Below are positions 1-64,000 of a stretch of 64,000 bases of DNA, one piece after another. The stretch is taken from contig JANYDG010000106.1 of NCBI GenBank assembly GCA_025359885.1, forward strand, positions 1 through 64,000, read 5' to 3'. Both the position numbers and the translations under genes were made by a program. Each line of letters starts with the position of its first letter. The first letter of the stretch is position 1. Origin of the DNA: Acidobacteriota bacterium (GTDB lineage: Bacteria; Acidobacteriota; Terriglobia; Terriglobales; Acidobacteriaceae). The notes under the pieces were generated by a model. It was given only the letters and a program-made list of their open reading frames with translations, did not search any database and was not told the origin of the DNA.

Positions 1-339
1 AATCAGGTTGCACTTTCATACCACTGCAATCGGTAAGTAGCGGTATCAGTCACTCGCCTTCTCGCCTTGGCGAAGTCAGACCTGTGCTTCTTCATGACTT
101 CATCGTCTTCTATTTTGCTCGATGCTGCTCTTTCGATTCACGCTTGTGGTTGCGTTTGGATGCTGAATCTCACTCAAACGTCCGCGCACAGAATGGCCGT
201 CGACGCGTCTATGTAACCGCAAGAGGATTACGCCTCGATGAATCTCCGCTCACAGTCGTCAATCCGCCATTGGCTGCGTGAATTCCCCACTGGCGAATCC
301 GGGGTGCGCAGGGGGCTTACTCATTGGTATACTGGTGAT

Positions 340-1368
340 GTGACACTTCTTGCCTCTGAAACCGTCTCTGACCTTGGCCACGTGAACGCTCCCGTGAGCC
401 AGAAGCGTGTCCTGCTGCTCAAACCCCGCGGATTCTGCGCCGGTGTGGTCCGTGCGATCGATATTGTGAAGATTGCGCTCGATACATTTGGTGCGCCGAT
501 TTATGTGCGCCGCGAGATTGTGCACAACCGTTTCGTCGTCAATGAACTGGCTGAAAAGGGTGCGATCTTCGTCAATGAGATCGAAGAAGTGCCACCGGGC
601 CAGCGCGTAATTTACTCGGCCCACGGTGTTTCGCCGGCGGTGCGCGAGGCCAGCAAGGCTCGTGGTCTCAAGGTTATCGATGCGACTTGCCCGCTGGTTA
701 CCAAAGTCCATGTCGAGGCCATCAAGTTTGCGAAGGATGGATATTCCCTGGTGCTGGTGGGCCATCGCGACCACGATGAGATTGAGGGCACCCTGGGCGA
801 AGCCCCTGAGGCTACCCAGGTGGTTTCGAATGTGGCTGAGGTTGAGGCCCTGGTTGTGCCCAATCCGGACCGTGTCGCCTATCTGACCCAGACCACGCTG
901 TCGCTTGACGAGGCCCGCGATATCATTCACGCTCTCAAGGTCAAGTTCCCCAATATCGTTGGACCGCATACGCAGGATATCTGCTACGCCACCGAGAATC
1001 GCCAGGTCGCAGTGCGCAACGTTGCTCCCGGAGCGAACCTGGTACTTGTTGTCGGCTCGACTAACAGCTCCAATTCAAACCGTCTCGTCGAGGTTTCAAA
1101 CAATCTCGGAACCCAGGCATACCTGATTGACAATTCTGCGGCCATCGATCCGAAGTGGTTGGAGGGAGTTGATTCTGTGGCTGTTACCGCTGGGGCCTCG
1201 GCACCGGAGGTGCTGGTCGAGGACGTGATCAATTATTTGCAACAAAACGGCTATGGCAGCGTCGAAGAAGTAGAAGTGATGCCTGAAAATGTGCGCTTTG
1301 GCTTGCCGCCGGAGATCATTCAGGCTATCGGTGGCGCAGGTGGTGCGCAGTCGATTCCCGTTCGCTAA
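340..1368 (+). CDS. ispH: 4-hydroxy-3-methylbut-2-enyl diphosphate reductase (IspH/LytB)
   Basis: ORF 238..1368; LLKPRGFCAGVVRAIDIV, YVRREIVHN, DATCPLVTKVH, CYATENRQ motifs; GTG start near 340 is inferred from where homology begins. Confidence 0.95.
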   Translation: MTLLASETVSDLGHVNAPVSQKRVLLLKPRGFCAGVVRAIDIVKIALDTFGAPIYVRREIVHNRFVVNELAEKGAIFVNEIEEVPPGQRVIYSAHGVSPAVREASKARGLKVIDATCPLVTKVHVEAIKFAKDGYSLVLVGHRDHDEIEGTLGEAPEATQVVSNVAEVEALVVPNPDRVAYLTQTTLSLDEARDIIHALKVKFPNIVGPHTQDICYATENRQVAVRNVAPGANLVLVVGSTNSSNSNRLVEVSNNLGTQAYLIDNSAAIDPKWLEGVDSVAVTAGASAPEVLVEDVINYLQQNGYGSVEEVEVMPENVRFGLPPEIIQAIGGAGGAQSIPVR

Positions 1369-1416
1369 ACCTGTGAGTTTCACGTCTTCAGCAGAGCAAC
1401 CAACGAACCGAGACGC

Positions 1417-3453
1417 ATGAGTACAACCCAGATCAGGACAAAAACCGCCATGCAGCCGATGCCGGCAAAAGGCTACGTCGCTCCGCGATTTGGCAGGATT
1501 GACGCCGATATTTCTGAGGTTGAGGCGGCGATTGATCGGTCTTGCGACTACATTCTTTCTCAGCAGCACCCGGATGGTTACTGGTCAGCGGAGCTTGAAG
1601 CAGATTCGATGCTTGAGGCGGACTATATCTTTCTCCATGTGCTCCTGGAGAGCGGCGACCCTGGCAGGATGCAGCGGGCTTTTAAAGAGATTCTGCGCTA
1701 TCAGAATGAAGATGGCAGTTGGAGTATTTATCCCGGCGGACCTGGCAACATTTCACTCGCCGTCAAGTGCTATTTCGCCTGCAAGCTGATGGGCATGGCT
1801 GCAAGCGAGCCGGTTTTACAGCGAGCGCGTGCATGGATTCTGCACAATGGCGGCGTCGTCGCTTGCAATACATTTACAAAGATTTATCTGTGCGCACTCG
1901 GGCAGTACGACTACGACGCAGTCCCGGCGATTCCGCCGGAGATCGTTCTTGCACCGAACTGGTTTTACTTCAACATCTACGAGATTTCATCCTGGTCGCG
2001 GGCGATTCTGGTGCCGCTGTCGATTATTTACGCGAAAAAGCCATTCAAGAAAATCCCATCGGAACAGGGAATTGATGAGCTCTTTGTCGGAGGGCGTGAA
2101 AATGCCAATCTTCGACTGAGGATGGATCGTAAGAACCTGGTGAGCTGGCGGAACTTCTTTTTGCTGGCAGACCGAGCTTTTCATATCGTTGAAGCCGTCT
2201 ATATCCGTCCACTGCGCAAGCTGGCCCTGAAGAAGGCCGAAAAGTGGATGCTCGAACGTCTGGAAATGTCGGACGGCCTCGGGGCTATTTATCCCGCGAT
2301 GCTCAACGCCATCGTTGCCCTGCGCTGTCTTGGATATTCCGACGACGACCCGCAGGTGATTCGGGCGCGGGATGAGTTTGAGAAGCTGGGTATCGAAGAC
2401 GCCGGTTCGCCAGACTTCCCCGAGGCTACATTTCGAATGCAACCCTGCATGTCGCCGGTTTGGGATACGGCGCTTTCGGTGTTTGCGTTGGGCGAGGCTG
2501 GCATTCCGGCGAGCGATCCGCGCCTGATCAAGGCCGCGGACTGGATGCTTACGAAGGAAGTTCGCCACAAGGGCGACTGGGCTGTGAAGGTCCGCAATGC
2601 GGAGCCGGGCGGCTGGTATTTTGAGTTCAATAACGAGTTTTATCCGGATACGGACGACACGGCTCAGGTATTGCTGGCGCTGAACAGGGTGGACAATCCG
2701 CGCGAGAAGCTGCAGCACGACATTGCGCAGCGCGCTATTCAGTGGCTTTTTGCCATGCAGTGCAAGAGCGGCGGCTGGGCGAGCTTTGACAAAGACAACA
2801 CCAAGATGATCTTCCAGTACATTCCGTTTGCAGACCATAACGCCATGCTTGACCCGCCGACGGTCGATATTACCGGGCGCATTCTTGAGATGTTGGCGAA
2901 CTACGGCTATGACCGTTCAGACAAGCGGGTGGAAAAGGCAATTCAATTCATCTTCCGTGAGCAGGAGTCTGACGGTAGCTGGTTTGGACGTTGGGGTGTC
3001 AATTATCTTTACGGGACGTTCCTGGTACTTCGCGGTCTGGAAGCGATTGGCATCGACTATCTGGAGCCTCAGGTGCAGCAGGCCGCCGAGTGGATTCGCA
3101 TGGTGCAGAATTCCGACGGCGGATGGGGTGAAAGCTGCAACAGCTACGACGACCCGGATGCGCGCGGAATCGGTCCGAGTACCCCTTCGCAGACAGCGTG
3201 GGCGTTGCTCGGCTTGCTTGCTGCCGGAGATAACCGCAGTGACTCAGTGGCCAAGGGCGTTCGCTGGCTACTGGAGCGGCAGAAGTCTGCAGGCGATTGG
3301 GACGAGTCGACCGGCAACGGGATGACTCGCCAGGCGTTGTATACCGGAACGGGTTTCCCCAGTGTGTTTTACCTGGCCTACCACATGTATCGGAACTATT
3401 TCCCGCTGCTGGCACTGACGACTTACAAGCGTGCAATGGATTCAGCCGCTTAG
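1417..3453 (+). CDS. shc: squalene-hopene cyclase
   Basis: 678 aa; QW repeats (DGSWFGRWGVNYLYGT, GGWGESCNSY), DTDDTAQVL catalytic motif; first dedicated gene of the hopanoid cluster. Confidence 0.97.
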   Translation: MSTTQIRTKTAMQPMPAKGYVAPRFGRIDADISEVEAAIDRSCDYILSQQHPDGYWSAELEADSMLEADYIFLHVLLESGDPGRMQRAFKEILRYQNEDGSWSIYPGGPGNISLAVKCYFACKLMGMAASEPVLQRARAWILHNGGVVACNTFTKIYLCALGQYDYDAVPAIPPEIVLAPNWFYFNIYEISSWSRAILVPLSIIYAKKPFKKIPSEQGIDELFVGGRENANLRLRMDRKNLVSWRNFFLLADRAFHIVEAVYIRPLRKLALKKAEKWMLERLEMSDGLGAIYPAMLNAIVALRCLGYSDDDPQVIRARDEFEKLGIEDAGSPDFPEATFRMQPCMSPVWDTALSVFALGEAGIPASDPRLIKAADWMLTKEVRHKGDWAVKVRNAEPGGWYFEFNNEFYPDTDDTAQVLLALNRVDNPREKLQHDIAQRAIQWLFAMQCKSGGWASFDKDNTKMIFQYIPFADHNAMLDPPTVDITGRILEMLANYGYDRSDKRVEKAIQFIFREQESDGSWFGRWGVNYLYGTFLVLRGLEAIGIDYLEPQVQQAAEWIRMVQNSDGGWGESCNSYDDPDARGIGPSTPSQTAWALLGLLAAGDNRSDSVAKGVRWLLERQKSAGDWDESTGNGMTRQALYTGTGFPSVFYLAYHMYRNYFPLLALTTYKRAMDSAA

Positions 3454-3512
3454 TCAGCGCAAACGCACGAATTCAAGAACGCGCGCGTTCCCCGGCGCAG
3501 GAGGTTTGAAGC

Positions 3513-4652
3513 ATGGCTGTACCCATCTCGCAGATGTGGACCGTAGCAACGTACGTGATCAAGAAGAAGCTCAGCGGTGAGAAGAAGTACCCGCTCGTGC
3601 TGATGTTGGAGCCGCTTTTCAAGTGCAACCTGGCTTGCGCCGGATGTGGCAAGGTACAGTATCCGCCTCACATTTTGAAGAAAGAGCTGAGCCCCGAGGA
3701 ATGCTTTGCTGCGGTTGAAGAGTGCGGTGTGCCGATGGTTTCGATCCCCGGCGGCGAGCCGCTGCTGCACAAGCAGATTGTCGAGATTGTCAACGGCCTG
3801 ATTGCGCGCAGGAAATACATTTACCTCTGCACCAATGCTCTTCTGCTCAAGGAACGCATCCACGAGTTCACGCCTTCGAAGTACCTTACGTTCTCAGTTC
3901 ACCTGGACGGGCAGCGAGAGCATCACGATATGTCGGTCTGTCGCGAAGGTGGCTGGGATCTGGCAGTGGAAGGCATCAAGGAAGCGGTGAAACGCGGATT
4001 CCGCGTCACGCCCAACTCGACCTTTTTCGACGGGACTGACCCGAACATGGTGCGCGCTTACTTTGACGAAGTCATGGCGATGGGGGTCGAGGGCATCGTG
4101 CTCTCGCCCGGCTACAGTTATGACAAGGCACCTGACCAGCAGCACTTCCTGGGGCGCGCCAAGTCACGCCGCCTCTTCCGCGCCATTCTGTCGAACCGCA
4201 AGAAGTCGTGGAAGTTCAACATGTCGCCGTTGTTTCTTGAATTCCTGATGGGCAAGCGCAACTACGAGTGCACTGCCTGGGGTTCTCCGGCGTACAGCAT
4301 TTTTGGCTGGCAAAAGCCCTGCTACCTGCTACAGGACGGCTACACCGAAACCTACAAGGAACTTGTCGAAACCACCAACTGGGATGAGTACGGCACGGGA
4401 AGCGGCAATCCCAAGTGTGCCAACTGCATGGTCAGTTGCGGTTATGAGCCGAGTGCTGTGCAGCATGGATTCGGCAGTTTCAGCGGATTCTTTGGGATGG
4501 CGAAGGCGTATCTCTTTTCGTCCTATAAAGACAAGGGCGCACTTGACCTTTTGAATAACCACTCCACCTTTGCCGCCCAGCATAATCACTTTGTCAAGGT
4601 CGAGAGCATTGCCTCGGCAACGACGGCCCAGCTGGAGGAGACACGCGCATGA
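3513..4652 (+). CDS. hpnH: adenosyl-hopene transferase, radical SAM protein HpnH
   Basis: radical SAM CNLACAGC motif, HpnH-like length and context directly after shc. Confidence 0.95.
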   Translation: MAVPISQMWTVATYVIKKKLSGEKKYPLVLMLEPLFKCNLACAGCGKVQYPPHILKKELSPEECFAAVEECGVPMVSIPGGEPLLHKQIVEIVNGLIARRKYIYLCTNALLLKERIHEFTPSKYLTFSVHLDGQREHHDMSVCREGGWDLAVEGIKEAVKRGFRVTPNSTFFDGTDPNMVRAYFDEVMAMGVEGIVLSPGYSYDKAPDQQHFLGRAKSRRLFRAILSNRKKSWKFNMSPLFLEFLMGKRNYECTAWGSPAYSIFGWQKPCYLLQDGYTETYKELVETTNWDEYGTGSGNPKCANCMVSCGYEPSAVQHGFGSFSGFFGMAKAYLFSSYKDKGALDLLNNHSTFAAQHNHFVKVESIASATTAQLEETRA

Positions 4653-5068
4653 GCCAGCCTGCACCTGTTGTTAATGTGGATGAACTGGAAGTGATGGATG
4701 GCTTTGCCCACGAAAACCTCGAGGGCTGGATTCCTACTCTGGCCAGCGACGAAGACCTGCGGGTTGCGCTCGAAAAGGCCTTTGACTACCGCGGCGATAT
4801 TACCCTGACCTTCAAGAACGGCCAGCGCGTCGAGGCCTACATTTTCAACCGGATCTCGGGTAAATCCCTGGCTGACTCGTTCGTGCAATACTTTGCCGCC
4901 AACTCCCCTGAGAAGCGCAAGGTCGGTTACGCCGAGATTGCGCGGATTGAGTTCACTGGCAAAGACCGCGCCGCTGGCAAGCACTGGGAGGCCTGGATGC
5001 AGAAATACGCCGAGAAAAAGGCAGCCGGTGAAAAGAATATCGCGCTCATGCCCGAGGCACTGGACTAA
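4649..5068 (+). CDS. small conserved-looking protein of unknown function inside hopanoid operon
   Basis: 139 aa ORF; ATGA overlap with the hpnH stop; no recognisable family; no signal peptide evident. Confidence 0.8.
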   Translation: MSQPAPVVNVDELEVMDGFAHENLEGWIPTLASDEDLRVALEKAFDYRGDITLTFKNGQRVEAYIFNRISGKSLADSFVQYFAANSPEKRKVGYAEIARIEFTGKDRAAGKHWEAWMQKYAEKKAAGEKNIALMPEALD

Positions 5069-5217
5069 ATTACCCAACGCGGTATTTTACAAGGCTTTGT
5101 AACAGGCATGAATTCAATCGTGCCACAGTAAAGCGATTCTCGGTAGCCGAAATCGCCGAGAAAACAGCCGCACTCTAACCATCGGCGAACAGCCATTTAG
5201 AATGGTGTTCTGACCCG

Positions 5218-6213
5218 ATGAAGATATTTCTCACAGGCGCGACCGGCTTCGTAGGCCACCACGTAGCCCGCGAACTGGCTGCGCAGGGCGCAGAGCTGCG
5301 CCTGCTGGTTCGCAAGACCAGCAGTCTCGCAAATCTGGCCGGCATCCCGGGCGAAACCCACACCGGCGATCTCAGCGATCCGGCCAGCATCGCGCCTGCG
5401 CTCGCGGGCTGTGATGCTGTCTTCCACGTAGCTGCCGACTATCGCCTTTGGATTCCTGAACCTGCAGCGATGTACCGCGCCAACGTTGACGGTACCCGCG
5501 AACTGCTGCGACTGGCCCGTGAGGCCGGCATCCGCCGCGTCGTTTACACCTCGAGCGTCGCCACCATGGGCTTTCGCAATGACGGAATCATCGTCAACGA
5601 AGACACCCCTGTGGCCCTCGAAAACATGGTTGGCCACTACAAGCGCTCCAAGTTCCTTGCCGAGCAGGAAGCCCTTGCCGCCGCCAGACTCGGTCAGCAG
5701 GTGATGATCCTCAATCCGACCACACCCATCGGTTCGCACGACGCCAAGCCCACCCCTACAGGCCGCATCTTTGTCGATTTTCTCAATCGAAAATTTCCTG
5801 CTTATGTCGATACCGGGCTCAACCTGGTCGACGTTCTGGAGGTCGCTCGCACGCACGTTGCCGCTCTCGAAAAAGGCACCTCCGGCAGGCGCTACATTCT
5901 CGGCGGCGAAAATCTCTCCCTGAAGCAAATCCTCGACAAGATGTCTGCCATCACCGGCATTCCTTCGCCAACGGTCAAAATTCCCTTTGCAGTGGCAGCA
6001 GCCTACGCATTCTTTGAAGAGAACATTACCGGTCGCATTCGTGGCAAGGAACCACGCGCCACGCTTGAAGAGGTCCGCATGGGCCGCAAAAAAATGTACG
6101 CTTCGTCGGCGCGCGCCCAGCAGGAACTTGGCTTTCGCACCAGCCCGGTGTACCCGGCGATGCGAGCGGCGATTGAATGGTTTCGCGACAACGGATACGC
6201 CCCAAAATCATGA
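5218..6213 (+). CDS. hpnA: hopanoid-associated sugar epimerase HpnA (extended SDR)
   Basis: GATGFVGHHVAREL Rossmann motif, YKRSKFLAE (YxxxK); context. Confidence 0.92.
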   Translation: MKIFLTGATGFVGHHVARELAAQGAELRLLVRKTSSLANLAGIPGETHTGDLSDPASIAPALAGCDAVFHVAADYRLWIPEPAAMYRANVDGTRELLRLAREAGIRRVVYTSSVATMGFRNDGIIVNEDTPVALENMVGHYKRSKFLAEQEALAAARLGQQVMILNPTTPIGSHDAKPTPTGRIFVDFLNRKFPAYVDTGLNLVDVLEVARTHVAALEKGTSGRRYILGGENLSLKQILDKMSAITGIPSPTVKIPFAVAAAYAFFEENITGRIRGKEPRATLEEVRMGRKKMYASSARAQQELGFRTSPVYPAMRAAIEWFRDNGYAPKS

Positions 6214-6929
6214 CGAACCAGCATAAACCTCGCCCTGTTTATATCGCTGCAATGCGCCGAGAGGTAGGCTCGCTCGTCCATGGCTGGCGCATTAGTGAAA
6301 CCCTCGCTGCGCGGAATATCCATCTTTACTGGAACGATCATGCGGTTGTTGCCTGCGCTGGCCTGGGTGGCGATCGCGCCCGGCTTGCGGTTCAGGCGGC
6401 TCTTACCCTTGGGCCAGCCTCAGAGTTGGTTTCAGTTGGCTGGGCGGGTGCCTGCATTCACCGGCTGCACGTCGGTGACGTGGTCTGGCCGGATATTGTT
6501 GTCGATGCGCAAACCGGGGAGCGCTTTTTCCCGCTCAAACATCGAACTCCGACAGAGGGGCTGGAAATCCTCGTCACTGTCGCTGCGCCTGCCGGAGTTG
6601 CCGAAAAGGAGCGTCTTGGCGTCAGCTACTATGCCTCTGCAGTTGACATGGAAGCTGCCGCGGTGGCGCGGCTGGCACTGGCGCAGGGAATTCCGTTCCA
6701 GGCAATCAAGGCAATTTCCGACAACGCTTCGTTTGAAATGCCCGATATGGCCGACTTTTCAACTCCCGATGGTCAGTTCCGCGAGGCAGCATTTGGCCTC
6801 CACGTTGCGCTGCGCCCGCAGCTTTGGAGCCCCGTCGCAACCATGGCACGAGGCAGTAAACTGGCTGCACAGCGTCTGCAATCAGAAATCAAGTCGCATA
6901 TCGAGCAGCATCGGAAGACGAAGCCATGA
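6210..6929 (+). CDS. hpnG: nucleoside phosphorylase-like protein, HpnG-type
   Basis: VSVGWAGA, SAVDMEAAAVARLA and AISDNA motifs of the PNP/MTAN family; ATGA overlap with hpnA. Confidence 0.85.
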   Translation: MTNQHKPRPVYIAAMRREVGSLVHGWRISETLAARNIHLYWNDHAVVACAGLGGDRARLAVQAALTLGPASELVSVGWAGACIHRLHVGDVVWPDIVVDAQTGERFFPLKHRTPTEGLEILVTVAAPAGVAEKERLGVSYYASAVDMEAAAVARLALAQGIPFQAIKAISDNASFEMPDMADFSTPDGQFREAAFGLHVALRPQLWSPVATMARGSKLAAQRLQSEIKSHIEQHRKTKP

Positions 6930-8026
6930 GCACCGTGACAACTCCCGTGACCATTCCAGCAACCATGCACGCAGCGGTCTACCGCGGCATCAACGAGGTT
7001 CGTGTAGAAACAGTCCCCGTACCTGAGATTGGTCCCGGCGAATTGCTCATCCGGGTTGCATCCTGCGGCATCTGCGGAACCGATCTCAAAAAAATTCACA
7101 CTGGCTCGCACTCGGCACCTCGCATTTTTGGCCATGAGACGGCAGGCATTGTCGTTGCTGTCGGCGATGGAGTCAGCACCTTTGCCGCAGGCGACCGAGT
7201 GATGGTCTTTCACCACATCCCGTGCAGGAGCTGCTATTACTGTCGAAAAAAGACATTTGCTCAGTGCGCGGTCTACAAAAAGGTTGGAGTTACGGCAGGC
7301 TTCGAACCGTCCGGCGGCGGTTTTGCAAGCTTCGTTCGCGTGATGGACTGGATCGTGCGCGACGGTGGAGTCGTTCCTATTCCGAACGGCGTTCCCTTTG
7401 AACAAGCTGCATTCGTCGAGCCTGTGAATACCTGCCTCAAAGGCATCAAGATGCTCAATCTGCAGCCCGACGAGACAGTGCTGGTTATCGGTCAGGGCCC
7501 GATCGGCATTCTACTTGCATCGCTGGCCCTGAAAACGGGCGCCACGGTCCTCACATCGGACCTGTATCCTGCGCGTCACGCCGTTGCGGCGACCTTTGGA
7601 TTGAAAAACCCTATCCATGCCGGCACAGAAGACGTCGCCGCCCGCGCCAAAGCAGCCACTGAGGGTCGTGGTGCCGACGCGGTGCTCATTGCTGTGGGTC
7701 ACGATGCTTTGATTCGCACTGCCATGGAGGCTGTGCGCCCCGGCGGCAAAGTGATGCTCTTTGCCCAGACCCAGCACGGTGAGGCAATCTTTGACCCAGG
7801 AGCTGTCTGCATGGACGAAAAATCCCTGCTCGGTTCCTATTCCGCCGCGGTTGATATTCAGGAGGAGGGCGCGATGCTGGTCTTTGATGGCTACCTCGAC
7901 GGCACCTTTGATCTGACACGGCTCGTTTCGCATCGCTTTGCGCTGGAGCAGGCAGTCGAAGCCATCGACATCGCTTCACACCCGACTGCAACTTCCATGA
8001 AAATCATGATCGAGCCGGGGAGTTGA
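6926..8026 (+). CDS. zinc-dependent medium-chain dehydrogenase (MDR) 1
   Basis: CGICGTDLKKIH, GHETAG (catalytic Zn), CRSCYYCRKKTFAQC (structural Zn), VIGQGPIGILLA Rossmann motif; ATGA overlap with hpnG. Confidence 0.93.
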   Translation: MSTVTTPVTIPATMHAAVYRGINEVRVETVPVPEIGPGELLIRVASCGICGTDLKKIHTGSHSAPRIFGHETAGIVVAVGDGVSTFAAGDRVMVFHHIPCRSCYYCRKKTFAQCAVYKKVGVTAGFEPSGGGFASFVRVMDWIVRDGGVVPIPNGVPFEQAAFVEPVNTCLKGIKMLNLQPDETVLVIGQGPIGILLASLALKTGATVLTSDLYPARHAVAATFGLKNPIHAGTEDVAARAKAATEGRGADAVLIAVGHDALIRTAMEAVRPGGKVMLFAQTQHGEAIFDPGAVCMDEKSLLGSYSAAVDIQEEGAMLVFDGYLDGTFDLTRLVSHRFALEQAVEAIDIASHPTATSMKIMIEPGS

Positions 8027-9150
8027 ATCGGATGACCCCCCTGGCCGAGACCGTGACCGCCGAGACCATGACCGCTGCAGTCCTCTATGGCAAGGAAGAT
8101 GTTCGCATCGAGCAGGTTCCCGTCCCTCGCGCAGCGCCCGGCGAAATCATCATCCGCGTGGCGGCAGCGCTTACCTGCGGCACAGATTTGAAGGTTTTCC
8201 GACGCGGCTACCATGCGCGGATGATTCAGCCGCCCGCCCTTTTTGGCCACGAAGTTGCGGGAATTGTCTCTGAAATCGGTGCAGGAGTCAGGGATTTTGT
8301 CCCAGGCGATCGCGTTGTCGCACTCAACTCTGCCCCCTGCGGCGCATGCTACTGGTGCCAGCGCGACCAGGAAAACCTCTGCGCTGATCTGCTCTTTAAC
8401 AACGGAGCGTATGCCGAGTACATCCGCATCCCGGCCCGCATTGCCGCCAAAAACGCGCTACGCGTGCCGGCCGATGTTTCCCTGGAACACGCCGCCCTCA
8501 CCGAGCCGCTCGCTTGCGCCCTGCACGGCTTCGAAGACTCAAATCCCCGCGCCGGAGATGCCATCGCGGTGATTGGCGGCGGGCCTCTGGGCTTGATGAT
8601 CATGCACGTCGCCGCGCTCGCGGGTTGCCATGTGATCGCAGTCGTCAAGCACGATGCCCAGGTCGAGGTGGCAAGAGCTCTCGGCGCGTCGTACGTGATC
8701 CAAACAACCGAAACTGAAGATGCAGTTGCGGCTGTGCGCAGCCTCACTGCAGAAGGTCGCGGAGTCGACATCGCCATTGAGGCAGTCGCCCTGCCTGAAA
8801 CCTGGCAGCAGGCCGTCGCGATGGCTCGCAATGGCGGGACGGTTAATTTCTTTGGAGGCCCGGCAGCCGGCACCGAGGTTCGCCTGGACACCAATCGCCT
8901 GCACTACGGCGACCTCACGCTCAAGGCCACTTTCCATCACACCCCGGCTATTTGCCGACGCGCCTTTGCACTGATTTGCAGTGGACAATTTCAGGCCAGC
9001 CGCTTCATCACGGGCCACGCGCCGCTGGGTGAACTGAATCAGGCGTTCGCACAATTATTGAATCGGGGCTATCAGGTTGAGGGAAACCATGGCAACCTGA
9101 TCAAGACTGCGATCCTGCCTGCGGTCTGCGGCACTGAAGCATTACCATAG
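8023..9150 (+). CDS. zinc-dependent medium-chain dehydrogenase (MDR) 2
   Basis: CGTDLKVF, GHEVAG, CGACYWCQRDQENLC, VIGGGPLGLMI; overlaps MDR1 stop; start TTG 8023 or ATG 8032. Confidence 0.93.
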   Translation: MNRMTPLAETVTAETMTAAVLYGKEDVRIEQVPVPRAAPGEIIIRVAAALTCGTDLKVFRRGYHARMIQPPALFGHEVAGIVSEIGAGVRDFVPGDRVVALNSAPCGACYWCQRDQENLCADLLFNNGAYAEYIRIPARIAAKNALRVPADVSLEHAALTEPLACALHGFEDSNPRAGDAIAVIGGGPLGLMIMHVAALAGCHVIAVVKHDAQVEVARALGASYVIQTTETEDAVAAVRSLTAEGRGVDIAIEAVALPETWQQAVAMARNGGTVNFFGGPAAGTEVRLDTNRLHYGDLTLKATFHHTPAICRRAFALICSGQFQASRFITGHAPLGELNQAFAQLLNRGYQVEGNHGNLIKTAILPAVCGTEALP

Positions 9151-9155
9151 ACACA

Positions 9156-10145
9156 ATGAGGGCGACATCGACCATACCGACGGAGCAGGCAAGCCCTCTT
9201 GAAATGGGCTGGGCCGCGTTGCCTGAGAGCTATCGCATACCTGCAGCCGTCCCTTCGCTGGCCGAATCACGCGCCTGGTGCAAGAACCTGGCTGAGAGCC
9301 ACTACGAGAATTTCCACGTGGCAAGCTGGTTTCTGCCCCAGAAACTGCGCCCGCATTTTCACGCCGTTTACGCATACTGCCGCGTTTCAGACGATTTAGG
9401 GGATGAGACAGGGAATCGGGAACAGTCACTCGCCCTCCTTGACCAGTGGTCTGAGGAACTCGATGCCTGTTACGCGGGCCGAGCTCGTCACCCGGTCTTT
9501 GTGGCGCTGGCTGAGACGATACGGATCTGCAACATCCCGAAAGAGCCCTTTGCCGATCTGCTCACCGCCTTCAAGCAAGACCAGACCAAGTCTCGCTTTG
9601 CCAACATGGACGAAGTTCTCGACTACTGCCGATACTCAGCCAACCCTGTCGGGCGCCTGGTGCTTTATATGTGCGGCTATTCAGATGAGGAGCGATTTTG
9701 CCTCTCTGACTTCACTTGCACCGCGTTGCAGCTTGCAAATTTTTGGCAGGATGTAGCCAGCGACTACCAGCAGCGAGACCGTATTTACCTGCCTCACGAC
9801 GCGATGTTGCGGTTTGGAGTGACGGAAGCCACGATTGCTGCAGGGACCGCAACGCCCGGGTTCCGCGCCCTGTTGCGCGATCAGACCGACTACGCGCGCC
9901 AACTCTTTGGTGCTGGCATTCCTCTCATTGGTATGGTTGAGAACGAATTAGCCGTCGATCTCGATCTCTTTAGCCGCGGCGGCCTCGAGATTTTGCGCGC
10001 TATCGAGCAGCGTGATTATGACGTGCTCTCGGCGCGACCCGCTATTTCCAAGGCCACCAAACTTTCGCTTGCCTTGCGTGCCGTCACAGGAAAATTCCTG
10101 CCAGGGCTGCGTCTCAGGTCACAGACCGGGGCTGGTCCGAAATGA
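9156..10145 (+). CDS. hpnC: squalene synthase HpnC (hydroxysqualene synthase)
   Basis: HAVYAYCRVSDDLGDE aspartate-rich motif, trans-isoprenyl diphosphate synthase fold; precedes hpnD. Confidence 0.93.
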   Translation: MRATSTIPTEQASPLEMGWAALPESYRIPAAVPSLAESRAWCKNLAESHYENFHVASWFLPQKLRPHFHAVYAYCRVSDDLGDETGNREQSLALLDQWSEELDACYAGRARHPVFVALAETIRICNIPKEPFADLLTAFKQDQTKSRFANMDEVLDYCRYSANPVGRLVLYMCGYSDEERFCLSDFTCTALQLANFWQDVASDYQQRDRIYLPHDAMLRFGVTEATIAAGTATPGFRALLRDQTDYARQLFGAGIPLIGMVENELAVDLDLFSRGGLEILRAIEQRDYDVLSARPAISKATKLSLALRAVTGKFLPGLRLRSQTGAGPK

Positions 10146-11107
10146 CGGCGCAAGTACAAACGCCTTTGAACGTCGCGAACCTTCAAGACGCCTACAAAAT
10201 CTGTCGAGCCATTGCGAAACGCGAGGCGAAGAATTTCTACTATGCATTTGTCGCTCTGCCCCCAGCCCGCCGGAATGCCATTTGCGCTGTCTACGCCTTC
10301 ATGCGCAAGGCTGACGACCTTGCCGATGATGAGAGTTTCAGTCGCGAAGATCGCCGCCGCCAGCTTGACGCATGGCTCGAAGAATGGCACGCGGCACGCG
10401 ACGGAGCAGCTACTTCTGACGCGGTCTTCGTAGCGGTTCGGGATGCCGCTGCCAGCTTTCGCATCCCGTTCACCCTGCTCGATGAATTGATTGCCGGGGT
10501 CACAATGGACCTCGAAGCGCCAACTTCAGACGTACCAAATACCACTGCCCCCTATGCCACCTTTGATGAGCTGTATCGCTATTGCTACCTTGTTGCCTCG
10601 GTGGTGGGCCTGGTCTGCATCCGTATCTTTGGGTACTCTGACCCGCGCGCCGAACTGCTGGCTGAAGAGACCGGCATCGCCTTTCAGCTCACCAATATCC
10701 TGCGCGACGTCCGTGAAGACGCGGAGCGAAATCGAATTTATCTTCCCATTGACGCTCTTGCCCACAACGATGTTTCTGTTGACCAGCTGCTGCACCGGCC
10801 ACCAGCAGGCACAAACATGACGATCACTGCCGAAGAGCGCCAACTCTTGCGCGCAATCGCTCTCCGCGCCGAGGGCTACTACCAATCTGCTCAGGAGCTG
10901 TTGCCGCTGATTGACCGGGAAAGCCGCCCTGCTCTCTGGGTACTGGTCACTATCTATCACCAACTGCTTAAACGCATCGAAAAGGCAAACTACGACGTCT
11001 TTTCGAAGCGCATCAGCGTTCCTAAATTTGACAAGCTGGCAATCCTTTTTGTCGGTCTGGGCAAGATGGCTGCGATGCGGCTGTTCAAACCGCTATCCTC
11101 AAGGTAG
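10142..11107 (+). CDS. hpnD: presqualene diphosphate synthase HpnD
   Basis: AVYAFMRKADDLADD and FQLTNILRDVREDAERNRIYLP motifs; ATGA overlap with hpnC. Confidence 0.95.
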   Translation: MTAQVQTPLNVANLQDAYKICRAIAKREAKNFYYAFVALPPARRNAICAVYAFMRKADDLADDESFSREDRRRQLDAWLEEWHAARDGAATSDAVFVAVRDAAASFRIPFTLLDELIAGVTMDLEAPTSDVPNTTAPYATFDELYRYCYLVASVVGLVCIRIFGYSDPRAELLAEETGIAFQLTNILRDVREDAERNRIYLPIDALAHNDVSVDQLLHRPPAGTNMTITAEERQLLRAIALRAEGYYQSAQELLPLIDRESRPALWVLVTIYHQLLKRIEKANYDVFSKRISVPKFDKLAILFVGLGKMAAMRLFKPLSSR

Positions 11108-11113
11108 TCGCCT

Positions 11114-12589
11114 ATGCCCGCTTCCCCTGAACATGATTTGAGCCAGCCCGGTCAAAACCTGCCCGGCCTCGATCAACCGGATGCCCTGACATCCAGCAAA
11201 CCCAGAGTCACTGTTGTTGGCGGAGGCGTAGCCGGCCTTGCAGCGGCGTGTGGCCTGGCGAGCGCTGGTTTCCCGGTTACCGTGCTTGAGCGCCGCGGCT
11301 ACCTCGGCGGACGCGCTTCCTCTTACCTGCACCCGGGCGCGGGCGAAATCATCGACAATTGCCAACATGTCCTCTTTGGCTGCTGCACTAACCTGATTGG
11401 CTTTTACGAGCGCATCGGCGTGGCAGACCAGATCTTCTGGGATAGCCGCATGACGCTGATCGAGCCAGGAGGTAGGCGCTCTACGCTGTCCCCCTCACGC
11501 CTGCCTGCACCGCTGCACGGGCTACCGGCAGTCCTTGCAGCTCGCTGTTTCTCCATTGCCGACAAGCTTTCCCTTGGCTTTGCGTTCACCTCGCTGATGT
11601 TGCTCCGCAAGCCAGACCCTGCACGTTCTCTTGCCGAATGGCTCCAATCGCACCTTCAGTCCAGGGGGGCACTCGCCCGTTTCTGGTGGCTGGTTATTGC
11701 CAGTGCCCTCAATGCCGATCTCGATCAGATCAGCTTGCCCTACGCCGCCAAGGTGATCCGCGAGCTCTTTTTGAATTCACCAACCGCTGGCAGCATGGGC
11801 ATGAGCACCGTTCCGCTAAGCGAACTCTGCCAGGGGGCTCAGACCTACCTTGAGGCGCACGGTGGCAGGATTCAGTTCAACGCCAATGTCGATGCTGCGA
11901 GCTGGAATTCGGAATCGTGCCAATGGATGATTCAAACCCGAAGCGGCGTACATGTATCAGACCTGCTCGTCCTCGCCCTGCCCTTTGAGGCGACTGCGAA
12001 GCTCCTGCCCAACCTGCCCACGAATGCTGGAGCGACCGCACTCGCCGCCAACATTGAGAAGCTCGAGCACTGGCCGATCTGCAGCGTCCATCTCTGGTAC
12101 GACCGCGAAATTACTGAGCTTGACCACGCAGTTCTGCTCGACCGCGACATTCACTGGATGTACCACAAGTCACGGTGGCAGCCCCGTCGGGACTCAAACG
12201 CCAGCTATATCGAGCTCGTCATCAGTGCGTCGCGCGAGTTTGCCACCCTGAGCCGCGAAGAAGCCCTGAAACGCGCCACCGACCAGCTTGCGGAGTTCTT
12301 TCCTGCCGTGAAGAGCGCCCGGCTACTGAAATCGGTGCTCGTGAAGGAAGTCCGGGCGACATTTGGTGTGCCCCCTGGAATCGATTCAGCACGCGCTGGG
12401 ACCGGCTCTCCGTGGCCGAACTGCTTCCTGGCCGGCGATTGGACGGCGACTGGCTGGCCATCGACCATGGAGTCTGCCGCGCGCAGTGGACATTTCGCCG
12501 CTGAGGCCATCTGCCACAGCCTCGGCGACAAGCGCACACTCCTGGTGCCCGACCTCAAGCCAACCGGTCTGATGAAGTGGCTTGGTTGA
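11114..12589 (+). CDS. hpnE: hydroxysqualene dehydroxylase / squalene-associated FAD oxidoreductase HpnE
   Basis: VTVVGGGVAGLAAACGLASAGFPVTVLERR FAD motif, C-terminal LAGDWTATGWPSTMESAARSG. Confidence 0.95.
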   Translation: MPASPEHDLSQPGQNLPGLDQPDALTSSKPRVTVVGGGVAGLAAACGLASAGFPVTVLERRGYLGGRASSYLHPGAGEIIDNCQHVLFGCCTNLIGFYERIGVADQIFWDSRMTLIEPGGRRSTLSPSRLPAPLHGLPAVLAARCFSIADKLSLGFAFTSLMLLRKPDPARSLAEWLQSHLQSRGALARFWWLVIASALNADLDQISLPYAAKVIRELFLNSPTAGSMGMSTVPLSELCQGAQTYLEAHGGRIQFNANVDAASWNSESCQWMIQTRSGVHVSDLLVLALPFEATAKLLPNLPTNAGATALAANIEKLEHWPICSVHLWYDREITELDHAVLLDRDIHWMYHKSRWQPRRDSNASYIELVISASREFATLSREEALKRATDQLAEFFPAVKSARLLKSVLVKEVRATFGVPPGIDSARAGTGSPWPNCFLAGDWTATGWPSTMESAARSGHFAAEAICHSLGDKRTLLVPDLKPTGLMKWLG

Positions 12590-12624
12590 GTTTGTAAAAT
12601 CTTCTCGATCTAGGGAGGCCGTGC

Positions 12625-13200
12625 TTACTTTGGCGGCGCAGCATCCTTCAGCGCATCATCGTTGCGCTCCTGATCTTTCTCGTCTTTGTGCGTGGCGAAG
12701 TATTCTTCCTGCTCCCGCAACAAACGCGAAGCCTGGTCTGCCAGTTCCTCACCACTCTCAATCGCCTCTTTGCGCGCCAGGTCAAAGCCAGATTCGCCCG
12801 GCAGCATGCGCAGGATATTCAGCCAGTGCGGCGTTGCATCCGTTAGACCCTTCAACGACTTGCGAATGTCAGAATGGCGATCCGAGTACATGTCCAGATT
12901 GCTGCCGGTTTCGTCCATCAGCGCGGTGAAGTCCTGCAGTGCATCATCCAGCTTCTGGGTTCGCTGCTCAGTTTTGGGTCGGCCGGTCAGATCCTTGATG
13001 TGAATGGCGCGCTCTTCGAGAAATTTTGTGTACAGCTTGACCCGCTCGACCGGGGAGACCGCGCTCTCCCGTACCGCTTCGATTTCTGCAGACGACAACT
13101 CGGCTGTTCGCGCATGCTGCGCGAGCAGTGCGGTCGCGAGAAGAATCAAGGGAAGCAGGGAAGCGAGGTATCGGTTTCGGATCATACACAGGTTGCGCAC
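12625..13200 (-). CDS. secreted helical protein of unknown function
   Basis: N-terminal signal peptide (MIRNRYLASLLPLILLATALLAQHARTA), charged helical body. Confidence 0.75.
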   Translation of the reverse strand: MRNLCMIRNRYLASLLPLILLATALLAQHARTAELSSAEIEAVRESAVSPVERVKLYTKFLEERAIHIKDLTGRPKTEQRTQKLDDALQDFTALMDETGSNLDMYSDRHSDIRKSLKGLTDATPHWLNILRMLPGESGFDLARKEAIESGEELADQASRLLREQEEYFATHKDEKDQERNDDALKDAAPPK

Positions 13201-13280
13201 AGGTCATTCCGCACCCGTGCGGTATACCCTATTGAATCACGCTCTGGCGGCTCAGCGCCCTGTGGTTTTGCGATAAGCGG

Positions 13281-13742
13281 TTACTTGCGGAAAACCTGCA
13301 TCATCGTTTCGGTCTGAATCTGATTGACCTGGGCAAGCGTCTGCTCCATCAGAGGCCGATCCTCGATCGAACTTGAGTGCAACAGTTCCTTCAATCGAAA
13401 TGCAGTATGACGCAGCAGAATCTGCGCGTTCTTCAGTCGCTTTTCGTCATTGGCCATCATCATGTGGATTTTCAGCGCAAAGGCGTTTACATGCTTCAGG
13501 GTATCTGCTGCCTTGTCGATTTCTCCTGCCGCGTACTGTGCCGAGGAGAACTCGATCATTTCATGCACAAGTTCAGCGTACAGAAAGCATTGCTCGCGTG
13601 GCTGCGCCTGATTTGCCTTCGTCTCCAAAGCGGCAAGACTCTGCGCGTCCGGGAGCTTGTCATCCATGGCTGCAACAGCCTGGCGTGAACAGGGAACCAG
13701 AATCATGAGCGATAGGACGACAACTGGAACCACGGAACGCAT
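13281..13742 (-). CDS. secreted helical protein of unknown function
   Basis: signal peptide (MRSVVPVVVLSLMILVPCSRQAVAA); same strand and spacing as neighbours; start refined from ORF 13281..13778. Confidence 0.7.
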   Translation of the reverse strand: MRSVVPVVVLSLMILVPCSRQAVAAMDDKLPDAQSLAALETKANQAQPREQCFLYAELVHEMIEFSSAQYAAGEIDKAADTLKHVNAFALKIHMMMANDEKRLKNAQILLRHTAFRLKELLHSSSIEDRPLMEQTLAQVNQIQTETMMQVFRK

Positions 13743-13790
13743 AGCGCAACCTCCATTGGTATCCGACTTTGTATCCATAGTATCGACCGA

Positions 13791-15104
13791 CTACGGAGTT
13801 TTCTCGAGCAAAGCCAATCGGTGCCGTGCCTGCCATTCCTGATCTGGAAACTTACCACCCGAGGACTCCAGAAACTGGTGATAGTACGCGGCGGCCTTCT
13901 TCTTGTCGTGAAGCGTATCGTATGCAGTCGCCCAAAGGAAGTATATTGTTGCGCTCTCCGGTAAATATTTTGACCTGACTGTAAGTGCGTGCAGAGTGAT
14001 GGTAGGCTGATGCGTCTCGAATGCCGCAAAAGCCAGCCCATTCCACGCTTCTCCGTTGGTTTGATCGATCTCTGTTGATGCCTGGAAGACCTTCAGAGCC
14101 TCAGGGTATCGATGAAGTCGGATCAGATTTTGCCCGTGGCCGGCCAGCAAGGCTGCGTCATTCGGGTTGGAGGCCAGCAATGCTGAGTAGAGCAGGTCAG
14201 ACTCCGCAAACTCCCCATCATCCGCCAATACTTCTGCGAGCATGCGGGTGATGGCTGGGTCGTGCGGATTTTGCTCGTGAAACTCTTTGAGCAGCGGTAC
14301 CGCTTCGGCCTTGTCTTCGGCAACCAGAACTGCAGCCAACTGGGCTGTAAGCGCTGCATCTTTTGGGGCCCTGGTGTGGGCGGCCTGGAGCAATGGTTCA
14401 GCTTCTGGATACTTTTTTTCGGCGATGAGCAAATGCGCCAGCCCGGCCACCGCTGCGGTTGAGTCCGGGTCTTTCGTCAGCAGCCGCCGATAGGTTTGCT
14501 CGGCCGCCGCCGCATCCTGATTTGCCTCAGCGAGAGCGGCGGCAAAAAGGGTATCTTCCGTCGTCTCTGGGGTGAGCTTCAGCGCCTCCAGCAGGTCAAG
14601 GGAAGCTTGTGCGGCATCCGGTTTGCCCTGGGTGCCTTTGAAATCAATCTGCGCCAGGGCGCGCCACGCCTTGGCTTTTGCAGAGGGGCCAGCGGCGCCT
14701 GCGTCCAGGTGAATGGCGGCTTCGAGCGCGGGTCGCGACTCTGCCAGCTTGCCGAGCCGGGCCTGCAGCAGACCAAGGGAGATTTGCGCCTCAAAGCTTT
14801 TGGGGTCTGCTGTGACGGCCCGGTTGTAAAGACTGACGGCATCCTCGTTGCGGCTGGTCGCGTCAGCCACGTATCCGGCATCAAAGAGTGCTCGCGCATC
14901 GGAGGGGTGCGCGGCCAGCCACGAATCGAGCAGTGGCTCGGCGGTCTTCCAATCGCTCTTGACGATAGCCGCCTCGGCCTGAGCTACCTCCCTGGAGACG
15001 GCTTCCGGAGCGGACGACGGAGGTGCGGTTGCCGTCGAGGATGACTCCTGCGCGAAGGCAGGCACCGAACAAAACAGGAAACAAATCAATAGCAAACGAC
15101 CCAC
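13791..15104 (-). CDS. secreted tetratricopeptide-repeat protein
   Basis: signal peptide and repeated TPR-like helices (ALFDAGYVADATSRNEDAVSLYNRAVTADPKSFEAQ...). Confidence 0.85.
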   Translation of the reverse strand: MGRLLLICFLFCSVPAFAQESSSTATAPPSSAPEAVSREVAQAEAAIVKSDWKTAEPLLDSWLAAHPSDARALFDAGYVADATSRNEDAVSLYNRAVTADPKSFEAQISLGLLQARLGKLAESRPALEAAIHLDAGAAGPSAKAKAWRALAQIDFKGTQGKPDAAQASLDLLEALKLTPETTEDTLFAAALAEANQDAAAAEQTYRRLLTKDPDSTAAVAGLAHLLIAEKKYPEAEPLLQAAHTRAPKDAALTAQLAAVLVAEDKAEAVPLLKEFHEQNPHDPAITRMLAEVLADDGEFAESDLLYSALLASNPNDAALLAGHGQNLIRLHRYPEALKVFQASTEIDQTNGEAWNGLAFAAFETHQPTITLHALTVRSKYLPESATIYFLWATAYDTLHDKKKAAAYYHQFLESSGGKFPDQEWQARHRLALLEKTP

Positions 15105-15293
15105 GAGAAACCTCTATCTCAAGTTTAGCGGGCCAAGCGACCCTGGAAACCTGGCTAAACGTTGGACGCAGGGCCAGGAGCTACGCTGCGAGAGGGGGGG
15201 CTGGATCATAGAAGCTCCAGACGAAATAGAAGACGCCCCTCAATCGGCATAGAAGAAGCGGCCAGGAGCTTGGTATGCGACGCAATTTTCCGA

Positions 15294-18227
15294 TTACAAA
15301 ACGTCTTTGAGCCATCGCCCAGTATGCGATTGCGGGTTGGCGGCAATCTCTTCGGGGGTTCCCGCAGCGACGATCTGGCCGCCGCCGGAGCCGCCTTCGG
15401 GGCCCAGGTCGATCACCCAATCGGCTGACTTGATTACGTCGAGATTGTGCTCAATGACCACCAGCGATCCGCCGCCGTCGATTAGTTTGCGCAATGCTGT
15501 CAACAACTTGGATACATCATCGAAGTGCAGTCCGGTCGTTGGTTCGTCCAGAATGTAGAGCACGCGGCTGGAACCTGCGAGCCGGATATTGGCATTTGCA
15601 GCCCGTACCTGCCCAAGATGGGAGGCCAGCTTGACTCGCTGCGCTTCGCCGCCCGAGAGGGTGGTCGCGGATTGGCCCAGCCGCAGGTAGCCGAGACCAA
15701 CCTCGTCCAGCACCGCTAGTTTTTCGAGGAGGCGAGGTATCCCGACAAAAAACTTGAGTGCCTCTTTGACCGTCAGGTTCAGGACTTCATGAATGTTCTT
15801 GCCCTTATACAAGACGCCTAGAATCTTGGCCTGGAAACGGGTACCGTTGCAGTCTTCGCAGGGAAGTTCAACGTCGGCCAGGAATTGCATTTCAACTGTG
15901 ACAGTGCCGTCTCCTTCGCAGGTCTTGCAGCGGCCGCCGGGGATGTTGAAGGAGAAGTGACCCGGAGTCAGGGAAAGCTTTTTTGCCTCCGGCTGCGACG
16001 CAAACAGTTCACGTATCAGATCAAAGGCTTTGATGTAAGTGACTGGATTTGAACGGGGAGTTCGCCCAATAGGGGTTTGATCGACGAGCACCACATCGTT
16101 GAGCCTGTCGGCGCCTTTCAGGTCGCGGAAGAGACCTGTGGGGTCAGCGCTCTCTGACTGGCCGAGGGCGCGCGCGACGGCGCGGTACAAGACCTGATGA
16201 ACCAACGATGATTTTCCTGAGCCGGAAACGCCGGTGATGGCGACCAGCATCCCGAGAGGAACCTCGACGTCAACGTTTTTGAGGTTGTTGGCGCGGGCGC
16301 CGCGCAGGATGAGCTTTTCCTTGCCTGGCTCACGGCGGCGCGTTGGAACGGGAATGGACAACTGGCCGGATAAGTAGCGCCCTGTCAATGAGTTGGGGTT
16401 GGCCAGGATCTCTTCGACTGTACCCTCGGCCAGCAGTTTGCCGCCAAATTCGCCAGCTCCCGGACCGAGATCGAGCAGGTGGTCGGCGGCGCGCAGCACG
16501 TCAGGGTCGTGCTCAACAACCAGGATCGTATTGCCCAAGTCGCGTAGATTCTTGAGGATACGGATCAGCCGATCGGTATCGCGGGTGTGCAGGCCGATGG
16601 AGGGCTCGTCCAAAACATACAGCGCGCCCACCAGCCTGGAGCCAAGCGAGGTGGCGAGTTGGATGCGCTGCGCCTCACCGCCGGAGAGGGTGCTGGCGAG
16701 CCGGTCAAGCGTCAGGTAGTCGAGGCCGACGGCGTCGAGAAAGCTGATGCGCTCGCGAACTTCGTCGAGAATGGGCCCTGCGATCTCCTGGTGCATGGGG
16801 CTGAGTTCGAGCGCTTTGAAGAACTGGAACGCGGCGGAAATGGTGAGTGCGGAGACCTCGCAGATGTTTCGGTTGTTGATGCGGACCGATCGTGCCTCGG
16901 CGCGCAGGCGCTGCCCACGGCATTCAGGGCACACCGCATAACCCCTGTATTTTGAGAGCATTACGCGCACATGGAGCTTGTACTTCTTCCGCTCCATTTC
17001 TGCAAAGAAGCCATAGATCCCGATGTAGGCGGTACCGGATTTTCCCTTGTCGCCGTAGAGCAGAATCTCATGCTGCTCGCTGCTCAGGCCCTGCCAGGCC
17101 ACGTCCATGGGGATGCCGAGGGCCTTTGCCTGACGCTTGAGGTCGGCGAACCAGGTGCGATATTTGGGGCGGTTCCAGGGGTCGATGGCGCCGTTGTTGA
17201 GGCTGAGGGACTTGTCTGGGACGATGAGGTTCAGGTCGAAGTCGATGGTGTTGCCAAAGCCCTGGCAGCGGGGGCAGGCGCCGAAGGGATTGTTGAAACT
17301 GAAGAGGCGGGGCTCTGGTTCGCCGGTGGGTCGATGGCAACTACGGCACTCGTAAGCTGTTGAAAAGCGGTGTCTTGTGCGGTCTGAGCCGGTGCCGTTG
17401 CCGGACTCGGCGCGGGGCACGACTTCAAAAATCACTTCGCTGGATTCGCGGTAGGCGATCTCAATGGCGTCGACGATGCGGGCACGGTTTTCTGTCGAAA
17501 CGACGATGCGGTCGATGAGGACGAAGACGGGCAGGGAGAAGTCGAGGTCCAGCAGGGATTCCGGGCTGGAGAACTCGAAGATCTGCGAATGCTGGTATAA
17601 CCTATTGAATCCATTGGTTCTAAGCTCAACCATGCGAGACTTGAGCGCTTCTGTGACCGGGGATGGGCTGGCGGAATCCTGAGGAGCTTTGCTGGCTGGT
17701 TTGCGCCCTCGGGGGGCTGGCTTTTTGGCGGTATCTTCCTTTTCTTCTATGACTTGGGTCTTGACCGGGAAGAGGGCGTGGAGGCGTGTGCCTTCGCCGA
17801 GATCGAGGATGGATTCCGCGATTTCGTCGACTGAGTCGCGTCCCACGAGGCCGTCGCAATGGATGCAGTGGACGGTGCCGCAGCGGGCGTAGAGAAGTCT
17901 CATGTAATCATAGATTTCCGTCGCGGTGGCCACGGTTGACCGGGGGTTGCGGGTGGTGTTTTTCTGCTTGATGGCGATGGCCGGGGCGAGGCCGTCGATG
18001 AGGTCAACGTCTGGCTTTTCGATTCGTTCAAGGAATTGGCGGGCGTAGGCAGAGAGCGATTCGACGTAGCGGCGCTGGCCCTCAGCGTAGACGGTATCGA
18101 AGGCTAAACTGCTTTTTCCTGAACCACTTACGCCGGAGACTACGGTGAGTTTTCCGTGCGGAATATCGCAGCTTATGTTCTTTAGATTGTGTGTCCGCGC
18201 GCCGCGGATAACGATCGAGTCAATCAA
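15294..18227 (-). CDS. uvrA: excinuclease ABC subunit A
   Basis: 977 aa; [35 protein letters not shown], two LSGGEAQR signatures, zinc-binding CxxC motifs. Confidence 0.98.
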
Positions 18228-18364
18228 TTTTGGGCACCGGGGGGTCGAAGTTGCGGATAATTACGGGCCTTTTGACTAGGATTGTCGTCGAGGATTCCGC
18301 AAAAAAAGCCAATTCTGATTATAGGCGCGAGGTGGAGTGGTTCGGGGTTGCAGGGGCTTTCGGA

Positions 18365-18448
18365 GTGCAATCGATGTTGCGCAGAGTGCAATCGCTGTTG
18401 CGCAAAGTGTGATGTCTGTAGCTCAATGTGCAATCGAGTCGACGCAAT
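18365..18448. repeat. four tandem imperfect 21-bp repeats (consensus GTGCAATCGNTGTTGCGCAAA)
   Basis: 18365-18385 gtgcaatcgatgttgcgcaga; 18386-18406 gtgcaatcgctgttgcgcaaa; 18407-18427 gtgtgatgtctgtagctcaat; 18428-18448 gtgcaatcgagtcgacgcaat. Confidence 0.85.
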
Positions 18449-18482
18449 TGGTAATCGACGGTGCAGAAGGAGGAGGGCGACG

Positions 18483-18965
18483 ATGAAGACGAATTCTGAC
18501 AGGCAAAGTTTGCTGACGCAGCGGCAGTTTCAGGTGGCGGCTGAGGCGGGAGCGTTCAAGAAAGTGGTGGTGGAGGCGACGTGGACGAGATTCTCAATTT
18601 TTGGGGAGATGCAATCCGGCGGCAGGGGAAGCATGGTGAGCTCAAGGAAGCGGCTTCGCCAGTTTATGAACCCGGCGGCTGCGCTGGCGCTTTTGCGCAG
18701 GGTCGGTGTGACGACGGTGGAGGTGCGACTGGCGGAGTGGGATGTGGAGATGTCGGCCCTGTCGATGCGCCTGCGCCCGGATGTGACTGCACGAAAACTG
18801 CGGGCGAAGCGAATCGCTGAGGCGGCTTACTACCCGAGTCGTCCTCCGGAGCCGGAACAAGCGACTCGTGAGGATCAGTTGGGCAAACTGGTTGAGGAGA
18901 AACTGAGGCGTTCGGCTTTGCAGGCTGAATTGATGTATGGGAAGAAGCAAGGCCCGGTGGATTGA
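18483..18965 (+). CDS. small protein, possibly related to plasmid ParC-type partition-associated proteins
   Basis: ATG 18483 (MKTNSDRQSLLTQRQFQVAAEAGAFKKVVVEATWTRFSIFGEMQSGG...); resemblance to ParC family is from memory only. Confidence 0.55.
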   Translation: MKTNSDRQSLLTQRQFQVAAEAGAFKKVVVEATWTRFSIFGEMQSGGRGSMVSSRKRLRQFMNPAAALALLRRVGVTTVEVRLAEWDVEMSALSMRLRPDVTARKLRAKRIAEAAYYPSRPPEPEQATREDQLGKLVEEKLRRSALQAELMYGKKQGPVD

Positions 18966-19083
18966 GATTGGGCCAACTGGGGATTGGAAGATGCGCGATG
19001 GGAGGATGCGCGATTGGAGGATTTTGGAGGTGGGCGGCCGGTGGGTTTGGAATGACCACGGAGTGAGGACAGGATGGGCGGGG

Positions 19084-19488
19084 CTATTTTCGGGTGTACC
19101 ACCAGGCCCAGTACATGAGCGGAAACTGCAGTGGGATGCGGGCCCAAATGATCCAAACGGGAATGTGGGGGAAGGCGTCTGGGTGGAGAGCCATGTTGGT
19201 ATGCACGAGGAGAAAGACTGCGAGCATGAGTACGATGCCCCAGGCGGCGAAGCGGCGGATGCCGGGGAAGATGAATCCATTGGGGACGAGCACGCCAAGG
19301 CCGCCGAGGATCTCTGCGAGGCCGCTGACATAGACCAACATCAGGGGCCAGGGCAGGTAGGGAGGCATGACAGCGACATAGGTGGCGGGATGGGCAAAGT
19401 GATTGACCCCGGCTAGGAGGTAAAAGAGGCCCATCACAATGAGCCCGACACGAAATGCGTTGGAATGCTGCTTGAGGTTTTGCTGCAC
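19084..19488 (-). CDS. DoxX-like membrane protein
   Basis: four hydrophobic segments, LVYVSGLAEILGGLGVLVP and ARIPLQFPLMYWAW; start refined from ORF 19084..19686. Confidence 0.8.
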   Translation of the reverse strand: MQQNLKQHSNAFRVGLIVMGLFYLLAGVNHFAHPATYVAVMPPYLPWPLMLVYVSGLAEILGGLGVLVPNGFIFPGIRRFAAWGIVLMLAVFLLVHTNMALHPDAFPHIPVWIIWARIPLQFPLMYWAWWYTRK

Positions 19489-19933
19489 CGGAATCCCCCT
19501 TTGGGAAGCTGTGAAGAAACTATCATGGCATTCGAATTGGCATGCGGTACAGCCAGGTTCCTGGTAAACCGACCTGGCGGCAGAAACCGGGGAGTCGCGA
19601 GGGTGGTGCATTTGGCGGGAGCAAGACAAAAACGGCAGCAGATCCCCTTGTGGAATTACAGGCAAAAAAGCAAGGGTACCCGGCACGAGTCGAAAGAGAT
19701 TGGCTTAGGCCCTATATTTTTCTGATATTTAGCGACCCATCCATAGTGAAGCATTTCCCCTGGTGTCACAAGTTGGATTCGGAGCAGGTTTGCGGTGGCT
19801 GGAAGGCGGCCTGTGCAATCGACTGGGGAGATGTGCGCTCACGAAGGATTGCCTGCTGGAATTGGCGAATTACCGAGACCGATACAGCCCACGATGAAGC
19901 CTTTGGTTTTGGGAAGAATGGAGAACGATCAAG

Positions 19934-21544
19934 ATGCTGGATTTACCCGGGTTGCGGAAGATTTTGATTTTTGGAGTCATGGGAGTTTCCTGCGTGGGAA
20001 TGTTTGCGGCCAAGGTTGGGCCTGCGAATTCGCAATTTACCGCGGACGTGATTGTGTACGGGGGCACGCCGGCGGGCATCATGGCGGCTGTGGAGGCTGG
20101 CAGTCACGGTAAGCGTGTGTTGCTTTTGGAGCGGTCGCAGCATATCGGCGGCATGATGACCAACGGGTTGGGGTATACGGATCGCTACGCAGACAAGGCA
20201 ATCGGGGGGCTTCCGGCGAGCTTTTTCCAGCAGGTGCTGGCGTTGTATGGCGGGAAGAAATCAGTGGCCGGGAAGGCGAGTGCGATGGGGCACCTGTTTG
20301 AGCCGCACATCGCCGAAGCGGCGTTTGAGGCGATGCTGGACCCGCAGCCGCGAGTGACGGTCATGCTCGGCGTTTCGCTGGGAGACGTGCAGATGACGGG
20401 AAGGCGGATTGCGAGCCTGGATGACGATAAAGGCGTGACGTATGCAGCGGCGGAATTCATCGATGCGAGTTACACGGGCGATCTTATGGCGGCCGCGCAT
20501 GTGAGTTACACGGTGGGTCGAGAGTCTTCAGGGCAGTATGGGGAAGACTTAGCGGGGGTGGGCCCGGCGCAAAGGATGGGGAATCAGCCTTTGAGTCCGT
20601 ATATGGTTGCGGGCGACTCGACGAGTGGTTTGATTGCTCATGTAAACGCGGGGCCTTTGGCTGCGGCGGGGAGTGAGGACAAGACGCTGATGGGCTACAA
20701 CTACCGGGTTTGCCTGAGCTCTGACCCGGCCAACCAGATTCCGATTCAGGCCCCGGATAACTATGACGCGGCAGAGTATGAATTAATGGGCCGGATCGCG
20801 CTGGCGGAGAACCCGGTGCTGGTGCCGAAGTATTATCTGGATGCGAATTCGCTGCCGAATCAGAAGTTTGACTGGAACAATACGCGGTCGTTCTTTTCAT
20901 CGGATGACGTGGGGGCAAACAAGGGCTATGCGGATGGGGGTGGGCAGAAGCGCGCGCAGCTTGAAGCCAGGCAGAGACACTACCAGCAAGGGCTGTTTTA
21001 TTTTCTGGCGACCGACCCGCGAATCCCTGCGGATGTGCAGAACTGGGTGAGGGGCATGGGCCTTTGCAAGGATGAGTTTACCGACAACGGGGGCTGGCCG
21101 CGCCAGATTTATGTGCGCGAAGCGCGACGGATGCTGGGAACGTACGTGTTGACGGAGCAGGATTTGAAGTTGCAGACGGTGATTGTGGATTCGATTGGAT
21201 TGGGAGGGTATGCGTCGGACGACCATCTGCACCACATTGTTGCAATGAATGGTGGAGTGTCGTTTGAGAACAGTCGCGGTTTTCAGCCAACGCCTTATCC
21301 GATTCCGTACCGGGTCTTGACGCACAGGATGAGCGAGACGACGAATCTGCTGGTGCCGGTGGCGGTGTCTGCTTCGCATACCGCGTATGACTCGCTGCGG
21401 ATCGAGACGACCTACATGATTATGGGTCAGGCCGCGGGAGCAGGCGCTTCGCTGGCGATAGACGAGAGTGTGCCGGTGCAGCGCGTGGATACGGGGGCGT
21501 TGCAGACGCTGCTGGTGGGCGAGGGAGTCGTGGTGGCTTTTTAG
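19934..21544 (+). CDS. secreted FAD-dependent oxidoreductase
   Basis: VIVYGGTPAGIMAAVEAGSHGKRVLLLERSQHIGGMMTNGLGYTD; N-terminal hydrophobic leader. Confidence 0.88.
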   Translation: MLDLPGLRKILIFGVMGVSCVGMFAAKVGPANSQFTADVIVYGGTPAGIMAAVEAGSHGKRVLLLERSQHIGGMMTNGLGYTDRYADKAIGGLPASFFQQVLALYGGKKSVAGKASAMGHLFEPHIAEAAFEAMLDPQPRVTVMLGVSLGDVQMTGRRIASLDDDKGVTYAAAEFIDASYTGDLMAAAHVSYTVGRESSGQYGEDLAGVGPAQRMGNQPLSPYMVAGDSTSGLIAHVNAGPLAAAGSEDKTLMGYNYRVCLSSDPANQIPIQAPDNYDAAEYELMGRIALAENPVLVPKYYLDANSLPNQKFDWNNTRSFFSSDDVGANKGYADGGGQKRAQLEARQRHYQQGLFYFLATDPRIPADVQNWVRGMGLCKDEFTDNGGWPRQIYVREARRMLGTYVLTEQDLKLQTVIVDSIGLGGYASDDHLHHIVAMNGGVSFENSRGFQPTPYPIPYRVLTHRMSETTNLLVPVAVSASHTAYDSLRIETTYMIMGQAAGAGASLAIDESVPVQRVDTGALQTLLVGEGVVVAF

Positions 21545-21587
21545 CAAAACATGGGGTGGTATTTGTGATTCCCACGCTAGCCACAAA

Positions 21588-21673
21588 CGCCCCACGGACG
21601 AAGACCTGTCCGTGGGAACCCCTGATAAAACGCCCCACGGACGAAGACCTGTCCGTGGGGACCCCTGATAAAA
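21588..21673. repeat. two tandem 43-bp units, each with a 9-10 bp inverted repeat (CCCACGGAC...GTCCGTGGG)
   Basis: read directly: cgccccacggacgaagacctgtccgtggg(a/g)acccctgataaaa twice. Confidence 0.95.
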
Positions 21674-21745
21674 GCAAGTGCTTGGTGAGGGTGGGGCACC
21701 CGGGGCTTGTGGTGGGTGACGGAGATTCCCAACCAGGTTTATTTC

Positions 21746-22885
21746 CTACTGGTCATTGCCAGCGGGGTTTTGTACAGCGGTCAGCGTGCCCAGTTGTCCG
21801 TCCCACTCGCTATTGGGTCCTGCGGCGAAGTAGAGGGCGGTGGCGGAACCGGCAGCGCCTCCGTTACCGAAGGAGAGGCCCCAGAGGCCAGGAATCTGGA
21901 TGGGAGATCCCTTGGCATCCCGCACCTTGCCTTTGAAGTTGCCGCGAATCGGATCAAAGGCGAGAATTTCGCCGCTGCCGAAGTTGCCAACGAGAATGTC
22001 GTGGCTGAATGCACCGAAGTCTCCTGAAGCAAGGGCAAGACCCCAGGGTGCGTTGAACCATGGACCTGGCTGGAGGATCTGTGTGAGGTGGCCATCGGGA
22101 CGAAAGACTTCGACGGCGCCGAGCCCGACACCGGGTACTTCATCGTGGCGTGCAGCATCCCGCTCAGCATAGGCAACGAAGATATTTCCGCCAATGTTCT
22201 GAACATTGAACGGGGCGAAGTTATGCGGGACCGAGGAGTAGACCTTTCTGATTTCCGTTTCTATTTCTGGGACATGGTTGAAGGAACTATCGAAGACCTC
22301 GACGATACCTTTGCGGAAGTTAGCGACGTAGAGGTAGTTTGCCAGGGGATTGCCGTTGATGCTGGCCGCACCCATGGTGATGCCCTTGAAGACGGCGTTC
22401 TTTTCCTTGACGAGAATGACAGCGTTGGTGAGGGAGACGCCGGGGTTCCAGCCGGAGATGGTGCCGTCTTCAGTGGCAAACAGAAACAGAGCGGGCTTGC
22501 CGGGGGCAACAGGGAAGTCGGATGTTCCGTTGAAGATGGTGCCGGTGGGGGTGCCTGTTGAGCTTACGCTGGGGTCTGCGGGGGGGATGGTGACGACGAG
22601 GGACTTTGCTGCGCCGGTTCCGTCGTAAAGGGTGGAGAGGCCGGTGCCGTTGTCAGAGACCCACCATGGGCCTGCGGAGGAGCGGGAAAGCCCCCAGGCG
22701 TTGACGAGGTTGGTGTCGGTGTTGGCTGCCTGACCACTCACGTTTGAAGTGAGGCTGGTGAGGGTGTAGGCCTGAACCGGCTCAGGGGCGGATGGGTAAT
22801 TGATCTGAGCTCGCTGCTGGGAAAGTCCGAGGGGGGCAATCGCCAGGGCCACAGCACCTGCGATTGCGAGATTGCGATTCATCAT
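21746..22885 (-). CDS. TIGR03118-family secreted protein (NHL/beta-propeller-like)
   Basis: signal peptide; LVNAWGLSRSSAGPWWVSDNGTGLSTLYDG...; FNAPWGLALA; LWGLSFGNGGAAG motifs typical of this family. Confidence 0.8.
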   Translation of the reverse strand: MMNRNLAIAGAVALAIAPLGLSQQRAQINYPSAPEPVQAYTLTSLTSNVSGQAANTDTNLVNAWGLSRSSAGPWWVSDNGTGLSTLYDGTGAAKSLVVTIPPADPSVSSTGTPTGTIFNGTSDFPVAPGKPALFLFATEDGTISGWNPGVSLTNAVILVKEKNAVFKGITMGAASINGNPLANYLYVANFRKGIVEVFDSSFNHVPEIETEIRKVYSSVPHNFAPFNVQNIGGNIFVAYAERDAARHDEVPGVGLGAVEVFRPDGHLTQILQPGPWFNAPWGLALASGDFGAFSHDILVGNFGSGEILAFDPIRGNFKGKVRDAKGSPIQIPGLWGLSFGNGGAAGSATALYFAAGPNSEWDGQLGTLTAVQNPAGNDQ

Positions 22886-23152
22886 GGAGTCCTACCTCTC
22901 TACAAATCCGCCGGGGGTTTCCCGGCCAATTGCAACTCTACGGAGGAGGCGCGCGATGGATGTCACCAAATTGTCAGAACTTTGTGATAGTTCGGTTGCA
23001 TTTGATGAGGGTGTGCAGGCAGAGCTTTTTGAATCTCATTCGAATTCAGGCAGAGGAGATAGTTCGGGCCTTTGGCCGTTCGGATTTTGTGTTTCTACGA
23101 CCGCTGGGGCGTTGTGCCTGGCTGGTATGAAGCGGGCCTTTGGCCCTGATTG

Positions 23153-25591
23153 CTATTGGTGGCGGTAGTCGGTGAAGGGTTGGGAAAGGTTATTGGTGCC
23201 GCCGAGGGGGAGGCTGATGGCTTCGTTGGGACCGATGAGGTAGAAGGCAGCGGGGGTGGAGGTGTTGCTGGGGAAGAGAAGGAAGCGGCCGTGGACTCCC
23301 GACGTAGCGGTGGCCTGGATGGAGTCGGCGATGGCCTGGTCGACGATGGTGTCGCCTTGCTGGTTCTGATCGAGAGTGCCGGAGATGGAGCCGAGGCCTT
23401 TGGAGATGACTTCGCCGCTGAGGGCCTGGAATTTTGAATCGACGTACCAGCGAGTTCCTGCGGAGTAGCCGCCGGTGAATCCGGCGAGGGTGAAGTTGCC
23501 GCCGATGGGGACGATTTGTTGCTGGAGGCGCATGAGGACCTGGTCGGTGGAGTCGTAGAGTGCGAAGCCGGCGTTGACTCCGCTGAGGTAGCCGCATGGC
23601 GCGCAGTGACCGTTGACCATGACGGCGAAGCGGCCGGTTGCGTCGACGGTGTAGGTGCCGCTGCCGGAGGTGGTGGTGGCGACGCCTTTGCTGCTGCTGT
23701 CGCCGGTTGAGGTGAAGGTGCCTTTGCCATTCCAGACAGTGACGTCGATGGCGAAGGCGGTGCTCTCGGTGGGGGTCTGCGCGTCGGCGAGGAAGTACTG
23801 GGAATCGACGCTGGAGCCGGTGAGGAAGATGTTGCTGAAGGTGGAGTTGGCGCGCCGGAAGGCTCCGCCGGAGAGGACCGGGGCGTATGCGACGACGTTG
23901 GTTGGGTTTGCGTCGTCGATCTGGAGCAGGACCATGTAGGAGGTGCCGGCAGGGTAGAAGACGAAGTTGGAGCCTGAGCCTGAGCCGCCACTGCTGAGGT
24001 GGAAGGTACCTCGGCCGGTGGGGGTTCCGACGGTGGGTTTAGGCAGGGTGTAGGTACCGGTGAGGCCGGTTGCGGCGGTGTAGAGGTTGAGGAAGTTACC
24101 AGCCGCGTCGACGCCGTCTTTGTTCTGATCGACTTTGCCGGTGACGGTGCTGATGCCGTTGAGGGTGAGGAATCCGACGGCGGTGTGGCGGAAATCTGGC
24201 AGGTTGAGGGCGGGGTTGATCTTGCGGCCGGCCATACCGAAGGCCCAGGTTCCTTTGACGCTGAGTGGGGTTGGGTTGGCGGTTTGGAGGTAGATGGCCC
24301 CGGAGGCGGTTTGGTTGGAGGGATCGTCTTCGATGATGGTGCCGCGCACGCTTTGGCCTGTTTTGGTGAAGGAATCGAGGGCGAAGCAGAAGGAGTTGTT
24401 CTGGGTGGTGCCGCCGACGGAGGTGGGCGGAATGGCGATGCTCATGCGGCCGCGGCCATCCGAGCCGACGGTGTAGGTGCCGGTGAAAGTGTCCTGTGCC
24501 TCGGTGGGATAAGTGGGACCGTTCGAGTCCATGACGCCGTTGCGGATGTTTCCCAGGCCATCGGCGTTGAAGCTGCCGATACTGGTGAAGCGCTCGTTGG
24601 TGACGAGGTTGAAGCGATTGAGGGAGAAGGTGTAGACGCCGTGGAGTTCGACGAGGGCAGTGCTTTGGTGGTCGTTGGTGCAGGTGGAGATGGCGGGGTT
24701 GGCGACGAGAGTGAAGGCGGCGGTGGCGACGTTGAGGGCGGAGTCAGTGACTTTGATGTTGAGGATGGTGGTGCCTGGGACGGCGGGGGATCCGGAGAGG
24801 ATACCGGAGGAGCTGAGGGAGATGCCCTGAGGCGGCCTGGGGCTGACGCTCCACTTGTAGCCGGAGGCCGAGCCGCCGGTGGCGGAGAGGGTCTTTGCGT
24901 AGGTGATGCCCTGGTAGCCGACGGGCAGGGTGAGGCCGGAAGTGAGGATGAGTTGAGGGCCAACGATCACGGAGAGGTTGGCGGTGGCAAGGTTGTGGGC
25001 CCCATCGGTGACCTTTGCGGTAAAGCTGGCAGCGCCGGTTGCGCTGGGAATTCCGCTGAGGATGCCAGCGCTTGAGAGGGTGAGACCGGCGGGAAGTGTG
25101 CCGACGGTGATTGTCCATTGATGAGGATTGCCGGAGCCACCGTTGGCGAGTAACTGGGTGGAGTATTTGGTGCCGACGTAGGGGGTCTTGAGCGCGGAGG
25201 TGGTGATGGTGAGGGCAGGCTTGACGGTGAGGGTGAGTATGGCGGTCGCGGTATTGGAGGCGGAATCCTTGAGGGTGACGGTGAAGGAGGAAACCCCGGC
25301 GGTGGAGGGTTTGCCGGAGAGGACGCCCGCGGTGGAAAGGGTGATGGGGCTGGGGGGCGCTCCGGAGGAGATAGTCCAGACATAGCCGGAGCCGGTGCCG
25401 CCGGTGGCGGCGAGGGTAGCCGTGTAAGGGGAGCCGACGTAGGCAGGGGGGAGGGTGGTGGTGGTGATTGCCAGGGTGGTGGCGACAGCCTGGATTGGGA
25501 GGCCAGCGAGGGTGGCCAGGGCGCAGGTGAGGAGCATCCAAAAGCTGGTACGGGGGGACAGGGTAGGGATGGAGGTGCGGTTGGTAGGCAT
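23153..25591 (-). CDS. large secreted protein with three putative Ig (He_PIG-like) repeats and a beta-rich C-terminal region
   Basis: repeats LTTTTLPPAYVGSPYTATLAATGGTGSGYVWTISSG... LSTAGVLSGKPSTAG; start at MPTNRTSIPTL inferred from signal peptide. Confidence 0.8.
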   Translation of the reverse strand: MPTNRTSIPTLSPRTSFWMLLTCALATLAGLPIQAVATTLAITTTTLPPAYVGSPYTATLAATGGTGSGYVWTISSGAPPSPITLSTAGVLSGKPSTAGVSSFTVTLKDSASNTATAILTLTVKPALTITTSALKTPYVGTKYSTQLLANGGSGNPHQWTITVGTLPAGLTLSSAGILSGIPSATGAASFTAKVTDGAHNLATANLSVIVGPQLILTSGLTLPVGYQGITYAKTLSATGGSASGYKWSVSPRPPQGISLSSSGILSGSPAVPGTTILNIKVTDSALNVATAAFTLVANPAISTCTNDHQSTALVELHGVYTFSLNRFNLVTNERFTSIGSFNADGLGNIRNGVMDSNGPTYPTEAQDTFTGTYTVGSDGRGRMSIAIPPTSVGGTTQNNSFCFALDSFTKTGQSVRGTIIEDDPSNQTASGAIYLQTANPTPLSVKGTWAFGMAGRKINPALNLPDFRHTAVGFLTLNGISTVTGKVDQNKDGVDAAGNFLNLYTAATGLTGTYTLPKPTVGTPTGRGTFHLSSGGSGSGSNFVFYPAGTSYMVLLQIDDANPTNVVAYAPVLSGGAFRRANSTFSNIFLTGSSVDSQYFLADAQTPTESTAFAIDVTVWNGKGTFTSTGDSSSKGVATTTSGSGTYTVDATGRFAVMVNGHCAPCGYLSGVNAGFALYDSTDQVLMRLQQQIVPIGGNFTLAGFTGGYSAGTRWYVDSKFQALSGEVISKGLGSISGTLDQNQQGDTIVDQAIADSIQATATSGVHGRFLLFPSNTSTPAAFYLIGPNEAISLPLGGTNNLSQPFTDYRHQ

Positions 25592-25833
25592 TCTGGACTC
25601 TCCTGCAGGTGATTTGCGCGGGGCTGGCTTTGATTGATTCTGCGTGTTTTGGGGGAGAATGCCCTCATGGCGATTTGACTTTCCCCGGGGTCGGGGGGAA
25701 TACTGGGTGGGATGTTGATTGCTCGCCAGACCGGGATTGTCCATTGCGCCATGTGTATGTGCATGCGTGAGGGATTCGTGTCCGTGGCGGGGAGCATGCG
25801 AAAGCGGTAATTCGCAGCAGATTTCAGCCAGAG

Positions 25834-25876
25834 CGGCCCGAGTCCCTGATACGGATTCGGGCCGTTTTGTTTTTTT
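25834..25876 (+). terminator. strong intrinsic terminator with no annotated + strand gene upstream
   Basis: CGGCCCGAGTCC ctgatac GGATTCGGGCCG followed by TTTTGTTTTTTT. Confidence 0.85.
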
Positions 25877-25940
25877 GGGGCTAGCGGGTTAGCGAGTCAG
25901 CAAATTAGCGGCTATTGTGGTTGGGACGTGGGGAGAAGCG

Positions 25941-25965
25941 GATCCTTCGCTTTGCTCAGGATGAC
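25941..25965. repeat. 25-bp dispersed repeat copy (gatccttcgctttgctcaggatgac)
   Basis: 24/25 identity with 42594..42618. Confidence 0.85.
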
Positions 25966-25978
25966 CAAGGCAGTGTGA

Positions 25979-27334
<1,356 letters not shown>

Positions 27335-27366
27335 AGTGCAAGGGAAATGATGCTCCGGGTTTTGTG

Positions 27367-27400
27367 GTGCCCCATGTCCGAAGGTCCGGACCTGGGGCAC
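27367..27400. repeat. palindromic element GTGCCCCATGTCCG aaggtc CGGACCTGGGGCAC
   Basis: 14-bp arms with one mismatch, between metY and metX. Confidence 0.85.
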
Positions 27401-27429
27401 CCGGCAAGGGTTAGAAGCATGAGGGTGGA

Positions 27430-28629
27430 TTGAGCGTTTTGGAGAAGGCTGCGGTGGTGGTGCCGACGTATGAGGGGGATTTTGTGCTTCAGGAGGATTT
27501 GCTTCTGGAGTGCGGTCGGACGCTGGTTCGTCCGGTGTTGCATTATGCGGTGTATGGTCGGTTGAATGAGGCTCGCAGCAATGCGGTGCTGGTGTGCCAT
27601 GCGCTTTCGGGATCGGCGCTGGTGGGCGGGTGGTGGCCGGAGTTATTTGGTGACGAAAGCAAGTCAGCGGGTGATCGAATTGGCGAGTTAGCGGGTGATG
27701 GGGAGGACGGAGGAGTCCGCTCCGCGACTGGAATTGTCGATCTTTCCCGGGACTGCGTGGTTTGTGTGAACCTGCTGGGTTCCTGCTATGGGTCAACCGG
27801 GCCGGGTTCGCTGGACCCGGAGACGGGGTCGGTTTACGGGCGCAATTTTCCGTTGGTCTCGATTCGCGATAACGTGCGGGCGCAGGCACAACTGCTGGAT
27901 TCGCTGTGCATTGCGAAGATTCCGCTGGCGATTGGCGGGTCGATTGGGGCGATGCAGGCGCTGGAGTGGACGATTCTGTACCCGGAGCGGGTGGAGCGGG
28001 CGGTGGTCATTGCGGTGGCTCCGCTGAATGCGATGGGGCTGGCGTTGAACCATTTGCAGCGGCAGGCGATTGTGGACGACCCGGACTGGCAGGGTGGGAA
28101 TTACACGGCTGGGCAGCAGACGGGCGAAGGGGGCAACAGTTTCAAGGGGCTGGCGCTGGCGCGACGGATTGCGATGCTGAGTTACAAATCTCCGGTGCTG
28201 TTTGCGGAACGTTTTGGGCGTAATCCCAACCGGAACGGGGAGGACCCGTGGGGGCTGGGAAATGACGGCGAGGGGTTGATTGGCGGGCGATTTGATGTGG
28301 GCGGGTTTCTGGACTACCAGGGGCGGCGTTTTTTGGAGCGATTTGACGCGAACAGCTACCTGGCGATTTTGCGGATGATGGACACATGGGATCCGGCGCG
28401 GGGATATCGTACGGCTGAGGAGGCTTACGGACGGATTCTGGCGCGTCTAACGTTCGTAGGAATCAGCTCGGACTGGCTTTTTCCTCCGGGTGACGTGCAA
28501 ATTTTAGCGAAGACCATACAGGCAGCCGGGGTGGCGGCAGAGTATTGTGAAATGAAGACAGACCACGGACACGACGCATTTTTAGCCGAGCAGGTAGAAC
28601 TGGTTCGCCTATTGAATTTGGCGGAATAG
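27430..28629 (+). CDS. metX: homoserine O-acetyltransferase
   Basis: alpha/beta hydrolase: CHALSGSALVGGWW, LLGSCYGSTGP, AIGGSIGAMQALEW nucleophile elbow, C-terminal DHGHDAFL; TTG start given by ORF track. Confidence 0.93.
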   Translation: MSVLEKAAVVVPTYEGDFVLQEDLLLECGRTLVRPVLHYAVYGRLNEARSNAVLVCHALSGSALVGGWWPELFGDESKSAGDRIGELAGDGEDGGVRSATGIVDLSRDCVVCVNLLGSCYGSTGPGSLDPETGSVYGRNFPLVSIRDNVRAQAQLLDSLCIAKIPLAIGGSIGAMQALEWTILYPERVERAVVIAVAPLNAMGLALNHLQRQAIVDDPDWQGGNYTAGQQTGEGGNSFKGLALARRIAMLSYKSPVLFAERFGRNPNRNGEDPWGLGNDGEGLIGGRFDVGGFLDYQGRRFLERFDANSYLAILRMMDTWDPARGYRTAEEAYGRILARLTFVGISSDWLFPPGDVQILAKTIQAAGVAAEYCEMKTDHGHDAFLAEQVELVRLLNLAE

Positions 28630-28650
28630 TTGCTGGTTTTGATTCGCCGC

Positions 28651-28679
28651 TTGTCACATGGCTCTGGTGTTTCTATAAT
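28651..28679 (+). promoter_or_regulatory. sigma70-like promoter TTGTCA-17 bp-TATAAT
   Basis: cttgtcacatggctctggtgtttctataatc; exact 17-bp spacer. Confidence 0.7.
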
Positions 28680-28814
28680 CCCGATTACGCTGCATGGAAG
28701 ACGGGGCCCGGAAAGCGGTTACCCCGAGCGGCTGATGCCGAGACAGAGTTGGCATCGGTTTCCAGCGCGAGTGAAGTACTTGACAGCTATTTTTTGATCT
28801 CCCAGGAGCATTGA

Positions 28815-30137
28815 ATGAAGAAGTTTATCCTCGCGCCCGTATTCGCATCCGCACTCGTGCTGGCAGGCGCAAGCCTAGTCCCCGCGACCACCGTTCTGGC
28901 TCAGGCATCTGACCAGATCACCATCAAAGATCCTGCGGAGTTCAACTCGTACCAGAATGCGATTACGCAAACCGATATGAAGGCGAAGGCTTCCTTCAGC
29001 GAGACCTTTTTGACGACCTACCCGAACAGCATCGTGAAGAAGACGGTGATGGACGGACTTGTGGATGCGTATGCCACGTTTGATCCGGTCAAGACGGTGG
29101 ATGCAGCGACCCGTTTTTTGCAGCTTGACTCGAACAATCTGAAGGCGATGTACCTGGTCGCGTTCATCAAGAAGCAGCAGGCGAATCAGGCTGCGGCGAG
29201 CAACCCATCGCAGCAGGCGCAGTTGCTGGATGACGCGGCGGCGATGGCAACGAAGGGCCTGGCAGCAACGAAGCCCGCGGACGTGAAGGACGAAGACTTC
29301 AAGAAGCAGAAGGCAACCACCGACCCGTTCTTTCACTCGGTGCTGGCTTATGATGCCATTTTTTCAAAGAAGGACCTGAAGACTGCGATTGCGGAGTTCC
29401 GCACGGAGCTGGAAATCAGCGATCCTGAGGCGACAAAGGTTGCTCCGGCGCTGAATGACACGCTGGTGCTGGGACAGACCTACACGCAGCTTGCGCCCCC
29501 GGATGCGATCAATGCGGTGTGGTTCCTGTCGCGGGCGGAGAATTTTGCTCCTGAAAACTATAAGCCGATCATCAGCAAGCAGGCCAAGTACTGGTACAAG
29601 CGTTACCACGGCAACGTCGATGGCTACGACGACGTGAAGGCCAAGTCGGCTGCGACGATCTTTCCTCCGGGCGACTACAAGATCAAGCCTGCCGATACAC
29701 CGACGGATATTGCGAACAAGGTGGTTGCCGATACTCCTGACCTGACCACGCTGGCGCTTGGTGACAAGGAATACATCCTGGCGAACGCTTCGAAGGAGAA
29801 TGCGGAGAAGCTCTGGGCGCTGGTGAAGGACCAGTTGAGCGAGGTACCAGGCACGGTGATTGCAGCGACGGCGACGCAGATCCAGGTCGCGGTGACCGAT
29901 GATGCGAAGGCGGACAAGAAGGCTGATTTCACAGTGAACATGAGGACACCTTTGGCGGACAAGGACGTACCGGCGGTGGGTTCTGAGATCAAGAACCTGG
30001 TCGGCATGTACGACTCCTACACGCAGAGCCCGGCGCAGATCATTCTTCGTGATGGTGAGATCCAGAAGGAAGAGCCAGCGAAGAAGAAGGCACCTGTCGC
30101 GCACAAGCCTTCAGCGGCGCATCACAAGGCTGGATAA
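28815..30137 (+). CDS. secreted TPR-like protein of unknown function
   Basis: signal peptide (MKKFILAPVFASALVLAGASLVPATTVLAQA); helical repeat-like body; Lys/His/Ala-rich C-terminus. Confidence 0.8.
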   Translation: MKKFILAPVFASALVLAGASLVPATTVLAQASDQITIKDPAEFNSYQNAITQTDMKAKASFSETFLTTYPNSIVKKTVMDGLVDAYATFDPVKTVDAATRFLQLDSNNLKAMYLVAFIKKQQANQAAASNPSQQAQLLDDAAAMATKGLAATKPADVKDEDFKKQKATTDPFFHSVLAYDAIFSKKDLKTAIAEFRTELEISDPEATKVAPALNDTLVLGQTYTQLAPPDAINAVWFLSRAENFAPENYKPIISKQAKYWYKRYHGNVDGYDDVKAKSAATIFPPGDYKIKPADTPTDIANKVVADTPDLTTLALGDKEYILANASKENAEKLWALVKDQLSEVPGTVIAATATQIQVAVTDDAKADKKADFTVNMRTPLADKDVPAVGSEIKNLVGMYDSYTQSPAQIILRDGEIQKEEPAKKKAPVAHKPSAAHHKAG

Positions 30138-30160
30138 CTGGCTGTTGGGTGGTTTCACGA

Positions 30161-30189
30161 AAGGCATCCCGTCTGGGGTGCCTTTTGTG
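30161..30189 (+). terminator. intrinsic terminator
   Basis: AAGGCATCCC gtct GGGGTGCCTTTTGTGT just downstream of the 28815..30137 CDS. Confidence 0.75.
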
Positions 30190-30206
30190 TTGCAGGGGAT
30201 TGTCAA

Positions 30207-31163
30207 ATGAGGGCGGTGGTAAGCTTGAGGGTAGATATGGCGACTTTTTCTTTCCTTCGAATTGGCACTGCTTTGGCATGCATGGTGATGGTGGGTGCGG
30301 GCTTGCAGGCGCAGAAGCCGGTCAGCAGTCCTGTGGAAGACATGCATGGGCTGAAGATTCGCGAGATTCACCCGAAGCCCTTGCCGACGCCATTTCCGCT
30401 GGATGTAAGCGCTGGGCGGGTGGGCACGCTGGAGTTTCGGACGGCCGAGACGATGACGGAGGCAGACCGTCTGCTGGTGGGAGCCAATGAGGGCGAGATT
30501 GCGCGCCGAGCAGGCTTGCAGGGGATTGACCTAGAGGGGCGAATTGGCGAGCCGGGCGGCGGTAGCTGGGGTTATGAGCAGGCTGTTTGCCCAGTGTTCC
30601 CGGACCATGTGGTGCTGGAGTACAGCCGGGATAATGGGCGTGGGGATGTGACGCTGTTCTCGGCGGTGATCCCGCGAGGGGAAGGGCATGTGCGGGTGAT
30701 TCCGGTGGCGCGGCGGGGGTATTCGCTGTGGACTCCGGCGTCTTCAAACGCGCTTACCCTGAATGACTTCAACCATATTGTGAAGGAAGAGGGCCATGGG
30801 TTGAGCCCGGACTGGTTGCGGCTTGGTTTGTGCTACGCAGCACTTTCCGGAGGGCATGTGCGGGCGGCCTTGCAGGCGCGACTGGCGATGGACGAGGTGT
30901 ATCCGCTGCGCACGCCGGCGCGGTTGGTGGTGTCGGGCAAGGGCGGAGCTGAGGTGCGGTTTGCGGACAGCACCTTGAATGAGCAGCGACGGACGAAGGC
31001 GACGGACTGGGTGCTCACTTTTGCGCAGAATGGTCGGCTGCTCAAGGTGAAGCATACGGAGGGGCCGGAGTTGCGTGCGCGGCCGGTGGTGGGCACGGCG
31101 ATGGAAGTTCGGGGCGTTCCGGGGAAAGAGCCGGCGATGGAAGTGACGGGGCCGGGGAAGTAG
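30207..31163 (+). CDS. secreted hypothetical protein
   Basis: long ORF with signal-peptide-like N-terminus (LRIGTALACMVMVGAGLQAQ). Confidence 0.7.
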   Translation: MRAVVSLRVDMATFSFLRIGTALACMVMVGAGLQAQKPVSSPVEDMHGLKIREIHPKPLPTPFPLDVSAGRVGTLEFRTAETMTEADRLLVGANEGEIARRAGLQGIDLEGRIGEPGGGSWGYEQAVCPVFPDHVVLEYSRDNGRGDVTLFSAVIPRGEGHVRVIPVARRGYSLWTPASSNALTLNDFNHIVKEEGHGLSPDWLRLGLCYAALSGGHVRAALQARLAMDEVYPLRTPARLVVSGKGGAEVRFADSTLNEQRRTKATDWVLTFAQNGRLLKVKHTEGPELRARPVVGTAMEVRGVPGKEPAMEVTGPGK

Positions 31164-31287
31164 TCGGGCTGGTGGCAAGCCATGAGTCGGGCATCCAGAC
31201 CTCAATTCCATCAAACTCTTTATGTGAACCAGCCCGCCGGGCTTGGCCGGTCGAGCGGTGCTCCCCTAGCGCTTGAATCTGATTGAT

Positions 31288-32337
31288 TCAAAAAGCGGGA
31301 TGATTTAGATAATGCAGGACGGAGCTCTGGGCGAAGGGCTCGACCGAGAAGGTCAGCAGGAAGAGCAGCAATGCCACCCCGCAGAGGATGAGGCGGCCGC
31401 GATTGAGAGGCTCTTCTACCGTGACGCGAGGATGGCGCATGGCGGGTAGCAGGAGCAGGCCAGCCCAGAGAAGCCAGCCAATCCAAAAAACGATGCCGCA
31501 GAGCAGCAGGGCCGCCGGAATGGCGTAGGTGAGACGCTTGTGCCAGCGCGGGGCGAGAGCGTAGAGGATGTGGCCGCCATCCAACTGCCCAGCCGGGATG
31601 AGATTGAGCGAAGTGATGAAGAGGCCTACCCACCCGGCGATGAGCACGGGGTGGGCAGTGGCGTGCGTGAACGCGGGGCTGCCGGGCTGTAGATGGGCCA
31701 GGAGGCGATGGATGAGGCGGAAGGTGAGCGGCTGACCAAACTGAATGAGGGGCAGGATCTGGCCAGAAGAATCAGGAGGGGCGGGGCGGGAGAGCAGGAA
31801 TCCGAGGACTACGGCGAGGAGCGAGGCGATGTAGCCGACGAGGGGGCCGTAGATGCCGATATCGATCAGAGCATGGCGACTTGGGATGCGGCCGCGAATC
31901 TGGATGACGGCGCCGGCGGTTCCGCTGAGGGTGGGTGCGGGCAGCACCCAGGGCAGGGTGGTGCGGACGCCGTGGTAGCGGCAGGCAAAGTAGTGGCCGA
32001 ATTCGTGGGTGAGGAGGATGCCGAGCAGGGCCACGGAGAAGGGCCAACCGAGCAGAAAACGGCTGGTATCGGCGAGGAGCCAGGGCCAGGGCCAGAGGTC
32101 GCTTTCGCTGACGACGGGAGGCAGCCCGTCGTGAAAATTTTGCATGAAGCGGGCCCCGATGGCGGTAGTGGTGACGGTGCTGAAGGCGAGCAGAACGACT
32201 GGCAGGCCGAGATTGATGAGATAGGAGCGAAAGGGAACCCGAAGAGTAACGGGAGGATAGACCGGGGAAAGAACGGGGGCCGGGGTGCATCCGTCGAAGA
32301 CGTCCGGCGCTGGGGGAGCCCCGTTTTTGTCATTCAA
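31288..32337 (-). CDS. site-2 protease family (M50) membrane metalloprotease
   Basis: LLTHEFGHYFACR (HExxH) and NLIPAGQLDGGHI (NPxxxLDGGH) motifs, multiple TM segments. Confidence 0.92.
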   Translation of the reverse strand: MNDKNGAPPAPDVFDGCTPAPVLSPVYPPVTLRVPFRSYLINLGLPVVLLAFSTVTTTAIGARFMQNFHDGLPPVVSESDLWPWPWLLADTSRFLLGWPFSVALLGILLTHEFGHYFACRYHGVRTTLPWVLPAPTLSGTAGAVIQIRGRIPSRHALIDIGIYGPLVGYIASLLAVVLGFLLSRPAPPDSSGQILPLIQFGQPLTFRLIHRLLAHLQPGSPAFTHATAHPVLIAGWVGLFITSLNLIPAGQLDGGHILYALAPRWHKRLTYAIPAALLLCGIVFWIGWLLWAGLLLLPAMRHPRVTVEEPLNRGRLILCGVALLLFLLTFSVEPFAQSSVLHYLNHPAF

Positions 32338-32477
32338 GAGGTGATTCCTTGCATATCCTCGAGCGCCTGATGGGGAGACGTTGAGGTAATTTCTGTGTCG
32401 AGCGTGCGCGGCCGTGCGTTTTCTAATCTGATTGCTTTGAAGCTGGATTTGAGGGATTGAGGTGCGACTCTCCCGTT

Positions 32478-32834
32478 CTACTTGTGGGGGGCGGGGGTGG
32501 AATCGATGACGTGGAGTTCCTTTCCGGGCTTGAATCGAACGGCTTTGCCGGGAGCGATGCTGACCTCGGTTCCGGTGCGGGGATTGCGGCCGATGCCGGT
32601 TTTGCGGGGACGCACACTGAAGACGCCAAAGCCGCGGAGTTCGATGCGATCGCCTGCGGTAAGGGCGTCTTTGAGCCCCTCGAACACGGTATCGACGGCC
32701 GCCTCAGCTTTAGCGCGCGGCAAGCCAGTTCGCTCAATCACGTGGTGAACAATATCCTGCTTAATCAATGGAGTAGCCCCTTTTGTGCAGTCTTGGCTGA
32801 GGTGGTCGAAGTGCCCGGAACGCAGATTTTCCAA
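32478..32834 (-). CDS. HU/IHF family DNA-binding protein
   Basis: LIKQDIVHHVIERTGLPRAKAEAAVDTVFEGLKDALTAGDRIELRGFGVFSVRPRKTGIGRNPRTGTEV; true start may be TTG near 32768. Confidence 0.93.
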   Translation of the reverse strand: MENLRSGHFDHLSQDCTKGATPLIKQDIVHHVIERTGLPRAKAEAAVDTVFEGLKDALTAGDRIELRGFGVFSVRPRKTGIGRNPRTGTEVSIAPGKAVRFKPGKELHVIDSTPAPHK

Positions 32835-33003
32835 GCCTGAAACGTTGTTCAGATAAAGCGGCCCACTGGCGAGATGCTATTGCGAGTTGGCCCCGTTGTC
32901 AATCCTCGCGCAGTCCAATACCATAAGCAACTTAGGTACCTTTCAATGGGACCGCCGGGCGAAGGGGAGCGAAACCCCGCAGGCTGGAGAGGAATTTTGC
33001 ATT

Positions 33004-33558
33004 ATGTCGATTCAAAGTGATCGCTGGATACGGGAACAGGCTCTAGAGCACGGAATGATTGAACCGTTCAGCGAGAAGCAGGTTCGGGATGGGGTCATCT
33101 CCTACGGATTGTCGTCGTATGGGTATGATCTGCGGGTTTCAGACGAGTTCAAGATTTTCACGAACGTGAACAGCGCGATTATCGATCCCAAGGCATTTGA
33201 CGAGCGGTCGTTTGTGAGCGTGCAGGCGGATTCAGTGATTGTGCCGCCGAACTCGTTTGCGCTGGCGCGGTCGATTGAGTATTTCCGGATACCGCGGGAC
33301 GTGATCAGCGTGTGCGTGGGGAAGTCTACGTATGCGCGGTGCGGGATTATCGTCAATGTGACGCCGTTTGAGCCGGAGTGGGAAGGGTATGTGACGTTGG
33401 AGATTTCAAATACGACGCCGCTGCCAGCCCGGGTGTACGCCAACGAGGGACTGTGCCAGATTTTGTTCTTCCGCGGCTCGGAGCCGTGTGAGGTGAGCTA
33501 TGCGGACCGCAAGGGTAAGTATCAGAAACAGCAGGGGATAGTTTTGCCTCGGCTGTAG
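33004..33558 (+). CDS. dcd: dCTP deaminase
   Basis: [22 protein letters not shown]...; [70 protein letters not shown]. Confidence 0.96.
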
Positions 33559-33804
33559 GCGAAGAAAACTCAGTGCCAACACGTAAAAGACGAACTGCGT
33601 GACATGACGCTTAAGTCATTAGGCGTTTCAAGGATTCCCGGTTACACTCGTGAGGATTTTTGCTGGATTGTTGTCATGTTTTGACAATCGTATCCACTAT
33701 GAAGAGTGAGGGCCATTTTCAGTACTTTTCCTCCCCCGGAGAGCTGAGAGTGGTTCTTCGCTGTGTGTCTGAAATTGGCATGCAGCAAACGGGGGAGACT
33801 GGGA

Positions 33805-34461
33805 ATGCAGATAAAGCCGGGGGCTTTTCAGACGCGGATCGGTATTGTTTCACCTGAACCGATGCGCCAGGCAGGGTTAGCGAGTGCTTTTGAGATGGAC
33901 TCATCCGTGGAAACGGTGAGCGCAGACCTTGAAACGGTGCTGAATGACCCGTTGATCACCTACCTGATCCTTGATGTCGGGCAGGGGGCTTCATCGACAC
34001 AACTTTTGACGGTGGTAAAGCGACAGCGCCCGGATATTCGGCAGATCGTGCTGGGGCCGGGAGGCAATGATGAGTTGGTGCTGCGCTCGATCATGGCCGG
34101 GGCGCGGGCCTATCTGGATTCGGCGGCGGGTCCGTTGCAGGTGAAGCAGGCGGTGGAGACGGTGATGCTGGGGTTGATCTGGGCTCCGCGACGATTGCTT
34201 TCGATCCTGATTGACCGGTTGCTGAACGAGCCGGTGCCGGTGACCGCGACCGTCGAACAGGAAATGAGCCCCCGGGAACATCAGGTGCTGGACCTGATCA
34301 TGGAGGCACGCTCAAATCGAGATATTGCCCTGGAGCTTGGGATTGAAGAGCGAACTGTCAAGGCACACATCACCAGCCTGATGCGCAAGAGCGGGGTGAG
34401 CAATCGCGTGGCGCTCTCAGTGGAGGCAACGCGCCGGGGCCTGCGGCAGAATATCAACTAG
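33805..34461 (+). CDS. LuxR/NarL-family response regulator with degenerate receiver-like domain
   Basis: C-terminal MSPREHQVLDLIMEARSNRDIALELGIEERTVKAHITSLMRKSGVSNRVAL HTH; N-terminal receiver-like. Confidence 0.88.
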   Translation: MQIKPGAFQTRIGIVSPEPMRQAGLASAFEMDSSVETVSADLETVLNDPLITYLILDVGQGASSTQLLTVVKRQRPDIRQIVLGPGGNDELVLRSIMAGARAYLDSAAGPLQVKQAVETVMLGLIWAPRRLLSILIDRLLNEPVPVTATVEQEMSPREHQVLDLIMEARSNRDIALELGIEERTVKAHITSLMRKSGVSNRVALSVEATRRGLRQNIN

Positions 34462-34779
34462 GAGCGAGTTGTTTGCGGCGATTCAATTGCCGATTCTGTT
34501 GCCTTGACGGGCGTCGGGTGAGCTGCGTTGACTTTGGTCTGGTGCGCCGCGCTTTGGACTCGGCGTTTTGGGCGATGGGGCGTTTATGGGGATTTGAGCG
34601 ATTCTGGAGTCGGAGTTTGGTCGACGCGAAATATTTACACTTTTATTCAAAAGTGAAAAGGAAAACTCCGAGTAACTACGTTACGCAGTCATTGTTATGG
34701 AGTGGCATGTTTTTGGGTCGAGACTTACGATTTGGATGTCGCATGTTTTAATGCGAAATGGATTTCGTATGTTTTTGAT

Positions 34780-34793
34780 TTAACTTAAGTTAA
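34780..34793. repeat. 14-bp perfect palindrome TTAACTTAAGTTAA in AT-rich intergenic region
   Basis: read directly. Confidence 0.9.
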
Positions 34794-34891
34794 GTACTAA
34801 AAATGGTTACTTTTATACAGTGCCCCTTCGTCATGTTGCGCTTCGTGTCTAGTTATCGCACACTACTTACATAACAACGCAGATCTGGGGA

Positions 34892-34949
34892 AGGACTTCC
34901 CTGGCGTCATGGAGACATGGAGCCAAGGAAGTCCTATTTTTTTGTTTTT
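34892..34949 (+). terminator. orphan intrinsic terminator
   Basis: AGGACTTCC c TGGC ... GCCA a GGAAGTCCT followed by ATTTTTTTGTTTTT. Confidence 0.8.
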
Positions 34950-35091
34950 GGGAGACTGGGCAGGATTTTGGCCTGGCAGGGGCCGGCTTTGGCTGTTTTC
35001 AAGGTTGGCAACCCTTTCGTGCTGTTTGGCGTCATAGTATTGGGTTCGGTTTCGAGTGAATGAGCGCGTGCCCGGAAGGAAATAGATACGG

Positions 35092-35817
35092 ATGAAGGAG
35101 CTTCGCATGAAGTACGGAAGAAAAGTGTTGTTTGGACTGTTTGCTCTGGGCATGGGAATTATGGTGCCGGTTGCTGGTTTTGCAGCGTCTTCGCACGGCG
35201 TGCTGCAGGAGCGGCTGAACTCGGCGACGGCGGTATTGTCAGAGATTTTGAACACGCCGGACAACACGATTCCGCTGAATATTCTGAACCAGGCGACGTG
35301 CGTCGGCGTGATTCCGGGGCTGAAGAAGGGTGCATTCCTGGTGGGCGCGGAGTACGGCCGGGGCGTAGTGAGTTGCCGGACGGGTCATGGATGGAGTGCT
35401 CCGGCGTTTATCACGCTTGCCGGCGGTTCGTTTGGCTTCCAGGCTGGGGGGCAATCGACGGACCTGGTGCTGGTGGCGGTGAATGAGCATGGTTTTGAAG
35501 ATCTGCTGAAGAGCAAGTTCAAGATAGGCGGAGATGCGGCGGCGTCGGCGGGGCCGGTGGGGCGCAATTCGCAGGCGGCTACGGATTGGAAGATGAGCGC
35601 GGAGCTGCTGACGTATTCGCGGAGCAAGGGTTTGTTTGCCGGCATTGACCTGAACGGTGCTGCGGTGAGCCAGAGCACGGAGGATACGGAGGCATATTAC
35701 GGACAGGCGCATAGCTTTCAGAGCATTTTGAAGGGGACCGTGGCGGTGCCGGAGGGTGCGAAGCCGTTTGTGCGGACGGTGGCGAAGGCGTTTGTGACGG
35801 CAAAGGCGAATCACTAA
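35092..35817 (+). CDS. SYLF-domain (Ysc84-like) lipid-binding protein
   Basis: IPLNILNQATCVGVIPGLKKGAFLVGAEYGRGVVSCR...SAPAFITLAGGSFGFQAGGQSTDLVLVAVNEHGFEDLLKSKFKIGGDAAASAGPVGR. Confidence 0.92.
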   Translation: MKELRMKYGRKVLFGLFALGMGIMVPVAGFAASSHGVLQERLNSATAVLSEILNTPDNTIPLNILNQATCVGVIPGLKKGAFLVGAEYGRGVVSCRTGHGWSAPAFITLAGGSFGFQAGGQSTDLVLVAVNEHGFEDLLKSKFKIGGDAAASAGPVGRNSQAATDWKMSAELLTYSRSKGLFAGIDLNGAAVSQSTEDTEAYYGQAHSFQSILKGTVAVPEGAKPFVRTVAKAFVTAKANH

Positions 35818-35843
35818 GAACAGGGAACAGGGACGAGGGAACA

Positions 35844-35891
35844 GGGACTGGAGATTGCCATCGGGGCAGATTCTCTGGTCCCTTTTCTATT
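35844..35891 (+). terminator. probable intrinsic terminator
   Basis: GGGACTGGAGA ... TCTCTGGTCCC TTTTCTATTT with two central stem mismatches. Confidence 0.6.
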
Positions 35892-35962
35892 TGCGCTTTG
35901 GTTGGGTGTCGGGGTGCGTTGGCAGGGCGGTTACACTTGGGGGTACCTATTTCTGACATTGC

Positions 35963-36883
35963 ATGATGAATTTCTTAGAATTCGCGCTGGTATGGTGCGT
36001 GGCTCGGGGCCTGGGCAGGCTTCCGCGCGGGGTGGCGCGCTGGCTGGGGGCGGGGCTAGGCGGACTGGTTTATGCGCTGTTGGGCCGGTTGCGCCGGACG
36101 GGGACGCGGAACCTGGCGTGTTCCTTCCCGGAGATGCCGTTGGCCGAGCGGGAGCGAATATTGCGCGGGGTGTACCGCGGGCTGGGCTGGCAGTTGGCGG
36201 AGTTTTGCCGGATGGAGCGATATACAGCGGCGAATACTTTGGGATGGATGCGGTATGAGGGGTTGGAGCATTTTTTGGAGGCGGAGGCGCGTGGCCAGGG
36301 TGTGCTGATTGTGACAGGGCACCTGGGGGCGTGGGAGCTGTCGAGTTTTTACCATTCGCTGATGGGGCACCCGATGGGCATGGTGATTCGGCGGCTGGAT
36401 AATGAGCGGCTGGATCGATTTGTGAACCGGATTCGCTGCCTGCACGGGAACCGGGTGATGCACAAGGACGACTTTGCGCGGGGGTTGCTGACGGCGATGC
36501 GGGCGGGGCAGACGGTGGGGATTTTGATGGATACGAATATGACTCCGCCGCAGGGGGTGTTTGTGGATTTTTTTGGGAGGGCGGCCTGTACTGCGAGTGG
36601 GCTGGCGCGGGTGGCGCTGAAGACAGGGGCGGCGGTGGTGCCGGGGTTCATGGTGTGGGAGGCGGCTGAGGGCCGGTATGTGCTGCACTTTGGGGAGCCG
36701 ATTGAGCCGGTGGTGACGGGAGATCATGAGGGGGATATTGTGGCCTTTACGCAGCAGTGTACAGGGGTGATTGAGAGCTGGGTGCGGCGGTATCCGGAGC
36801 AGTGGTTGTGGATTCACCGGCGATGGAAGACGCGGCCGGATGGGACGAGGGACGAAGGGACGAGGGAGTTGGAGCAGGTATAG
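35963..36883 (+). CDS. lysophospholipid / lipid A acyltransferase (LpxL/HtrB-like)
   Basis: [30 protein letters not shown] (HxxxxE-type), [21 protein letters not shown]. Confidence 0.88.
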
Positions 36884-37908
36884 GTTGGATTGGTGGACTG
36901 GAGAATGCGGTGACGGTTGGGGAGTTGATTGAGCGGTTGGGTGGGGAACTCGTGGCGGGTGATGCGCAGAGTGTGATTCTGGCTGTGTCGGGTGCCGCCA
37001 TGGCAGAAGGAACTGATCTGGTCTTTGGAGAAAGCCCGGCGTCGATTGCCGAGGCTGTGTCCAGTGGGGCGGGTGCGGCGGTCGTGCCGATCGGTTTCGA
37101 ACCACCTTCGGGCTGCGAATTGACGACTATTGCTGCCAAGCATCCAAGGTTGTGGTTTGCTAAGGCGGCGAAGCTGCTTAGTGCTGCGCGACTTTTGGCA
37201 GGAATCCATCCAACTGCAGTGGTTTCTCCGAGCGCGCAGGTTGCAGACGGCGTATCTATCGGTGCTGGAGTTGTGATTGGAGATACGGCATGGGTGGGTG
37301 CCCGGACGCGCATTGATGCCGGGGCAGTCGTTGGTGATTGCGTGACCATTGGAAACGACTGCCATATTTATCCGCGTGTCGTGATTTATCGGGGAACGTC
37401 TATAGGCCACGGAGTAGTTGTACACGCTGGGGCGGTTCTTGGGGCGGATGGGTTTGGGTATGTGCGGGATTCGGTGACGGGGGCGTATACGCAGTTTCCA
37501 CAGCAGGGAACGTTGGCGATTGAGGATGATGTGGAGATTGGGGCGAATTCGACGATTGACCGGGGGGCGCTGAGCGAGACGCGGATACGGCGGGGAGTGA
37601 AGATCGACAATCTGGTGCATATTGGGCATAACTGCGATATTGGCGAGGATGTGGTGATTGCTTCGCTGACGGGGATATCGGGGTCTTCGACGGTGGGTAA
37701 AGGGGCGATTCTTGCCGGGCAGGTGGGGATTGGGGATCATGCGCATGTGGGGCCGGGGGTGATCCTGGGAGGGCAGGCTGGGGTGCTTTCGGGGAAGACA
37801 GTTGAGACGACAGGGACGGTGCTTTGGGGTACTCCGGCAAAGCCGTTGCGGGAGTATTTGCGGGAGTTGGCTACTTTGAGTAGGCTGGCGAAGCGGAAGA
37901 AGGAGTAG
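36802..37908 (+). CDS. lpxD: UDP-3-O-(acyl)glucosamine N-acyltransferase
   Basis: hexapeptide repeats, [68 protein letters not shown]; true start probably further downstream (e.g. GTG 36910). Confidence 0.93.
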
Positions 37909-37928
37909 AGGCGCGGAGATTTGAGGTT

Positions 37929-37954
37929 CCCATGTCCGAAAATCCGGACATGGG
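37929..37954. repeat. palindromic element CCCATGTCCG aaaatc CGGACATGGG
   Basis: perfect 10-bp arms, 6-nt loop. Confidence 0.92.
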
Positions 37955-37990
37955 GGATCCGGATTGTTCGTTGAGGAAAGGAAAGACACT

Positions 37991-38563
37991 ATGGCGGTAT
38001 TGGTGATTTCCGGGAGTGGACGTGGGTCGGGGAAGACGGCGGTTGGGTGTGCGCTGGTGCGGGCGCTGCCGGAGCTGCAGTGGATGGCTGTGAAGGCTAC
38101 TTCGCATGAGCATGCAGCGGTTGCGGGATTGTGGGAAGAGACGGACCGGGCTTCGACCAAGGATACGGGCCGATACCTGGCGGCGGGTGCGGCGCGGTCG
38201 TTTCTGGTAGCTGGGGCGCAGGAATGTCTCGCACAATGGGTAAGCCCGGCACACAGGGGCGATGCTGGCGGGATGCTGGTGGAGTCGAATCGTGTTTCGA
38301 TGGAATGCCTGGCAGGAATCGGCGAACGCACAATGCAGTTAGCTGTGCTGGATGAATCGGTTTGGGGCTGGAAGCCTTCGCTGGGCGCCTGCGTCGTAGA
38401 AGCGGACGCACTGGTGCTTACGGGCGGGTTCCCGGTGGAGCAATTGCCGGCGGAGTTACGAAAAAAGCGGATCTTCTGGATGGTGCGGGGAAGCTGGACT
38501 TCGGCGGAATTGATCTTGTATGTGCGTGAGCGGCTGATTGGAAGAGTTGGTACGCAGCGATAG
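37991..38563 (+). CDS. P-loop protein of unknown function (MobB-like)
   Basis: MAVLVISGSGRGSGKTAVGCALVRALPELQWMAVKAT Walker A. Confidence 0.65.
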   Translation: MAVLVISGSGRGSGKTAVGCALVRALPELQWMAVKATSHEHAAVAGLWEETDRASTKDTGRYLAAGAARSFLVAGAQECLAQWVSPAHRGDAGGMLVESNRVSMECLAGIGERTMQLAVLDESVWGWKPSLGACVVEADALVLTGGFPVEQLPAELRKKRIFWMVRGSWTSAELILYVRERLIGRVGTQR

Positions 38564-38861
38564 AGGCTCTGGCGAGCCGATTTCGTCCGCTCGACAGATT
38601 TGATGGGAAGACCGACCCTCATCAACATAGGTCATTCATTCACTAAAAAATTACACGATACGGTAACGAGTTTTACTTCCTGGGTCCAGGATTTGATCTG
38701 TGCTGCCCGCTGATTGTTTCTCTACTGGAGCGCTCAGCGGCGCGGCGCAGTCTTTCCCCTCTTTCTTTTAACGGTTGCACCCTGCGAAGCGCGGTTCGGT
38801 CAGCGTGAACTTCGACAAACCAGAGGCAACGCCTCGATTCGGAATGCCCAGGAGAAAACAC

Positions 38862-41858
38862 ATGCAGAGGAAACAGACCCACCGGCGGGTGATTTTGGCC
38901 ATGATGGCCATGGCGTGCGCCTTGCTCACCTTGGATGCCGCGACTGCCCAATTGAACAATGGTCGGCCACAGAAGGTCAGTACTGGCCAGATCATTACCC
39001 CGCTTGCTCAGAACGGCGCCACTTTCCGAGCCCTGAACCCCGGGCTTGCTGATGATCCAAATTTCACTGTCGGTCAAGCAGTTACGACGACCGTGAGCCC
39101 AGACGGAAAGACGCTTCTGATTTTGACCAGCGGCTTCAATTCGCAGGCGTTTACGACGGGAGTCAATGCGGGAAATGTGAACGCCGCCGACTCAAACGAA
39201 TATGTGTTTGTGTTTGATATTTCGACGCGAGTCGCCGTGCAGAAGCAGGTGATTCAGGTGCACAACACGTACAGTGGTTTGGTCTTCAACCCGAATGGAC
39301 AGCAGTTCTACGTGTCGGGCGGGGCGGACGACATTGTGCATGTATTCACGCTGGTGAGCAGTGTCTGGACGGAATCGCAGGTTCCGGTATCTCTGGGGCA
39401 CTATGCGACGGCGAATCCGTCGAAGGGCAGTTACGGTGGACTTGGCTTGATCACGAAGCCGATGGCGTCAGGCCTGGGGATTTCGCAGGATGGCAATACC
39501 CTGGTGGTGGCCAACTACGAGAACGACTCGATCAGTGTGCTGACGGGGACGGCTGGTACGTGGGCAAAGACGGGTGAGTTTGATCTGCGTCCAGGCAAGA
39601 GCGATCCGACGCTTACGGGCGTGGCTGGTGGCGAATTCCCTTACTGGGTTTCGATCGTGGGCAACAGTACGGCGTATGTTTCGAGCATCCGGGATCGCGA
39701 GATCGATGTGGTGAATGTGGCTGGAACTCCCGCGCTGGTGACGCGCATCAAGGTGACGGGGAGTCCCAACCGGTCTGTACTGAGTGCGGACCAGTCAATG
39801 CTCTATGTCTCAGAAGACAACAGCGATACTGTGGCGGCGATCAACACGGCCAATAACTCCCTGGTGGCGGAGTTCAATGTCTCTTTGCCTCAGCAGGCCT
39901 CGAGCAACCCACACGACTACCGTGGCGCAAATCCGAATAGTGTAGCGTTGTCGCCGGACGGGAAGACGCTGTATGTGACCGATGGCGGGCTGAACGCCGT
40001 GGCGGTGGTGCAGTTAAGCAGTGTGGCTAGCAACAGCCAGGTGATTGGGCTGATTCCGACGGGTTTCTATCCCAACTCGGTTAGCGTGAGTGCGGATGGC
40101 AAGCGGCTGTTCATTGTGAACGGTAAGAGTGGCAACGGGCCCAACCCGGATTACTGCTACCAGGGCGTACCCAACGGTGGAGGCACAACGCCGAATTGCA
40201 ACGCAACGAACGGCTACGACCTGCAGTTGACCAAGGCAGGATTCCAGACCGTAAAGGTACCCAAACCGGCGGAGTTGAGCCTGTTGACCGAGCAGGTCTT
40301 CCGAAACGACCATCTGAATCTCCAGCTTGCGGCTGAAAATGAAGAAGACGCCAAAATAGCCGAACTGCACAAGCGGATCAAGCATGTGATTTACATCATC
40401 AAGGAAAACCGCACCTACGATCAGGTGCTTGGCGATCTGCCGGAGGGCAACGGTGATCCAACGTTGACGCAATTCGGAGCGGCGATTACGCCGAACCTGC
40501 ACAAGATTGCCAACGACTTTGTAGACTTTGACAATTTCAGAACTGCTTCGGAGGTGAGCGGCGACGGCTGGCCGTGGTCAACCTCGGCGCGCACGACGGA
40601 CACAATCGAGAAGGAAATTCCGGTGAACTACGCGGGCCGCGGGGGTGACAACAACTCCGAGGGTACCAACCGCAACCTCAACGTGGGCATTGGCAACTAC
40701 TTTGCCCGCATCGGTGCCGATCCGCTGACGGCTGCCAATGGCGTTGATCCGAACGTACTGCCAGGCACGGCCAATATGGCGGCACCGGATAGCGCGGATG
40801 GCGGCGTTGGAGAAGGCTACATCTGGAATGCCGCAGGCGCCGCTGGCCTGACGGTGCGTGATTACGGAATGTTTGTGGACATAGCCCGGTACAACCTGCC
40901 GGCCGCCTTTGGCTCGATCAATATTGCCGAGGATCCGACGCCCTTTGCCGACAACCTGGTGGTTGCGCACTCGACCAGCCCATTCCTTGCACCGTTTACC
41001 GATCCCTACTTCCGCGGATTCGACAACAGCTTCCCGGACTACTACCGCTTCCAGGAGTGGAATCGCGAGTTCCAGCAGTTTGACGCGAATGGCAACCTGC
41101 CTAACCTGTCGCTGGTGCGTATCATGCACGACCACACAGGCAACTTTGACACCGCAATCAATGGCGTGAACACGCCTGTGCTGCAGGTGGCAGACAACGA
41201 CTACGCCGTGGGTCTGCTGGTGGAGGCCGTGGCAAACAGCAAGAGCTACCATGACAACACGCTGATTTTCATCATCGAAGATGACTCGCAGGACGGTGGC
41301 GATCACGTGGATGCGCATCGCAGCACGGCCTACATTGTTGGACCGTATGTGCGGCACGGCAAGGTGGATTCACGCTTCTACAACACGGTGAGCATGCTGC
41401 GCACGATTGAGGATATCCTCGGTACGCCGCATCTGAACCTGAACGATGCCAACACCCATCCGATGGCGAGCGCATTTGACCTGAACCAGAAGAAATGGAG
41501 CTTCGCAGCAGCACCGTCGGGTCTGCTTGCGGCGACGACCCTGCCGATTCCAGCCAGTGCGTTTTCATCGAGCGCTTTGGCAGAAGCAAGCAACATGAAG
41601 CAGTTGCATGGTGCGGCATGGTGGGCGAAGCGCACCAAAGGGATGGACTTCTCTGTAGAAGATCGTCTGGATTCGAACGAATACAACCGCCTGTTGTGGA
41701 CGGGAATCATGGGCAACAAGCCTTACCCGACCAGGCGCAGCGGCCGTGACATGAGCAAGAATCGGGAGGAGCTGCTGAAGAAGAGCCAGCAGGCTCCGAC
41801 TGCCCAGAGCGCACCGAAGCTGGAGACGCAGGGTGGTGTGGCTGGCAGTGCGCGATAA
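38862..41858 (+). CDS. secreted bifunctional YncE-like beta-propeller / alkaline phosphatase-type phosphoesterase
   Basis: LSPDGKTLYVTDGGLNAVAVV propeller repeats; IKHVIYIIKENRTYDQVLGDLPEG and DDSQDGGDHVDAHRS phosphoesterase motifs. Confidence 0.88.
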   Translation: MQRKQTHRRVILAMMAMACALLTLDAATAQLNNGRPQKVSTGQIITPLAQNGATFRALNPGLADDPNFTVGQAVTTTVSPDGKTLLILTSGFNSQAFTTGVNAGNVNAADSNEYVFVFDISTRVAVQKQVIQVHNTYSGLVFNPNGQQFYVSGGADDIVHVFTLVSSVWTESQVPVSLGHYATANPSKGSYGGLGLITKPMASGLGISQDGNTLVVANYENDSISVLTGTAGTWAKTGEFDLRPGKSDPTLTGVAGGEFPYWVSIVGNSTAYVSSIRDREIDVVNVAGTPALVTRIKVTGSPNRSVLSADQSMLYVSEDNSDTVAAINTANNSLVAEFNVSLPQQASSNPHDYRGANPNSVALSPDGKTLYVTDGGLNAVAVVQLSSVASNSQVIGLIPTGFYPNSVSVSADGKRLFIVNGKSGNGPNPDYCYQGVPNGGGTTPNCNATNGYDLQLTKAGFQTVKVPKPAELSLLTEQVFRNDHLNLQLAAENEEDAKIAELHKRIKHVIYIIKENRTYDQVLGDLPEGNGDPTLTQFGAAITPNLHKIANDFVDFDNFRTASEVSGDGWPWSTSARTTDTIEKEIPVNYAGRGGDNNSEGTNRNLNVGIGNYFARIGADPLTAANGVDPNVLPGTANMAAPDSADGGVGEGYIWNAAGAAGLTVRDYGMFVDIARYNLPAAFGSINIAEDPTPFADNLVVAHSTSPFLAPFTDPYFRGFDNSFPDYYRFQEWNREFQQFDANGNLPNLSLVRIMHDHTGNFDTAINGVNTPVLQVADNDYAVGLLVEAVANSKSYHDNTLIFIIEDDSQDGGDHVDAHRSTAYIVGPYVRHGKVDSRFYNTVSMLRTIEDILGTPHLNLNDANTHPMASAFDLNQKKWSFAAAPSGLLAATTLPIPASAFSSSALAEASNMKQLHGAAWWAKRTKGMDFSVEDRLDSNEYNRLLWTGIMGNKPYPTRRSGRDMSKNREELLKKSQQAPTAQSAPKLETQGGVAGSAR

Positions 41859-41990
41859 CTCGAATTGACCTTGGAGATGGGCTGCAGATTGGCCTGCGTG
41901 CGAGGATCAACCTTGCTCAAACTGAAATCCTCCATGGCGGCTATTTGGGCGCTGTGGGGGATTTTTCTTTGGCCGCATCCGGTGGTCCAG

Positions 41991-42467
41991 TTATGCAAGG
42001 GGTTTGCGGTAGACGAGGAAGCCGGATTTTTCTGCGACTTTGTCGTAGAGCTTCATTGCGGTGAGGTTGGTTTCATGGGTAAGCCAATAGACGCGGCTTG
42101 AGCCGGCCTGGCGGGCTTGCTCTGCAACGGCCTCGACGAGCTGGCGTGCAATGCCCTTGCCGCGATAAGCCTCATCGGTGAAGAGGTCGTTGAGATAGCA
42201 GGTGGGGGCGATGGTGATGGTGTTGCGATGGAAGAGATAGTGGACGATGCCGACTAACTTGCTGGCGGAAGAGACTTGTAACTCGGCGACAAGGCAGTAC
42301 ATGGGTTCGTCGGGGTCGTGGAAGCGGGCCCAGGTGGTTTGCGTTACCTCTTCGGGAAGGGCTGTGGGGCCGGACCGGTGGTAGAAGTGGTTATAGCCAT
42401 GCCAGAGGGGGAGCCATTGGGCGTGGTCGGATGGGGTAGCGGTGCGGATGGCGATGGTCAGGGGCAT
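41991..42467 (-). CDS. GNAT-family N-acetyltransferase
   Basis: YLNDLFTDEAYRGKGIARQLVEAVAEQARQAGSSRVYWLTHETNLTAMKLYDKV. Confidence 0.92.
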   Translation of the reverse strand: MPLTIAIRTATPSDHAQWLPLWHGYNHFYHRSGPTALPEEVTQTTWARFHDPDEPMYCLVAELQVSSASKLVGIVHYLFHRNTITIAPTCYLNDLFTDEAYRGKGIARQLVEAVAEQARQAGSSRVYWLTHETNLTAMKLYDKVAEKSGFLVYRKPLA

Positions 42468-42593
42468 TTCAGCTCCGGTAAAGCAGATTCGACTTAGGGG
42501 AATGAATGAATAAAAGGTACCGGAAGTTGCATAAACAACAGTAGATTCCCCGCGGGAATAACAACGAAATAAGTAAAGGCAGAGGCAATCGCA

Positions 42594-42618
42594 GATCCTT
42601 CGCCTTGCTCAGGATGAC
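42594..42618. repeat. 25-bp dispersed repeat copy (gatccttcgccttgctcaggatgac)
   Basis: 24/25 identity with 25941..25965. Confidence 0.85.
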
Positions 42619-42646
42619 AAATGTTGGGTTTGCTGACCTCTGTGGA

Positions 42647-43993
42647 TTAGCAGCGGAGGATTTTATTGCTGGATATGCCCTTGGTGGCGTTGCGGGTGTC
42701 GATTACTAACTTCGATTGGGCGACTATTTGCTGGTAGTTATAGCTGGAGTGGTCGGTGACGATGACTACGGCGTCGTAGCTGCCCAGGTCGTCCAGCGGG
42801 GTGTTGGCCATGTTGAGGGCATAGTGGCGGCCCTGGCCTACCTTTGGGAAGAAGGGGTCGTTGTAGGCGACCTTTGCGCCGCGATCGCGGAGTAACTCGA
42901 GGATGGTGAGGCTAGGGGATTCGCGGAGGTCGTCGATGTCGCGTTTGTAGGCCAGGCCCAGGACTATGATCTTGCTGCCTTTGATGGATTTGCTGTGGTC
43001 GTTGAGGCCGGCGGCGATCTGGTCGAGGACGAAATAGGGCATGGCGGTGTTGACTTCGCCGGCAAGCTCGATGAAGCGGGTGTGGAAGTCGAACTGTTTG
43101 GCTTTCCAACTGAGGTAGAAGGGGTCGATGGGGATGCAGTGGCCGCCGAGGCCGGGGCCGGGGTAGAAGGCCTGGAAGCCGAAGGGCTTGGTTTTGGCGG
43201 CGTCGATGACCTCGTGGATATCGATGCCCATGCGCATGCAGAGCTGCTTGAGCTCGTTGACGAGGGCGATGTTGACGCAGCGGTAGATGTTTTCGAGGAG
43301 CTTTGTCATCTCGGCGACGCCTGGTGAGCTGACGGGGATGACGCGGCGGAAGATGGCGCCGTACATGGCGGCGGCGAGTTCTGAGGCGCTGGGGCCGCAG
43401 CCGCCTACGACTTTGGGGATGTCGTGGCGAGCGACGGTGTCGTTGCCGGGATCTTCGCGCTCGGGGCTGAAGGCGACGTGCAAACCGCCGTCCTCGTGGG
43501 TGCGGGCGACCTTGAGGCCGGATTTGTTTCCGGATTCGAGGCGGGGGACGACTAATTCTTCTGTCGTTCCGGGGTAGGTGGTGCTTTCGAGGACGATGAG
43601 CTGGCCCTCTTTGACGTACGGGGCAATCGACTCTACGGTGCCGGTGACGTAGGTGAGGTCGGGCTCGTGGTATTCGTTGAGCGGGGTGGGGACGCAGATG
43701 ATGACGGCGTCCATTTCGGCGACGTCGGCGTAGTTGGCAGTGGCGCAGAAGCCGGATTTTTGGGCTTTTTGGATGGATTCAGGGGTGATGCGGACGATGT
43801 AGCTGCCGCCGGCGTTGAGGGTGGCGACCTTTTCGGCTGCGATGTCGAAGCCAGTGACGCGGAAGCCTTCGTCGGAGAAGAGGAGGGCGAGGGGCAGTCC
43901 GACGTAGCCCATGCCGACGATGCCGATGCGGGCTTCACGGGATGAGAACTTTTGCTTGAGGGCTTCGAGGGTGGTGCTGGTCGATGAGGTCAT
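42647..43993 (-). CDS. UDP-sugar 6-dehydrogenase (nucleotide sugar dehydrogenase, WbpA/WecC-like)
   Basis: IGIVGMGYVGLPLALLFSDEGFRVTGFDI, GPGLGGHCIPIDPFYLSWKAK, LGLAYKRDIDDLRESPSL. Confidence 0.94.
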   Translation of the reverse strand: MTSSTSTTLEALKQKFSSREARIGIVGMGYVGLPLALLFSDEGFRVTGFDIAAEKVATLNAGGSYIVRITPESIQKAQKSGFCATANYADVAEMDAVIICVPTPLNEYHEPDLTYVTGTVESIAPYVKEGQLIVLESTTYPGTTEELVVPRLESGNKSGLKVARTHEDGGLHVAFSPEREDPGNDTVARHDIPKVVGGCGPSASELAAAMYGAIFRRVIPVSSPGVAEMTKLLENIYRCVNIALVNELKQLCMRMGIDIHEVIDAAKTKPFGFQAFYPGPGLGGHCIPIDPFYLSWKAKQFDFHTRFIELAGEVNTAMPYFVLDQIAAGLNDHSKSIKGSKIIVLGLAYKRDIDDLRESPSLTILELLRDRGAKVAYNDPFFPKVGQGRHYALNMANTPLDDLGSYDAVVIVTDHSSYNYQQIVAQSKLVIDTRNATKGISSNKILRC

Positions 43994-44565
43994 GGCTCTC
44001 TGATTGTACGGCGGGTGGGTGGGGTGGCAGAGGCTGATGGGACAGCCAGGCCCAATGCAGAGATGCCGGATTCGTCGCCGTGGAGTAGCGAGGTTGGGGA
44101 GTGGTCGCCGCGCTCAAGAAGTGGAAATTTTGCGCGTACTTTGTCGGCTATGTGGTTGGCTTGTTCCTCATTCAGCGCGGCCAGGAGCTCTCTCTGGTTG
44201 ATGTAGAGACCTGAGTTTTCCTCTTCGTTCCCGATGGAATAGCTGAATGTCTCGATCTGGCTGGCTTGAACGACGACATGGGTTTTGAACGCCCGGCCTA
44301 GATTTCCGATTGCTTCGATTCCCCTATCGGAGACGGTGATGGTGGTAACAGGTCCATTGAGGTAGTTAGCAAGGAAGGCTCCAAAGGCGAGGACGCAAAA
44401 CAGAAGGGGCCACCAACTGTGAGCGTATAGCGCATAGGCGGCGACGCACCCCACCACGATGGGGCCGACTAGCAGGTCGGCGAGGCCGAGTTCGCGTTCC
44501 AGAACGAACTGGAGGCGATCGGGTTCTTCGATGGTGATGACTTTGGTTTGGCTGACGAGTTTCAC
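43990..44565 (-). CDS. membrane protein of unknown function
   Basis: hydrophobic pair (LLVGPIVVGCVAAYALYAHSWWPLLFCVLAFGAFLANYL) then soluble region; ATGA overlap with 42647..43993. Confidence 0.65.
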   Translation of the reverse strand: MKLVSQTKVITIEEPDRLQFVLERELGLADLLVGPIVVGCVAAYALYAHSWWPLLFCVLAFGAFLANYLNGPVTTITVSDRGIEAIGNLGRAFKTHVVVQASQIETFSYSIGNEEENSGLYINQRELLAALNEEQANHIADKVRAKFPLLERGDHSPTSLLHGDESGISALGLAVPSASATPPTRRTIREP

Positions 44566-44870
44566 ATAAAGATCTTAGGACGTTTCAGCAGAGAGTGGGA
44601 CGGGCTTTCAGCCCCTGTTTCTTGTTCGGCTAACGTTTTCTGAGCCGATAGCCCACGCTGGGATGGTTTGCGCCTTTCGCGCGTGTGTGTTTCGATGCGA
44701 GGTGGTGGCTGCGGTGCTGTTAAGGTTGCCGGAATTGCGTGTGCGCACTGGGCGCAAATATGGGCCCACCCTGGCCACAAAAACAACGGTGTGGCGAAGG
44801 TGGGTACTCGGATTTCGTCCACGGTTTAGAATTGCGGCGGCTAAGGATTGTATTGGAATGGGTGATTTGA

Positions 44871-45653
44871 ATGAAAGATGGAATTGGTTTACGTGTGGTT
44901 CAAGTTGCGGTATTTTTCCTTGCTATGGCTGGGTCGTTGGGGGCGCAGCCGACTGAGAAGGTTCCGGCGCATGGGCGGATGGTGCGGCTGTTCGATGGCA
45001 AGAGTCTGGCGGGGTTTGACACTCTACTGCGGTCGCAGGGGGTGAATCGTGATCCGGAGCATGTGTTCGCGGTGGATGACGGCGTGATTCATGTTTCGGG
45101 GAATGACTTTGGTGGGATTGTGACGCAGAAATCGTATGGGGACTACTATCTGCGGGCGGAGTTCAAGTGGGGAGAAAAGACATATCAGGAGAAGGTGGGC
45201 AAGGCGCGGGATTGCGGGATTTTGTACCACATTGACGAGCCTCTGACGGAGGTACCGAAGGAGGTGTGGCCGAGGGCGTTTGAGTTTCAGATCCAGGAGG
45301 GTGGAACGGGGGATATCTGGCTGGTGAAGGGCGCGTCGTTGAAGGTGAAAGGCGTGGCAGTGACGAGCGAGGACAAGGCGGGGCCAAACCGGTACGTGAA
45401 GTCGCAGCGGTTTGGGGGCGGCGTATGGAAGGATTTGACGGGGTATCGCGACCCGACCGGCGAGGTGGAGAGGCCGAAGGGCGAGTGGAACAGGCTGGAG
45501 CTGGTGGCGAAGGGCGATCACGTCTGGTATTTCGTGAATGGGAAGCTAGTGAATGAGGGGACGGAGCTGAACGCGGTGAAGGGGAGGATTCTGTTTCAGA
45601 CGGAGGGGGCTGAGGTGTATTACCGGGGGTTGGAAATTGCGCCTTTGAAGTAA
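44871..45653 (+). CDS. DUF1080 family secreted protein (3-keto-disaccharide hydrolase-like)
   Basis: LFDGKSLAGFDTLLRSQG...; CGILYHID; EFQIQEGGTGDIWLV; WNRLELVAKGDHVWYFVNGKLVNEG. Confidence 0.88.
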   Translation: MKDGIGLRVVQVAVFFLAMAGSLGAQPTEKVPAHGRMVRLFDGKSLAGFDTLLRSQGVNRDPEHVFAVDDGVIHVSGNDFGGIVTQKSYGDYYLRAEFKWGEKTYQEKVGKARDCGILYHIDEPLTEVPKEVWPRAFEFQIQEGGTGDIWLVKGASLKVKGVAVTSEDKAGPNRYVKSQRFGGGVWKDLTGYRDPTGEVERPKGEWNRLELVAKGDHVWYFVNGKLVNEGTELNAVKGRILFQTEGAEVYYRGLEIAPLK

Positions 45654-45876
45654 GGAGAACGACAGACAGGCGAGTGTCAGCGTGAGTGTGGAGTTTGAAT
45701 GGCAACGGTAGAAGCAGATTCCCTTAGGGAATGACAGCCAGAAAAACAGCGAAAAAGACAAAAGCAAGCGCAACGACTGGCGAACTCCTAACCTTTCAAA
45801 CCTTCCCGCAACAGGGGCGGTATGGGTAGGGCACCCCGACTGGTTTCGATTGGCGGACGGATTGGTATGCTGAGTT

Positions 45877-46845
45877 TTGTGGTTTTGGAGGTTTTTCTTG
45901 GCGAAGTATCTGGTGACGGGAGCGGCGGGGTTTATTGGGCGGTCCATTGCAGCAGCTTTGATTGCTCGCGGAGATTCGGTGCGCGGGGTGGACAATTTCT
46001 CGACAGGCAAGCGGGAAAACCTCGTGGGATTGGAGGCGATGGAGTTCATCGAGGGAGACCTGGCGGACCTCGTTGTTTGCGATGAAGCTTGCGGCGGGGT
46101 TGATGTGATCTTTCACGAGGCGGCATTGCCTTCCGTGCCGCGTTCAGTGCTGGACCCGATTGCCTCGAATGTAGCGTGTGTGGATGCGACGGTAAACCTG
46201 CTGTGGGCGGCGAAGGAGGCCGGGGTGCGGCGGGTGGTTTATGCAGCTTCTTCTTCGGCCTATGGGGATACGCCGACGTTGCCGAAACATGAGTTGATGC
46301 TGCCGAATCCGATTTCGCCCTATGCGGTGGCGAAGCTGGCGGGGGAGTACTACCTGCGGTCGTTCTGGCGGGTTTATGGGCTGGAGACGGTGGCGCTGCG
46401 TTACTTCAATGTGTTTGGGCCGTATCAGGACCCGACTTCGCAGTACTCGGGGGTTCTGGCGGTGTTTTGCCGGAAGATGCTGGCGGGGGAAGTGCCAACG
46501 ATTTATGGGGATGGGGAGACGAGCCGGGACTTTACCTTCATTGCGAATACGGTTGAAGGGAATCTGTTGGCTGCGGCGGCGCCGGGGGAATTGGTTGCCG
46601 GACGGGTGATGAACCTGGCTACCGGGGTTCGGATCACTTTGAATGAAGTGGTCGAGGTGCTGCGGGGCATTACCGGCTATGCCGGGCCGGTGAACTATGA
46701 GCCGGAACGGGCCGGAGACATCAAGCATTCTCTGGCAGATATTTCCCTGGCGGGGGAGTTGCTGGGGTATGCGCCAGCGGTGAGTTTTGAGGATGGGTTG
46801 CGGCGGACGGTGGAGTGGTATCGAAGTACAGGGAATAGCGAATAG
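45877..46845 (+). CDS. NAD-dependent epimerase/dehydratase (UDP-sugar 4-epimerase-like, WbpP/GalE type)
   Basis: KYLVTGAAGFIGRSIAAALIARGDSVRGVDNFSTGKRENL, SSSAYGD, SPYAVAKLAGE, RYFNVFGPYQDPTSQYSGVLAVF; start may be 45898. Confidence 0.92.
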   Translation: MWFWRFFLAKYLVTGAAGFIGRSIAAALIARGDSVRGVDNFSTGKRENLVGLEAMEFIEGDLADLVVCDEACGGVDVIFHEAALPSVPRSVLDPIASNVACVDATVNLLWAAKEAGVRRVVYAASSSAYGDTPTLPKHELMLPNPISPYAVAKLAGEYYLRSFWRVYGLETVALRYFNVFGPYQDPTSQYSGVLAVFCRKMLAGEVPTIYGDGETSRDFTFIANTVEGNLLAAAAPGELVAGRVMNLATGVRITLNEVVEVLRGITGYAGPVNYEPERAGDIKHSLADISLAGELLGYAPAVSFEDGLRRTVEWYRSTGNSE

Positions 46846-47016
46846 GGACGAGCAAGCTTGCTGCATGGAGATAGGCAGCATTTCGATTTGATTTGACGGA
46901 ATGGCGGGAATGGGGGAGACTTCTCCCTAGTTTCCTTGCACCGCTTGTATTGATTTTCCCAAATTTGCGCAGAGATACCTTGCTGGATCCGTTTCCAGGC
47001 TTGAAGGAATGACTGC

Positions 47017-49560
47017 GTGACTGAAACTTCATTTCCAGATAGGGATGGTGTAAGGCGTGGCTCTCTCTCCTTTCGTGAGATGGTCGAGCTGGTGCGGCGG
47101 CGGCGGAGATTTCTTGCTTCGACAGTGGGCGGCTTATTGCTGCTGTGTTGCCTGTATTGCCTGATTGTTCCCAACCAATATGAAGGAGCGGCGCGAGTTG
47201 CACTGCGGATGCAGGCCACTTCTTCGCTGACGGTGGATTCGGCGGAGGCAGTGGCTCCGGCTTCGATTTTGAGCACTCCATTGCAGCTTGAGACGCTGGT
47301 GAATGTGCTGCGGAGCGATCAGCTTGCGTGGCGGGTGATTACCGGCATGAAGCTATATGAGTCGGGGACGTTCAGCCGCAATTTTCTGGAGAAGTATCCG
47401 GGGTTTGATGCGGTGAGGCCGACGGCTGAGGCGCAGAGCTATTTGCTGGATGCTTTTGCCAAGCGTCTGAAGGTGCGGTCACTGCCGCGGACGCTGCTGA
47501 TTGAGGTTCGGTTCAGGAGCCGGGATGCGGCGCAGGCGGCGGCGGTGGCGAATGCGGTGGTGGCCGGATATATGGCCGAGGAGGCGGAGAGCCGGAGGGA
47601 TGCGACGCATGAAGCTGCAGGGTGGCTGCTGGGGCAGTTGGGGCCGCTGACGGCGAATGTTGAGGCGAAGGAAAAGCGGTTGGCGGCTTTTGAGCGGGAG
47701 CACAACTTCATGAGCCAGCAGCAGACGGTGCCGGGTGGGCAACCGGTGGAGACGCTGCACGATCCGACGATTTTGCGGGTGGATGAGGCGGGGCGGCAGT
47801 TGGCTGTGGCAAGCGGCGACCGGATATTGCGGGAGTCGCTGTACCGGGAGGCACAGCAGGGGAATCCAGAGTTGGTGCTGGCGGCGAATCCTGAATTGCA
47901 GGCGGAGCTTGGGCCGGGAGGCGCGACGATGGTGCAGCAGTTGCGGGTGCATGTGAGTGAAGTGGGCGTGGAGCTGGCCCAGTTGAGGGCTGAGCATGGG
48001 CCGAACTATCCGCGCGTGGTGGAGCTGGAGCGAGCGCAGGTGGACCTGGAGCAACAGATCAAAGTCGAGGACGGCAACCTGCTGGAGGCTTTTGAGCGGA
48101 CCTGGAAAGCTGCGGCGGTGCGCGAAAAGCTGCTCCAGGCTGAACTGGATGCGCGTATGGCTGAGGGGCTGCGGCAAAACGACGCGACGATGCAGTATTC
48201 GGTGCTGCATGGGGAAGTGGAATCAGGGCGGGAGCTGATTTCGCGGCTCACTCGACGCATCGAGGATGCGACGCTCTCAGCGGGGGTGAGGTCGGCGAGC
48301 ATAACGGTGGTGGACCGGGCGCGGCAGCCGGTGAAGCCGGTGACGCCCGATTTGCCGCTTTATCTGGCAATTACGTTGTTTGTCGGGGTGTGGATTGCGG
48401 TTGCGGGGGTGCTGCTGCTGGAGGCTTTGCGCCCCTTGCGTGGAGCGATAGTGACTGTCCTGCTGTTGATGATCGGGCTGAATGGGCTTGGCGGGGTGGC
48501 GCAGGCGCCTACGCCCAACACGCAGGGGCTGCCAAGCGGGGTGGTGCGGCTGCCCCAGACGCCCACGGCGGTGAGTTCACCGAATGCGAAGGATGCCCCT
48601 GCGATTTGGAATGCAGCAGGGCCGGTGGGAAATGAGCAGTCGCCACCGAATGCAGGGAACCGCGTTGCAGGTATGGGAATGGGGCCATCTCTGGCGTTGC
48701 CGATCGCTGCCGGGGATTTCTTGCAGGTGAGCGAGTTTCACCTGGCGGAGTTTCGCTCGTCAGTGCGGGTAGCAGCCGATGGAACGGTAACGCTGCCCCT
48801 GGTCGGCGAGGTGAAGCTGCTGGGCATGAGTGAGCCGAAGGCGGCGCGCGCGATCGAGAAGGCGCTGCTGACGGGCGGGCTGCTGCTGCATCCGCAGGTA
48901 ACGGTGCTGGTGACGAGTGCCGTGGGGCAGGATGTGAGCGTGCTGGGTGAGGTGGTGCGGCCGGGCGTTTATCCGTATACGGTGCATCATCGGCTGCTGG
49001 ATTTGCTTTCAGCGGCGAGTGGGCTCTCAGGGAATGCGGGGCGGCTGGTGACGGTGGTGCATCGAGACGAGAACGGGGACGTTGGGGCAGGAAAGCCGCA
49101 TGCAAGCGTGCCCCAGGCAGTGATTCTGGACCCCAGCGGCACCGACACCAAAGTGGAGCATAACCCTGAGCTGGCGCCGGGAGACACGGTGCAGGTGAGC
49201 CGGGCGGGCCTGGTGTACGTGATTGGCGATGTGGTGAGGCCGGGTGGCTTTGCCGTAGACCCGGTGCAGGGGCTGACGATTGTGCAGGCGCTGTCGCTGG
49301 CATGGGGTTCGACGCCGAATGCGGCGGTGGGCAAAGCAATTTTGATTCGCGACCAGCCGGGTGGAAGGACGCTGACGACGCTGAACCTGAAGCGGATGAT
49401 TCGAGGGCAGGACCCGGATCTGTCGTTGCGGGACCGGGATATCTTGTTTGTGCCGGACTCGACGGCAAAGACGCTGCTGACCAAGACTCTGGAGACGGCG
49501 ATCCAGTCGGCGGTGGGAGTGAGTATTTATGCAGGGCTGGTTTATTCGCAGCGGTTCTAA
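47017..49560 (+). CDS. fusion of Wzz/GumC-type chain-length determinant and Wza/SLBB-type polysaccharide export domains
   Basis: N-terminal Wzz TM1 and coiled coils, TM2 at LYLAITLFVGVWIAVAGVLLL, third hydrophobic segment, then Poly_export motif (AAGDFLQVSEFHLAEFRSSVRVAADGTVTLPLVGEVKLLGMS) and SLBB (VLGEVVRPGVYPYTVHHRLLDLLSAASG). Confidence 0.88.
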   Translation: MTETSFPDRDGVRRGSLSFREMVELVRRRRRFLASTVGGLLLLCCLYCLIVPNQYEGAARVALRMQATSSLTVDSAEAVAPASILSTPLQLETLVNVLRSDQLAWRVITGMKLYESGTFSRNFLEKYPGFDAVRPTAEAQSYLLDAFAKRLKVRSLPRTLLIEVRFRSRDAAQAAAVANAVVAGYMAEEAESRRDATHEAAGWLLGQLGPLTANVEAKEKRLAAFEREHNFMSQQQTVPGGQPVETLHDPTILRVDEAGRQLAVASGDRILRESLYREAQQGNPELVLAANPELQAELGPGGATMVQQLRVHVSEVGVELAQLRAEHGPNYPRVVELERAQVDLEQQIKVEDGNLLEAFERTWKAAAVREKLLQAELDARMAEGLRQNDATMQYSVLHGEVESGRELISRLTRRIEDATLSAGVRSASITVVDRARQPVKPVTPDLPLYLAITLFVGVWIAVAGVLLLEALRPLRGAIVTVLLLMIGLNGLGGVAQAPTPNTQGLPSGVVRLPQTPTAVSSPNAKDAPAIWNAAGPVGNEQSPPNAGNRVAGMGMGPSLALPIAAGDFLQVSEFHLAEFRSSVRVAADGTVTLPLVGEVKLLGMSEPKAARAIEKALLTGGLLLHPQVTVLVTSAVGQDVSVLGEVVRPGVYPYTVHHRLLDLLSAASGLSGNAGRLVTVVHRDENGDVGAGKPHASVPQAVILDPSGTDTKVEHNPELAPGDTVQVSRAGLVYVIGDVVRPGGFAVDPVQGLTIVQALSLAWGSTPNAAVGKAILIRDQPGGRTLTTLNLKRMIRGQDPDLSLRDRDILFVPDSTAKTLLTKTLETAIQSAVGVSIYAGLVYSQRF

Positions 49561-49588
49561 AGACGGTGTGAAGTGTGGAGTGTGAAGT

Positions 49589-50827
49589 GTGGACAGAGGC
49601 GCTCTAAACCGAATTGTCTTTGGGTTGCTGGTGCTTTATGCGTTTGCTGTGCCCTGGGAGTATTCGCTGGATTTAGGAGAGCCGTTTGGGAATGTGGCCC
49701 GGGTTCTGGGGATTTTGCTGCTTGGGGCGGGTTTGCTGCTGGTGTTGGAGCGGGGCGGGATACGGCGCCTGGGAGCGATGCAGTGGCTGGTGACGGGGTT
49801 CTTTCTCTACTTCGCTTGCAGCGCGATGTGGACGGTGGACATCGAGGCGACGCTGGGGAAGATGCGCGCTTATTTCCAGGTGATGATGGTGGTTTGGCTG
49901 GCCTGGGAATTGATCGAAACCGAGCTTGAACTGCGTGTGCTGATGGCGGCATTTGTGGCGGGATGCGGGGTGCTGGCGGGGCTGACGCTGCTGGACTTTG
50001 CGAGTTTTGGGTCGGGAGCAGTGAGCGCGGCGGAACAGATCCGGTTTGTGGCCGAAGGGCAGGACCCTAATGATGTGGCGCGTTTTCTCGATCTTGGATT
50101 TCCATTGGCGGCTTTGTTGTTCGCGGTCGAACGGCGGAGGTGGGTGCGGGCGCTTTCGCTGGGGTATTTGCCGATGGGGTTGATGGCGGTGCTGGTGACG
50201 GCTTCAAGGGGAGGGTTTACCGCAGCCCTGGTAGCGCTGGCGGGCGCGGGGACGCTGCTGGTGGTGTGGCGCAGGCGCACTGCGCTGGCAGTGCTGGGGG
50301 GACTGGTGCTGGCGGCGGTGGCGGTTGCAATCTTGTTGCCGATGGAGACGTTGGAGCGGCTTGGGACTATTCCTGAGCAGGTAGGCGCGGGCAACTTGAA
50401 TGACCGGCTGAATATCTGGATTGCGGGGTGGCAGGCGTTCCGAGAGTCTCCGTGGTGGGGCTCGGGCGCGGGTACCTTTACGACTGCGGCTCGACTGGCG
50501 GAGGGCGATACCGCGCACAATACGATGATGGCTGTGCTGGTGACCGGGGGCTTGGCGGGCATGGCAATTTTTACGGCAATTGTGACGTGGGCAGGTTGGG
50601 CGGTGGCGCGGACGCGAGGGCTCTTGCGGATCGCACTAGGGAGTGTGCTTCTGGTCTGGCTGGTGACTTCGATGGTGGGTTCAGTTGAGGAGAACCGGAC
50701 GACGTGGCTGCTATTTGCGGTAATGGCGGTGGCTGGGAGGCAGGAAACGGGGGGCCGGGATCAGGGATCAAATCATGCTGCTTCGTCTAGACTGGCGAGA
50801 GCGATACTTCCTCAAGCCAATCTATGA
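49589..50827 (+). CDS. O-antigen ligase/polymerase (Wzy-like) membrane protein
   Basis: many TM segments, large loop, NDRLNIWIAGWQAFRESPWWGSGAGTF...DTAHNTMMAVLVTGG signature. Confidence 0.85.
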   Translation: MDRGALNRIVFGLLVLYAFAVPWEYSLDLGEPFGNVARVLGILLLGAGLLLVLERGGIRRLGAMQWLVTGFFLYFACSAMWTVDIEATLGKMRAYFQVMMVVWLAWELIETELELRVLMAAFVAGCGVLAGLTLLDFASFGSGAVSAAEQIRFVAEGQDPNDVARFLDLGFPLAALLFAVERRRWVRALSLGYLPMGLMAVLVTASRGGFTAALVALAGAGTLLVVWRRRTALAVLGGLVLAAVAVAILLPMETLERLGTIPEQVGAGNLNDRLNIWIAGWQAFRESPWWGSGAGTFTTAARLAEGDTAHNTMMAVLVTGGLAGMAIFTAIVTWAGWAVARTRGLLRIALGSVLLVWLVTSMVGSVEENRTTWLLFAVMAVAGRQETGGRDQGSNHAASSRLARAILPQANL

Positions 50828-52248
50828 CGACTCCACCCCCAAGCAAGCCAATGGTCAAGTCGATGATCAAGCCAATGGAACCGATGCCTGGACAGGCTCC
50901 GGGGCTGAGCGTGAACCGGCGAATTTTTCGCGCAGCGATGATCGTTACGCTGGCCAGCGTGCTGGTAAAGCTGGTCGCGACGGTCAAGGAATTCGTCGTG
51001 GCCGGGTCGTTTGGTCGTTCGGATGCGATGGACGCCTTTCTCATCGCGTTCCTGGTGCCGGGCCTGCTGGTGAATCTGTTTTCAGAGTCAATGAACCAGG
51101 CTCTGATTCCCACGTTGGTGCGGGTGCGTGAGCAGATGGGGCCGGGCAAGGCGCAGGAACTGCTGTCGAGTGCAATGACCTGGACGTGCGCGTTGCTGGT
51201 GGTTGCTTCGGTGGCGATGGCGGGGATGGCGCGGGTCTTGTTTCCGCTGATGGCCGGGCATTTTTCACCCCCGAAGCTGCTGCTCACGGAACACCTGTTT
51301 TACGGGCTGTTGCCGATCGTGCTGATTGCCGGGGTGGCTTCAAACTGCACGGCGGTCTTGAATACTTTTGAGAGATTTGCATGGCCATCGCTGGTGCCGA
51401 TGGTGACCCCCTTGCTGATCATGCTGTGTTGCTGGCTGATCACGCCCTGGGTGGGGGTGTGGTCGTTGGTGTATGGCAATGTGGTGGGCGCACTGATGCA
51501 TGCGGGGCTGGTGGTGTGGATGATGCACACGCACGGCTATCGTTTTGATCTTCGCTGGCATGGCGGGAAGCTGGCGATTCGGCCAGCGATTTTAGAGGTG
51601 GCGGGGCAGTATGGACCCATTTTGCTGTCGGGGTTGGTGGCTTCAAGCGGGCTGCTGGTGGATCAGGGAATGGCGGCGACGCTGCCCTCAGGGAGTGTGG
51701 CAACGCTGGCCTATGCCAACCGGTTTGTGGGCGTCGTTTTGAATCTGCTCGCGGGGGCGATTGCGACTGCCGTGACCCCGTATTTTGCGCAGATGGTAGC
51801 GCAGCGGGACTGGGGTGGCTGCCGTCATACGGTGAATACGTATGTTCGGCTTACTGCGCTCGTCTCTGTGCCGGTGGCACTGGCGATGATTGCCGGGTCG
51901 CAAGTGCTGATTCGGCTGACATTTCAGCATGGGGCGTTTGGAGCGGCAGACACCGCGGCTGTGGCTCCGGTGCAGGCGATGTATGCGATTCAGTTGCCAT
52001 TTTTCATCGTGAGCCGGGTGTTTTACCGGTACCTGGTGGCGATACGGCGGACTCGGCTTATTTTGTACTGTGGGGTCATCAACCTGGTGCTCGATGTGGT
52101 GCTGAACCTGGTGTTCATGCGCTGGTATGGGGTCGCGGGGATTGCGCTGGCGACGTCGATGTGGACGGTGAGCACTTTCGTTTTTCTCTGCTACTGGACC
52201 TACAAGCTACTGCCGCTCAGGGAGAGCCTGGCGGAGGTGGCTGGATGA
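50824..52248 (+). CDS. MurJ/MviN-family lipid flippase
   Basis: ASVLVKLVATVKEFVVAGSFGRSDAMDAFLIAFLVPGLLVNLFSESMNQALIPTL; multiple TM segments; overlaps preceding CDS. Confidence 0.9.
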   Translation: MTTPPPSKPMVKSMIKPMEPMPGQAPGLSVNRRIFRAAMIVTLASVLVKLVATVKEFVVAGSFGRSDAMDAFLIAFLVPGLLVNLFSESMNQALIPTLVRVREQMGPGKAQELLSSAMTWTCALLVVASVAMAGMARVLFPLMAGHFSPPKLLLTEHLFYGLLPIVLIAGVASNCTAVLNTFERFAWPSLVPMVTPLLIMLCCWLITPWVGVWSLVYGNVVGALMHAGLVVWMMHTHGYRFDLRWHGGKLAIRPAILEVAGQYGPILLSGLVASSGLLVDQGMAATLPSGSVATLAYANRFVGVVLNLLAGAIATAVTPYFAQMVAQRDWGGCRHTVNTYVRLTALVSVPVALAMIAGSQVLIRLTFQHGAFGAADTAAVAPVQAMYAIQLPFFIVSRVFYRYLVAIRRTRLILYCGVINLVLDVVLNLVFMRWYGVAGIALATSMWTVSTFVFLCYWTYKLLPLRESLAEVAG

Positions 52249-53012
52249 CGGCGCCTTCACGAGCGCAGTATCTGCTGCGGTTTGATGATCTCTGCCCGAC
52301 GATGAGCCGGGCAGGTTGGGAGCGGTTTGTGCCCCTGCTGCGGCGGTATGAAATCAAGCCAATTCTGGCGGTGGTGCCAGCAAATGCGGACCCTGATTTG
52401 ATGGTGGATGCCACGGATGACGGGTTTTGGGAGGAGATGTGCGGGTGGGAGAAGGACGGGGCAGAAATTGGACTGCATGGCTACAGGCATGTTTGCGCGG
52501 CCCGGGGGCGGGGCCTGCTTCCGTTGCATGAGCAATCGGAGTTTGCCGGGGTGCAGGAGGGCCTGCAACGGGAGTGGATTCGGGCAGGTCTGGCGATTTT
52601 ACGGGCAAAGGAGCTGGAGCCGGGGATCTGGGTAGCTCCGCGGCATGGTTTTGACCTGACGACGCTACGGGTGCTGCGCGAGGAGGGGCTGGGCGTGCTT
52701 TCGGATGGGTTTGCGGACAGCCCTTTTGATGTGAGTGGAGTGCGGTGGATTCCGCAGCAGCTTTGGGGCCCGCGTGAAAAGAAGCAGGGGGTGTGGACGA
52801 TTTGCCTGCACGCGAATACGGCGACGGATGCTGCGTTGGCTGAGCTGGCGGCCTTTCTGGAGCAGTATGCCGGGGAATTTACAAGCGTAAAGCGGGTGCT
52901 GGCCCAGTGGCCCGGGCGGGAGCAGACGAGGGCGGATCGGTGGTTTCACGCGCAAATGATGGGGCGGATACGCATTGACCGTTGGCGCAGAGCAGTCCGC
53001 AGCGTGGGGTGA
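52245..53012 (+). CDS. DUF2334-type polysaccharide deacetylase
   Basis: YLLRFDDLCPTMSRAGWERFVPLLRRYEIKPILAVVPANAD, EIGLHGYRH; ATGA overlap with preceding CDS. Confidence 0.85.
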   Translation: MTAPSRAQYLLRFDDLCPTMSRAGWERFVPLLRRYEIKPILAVVPANADPDLMVDATDDGFWEEMCGWEKDGAEIGLHGYRHVCAARGRGLLPLHEQSEFAGVQEGLQREWIRAGLAILRAKELEPGIWVAPRHGFDLTTLRVLREEGLGVLSDGFADSPFDVSGVRWIPQQLWGPREKKQGVWTICLHANTATDAALAELAAFLEQYAGEFTSVKRVLAQWPGREQTRADRWFHAQMMGRIRIDRWRRAVRSVG

Positions 53013-53248
53013 TTATCCCGCTCCAAACGCAGATACGACGATGGGTCGAGGGCGAAGGTGCCGGTATGTCCTCAACCTGATATCTATACGGAATGATCCA
53101 GGGCAGCAGGTTGAGAAGAGCATTCAGCGCGACAGGAGCGCCGATTTTTTCTTCTTGTGTCTCGATCGAATTCGGAATATACCGGATAGGTCCGGCGGGA
53201 TTCGTATGCCATCGCAGTTCTGGATGGCAGGGAAGGAATCGCTCAGCG

Positions 53249-53845
53249 ATGGGACGAGAAACTACCTGCCTCTGCCAATGGGCCAGCCTCTCTGGCCAAT
53301 GCAAGGTGCTGCTTGAATCGCGGGAGTTGATCCTGCGCGGCGAGATCCGGCGCCGCATCCCCATCGCGTCGGTAACGGATCTTGCAGTCGAGGGAGATAA
53401 GCTCCGTTTCCATGCGGGTGATGTCGAGGTTGCACTCTGCCTGGGTTCAGCGATGGCCCAAGCGTGGGCGAAACGGATTACCGCTCTTCCGCCAACGCTT
53501 GCCGCAAAGCTCGGAATTCTGCCTGAGACTCGTTTGCTCGTCCTTGGCGAAGTTGAGTCTGAAGAACTTCAGGCCGCTATTCAGAAGGGTCTGACGACCG
53601 ACGGGCCAGACGCGACGATGATTGTCGCTCGTCTGCGGACAATCATCGATCTGGACTACGCAGTCCACGTTTACGCAGCCTACCCTGCGAACCCGCCGCT
53701 TTGGGTGGTATACCCAAAGGGCGCACGTACGCTGCCAGGTGAAGCTGAAATCCGCAGCACGCTGCGCTTTGAGGGGTTCATTGACACCAAAGTTGCCTCC
53801 GTATCAGAGGAGTTGACCGCACTGCGCTTTATCAAGCGACCGTAG
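53249..53845 (+). CDS. hypothetical protein with DUF3052-like C-terminal part
   Basis: C-terminal KLGILPETRLLVLGE...WVVYPKGARTLPGEAEIRSTLRFEGFIDTKVASVSEELTALRFIKR; start refined. Confidence 0.65.
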   Translation: MGRETTCLCQWASLSGQCKVLLESRELILRGEIRRRIPIASVTDLAVEGDKLRFHAGDVEVALCLGSAMAQAWAKRITALPPTLAAKLGILPETRLLVLGEVESEELQAAIQKGLTTDGPDATMIVARLRTIIDLDYAVHVYAAYPANPPLWVVYPKGARTLPGEAEIRSTLRFEGFIDTKVASVSEELTALRFIKRP

Positions 53846-53855
53846 CGGCTTTCTC

Positions 53856-54383
53856 TCAGTGTCGGCCTGGCTTCTTCTTTGCCGCAGTCGTCAGTTTTTG
53901 CAGCCCCTCGGGGCCGATCGCAAATTTTCGTCGCTCCACGGGCGTTGACAGCACCACGCTGGTCACAGGATTGCCGTATGGCAGCAGCGCCTCAATCAGC
54001 GCTTCCAGGGCACCCATGGAGGTGGTTGTAACCTTGAGCAGAAAGGCGTCCCCGCCGGTGAGGTGGTGGCACTCACGCACCTCTTCCAGCGTCTGGACAA
54101 ACTCCATGAGGCGGTAGTAGTGGGGGCCGTCACACGACATGCGCACAAATGCCACCACCTCTAATCCGAGCGCTTCACGATCAATTTCGATGGTGTAGGC
54201 GCGAATGATGCCGACTTCTTCCATCTGCTTTAGCCGCTCGGCCGTCGCCGTCGGGCTCAGGCCAACCCGGCGCGCCAACTCGGCCGTCGAAATCCGTGCA
54301 TTCTGCTGCAACTCCTTCAGCAGCCCCCGCCCGAACGCATCCATCAGGTAGCCAGTGTTCAAGGCCGTGGAATCAATGCTCAT
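53856..54383 (-). CDS. Lrp/AsnC-family transcriptional regulator
   Basis: LLKELQQNARISTAELARRVGLSPTATAERLKQMEEVGIIRAYTIEID... Confidence 0.94.
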   Translation of the reverse strand: MSIDSTALNTGYLMDAFGRGLLKELQQNARISTAELARRVGLSPTATAERLKQMEEVGIIRAYTIEIDREALGLEVVAFVRMSCDGPHYYRLMEFVQTLEEVRECHHLTGGDAFLLKVTTTSMGALEALIEALLPYGNPVTSVVLSTPVERRKFAIGPEGLQKLTTAAKKKPGRH

Positions 54384-54476
54384 ATCTAAAAATCATAGTG
54401 AATTCACCGTTAAAAATCAAAGCATGTGGCGTAACCCATCTGTACCGCGGTGGGTCATCCGCCTAGGATTACCGCT

Positions 54477-55994
54477 ATGAACCCGCTTCAGATCCATGGC
54501 CAGCCCCTGACCCTCGCCGAAATCGAATCCGTTTCCATTGCGCATTGCCGAGTCGAGATCGCCCCGGAGGCTCTCACCCGAGTTGCCCAGAGTCGCGCCG
54601 TTATCGAGCACATTCTTGAAACCGGTCAGACCGTTTATGGCGTCAACACCGGCTTTGGCAAGCTTGCCGATGTCAGGATTCCAGCCGACCGACTCGCCCA
54701 GCTCCAGACCAATCTTGTTCGCAGCCACGCCTGCGGTCTTGGTGAGCCTTTGACGGAGGCTGAATCGCGCGCCATGCTTCTGCTCCGCGCCAACGTACTG
54801 GCGAAAGGCCACAGCGGCACCCGCACATCCTTGATCGAGTTGCTGGTCTCGATGCTCAACGCAGGCGTCCATCCGGTCATCCCAGCCAAAGGCTCGGTCG
54901 GTGCGAGCGGTGACCTTGCACCCCTGGCGCATCTGGCACTGGTTGTCATCGGCGAAGGCGAGGCCGTCTTCGACGGGAAAAGAACGAGCGGCATGGAAGC
55001 CCTCACCGCAGCCGGCCTCACGCCAATCGGGCTCCAGGCCAAAGAGGGTCTTGCGCTGCTCAACGGAACTCAAGCCATGACCGCCGTAGGCGCGCTGGCC
55101 ATCGCCCACGCTTCGCGGCTCGCCGAGATCGCCGACATTGCTGGTGCCATGAGCCTTGAAGCACTCAAAGGCACTCCTGTCGCCTTTGACCCGCGCATTC
55201 ACCTGGCCCGCCCCCACACCGGGCAGATCGCCGCAGCTGCTCATCTCACCAACCTGCTTGAAGACAGCGAAATCCGCCAGTCTCACGTTGCCAACGACCC
55301 CCGTGTACAGGATGCATACTGCCTCCGCTGCATGCCCCAGGTCCACGGAGCCGTCCGCGGTGTGCTGGCCCATGCGACACAAATACTGGAGGTTGAATCG
55401 GGCTCGGCCACCGACAATCCGCTGGTCTTTCCGTCGAAATCAGGAGTGCAGGGAAGCGGGGAGGTTCTCTCTGGCGGCAATTTTCACGGAGCACCGTTGG
55501 CCTACGCATTTGACTACGCAGCCATTGCCCTCACCGACCTCGCCAGCATCAGCGAACGCCGCATTGACCGCCTCATCAACCCCGATATCAATGAGGGGCT
55601 GCCCGCCTTTCTCTGCGCCGATGCTGGCCTCTCCTCGGGCTACATGATCGCCCACGTAACCGCTGCGGCCCTGCTCAATGAGTGCAAAGTACTCGCACAC
55701 CCCAGCAGCACCGACTCCGTTCCCACCTCCGGAGGGAAGGAGGACCACGTATCGATGGGCATGACCGGCGCCTTGAAACTTCGCCAGATCACCGACAACC
55801 TCCAACTCATCCTCGCCATCGAATTCCTCTGCGCCGCCCAGGGCCTCGACTACCGCCTCCCGCTCAGGCCCAGCCCAGCCATCGCTGCCGCCCATACAAC
55901 CATCCGCGCTGCCGTACCCCATCTCACTGAAGATCGCTCGCCCGCGCCCGACATTCAGGCCATCGCTCAGCTGATTCAAGAAAGGCGGCTGTGA
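54477..55994 (+). CDS. hutH: histidine ammonia-lyase
   Basis: VYGVNTGFGKLADVRI, GSVGASGDLAPLAHLAL (MIO-forming ASG), GNFHGAPLAYAFDY, SGGKEDHVSMG. Confidence 0.95.
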   Translation: MNPLQIHGQPLTLAEIESVSIAHCRVEIAPEALTRVAQSRAVIEHILETGQTVYGVNTGFGKLADVRIPADRLAQLQTNLVRSHACGLGEPLTEAESRAMLLLRANVLAKGHSGTRTSLIELLVSMLNAGVHPVIPAKGSVGASGDLAPLAHLALVVIGEGEAVFDGKRTSGMEALTAAGLTPIGLQAKEGLALLNGTQAMTAVGALAIAHASRLAEIADIAGAMSLEALKGTPVAFDPRIHLARPHTGQIAAAAHLTNLLEDSEIRQSHVANDPRVQDAYCLRCMPQVHGAVRGVLAHATQILEVESGSATDNPLVFPSKSGVQGSGEVLSGGNFHGAPLAYAFDYAAIALTDLASISERRIDRLINPDINEGLPAFLCADAGLSSGYMIAHVTAAALLNECKVLAHPSSTDSVPTSGGKEDHVSMGMTGALKLRQITDNLQLILAIEFLCAAQGLDYRLPLRPSPAIAAAHTTIRAAVPHLTEDRSPAPDIQAIAQLIQERRL

Positions 55995-56047
55995 GCTTCC
56001 AACTCAAACTCTGGCCCTGACCCTCAGAAATTGTTGATAATTGGTGA

Positions 56048-57925
56048 ATGGCGAAACAAGAATTCCAGACCGAAGTCTCTCAGCTCCTCCAACTCATCGT
56101 TCACTCACTCTATTCGCACCCCGAGATATTTCTCCGCGAGCTCATCTCCAACGCCTCTGACGCGCTCGACAAGCTGCGGCATCTGACCCTGGTTGACGAT
56201 GCGTACAAGACGGTACCGTTTGACCCGCGCATCGACCTCGACCTCGACGAAGAGGCCCAGACCCTGGTCATTGCCGATACCGGCATCGGTATGAACGAGG
56301 AGGACCTCATCTCCCACCTCGGCACCATTGCGCGCTCCGGGACCAAGAACTTCCTCTCGCAGCTCTCGGGCGATGCCAAGAAAGACTCAAACCTCATCGG
56401 CCAATTCGGCGTCGGTTTCTACTCTGCCTTTATGGTCGCCGACAAGATTGAAGTCACCAGCCGCAAGGCCGGTGAAGAACTCACCTGGCGCTGGACCTCT
56501 GATGGCAAATCCGGCTTCGAAATCGAGCCTGCTGAACGCATGGTCCCCGGCACAACGATCGTTCTCCACTTCAACGACGAAGGGAAGCAGTACGCCAACA
56601 GTTGGCGCCTGCAGGAGGTGGTCAAGAAATACTCCAACCACATCGCGTTCCCGATCTTCCTCACCTACGACAAGAGCGAGTGGAATTCGGAAGAAAAGAA
56701 ATCCATAAAGACCCGCACCACTGAGCAGGTCAACGCGGCGAGCGCGCTCTGGCGTCGCCCAAAATCCGAACTCAAGGACGAGGACTACAAGGAGCTTTAC
56801 CAGGCTATCACCGGGGACTCCACTGACCCTCTCTGCTGGTTCCATACCAAGGCTGAGGGTTCGCTTGAATACACCACGCTTTTCTATATTCCGGCCAAGG
56901 CTCCGCTTGACCTGTATCAATCGGACTACCGAGTCGGCGTAAAGCTGTACGTCAAACGCGTCTTCATCATGGATGACGCCAAGGAGCTGCTGCCGCAATA
57001 TCTGCGCTTCGTCCGCGGGATCATCGATTCTGAAGACCTGCCCCTCAACGTGAGCCGCGAAATCCTGCAGCAGAATCGCGTGCTTACCTCGATCCGCGCG
57101 GCCAGCGTCAAAAAGATTCTTTCGGAACTCAAGAATGTCGCGACCAACAAGCCTGACGAGTACCTCCAGTTCATCGGCGAATACAACCGCCCGCTGAAGG
57201 AGGGGTTATATGGTGATTACTCAAATCGAGAGGCCCTGCTCGACCTGGTTCGGTTCAAATCGACCAAGGTGGAGGGAGTTACTGGCCTGTCTGAAGTGAT
57301 GACACGGATGAAGGATGGGCAGAAAGCCATCTACTACATCACTGGTGGTGCAGAATCTCTGTTGCGCAGCTCGCCACTTCTTGAGATTTATAAGAAGAAA
57401 GACATTGAAGTCCTCATCCTCGACGATGACTTTGACGAAATCATCTTTGCTAACATCGATAAGTACGGTGAAATCGAGCTCAAGTCGGTCAACAAAGCCT
57501 CCACCAGCGAAGACCTCAAAGACGAATCCGAGCCAGCCGAGGAAGAGGCGAAGGCCGAGTCTCTCAAACCACTGCTCGACAAGCTGAAAGCCACGCTGGG
57601 CGAGCACGTGAAAGATGTACGCGCCTCCGTCCGGCTGGCGGATTCGCCTTCGTGCATCGTTTCGGACGAAGAAGAGCCGTCATTGCAGATGCAGCAAATG
57701 CTGCGCTCCATGGGGCAAAAGGATATTCCCGCGCCCAAGCCGACGCTTGAGATCAACCCCGACCATGAGATTGTCAAGAAGCTGCTGGCCCACCCTGAGG
57801 GTGCCCTGACCGAGGTTGCTGCGTGGCTGCTCTTTGACCAGGCGCTGCTGATGGAAGGGGTAGCACTGAAAGACCCAGCCGCCTTCGTGCAGCGCCTCAA
57901 CCGCGTTCTCACCGCTTCAATTTAA
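56048..57925 (+). CDS. htpG: chaperone protein HtpG (Hsp90)
   Basis: EIFLRELISNASDALDKLRH, IADTGIGMNEEDLI, GQFGVGFYSAFMVADKI, DLPLNVSREILQQ. Confidence 0.97.
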   Translation: MAKQEFQTEVSQLLQLIVHSLYSHPEIFLRELISNASDALDKLRHLTLVDDAYKTVPFDPRIDLDLDEEAQTLVIADTGIGMNEEDLISHLGTIARSGTKNFLSQLSGDAKKDSNLIGQFGVGFYSAFMVADKIEVTSRKAGEELTWRWTSDGKSGFEIEPAERMVPGTTIVLHFNDEGKQYANSWRLQEVVKKYSNHIAFPIFLTYDKSEWNSEEKKSIKTRTTEQVNAASALWRRPKSELKDEDYKELYQAITGDSTDPLCWFHTKAEGSLEYTTLFYIPAKAPLDLYQSDYRVGVKLYVKRVFIMDDAKELLPQYLRFVRGIIDSEDLPLNVSREILQQNRVLTSIRAASVKKILSELKNVATNKPDEYLQFIGEYNRPLKEGLYGDYSNREALLDLVRFKSTKVEGVTGLSEVMTRMKDGQKAIYYITGGAESLLRSSPLLEIYKKKDIEVLILDDDFDEIIFANIDKYGEIELKSVNKASTSEDLKDESEPAEEEAKAESLKPLLDKLKATLGEHVKDVRASVRLADSPSCIVSDEEEPSLQMQQMLRSMGQKDIPAPKPTLEINPDHEIVKKLLAHPEGALTEVAAWLLFDQALLMEGVALKDPAAFVQRLNRVLTASI

Positions 57926-57941
57926 CCGTCAGTTATAGCAG

Positions 57942-58391
57942 CAGAAACGGGCGGCTGCCGGATTCAATAATGCGGGTGGGATTGGCATCTACGGCCAGGG
58001 CGGAACAGGCGTGGTTGGAGTGGGTGATATCGGCTTTGCCACCAACAACAATGTACAGCAGGGCAGGACCGCGGGCGGTTGGGTCAAGGCGATGGTTGTT
58101 GTGAACACATCAATCACGCCCTTTTCCATCGTGCGCTGCTTCAATTCGAGCCTGGTGGGCGCAGCGGCCACGACGCTCCCATGTGGCCTCAACCTCCAGG
58201 AAATTCACACGGGGAGCTTCACTCTAGGATTCAATTTTGATGTGGCTGATCGCTTCTATCTGGCAACTTTGAGCAGTTTCCAAGTCAACCATATTGTGAT
58301 CGTGCCGTACTCGCATGACACCCTGTCAGTGACCACTTTCGACGCGAATGATAATTACACCGCCGCCGACTATAACCTCGTCGTTTTCTAG
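57942..58391 (+). pseudogene. probable 3' remnant of a Gly-rich surface/tail-fibre-like protein
   Basis: open frame NNAGGIGIYGQGGTGVVGVGDIGFATNNNVQQ... to stop 58391; starts after an in-frame TAG with no ATG and no RBS seen. Confidence 0.4.
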
Positions 58392-58623
58392 GGATCCTTG
58401 TTCAGAGGGTCGGTTGCTCCTGCGAGCACCGTTTTTCTGGACAGCGGCTATTGCAGGATGAGATGCTGGTGCGCACTGAAACGCGGAGCAGAGTGATCCT
58501 CACGTGCGGGCATCCTCCGTCGGTAGCGAATCAGTGTCATCGTGTGAACAGGTCCCAGGCGGCAGCATGTCTTCGCGGGTACCGCATGTAAACGTTCGTA
58601 GCGAAAGGGAGGGAGCGGAGCTT

Positions 58624-61600
58624 ATGCGCGAGGGAGTACAGACAGCCGCGAAACCATCCTCCTACCTGCGCCGCGGTTTCCCGTTTCTCGCCCTGGCCCT
58701 CGGCTTCGCCAGCATAGGCTGCCATGAAAAGCAGTCACCTGGCGCAACCGTCGCCTATCGCGATTCCAATCAACTCGATTTCAACCGCGACGTCCAGCCC
58801 ATCCTCGCCAGCAACTGCTTCAGTTGCCACGGGCCCGACCCGGAGATGCGCAAATCCGGTCTTCGCCTGGACCTCCAGGAATCCGCGATGAAAAAGCGCC
58901 CGGGCCACCCCGACGCCATCGTCCCCGGCCATCCCGACCAGAGCGAACTGATCAAGCGCATCCAGTCCAAAGACCCTCACCACCTGATGCCGCAGACCTC
59001 GCTCGGCGAAGCAAAACCGATGAAGCCACAGGAGATTGCCGTCCTCACCCAGTGGATCAAACAAGGCGCGGTCTATCGCCCTCACTGGGCCTTTGAGAAA
59101 CCCATCAAGCCGCCTTCGCCCGATGCCAGTGCCAATCTACCCAACGGGAACGCTATCGACACATTTGTGCTCGCACGGCTCAAAAAAGAGGGATTGCATT
59201 CCTCTCCCGAAGCGGACAAATCGACACTCATCCGCCGGGCCACGCTCGACCTTACCGGCCTGCTGCCAACCCCGGCCGAGGTCAGCGCCTTCCAGAAAGA
59301 CACCTCGCCGCAGGCCTACGAGCACCTTGTCGACAACCTGCTGGCCCGCCCCACTTACGGCGAACACCGCGCCCGTTACTGGCTTGACTACGCCCGATAC
59401 TCCGACACCTACGGCCTCCATTACGACAACACGCGCGACATCTGGCCCTGGCGCGACTACCTCATCCGTACGTTCAACAGCAACAAGCCCTTTGATCAGT
59501 TCGCAATGGAGCAGATAGCCGGAGACCTGCTGCCCGCTAAAAATCTTGATCCGCTCATCGCCTCCGGCTATGTGCGCCTTGGCGTCAGCAGCAACGAGGG
59601 CGGCACTATCCCCGAGGAACTGCGCACCAATATCGCCCGCGAACGCACCGAGGCCTATGGCGCTGCTTTCATGGGCATCACCGTTGGCTGCGCGGTCTGC
59701 CACGACCATAAATACGACCCCACCACACAAAAAGACTTCTACGCCCTCAGCGCCTTCTTCAACAACCTCGACGAGCGTCCCTTCAACAACGACCGCCCCG
59801 TTTGGGAACCGATGGTGCGCATCCCGAAGCCCGCCAATCAGGAAGCCTTCAATCGTATTTTGGCCCGGCGCACCGAGCTAACCGCCAGGCTGAACGCCGC
59901 CCGCTGGCAGCCCCGTGCGCAGCTTGAGCCAACCATCGAGCGCGCACTCCACGCCAGCCAGAAGGTCCCGCAGCCTGTCTCTGATGAAAAACTCGCACTC
60001 CGTCTACGCCTCGACGAGGGGGGCGGGGACTCCATCCACAACACTGCTCCTCACCCGCAGACGGCCTCCTTTCCGCTTGGCAAATTCAAAGGCCAGTGGG
60101 GCGAAACCACTTGGCTCTGGCCTGATTTCCGCATGGAAACCAGCACCCGCGTCCTGCTCGGACCGACCGGAAACTTCGAATCCAATCAGGCTTTTTCCTC
60201 CGGCGGCTGGTTTATGCTGCGCGCTGCACCCAACCTCGAAGTCACCGGACCGACCGGCGCGCTGCTCTCTAAAATGGATACCACCCAGCACAACCGTGGC
60301 TGGGATCTTTCCGTCGAAAAGGGGACGATCAGCGTCTCCCTGATCAACCAGATCCCCAGGCCCGGCACCAGCAGAGACGGCAAGCCGAAACCCGCGCCAG
60401 CTTCGTCTGCAAAAATGCCGGCGGAACGCATTGAAGTCTTCAGCTACCCCACGCCCTCTGACCTTTCGGCCAAAGACCTCGCCAACAACAAGCCCCCGCA
60501 GCAATTGGCAGAGGTAAAAAGAGCCAACTCCCCGCCCTTCAAGCCAAAAGACGCTAAACCTGCGCCGCTCGCGATGCTTGAGAAGGATGATACCCCCGAG
60601 GTCGGTCTTCGGGTCACCACCACCCATCCGCTGCCGCTTGCCGGTCAATGGAAGCACATCTTCTTTACCTATGACGGCTCGGGCAAGGCCTCGGGCGTCA
60701 AAATCTACGTTGACGGGGCCCCGTCTGAGACCAAAGTTGTCTTCGACTCGCTCGGCAAATCGACCATTCTCACCGCCGCGCCCATGCAACTCGGCTGGCG
60801 ATACCCAGACGCTGCCCCCGCCCAGGACACCCGCTACCAGGACATTCGCCTCTACCAGCGGGCGTTGACAGCCGCGGAAGCAAAGCGTCTCCCAGTCGAA
60901 GACTACGTGGCAGAACTGGCTCGGAAACCTGTCGCGCTGCTCGATGCAGACCAGTGGCACGCCGTTCGCGATTTCTACTTCAACGCGATTGACCCGTCGT
61001 TTCGCGAACTCGAAAGCCAGCTCGCACCCCTCGACACCCAGCTGGAGAAGCTCTCGCAGGGCGGCGACCTCACCCAGGTTTCGTGGGAAAAGCCTTCCAT
61101 CGCCTACGCCCACATCCTCGGTCGGGGCGTGTACACCGCGCGTCTTGAGCGGGTCGAGGCCAACACCCCCCACTTCCTGCCACCCCTGCCTCCCGGCGAA
61201 CCGCGTAACCGGCTCGCTCTCGCCAAATGGACTGTCAGCCCTGAGAATCCCCTTACCGCCCGCGTCACCGTGAACCGCATGTGGAGCGAGCTCTTTGGCG
61301 CAGGCCTCGTCGAAACCACAGAAGACTTCGGCATCATGGGCCAGCGCCCCTCCAACCCCGCATTGCTTGACTGGCTCGCCGTCGAGTTTCGCGAGAGCGG
61401 CTGGAACGTCAAGCACATCTACAAGCTCATGGTCATGTCCGCCGCCTACCGGCAAAGTGCCAGGTCCACGCCCGAACAGCTCGCCAAAGACCCCAAAAAC
61501 CTGCTCCTCTCCCACGGTCCCCGCTTCCGCATGGATGCGGAAATGCTGCGCGATATCGCCCTCCAGTCTGGCGGCTTGCTGGTCGGCAAGATCGGCGGCC

Positions 61601-62166
61601 CCAGCGTCAAGCCCTACCAGCCCGCGAACGTGTGGGAACAGGTCAGCTATCCCACCAGCGACACCGTCATGTACATTCAGCAGCACGGTGAGGCCCTCTT
61701 CCGCCGTAGCATGTACACCTACTGGAAGCGCATGGCCATCCTCCCCGACATGGATGCATTTGACGCCCCCATGCGTGACGCCGTCTGCACCCGCCGCCAG
61801 CGCACCGACACTCCGCTGCAAGCCCTCGTGACCTTGAATGACGTGCAGTGGGTTGAGGCCGCCCGCGCTCTGGCAGAACGTGTGATGCAGCAGGGCGGCA
61901 AGCAGCCCGACAGGCAGCCTGACCAGCGCATCCGCTTGATGAGCCAAATCCTTCTCGCCCACGACCCCTCGACCCACACCGCCACCATCCTCAAGGATTC
62001 ACTGGCCCAGATGCAAAAGCATTACTCCGCCGACCCAAAGGCTGCGAAAATGCTGGTCGAAGTCGGCGAAAAGAAGCACGATTCCTCCATCCCCGAGCCT
62101 GAACTCGCCGCCTGGACGATGGTCGCAAGTGAAATGTTGAACCTCGACGAAACACTGAACAAGTAG
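58624..62166 (+). CDS. DUF1549/DUF1553 protein with planctomycete-type cytochrome c (PSD1) domain
   Basis: DVQPILASNCFSCHGPD (CxxCH), YWLDYARYSDTYGLHYDNTRDIWPWRDYLIRTFN, NRLALAKWTVSPENPLTARVTVNRMWSELFGAGLVETTEDFG, concanavalin-like insert. Confidence 0.93.
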   Translation: MREGVQTAAKPSSYLRRGFPFLALALGFASIGCHEKQSPGATVAYRDSNQLDFNRDVQPILASNCFSCHGPDPEMRKSGLRLDLQESAMKKRPGHPDAIVPGHPDQSELIKRIQSKDPHHLMPQTSLGEAKPMKPQEIAVLTQWIKQGAVYRPHWAFEKPIKPPSPDASANLPNGNAIDTFVLARLKKEGLHSSPEADKSTLIRRATLDLTGLLPTPAEVSAFQKDTSPQAYEHLVDNLLARPTYGEHRARYWLDYARYSDTYGLHYDNTRDIWPWRDYLIRTFNSNKPFDQFAMEQIAGDLLPAKNLDPLIASGYVRLGVSSNEGGTIPEELRTNIARERTEAYGAAFMGITVGCAVCHDHKYDPTTQKDFYALSAFFNNLDERPFNNDRPVWEPMVRIPKPANQEAFNRILARRTELTARLNAARWQPRAQLEPTIERALHASQKVPQPVSDEKLALRLRLDEGGGDSIHNTAPHPQTASFPLGKFKGQWGETTWLWPDFRMETSTRVLLGPTGNFESNQAFSSGGWFMLRAAPNLEVTGPTGALLSKMDTTQHNRGWDLSVEKGTISVSLINQIPRPGTSRDGKPKPAPASSAKMPAERIEVFSYPTPSDLSAKDLANNKPPQQLAEVKRANSPPFKPKDAKPAPLAMLEKDDTPEVGLRVTTTHPLPLAGQWKHIFFTYDGSGKASGVKIYVDGAPSETKVVFDSLGKSTILTAAPMQLGWRYPDAAPAQDTRYQDIRLYQRALTAAEAKRLPVEDYVAELARKPVALLDADQWHAVRDFYFNAIDPSFRELESQLAPLDTQLEKLSQGGDLTQVSWEKPSIAYAHILGRGVYTARLERVEANTPHFLPPLPPGEPRNRLALAKWTVSPENPLTARVTVNRMWSELFGAGLVETTEDFGIMGQRPSNPALLDWLAVEFRESGWNVKHIYKLMVMSAAYRQSARSTPEQLAKDPKNLLLSHGPRFRMDAEMLRDIALQSGGLLVGKIGGPSVKPYQPANVWEQVSYPTSDTVMYIQQHGEALFRRSMYTYWKRMAILPDMDAFDAPMRDAVCTRRQRTDTPLQALVTLNDVQWVEAARALAERVMQQGGKQPDRQPDQRIRLMSQILLAHDPSTHTATILKDSLAQMQKHYSADPKAAKMLVEVGEKKHDSSIPEPELAAWTMVASEMLNLDETLNK

Positions 62167-62179
62167 CTACGGGAGTGCC

Positions 62180-63754
62180 ATGAAGCAGCATCCTTTCTGT
62201 ACCGATACCGAGCACGAGGATTCCCGCAGCGCCCTCGATGCCGTGGTTCCGCAGATGCAGATCCCGGCTGAGGCCCGTCAAAAGTGGATTGAGCTTCAGA
62301 CGCGCCGCCAGTTTCTCGGCCGCAGCGGCAAAGTCCTCGGCTGGGCGGCCCTCGCGAGCCTGCTCGGCGAAAACGTTCTTCGCTCCGCCGCGCACGCCTC
62401 TGACACCACCGACTCGCAGCAGCTTCCGACACCGGCTGACCTGAAGGTGCCCCATTTCGCACCAAAAGCCAAGCGAGCCATCTATCTCTTCATGTCCGGC
62501 GGGCCACCGCAGATTGACCTGCTCGATTACAAGCCCAATCTGGCCGCGCTCTATGACAAAGACATTCCAGACTCGGTCCGCGGCAATCAGCAACTCACCG
62601 GCATGACCAACGGCCAGGCCCGCTTTCCCATTGCGCCATCGCACTGGGCTTTTCAGCGCTACGGCAAAACAGGCACCTTCGTCAGCGACCTGCTGCCTTA
62701 TACCGGCCGCATGGTCGATGACCTCGCCCTCATCAAATCCACCAACACCGACGCTATCAACCATGAGCCAGCCATCATGCTCATGAACACCGGCAATATG
62801 AATGCAGGCAAGCCGTGCCTCGGCTCCTGGCTCTCCTACGGCCTCGGCAGCATGAACGACAACCTCCCCCGCTTCATGGTTCTCCAGACCAAAATGAACG
62901 CCAAGGAGAATAATCAGCCCGTCTCCTCGCGCCTGTGGAGCAGCGGCTTTCTCTCTTCAGAACACTCCGGCGTCGGCCTACGCTCTTCCGGCGACCCAGT
63001 TCTCTACCTCACCGACCCCAGCGGCGTCGATCGCGAAGTCCGCCGCAAGATGCTCGACGCCGTCGAGCAGATCAACCACCAGACCCTCGCCGAACTAGGC
63101 GACCCGGAAACGAATGCTCGCATCGCCCAGTACGAGATGGCCTATCGTATGCAGACTTCCGTGCCAGAACTGGCGGACCTGCGCAGTGAACCGCAGTCCA
63201 CCTGGGACCTCTACGGCCCTGAAGCCCGGGAGCCGGGCACCTTTGCCTATAACTGCCTGCTCGCTCGGCGCATCGCCGAGCGCGGCGTGCGCTTTACGCA
63301 GATTTACAAGCGCGGATGGGACGTCCACGACAACGTTACCGGCGTTCTGCCCATGCTGTGCCGCGAGGTGGATCGCGCCTGCTACGCCCTCGTAACCGAC
63401 CTCAAGCGGCGCGGCCTGCTTGAGGATACCCTCGTGGTATGGGCAGGGGAATTTGGTCGCACTGTCTACAGCCAGGGCGGCCTGCGCAAAGATAACTACG
63501 GCCGCGATCATCATCCCCGCTGCTTTACCACCTGGATGACCGGCGGTGGCGTGCGGACCGGTATCACCTACGGCGAAACCGACGACTACAGCTACAACGT
63601 GGTAAAGGACCCCGTCCCGGTGCGCGATTTCAACGCAACCCTGCTGCACTGCCTGGGCATTGACCACAACAAGCTCACCTACAGGTTTCAGGGTCTCGAA
63701 CAGAAACTCACCGGCACCACCCCTGCCAGCGTCGTCAAAGGGTTGCTCGCCTGA
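62180..63754 (+). CDS. DUF1501 family protein (sulfatase-like)
   Basis: RRQFLGRSGKVLGWAALASLLGEN Tat-like leader; KAKRAIYLFMSGGPPQIDLLDYKP; VVWAGEFGRT; GRDHHPRCFTTWMTGGG. Confidence 0.92.
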   Translation: MKQHPFCTDTEHEDSRSALDAVVPQMQIPAEARQKWIELQTRRQFLGRSGKVLGWAALASLLGENVLRSAAHASDTTDSQQLPTPADLKVPHFAPKAKRAIYLFMSGGPPQIDLLDYKPNLAALYDKDIPDSVRGNQQLTGMTNGQARFPIAPSHWAFQRYGKTGTFVSDLLPYTGRMVDDLALIKSTNTDAINHEPAIMLMNTGNMNAGKPCLGSWLSYGLGSMNDNLPRFMVLQTKMNAKENNQPVSSRLWSSGFLSSEHSGVGLRSSGDPVLYLTDPSGVDREVRRKMLDAVEQINHQTLAELGDPETNARIAQYEMAYRMQTSVPELADLRSEPQSTWDLYGPEAREPGTFAYNCLLARRIAERGVRFTQIYKRGWDVHDNVTGVLPMLCREVDRACYALVTDLKRRGLLEDTLVVWAGEFGRTVYSQGGLRKDNYGRDHHPRCFTTWMTGGGVRTGITYGETDDYSYNVVKDPVPVRDFNATLLHCLGIDHNKLTYRFQGLEQKLTGTTPASVVKGLLA

Positions 63755-64000
63755 TGCTCAAATCCTCCTTGAAGATGCCGGTGAGCGGTGCCGTGAAAAT
63801 CTGGCTCGGTGAGAGCAGTTCCCGCCAACGCATCGGGGCAATAGCTCTCTGCCTGGCCCTGCTTTCGCTCCCATTCGTAGTCCATCTCGACGGCAAGCCG
63901 CACGCAGATTGGCAGCAGTTACTAGGCCGTCTGCATCCCCTCGCCGTGCATCTGCCCATCGGCCTCATAGTGCTGGTACCGCTTCTCGAAATTTACGGCA
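63754..64000 (+). CDS. N-terminal part of a membrane protein (DUF2231-like), truncated by window end
   Basis: TGATG overlap with DUF1501 stop; MLKSSLKMPV...LLGRLHPLAVHLPIGLIVLVPLLEIYG open to the end. Confidence 0.7.
   Translation, partial: MLKSSLKMPVSGAVKIWLGESSSRQRIGAIALCLALLSLPFVVHLDGKPHADWQQLLGRLHPLAVHLPIGLIVLVPLLEIYG

Follow-up and report, generated by a model that had tools for sequence, protein, structure and literature searches.

A co-inherited pair of zinc-dependent dehydrogenases in the hopanoid operon of Terriglobales, with a candidate role in side-chain redox chemistry

The analysed stretch of DNA (the window, 64,000 nt of contig JANYDG010000106.1) comes from an acidobacterial genome of 4.2 Mb that is 94.8% complete. 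Open reading frames and profile matches on this contig give a hopanoid operon on the + strand in the order ispH-shc-hpnH-ug3-hpnA-hpnG-MDR1-MDR2-hpnC-hpnD-hpnE, with the following features:

238..1368, + strand: IspH (LytB); PF02401, 309 bits
1417..3453, + strand: squalene-hopene cyclase (shc); TIGR01507, 745 bits
3513..4652, + strand: HpnH, radical SAM adenosylhopane synthase; TIGR03470, 538 bits (cut-off 225)
4649..5068, + strand: ug3, small conserved protein of 139 aa directly after hpnH
5218..6213, + strand: HpnA, hopanoid-associated extended SDR "sugar epimerase"; TIGR03466, 474 bits (cut-off 368)
6210..6929, + strand: HpnG-like purine nucleoside phosphorylase/nucleosidase, divergent; TIGR03468, 76.2 bits (cut-off 187.1); PF01048, 64 bits
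6926..8026, + strand: MDR1, zinc MDR dehydrogenase of 366 aa with an NAD(H)-type signature; ADH_N + ADH_zinc_N
8023 or 8032..9150, + strand: MDR2, zinc MDR dehydrogenase of 375 or 372 aa with an NADP(H)-type signature; ADH_N + ADH_zinc_N
9156..10145, + strand: HpnC; TIGR03464, 355 bits (cut-off 250)
10142..11107, + strand: HpnD by best-scoring family, although its 243 bits do not reach the curated cut-off (279)
11114..12589, + strand: HpnE; TIGR03467, 432 bits

Related loci are labelled Acidobacteriaceae, Terracidiphilus, Silvibacterium, Acidipila or the like. The small protein ug3 gave no family match in the Pfam and NCBIfam scans, and its position after hpnH is kept at the compared loci. An ATGA is common to the hpnA/hpnG and hpnG/MDR1 junctions, and hpnH/ug3 and hpnC/hpnD are also ATGA-type overlaps. 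The preliminary description had placed two zinc MDR genes between the HpnG-like gene and hpnC, as the ORFs, the Pfam domains, the zinc ligands and the HpnC match confirm, and had them overlapping both with hpnG and with each other. The first overlap stands, while the second requires that MDR2 starts at TTG 8023; the alternative ATG 8032, preceded by GGGGAG 9 nt upstream and leaving a 5-nt gap after MDR1, is at least as good a start, though the same junction is a GTGA overlap in the closest relative (L009, 91% identical).

Hopanoids are sterol-like lipids of bacteria and key geological biomarkers. In other bacteria it is established that HpnH makes adenosylhopane, from which HpnG frees adenine to give ribosylhopane, and the side chain of bacteriohopanetetrol (BHT) is known to be ribitol-like. 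The enzyme that converts ribosylhopane to BHT is not established, as the preliminary description had stated and as the literature agrees up to 2025 (PMC5462960; PMC12583986); no dehydrogenase assigned to this step was found in the literature searched. The operon position of the two MDR genes was published in 2017 by Sinninghe Damsté (PMC5462960), who described ug1 after hpnG, ug2 before hpnC and ug3 after hpnH, with functions given as unknown. By position, ug1 and ug2 of acidobacterial hopanoid clusters C and A in that survey are the same genes as MDR1 and MDR2: MDR2 is ug2, a Zn-binding alcohol dehydrogenase of ~350 aa, whereas the nature of ug1 is unstated in the main text, so that its identity with MDR1, here a second zinc MDR, is probable from position. 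What is new is the near-strict partnership of MDR1 with MDR2, their conserved zinc ligands, their opposite cofactor signatures and their apparent resemblance to polyol dehydrogenases; MDR2-like genes also turn up here in families beyond those of the survey.

The gene upstream of the pair is the sole HpnG candidate in a scan of the source genome, and its TIGR03468 score falls short of the curated cut-off for HpnG. Because its slot between hpnA and MDR1 is kept across the compared loci, it is probably a diverged HpnG. Its N-terminal AMRREV would line up with the Glu that activates water in MTA/SAH nucleosidases, an assignment that would speak for a hydrolytic rather than a phosphorolytic reaction.

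Both MDR1 and MDR2 are members of the zinc-dependent MDR family by domain content (ADH_N/ADH_zinc_N at 88.5/65.7 bits in MDR1 and 90.0/88.9 bits in MDR2, all above the cut-offs) and by ligands. The catalytic zinc ligands C50/H70/E71/E165 and the structural Cys4 at 100/103/106/114 are invariant or nearly so among 122 orthologs of MDR1, as are C49/H73/E74/E158 and the Cys4 at 103/106/109/117 among 110 orthologs of MDR2. AlphaFold2 gave confident MDR folds (pLDDT 93.5 for MDR1 and 91.6 for MDR2), and these models served to locate the point at which the second Rossmann strand (beta2) ends, where the residues that set cofactor choice in MDRs generally lie. At this point MDR1 has Asp212 in 121 of its 122 orthologs, while MDR2 has no acid and instead Lys/Arg206 followed by Arg/His207, so that the predicted preferences are opposite, NAD(H) for MDR1 and NADP(H) for MDR2. 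The MDR2 relatives of families f47, f45 and f25 have an acid at the cofactor site, and the NAD(H)/NADP(H) split is therefore not universal.

The nearest characterised relatives were sought with profile searches for both proteins and with a fold search that used the MDR1 model as query. They comprise ketose reductase and the sorbitol, xylitol, galactitol-1-P, threonine and butanediol dehydrogenases; the top match is the uncharacterised protein 4ej6, with polyol/ketose enzymes among the best matches and threonine and butanediol dehydrogenases likewise. Both MDRs thus appear to resemble polyol dehydrogenases and ketose reductases. The NADP(H)-dependent ketose reductase/sorbitol dehydrogenase (PDB 1e3j, 1pl6, 3qe3) has the fold and the zinc MDR family in common with the pair, but it is only ~23–26% identical to MDR1 in the fold alignment, has no demonstrated hopanoid substrate and is set apart by an MDR1 insertion, G-TAGFEP-GGGF, that is found only in close orthologs. 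In the NCBIfam scan neither protein exceeded any equivalog cut-off. The top-scoring families for both were L-threonine 3-dehydrogenase and scyllo-inosose 3-dehydrogenase (TIGR00692, NF003808, NF041097), with 144 vs 380 bits for MDR1 and 181 vs 458 bits for MDR2; an annotation as L-threonine 3-dehydrogenase (TIGR00692/NF003808) was dropped at these scores below the equivalog cut-off, as was IolM (NF041097; 141 and 162 vs 450 bits).

In the plasmid collection, the best match of MDR2 was WP_242323970 of Rhodococcus opacus pLPS8, which is 44% identical to it and falls within the broad MDR2 clade (support 0.97). This protein differs from MDR2 in being a single gene of a sugar/polyol operon (MFS-FGGY kinase-DeoR-MDR-class II aldolase), with neither an MDR1 partner nor hopanoid genes nearby. 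The trees recover two broad clades with support of 0.99 and 0.97, and the partners in distant tandem pairs fall into them in a consistent way, so that either the pairing predates the hopanoid linkage or the two genes have moved together. A sister relationship between these clades lacks support (0.51), and an origin by one tandem duplication is not claimed; the branch position of the f39 MDR1 has a support of 0.17, so that the hopanoid linkage may either have been gained or have been lost in f39.

In order to follow the pair across the phylum, 297 acidobacterial genomes were surveyed, and a close MDR1 ortholog was defined by at least 358 bits, the next match being at 196 bits. ORFs at the compared loci were called by codon usage, which fails at AT-rich loci such as L170. 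Among 80 loci fetched by MDR1 similarity, MDR2 lies directly downstream of MDR1 at every one, so the arrangement is not due to chance, and nearly all of them have hpnA, hpnG and/or hpnC adjoining where the contig is long enough. Close MDR1 orthologs occur in 47 of the 297 genomes, all 47 of which also have a close MDR2 ortholog (Fisher p 4e-54, an optimistic value as the genomes are related), and MDR2 is found without MDR1 in one genome (G132). In some Terriglobales genera the operon is split exactly between the two genes, into hpnA-hpnG-MDR1 and MDR2-hpnC-hpnD, and both parts are retained, for instance at 1.79 and 2.42 Mb in G217 (0.6 Mb apart). This retention of both MDRs despite the split argues that MDR1 and MDR2 form a unit with one joint function.

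At the split-type loci examined (L152–L168), MDR2 stands immediately before hpnC-hpnD, which could also mean that it takes part in making squalene, for example by supplying electrons to HpnE. This is quite improbable, given that MDRs perform hydride transfer on alcohols and carbonyls, a chemistry that the squalene pathway does not call for, and that MDR1 is present in 47 of the 48 genomes that have MDR2. The 2017 paper placed ug2 together with hpnCDE, in line with a squalene role, but according to its summary (PMC5462960) HpnC, HpnD and HpnE from other bacteria are enough for E. coli to produce squalene.

Among the acidobacterial genomes, linkage to hopanoid genes is restricted to Terriglobales and a handful of further families. 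In family f1 the pair is present in 30 of 31 genomes, the contig of the exception ending inside the operon, and in all hopanoid-linked families (f1, f2, f28, and f50) it lies between hpnA(-hpnG) and hpnC/hpnD; the f2, f28, and f50 pairs, at ~50–53% identity, are still inside the hopanoid operon. MDR1 accompanies hpnH in 43 genomes and occurs without it in 4. The genome-neighbourhood comparison that the preliminary description had called for across phyla, made here within Acidobacteriota, bore out the hpn linkage in these four families; in the other families compared it did not hold. The f39 pair (~50% identity) sits away from hpn genes in a WYL regulator-QueF-proline dehydrogenase neighbourhood, and distant pairs of 31–46% identity in f47, f45, f32, f34, f60, f25, f66, and f77 lie outside hopanoid clusters beside unrelated genes, so that the original role of the pair was not necessarily in hopanoid metabolism. 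Neither hpnH nor shc scored over its cut-off in the f45, f34, f60, and f25 genomes examined (G078, G207, G176, G132, and G230). No common non-hopanoid partner gene that might point to the substrate was found when the neighbours of the pair were compared in f39, f47, f45, f32, f34, f60, and f25, with the neighbours in f39, f47, f45, f60, and f77 also scanned against families. One distant pair, in G267, lies ~15 kb from hpnH, a proximity to which, with so many families inspected, no significance was attached.

The idea that these two MDRs provide the missing reductase of ribosylhopane for hopanoid biosynthesis in general draws on the translational coupling of MDR1 to the HpnG-like gene, on the tight linkage within Terriglobales and on a ribosylhopane to BHT step that is still unassigned (PMC12583986). 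Such an enzyme would be expected in hpnH genomes generally and would be expected to be absent where hopanoid side-chain genes are absent, whereas close MDR1 orthologs are missing from 33 of the 76 hpnH-positive acidobacterial genomes, 31 of which belong to other families, and the pair is present in G221 (f39, ~100% complete), which lacks shc, hpnH and any HpnA over the cut-off. Two absences were set aside, G007 because its contig stops shortly after ug3 (L187) and G250 because the genome is 81% complete. The shc-hpnH clusters examined in MDR1-negative families have no MDR alongside, while hpnA is mostly present, as is hpnG where detectable. Moreover, Chloracidobacterium thermophilum makes BHT, with ug2 reported absent (PMC5462960), yet MDR2 relatives of 42–46% identity occur in the f32 genomes, which are seemingly Chloracidobacterium-like. 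We therefore regard a general reductase as very improbable. Of the proposal that the two genes are candidates for this reduction, what persists is a co-inherited pair with intact zinc sites that is hopanoid-linked in Terriglobales and a few families; the general claim is not supported, and a lineage-specific side-chain role is the best reading.

A different oxidoreductase-type protein of the hopanoid clusters with a putative role, HpnA (TIGR03466), has also been proposed for ribosylhopane to BHT, in the 2017 survey (PMC5462960). Unlike the MDR pair it is an extended SDR and tracks hpnH phylum-wide: it scores above the cut-off in 22 of the 25 hpnH-positive genomes without a close MDR1 ortholog that were checked, two of the three exceptions being G007 (broken contig) and G250 (81% complete), and hpnA adjoins hpnH in most clusters examined. 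Within Acidobacteriota, therefore, the side-chain pathway is followed by HpnA and not by the MDR pair. HpnA might then reduce the side chain while the MDRs, placed in the operon by historical accident, have as substrate a sugar or polyol unrelated to hopanoids, an explanation that agrees with the hopanoid-free G221 and with the other contexts of the pair in f39, f47, f45, and f77. Against it, accident explains poorly why the pair stays alongside hpn genes in four or more families, and, as PMC5462960 cites, hpnA was reported to be dispensable for BHT formation in Burkholderia cenocepacia and is missing from Rhodopseudomonas. We hold this combination to be unlikely; a non-hopanoid function of the pair, which G221 keeps open, is a minority prospect of the same weight.

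On balance, we lean towards the reading that MDR1-MDR2 is a polyol-dehydrogenase-type zinc MDR module that some Acidobacteriota recruited for redox work on the C5 side chain of the C35 hopanoid. HpnH would make adenosylhopane and the HpnG-like enzyme would release adenine to give ribosylhopane, after which the pair would act on the ribose-derived C5 chain. The opposite cofactor signatures suggest that one MDR oxidises and the other reduces: MDR2, with NADPH, would reduce a side-chain carbonyl (the open-chain ribosylhopane aldehyde or a keto intermediate), and MDR1, with NAD+, would oxidise a side-chain hydroxyl, the substrate and direction of each step being those that we infer. The net outcome would be either BHT from ribosylhopane or the inversion or tailoring of one hydroxyl. 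The kinship with polyol dehydrogenases and the sugar-operon setting of the Rhodococcus relative fit a pentitol-like substrate, as the BHT side chain is. That at least one of the two MDRs is this lineage's ribosylhopane reductase seems doubtful when taken singly, and epimerisation or other redox tailoring of the polyol by the pair about equally so. Taken together, a stereo-editing module that gives Terriglobales an encoded BHT stereoisomer, or the lineage's own ribosylhopane reduction, is a tentative proposal in which we place somewhat less than even confidence.

Between these two outcomes, kinship with enzymes of polyol and ketose secondary alcohols means that epimerase or redox-tailoring activity fits at least as well as aldehyde reduction; reduction of ribosylhopane is possible, and oxidation followed by re-reduction may be about as likely. 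In its specific form, as a sub-case of the side-chain module, MDR1 (NAD+) would oxidise a hydroxyl that MDR2 (NADPH) re-reduces from the other face to yield a BHT stereoisomer. The opposite signatures, the co-occurrence of MDR1 and MDR2 even when unlinked and the secondary-alcohol kinship all point this way, but the acid in the f47, f45, and f25 relatives of MDR2 speaks against a universal split, and a search of titles and abstracts turned up nothing on the stereochemistry of acidobacterial BHT; this form by itself we consider rather improbable. Periodate degradation, moreover, erases side-chain stereochemistry. The 2017 survey relied on this method (PMC5462960).

For the phylum as a whole, the MDR pair is unsuitable as a general marker of BHT synthesis, as hpnH is followed more closely by HpnA. 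As a lineage-specific, co-inherited pair of dehydrogenases it does offer a small gene set for the side-chain question. If the reductase reading is true, the pair would fill in the side-chain reductase of a phylum abundant in soils, and if the stereoisomer reading is true, it would be the genetic basis of a BHT isomer and a possible acidobacterial biomarker.

At several loci of the acidobacterial family f28 (L181, L208, L220-L222 and L226), the two zinc MDR dehydrogenase genes lie in the order ispH-hpnA-MDR1-MDR2-hpnD with neither hpnG nor hpnH adjoining, while genome G188 (locus L182) carries a continuous hpnH-hpnA-MDR1-MDR2-hpnC-hpnD-hpnE cluster without hpnG. In all these clusters MDR1 still adjoins hpnA, although hpnG is absent or located elsewhere. 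Two loci of family f39 (L205 and L219) share the conserved order WYL regulator-QueF-like-proline dehydrogenase-MDR1-MDR2, not beside hopanoid genes, and one of the two genomes with this arrangement (G221) has no hopanoid genes. A 15-nt repeat (GCCGAGACCATGACC, 2.1 copies, window 8044-8075) at the MDR2 start yields several possible in-frame start codons for this gene.

Nearly all Terriglobales loci whose contig spans the site have after hpnH a small conserved gene, ug3 (named in a 2017 survey, PMC5462960), whose protein matched no Pfam or NCBIfam family:

4649-5068, forward strand: ug3 (139 aa), which overlaps the stop codon of hpnH

Elsewhere, a near-perfect 43-nt tandem repeat (AAACGCCCCACGGACGAAGACCTGTCCGTGGGAACCCCTGATA) occupies window 21585-21673, intergenic between two genes, and one contig of family f47 (G135:C15) carries two full-length squalene-hopene cyclase genes separated by ~0.45 Mb.

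The genome holds a single candidate for HpnG (window 6210-6929), which scored 76 bits against the HpnG model TIGR03468, for which the cut-off is 187. Among relatives, the HpnG-like proteins at this operon position often share no more than 30-60% identity, whereas their neighbours are far more similar. Because of this low score and identity, hpnG of this lineage may escape automatic annotation.
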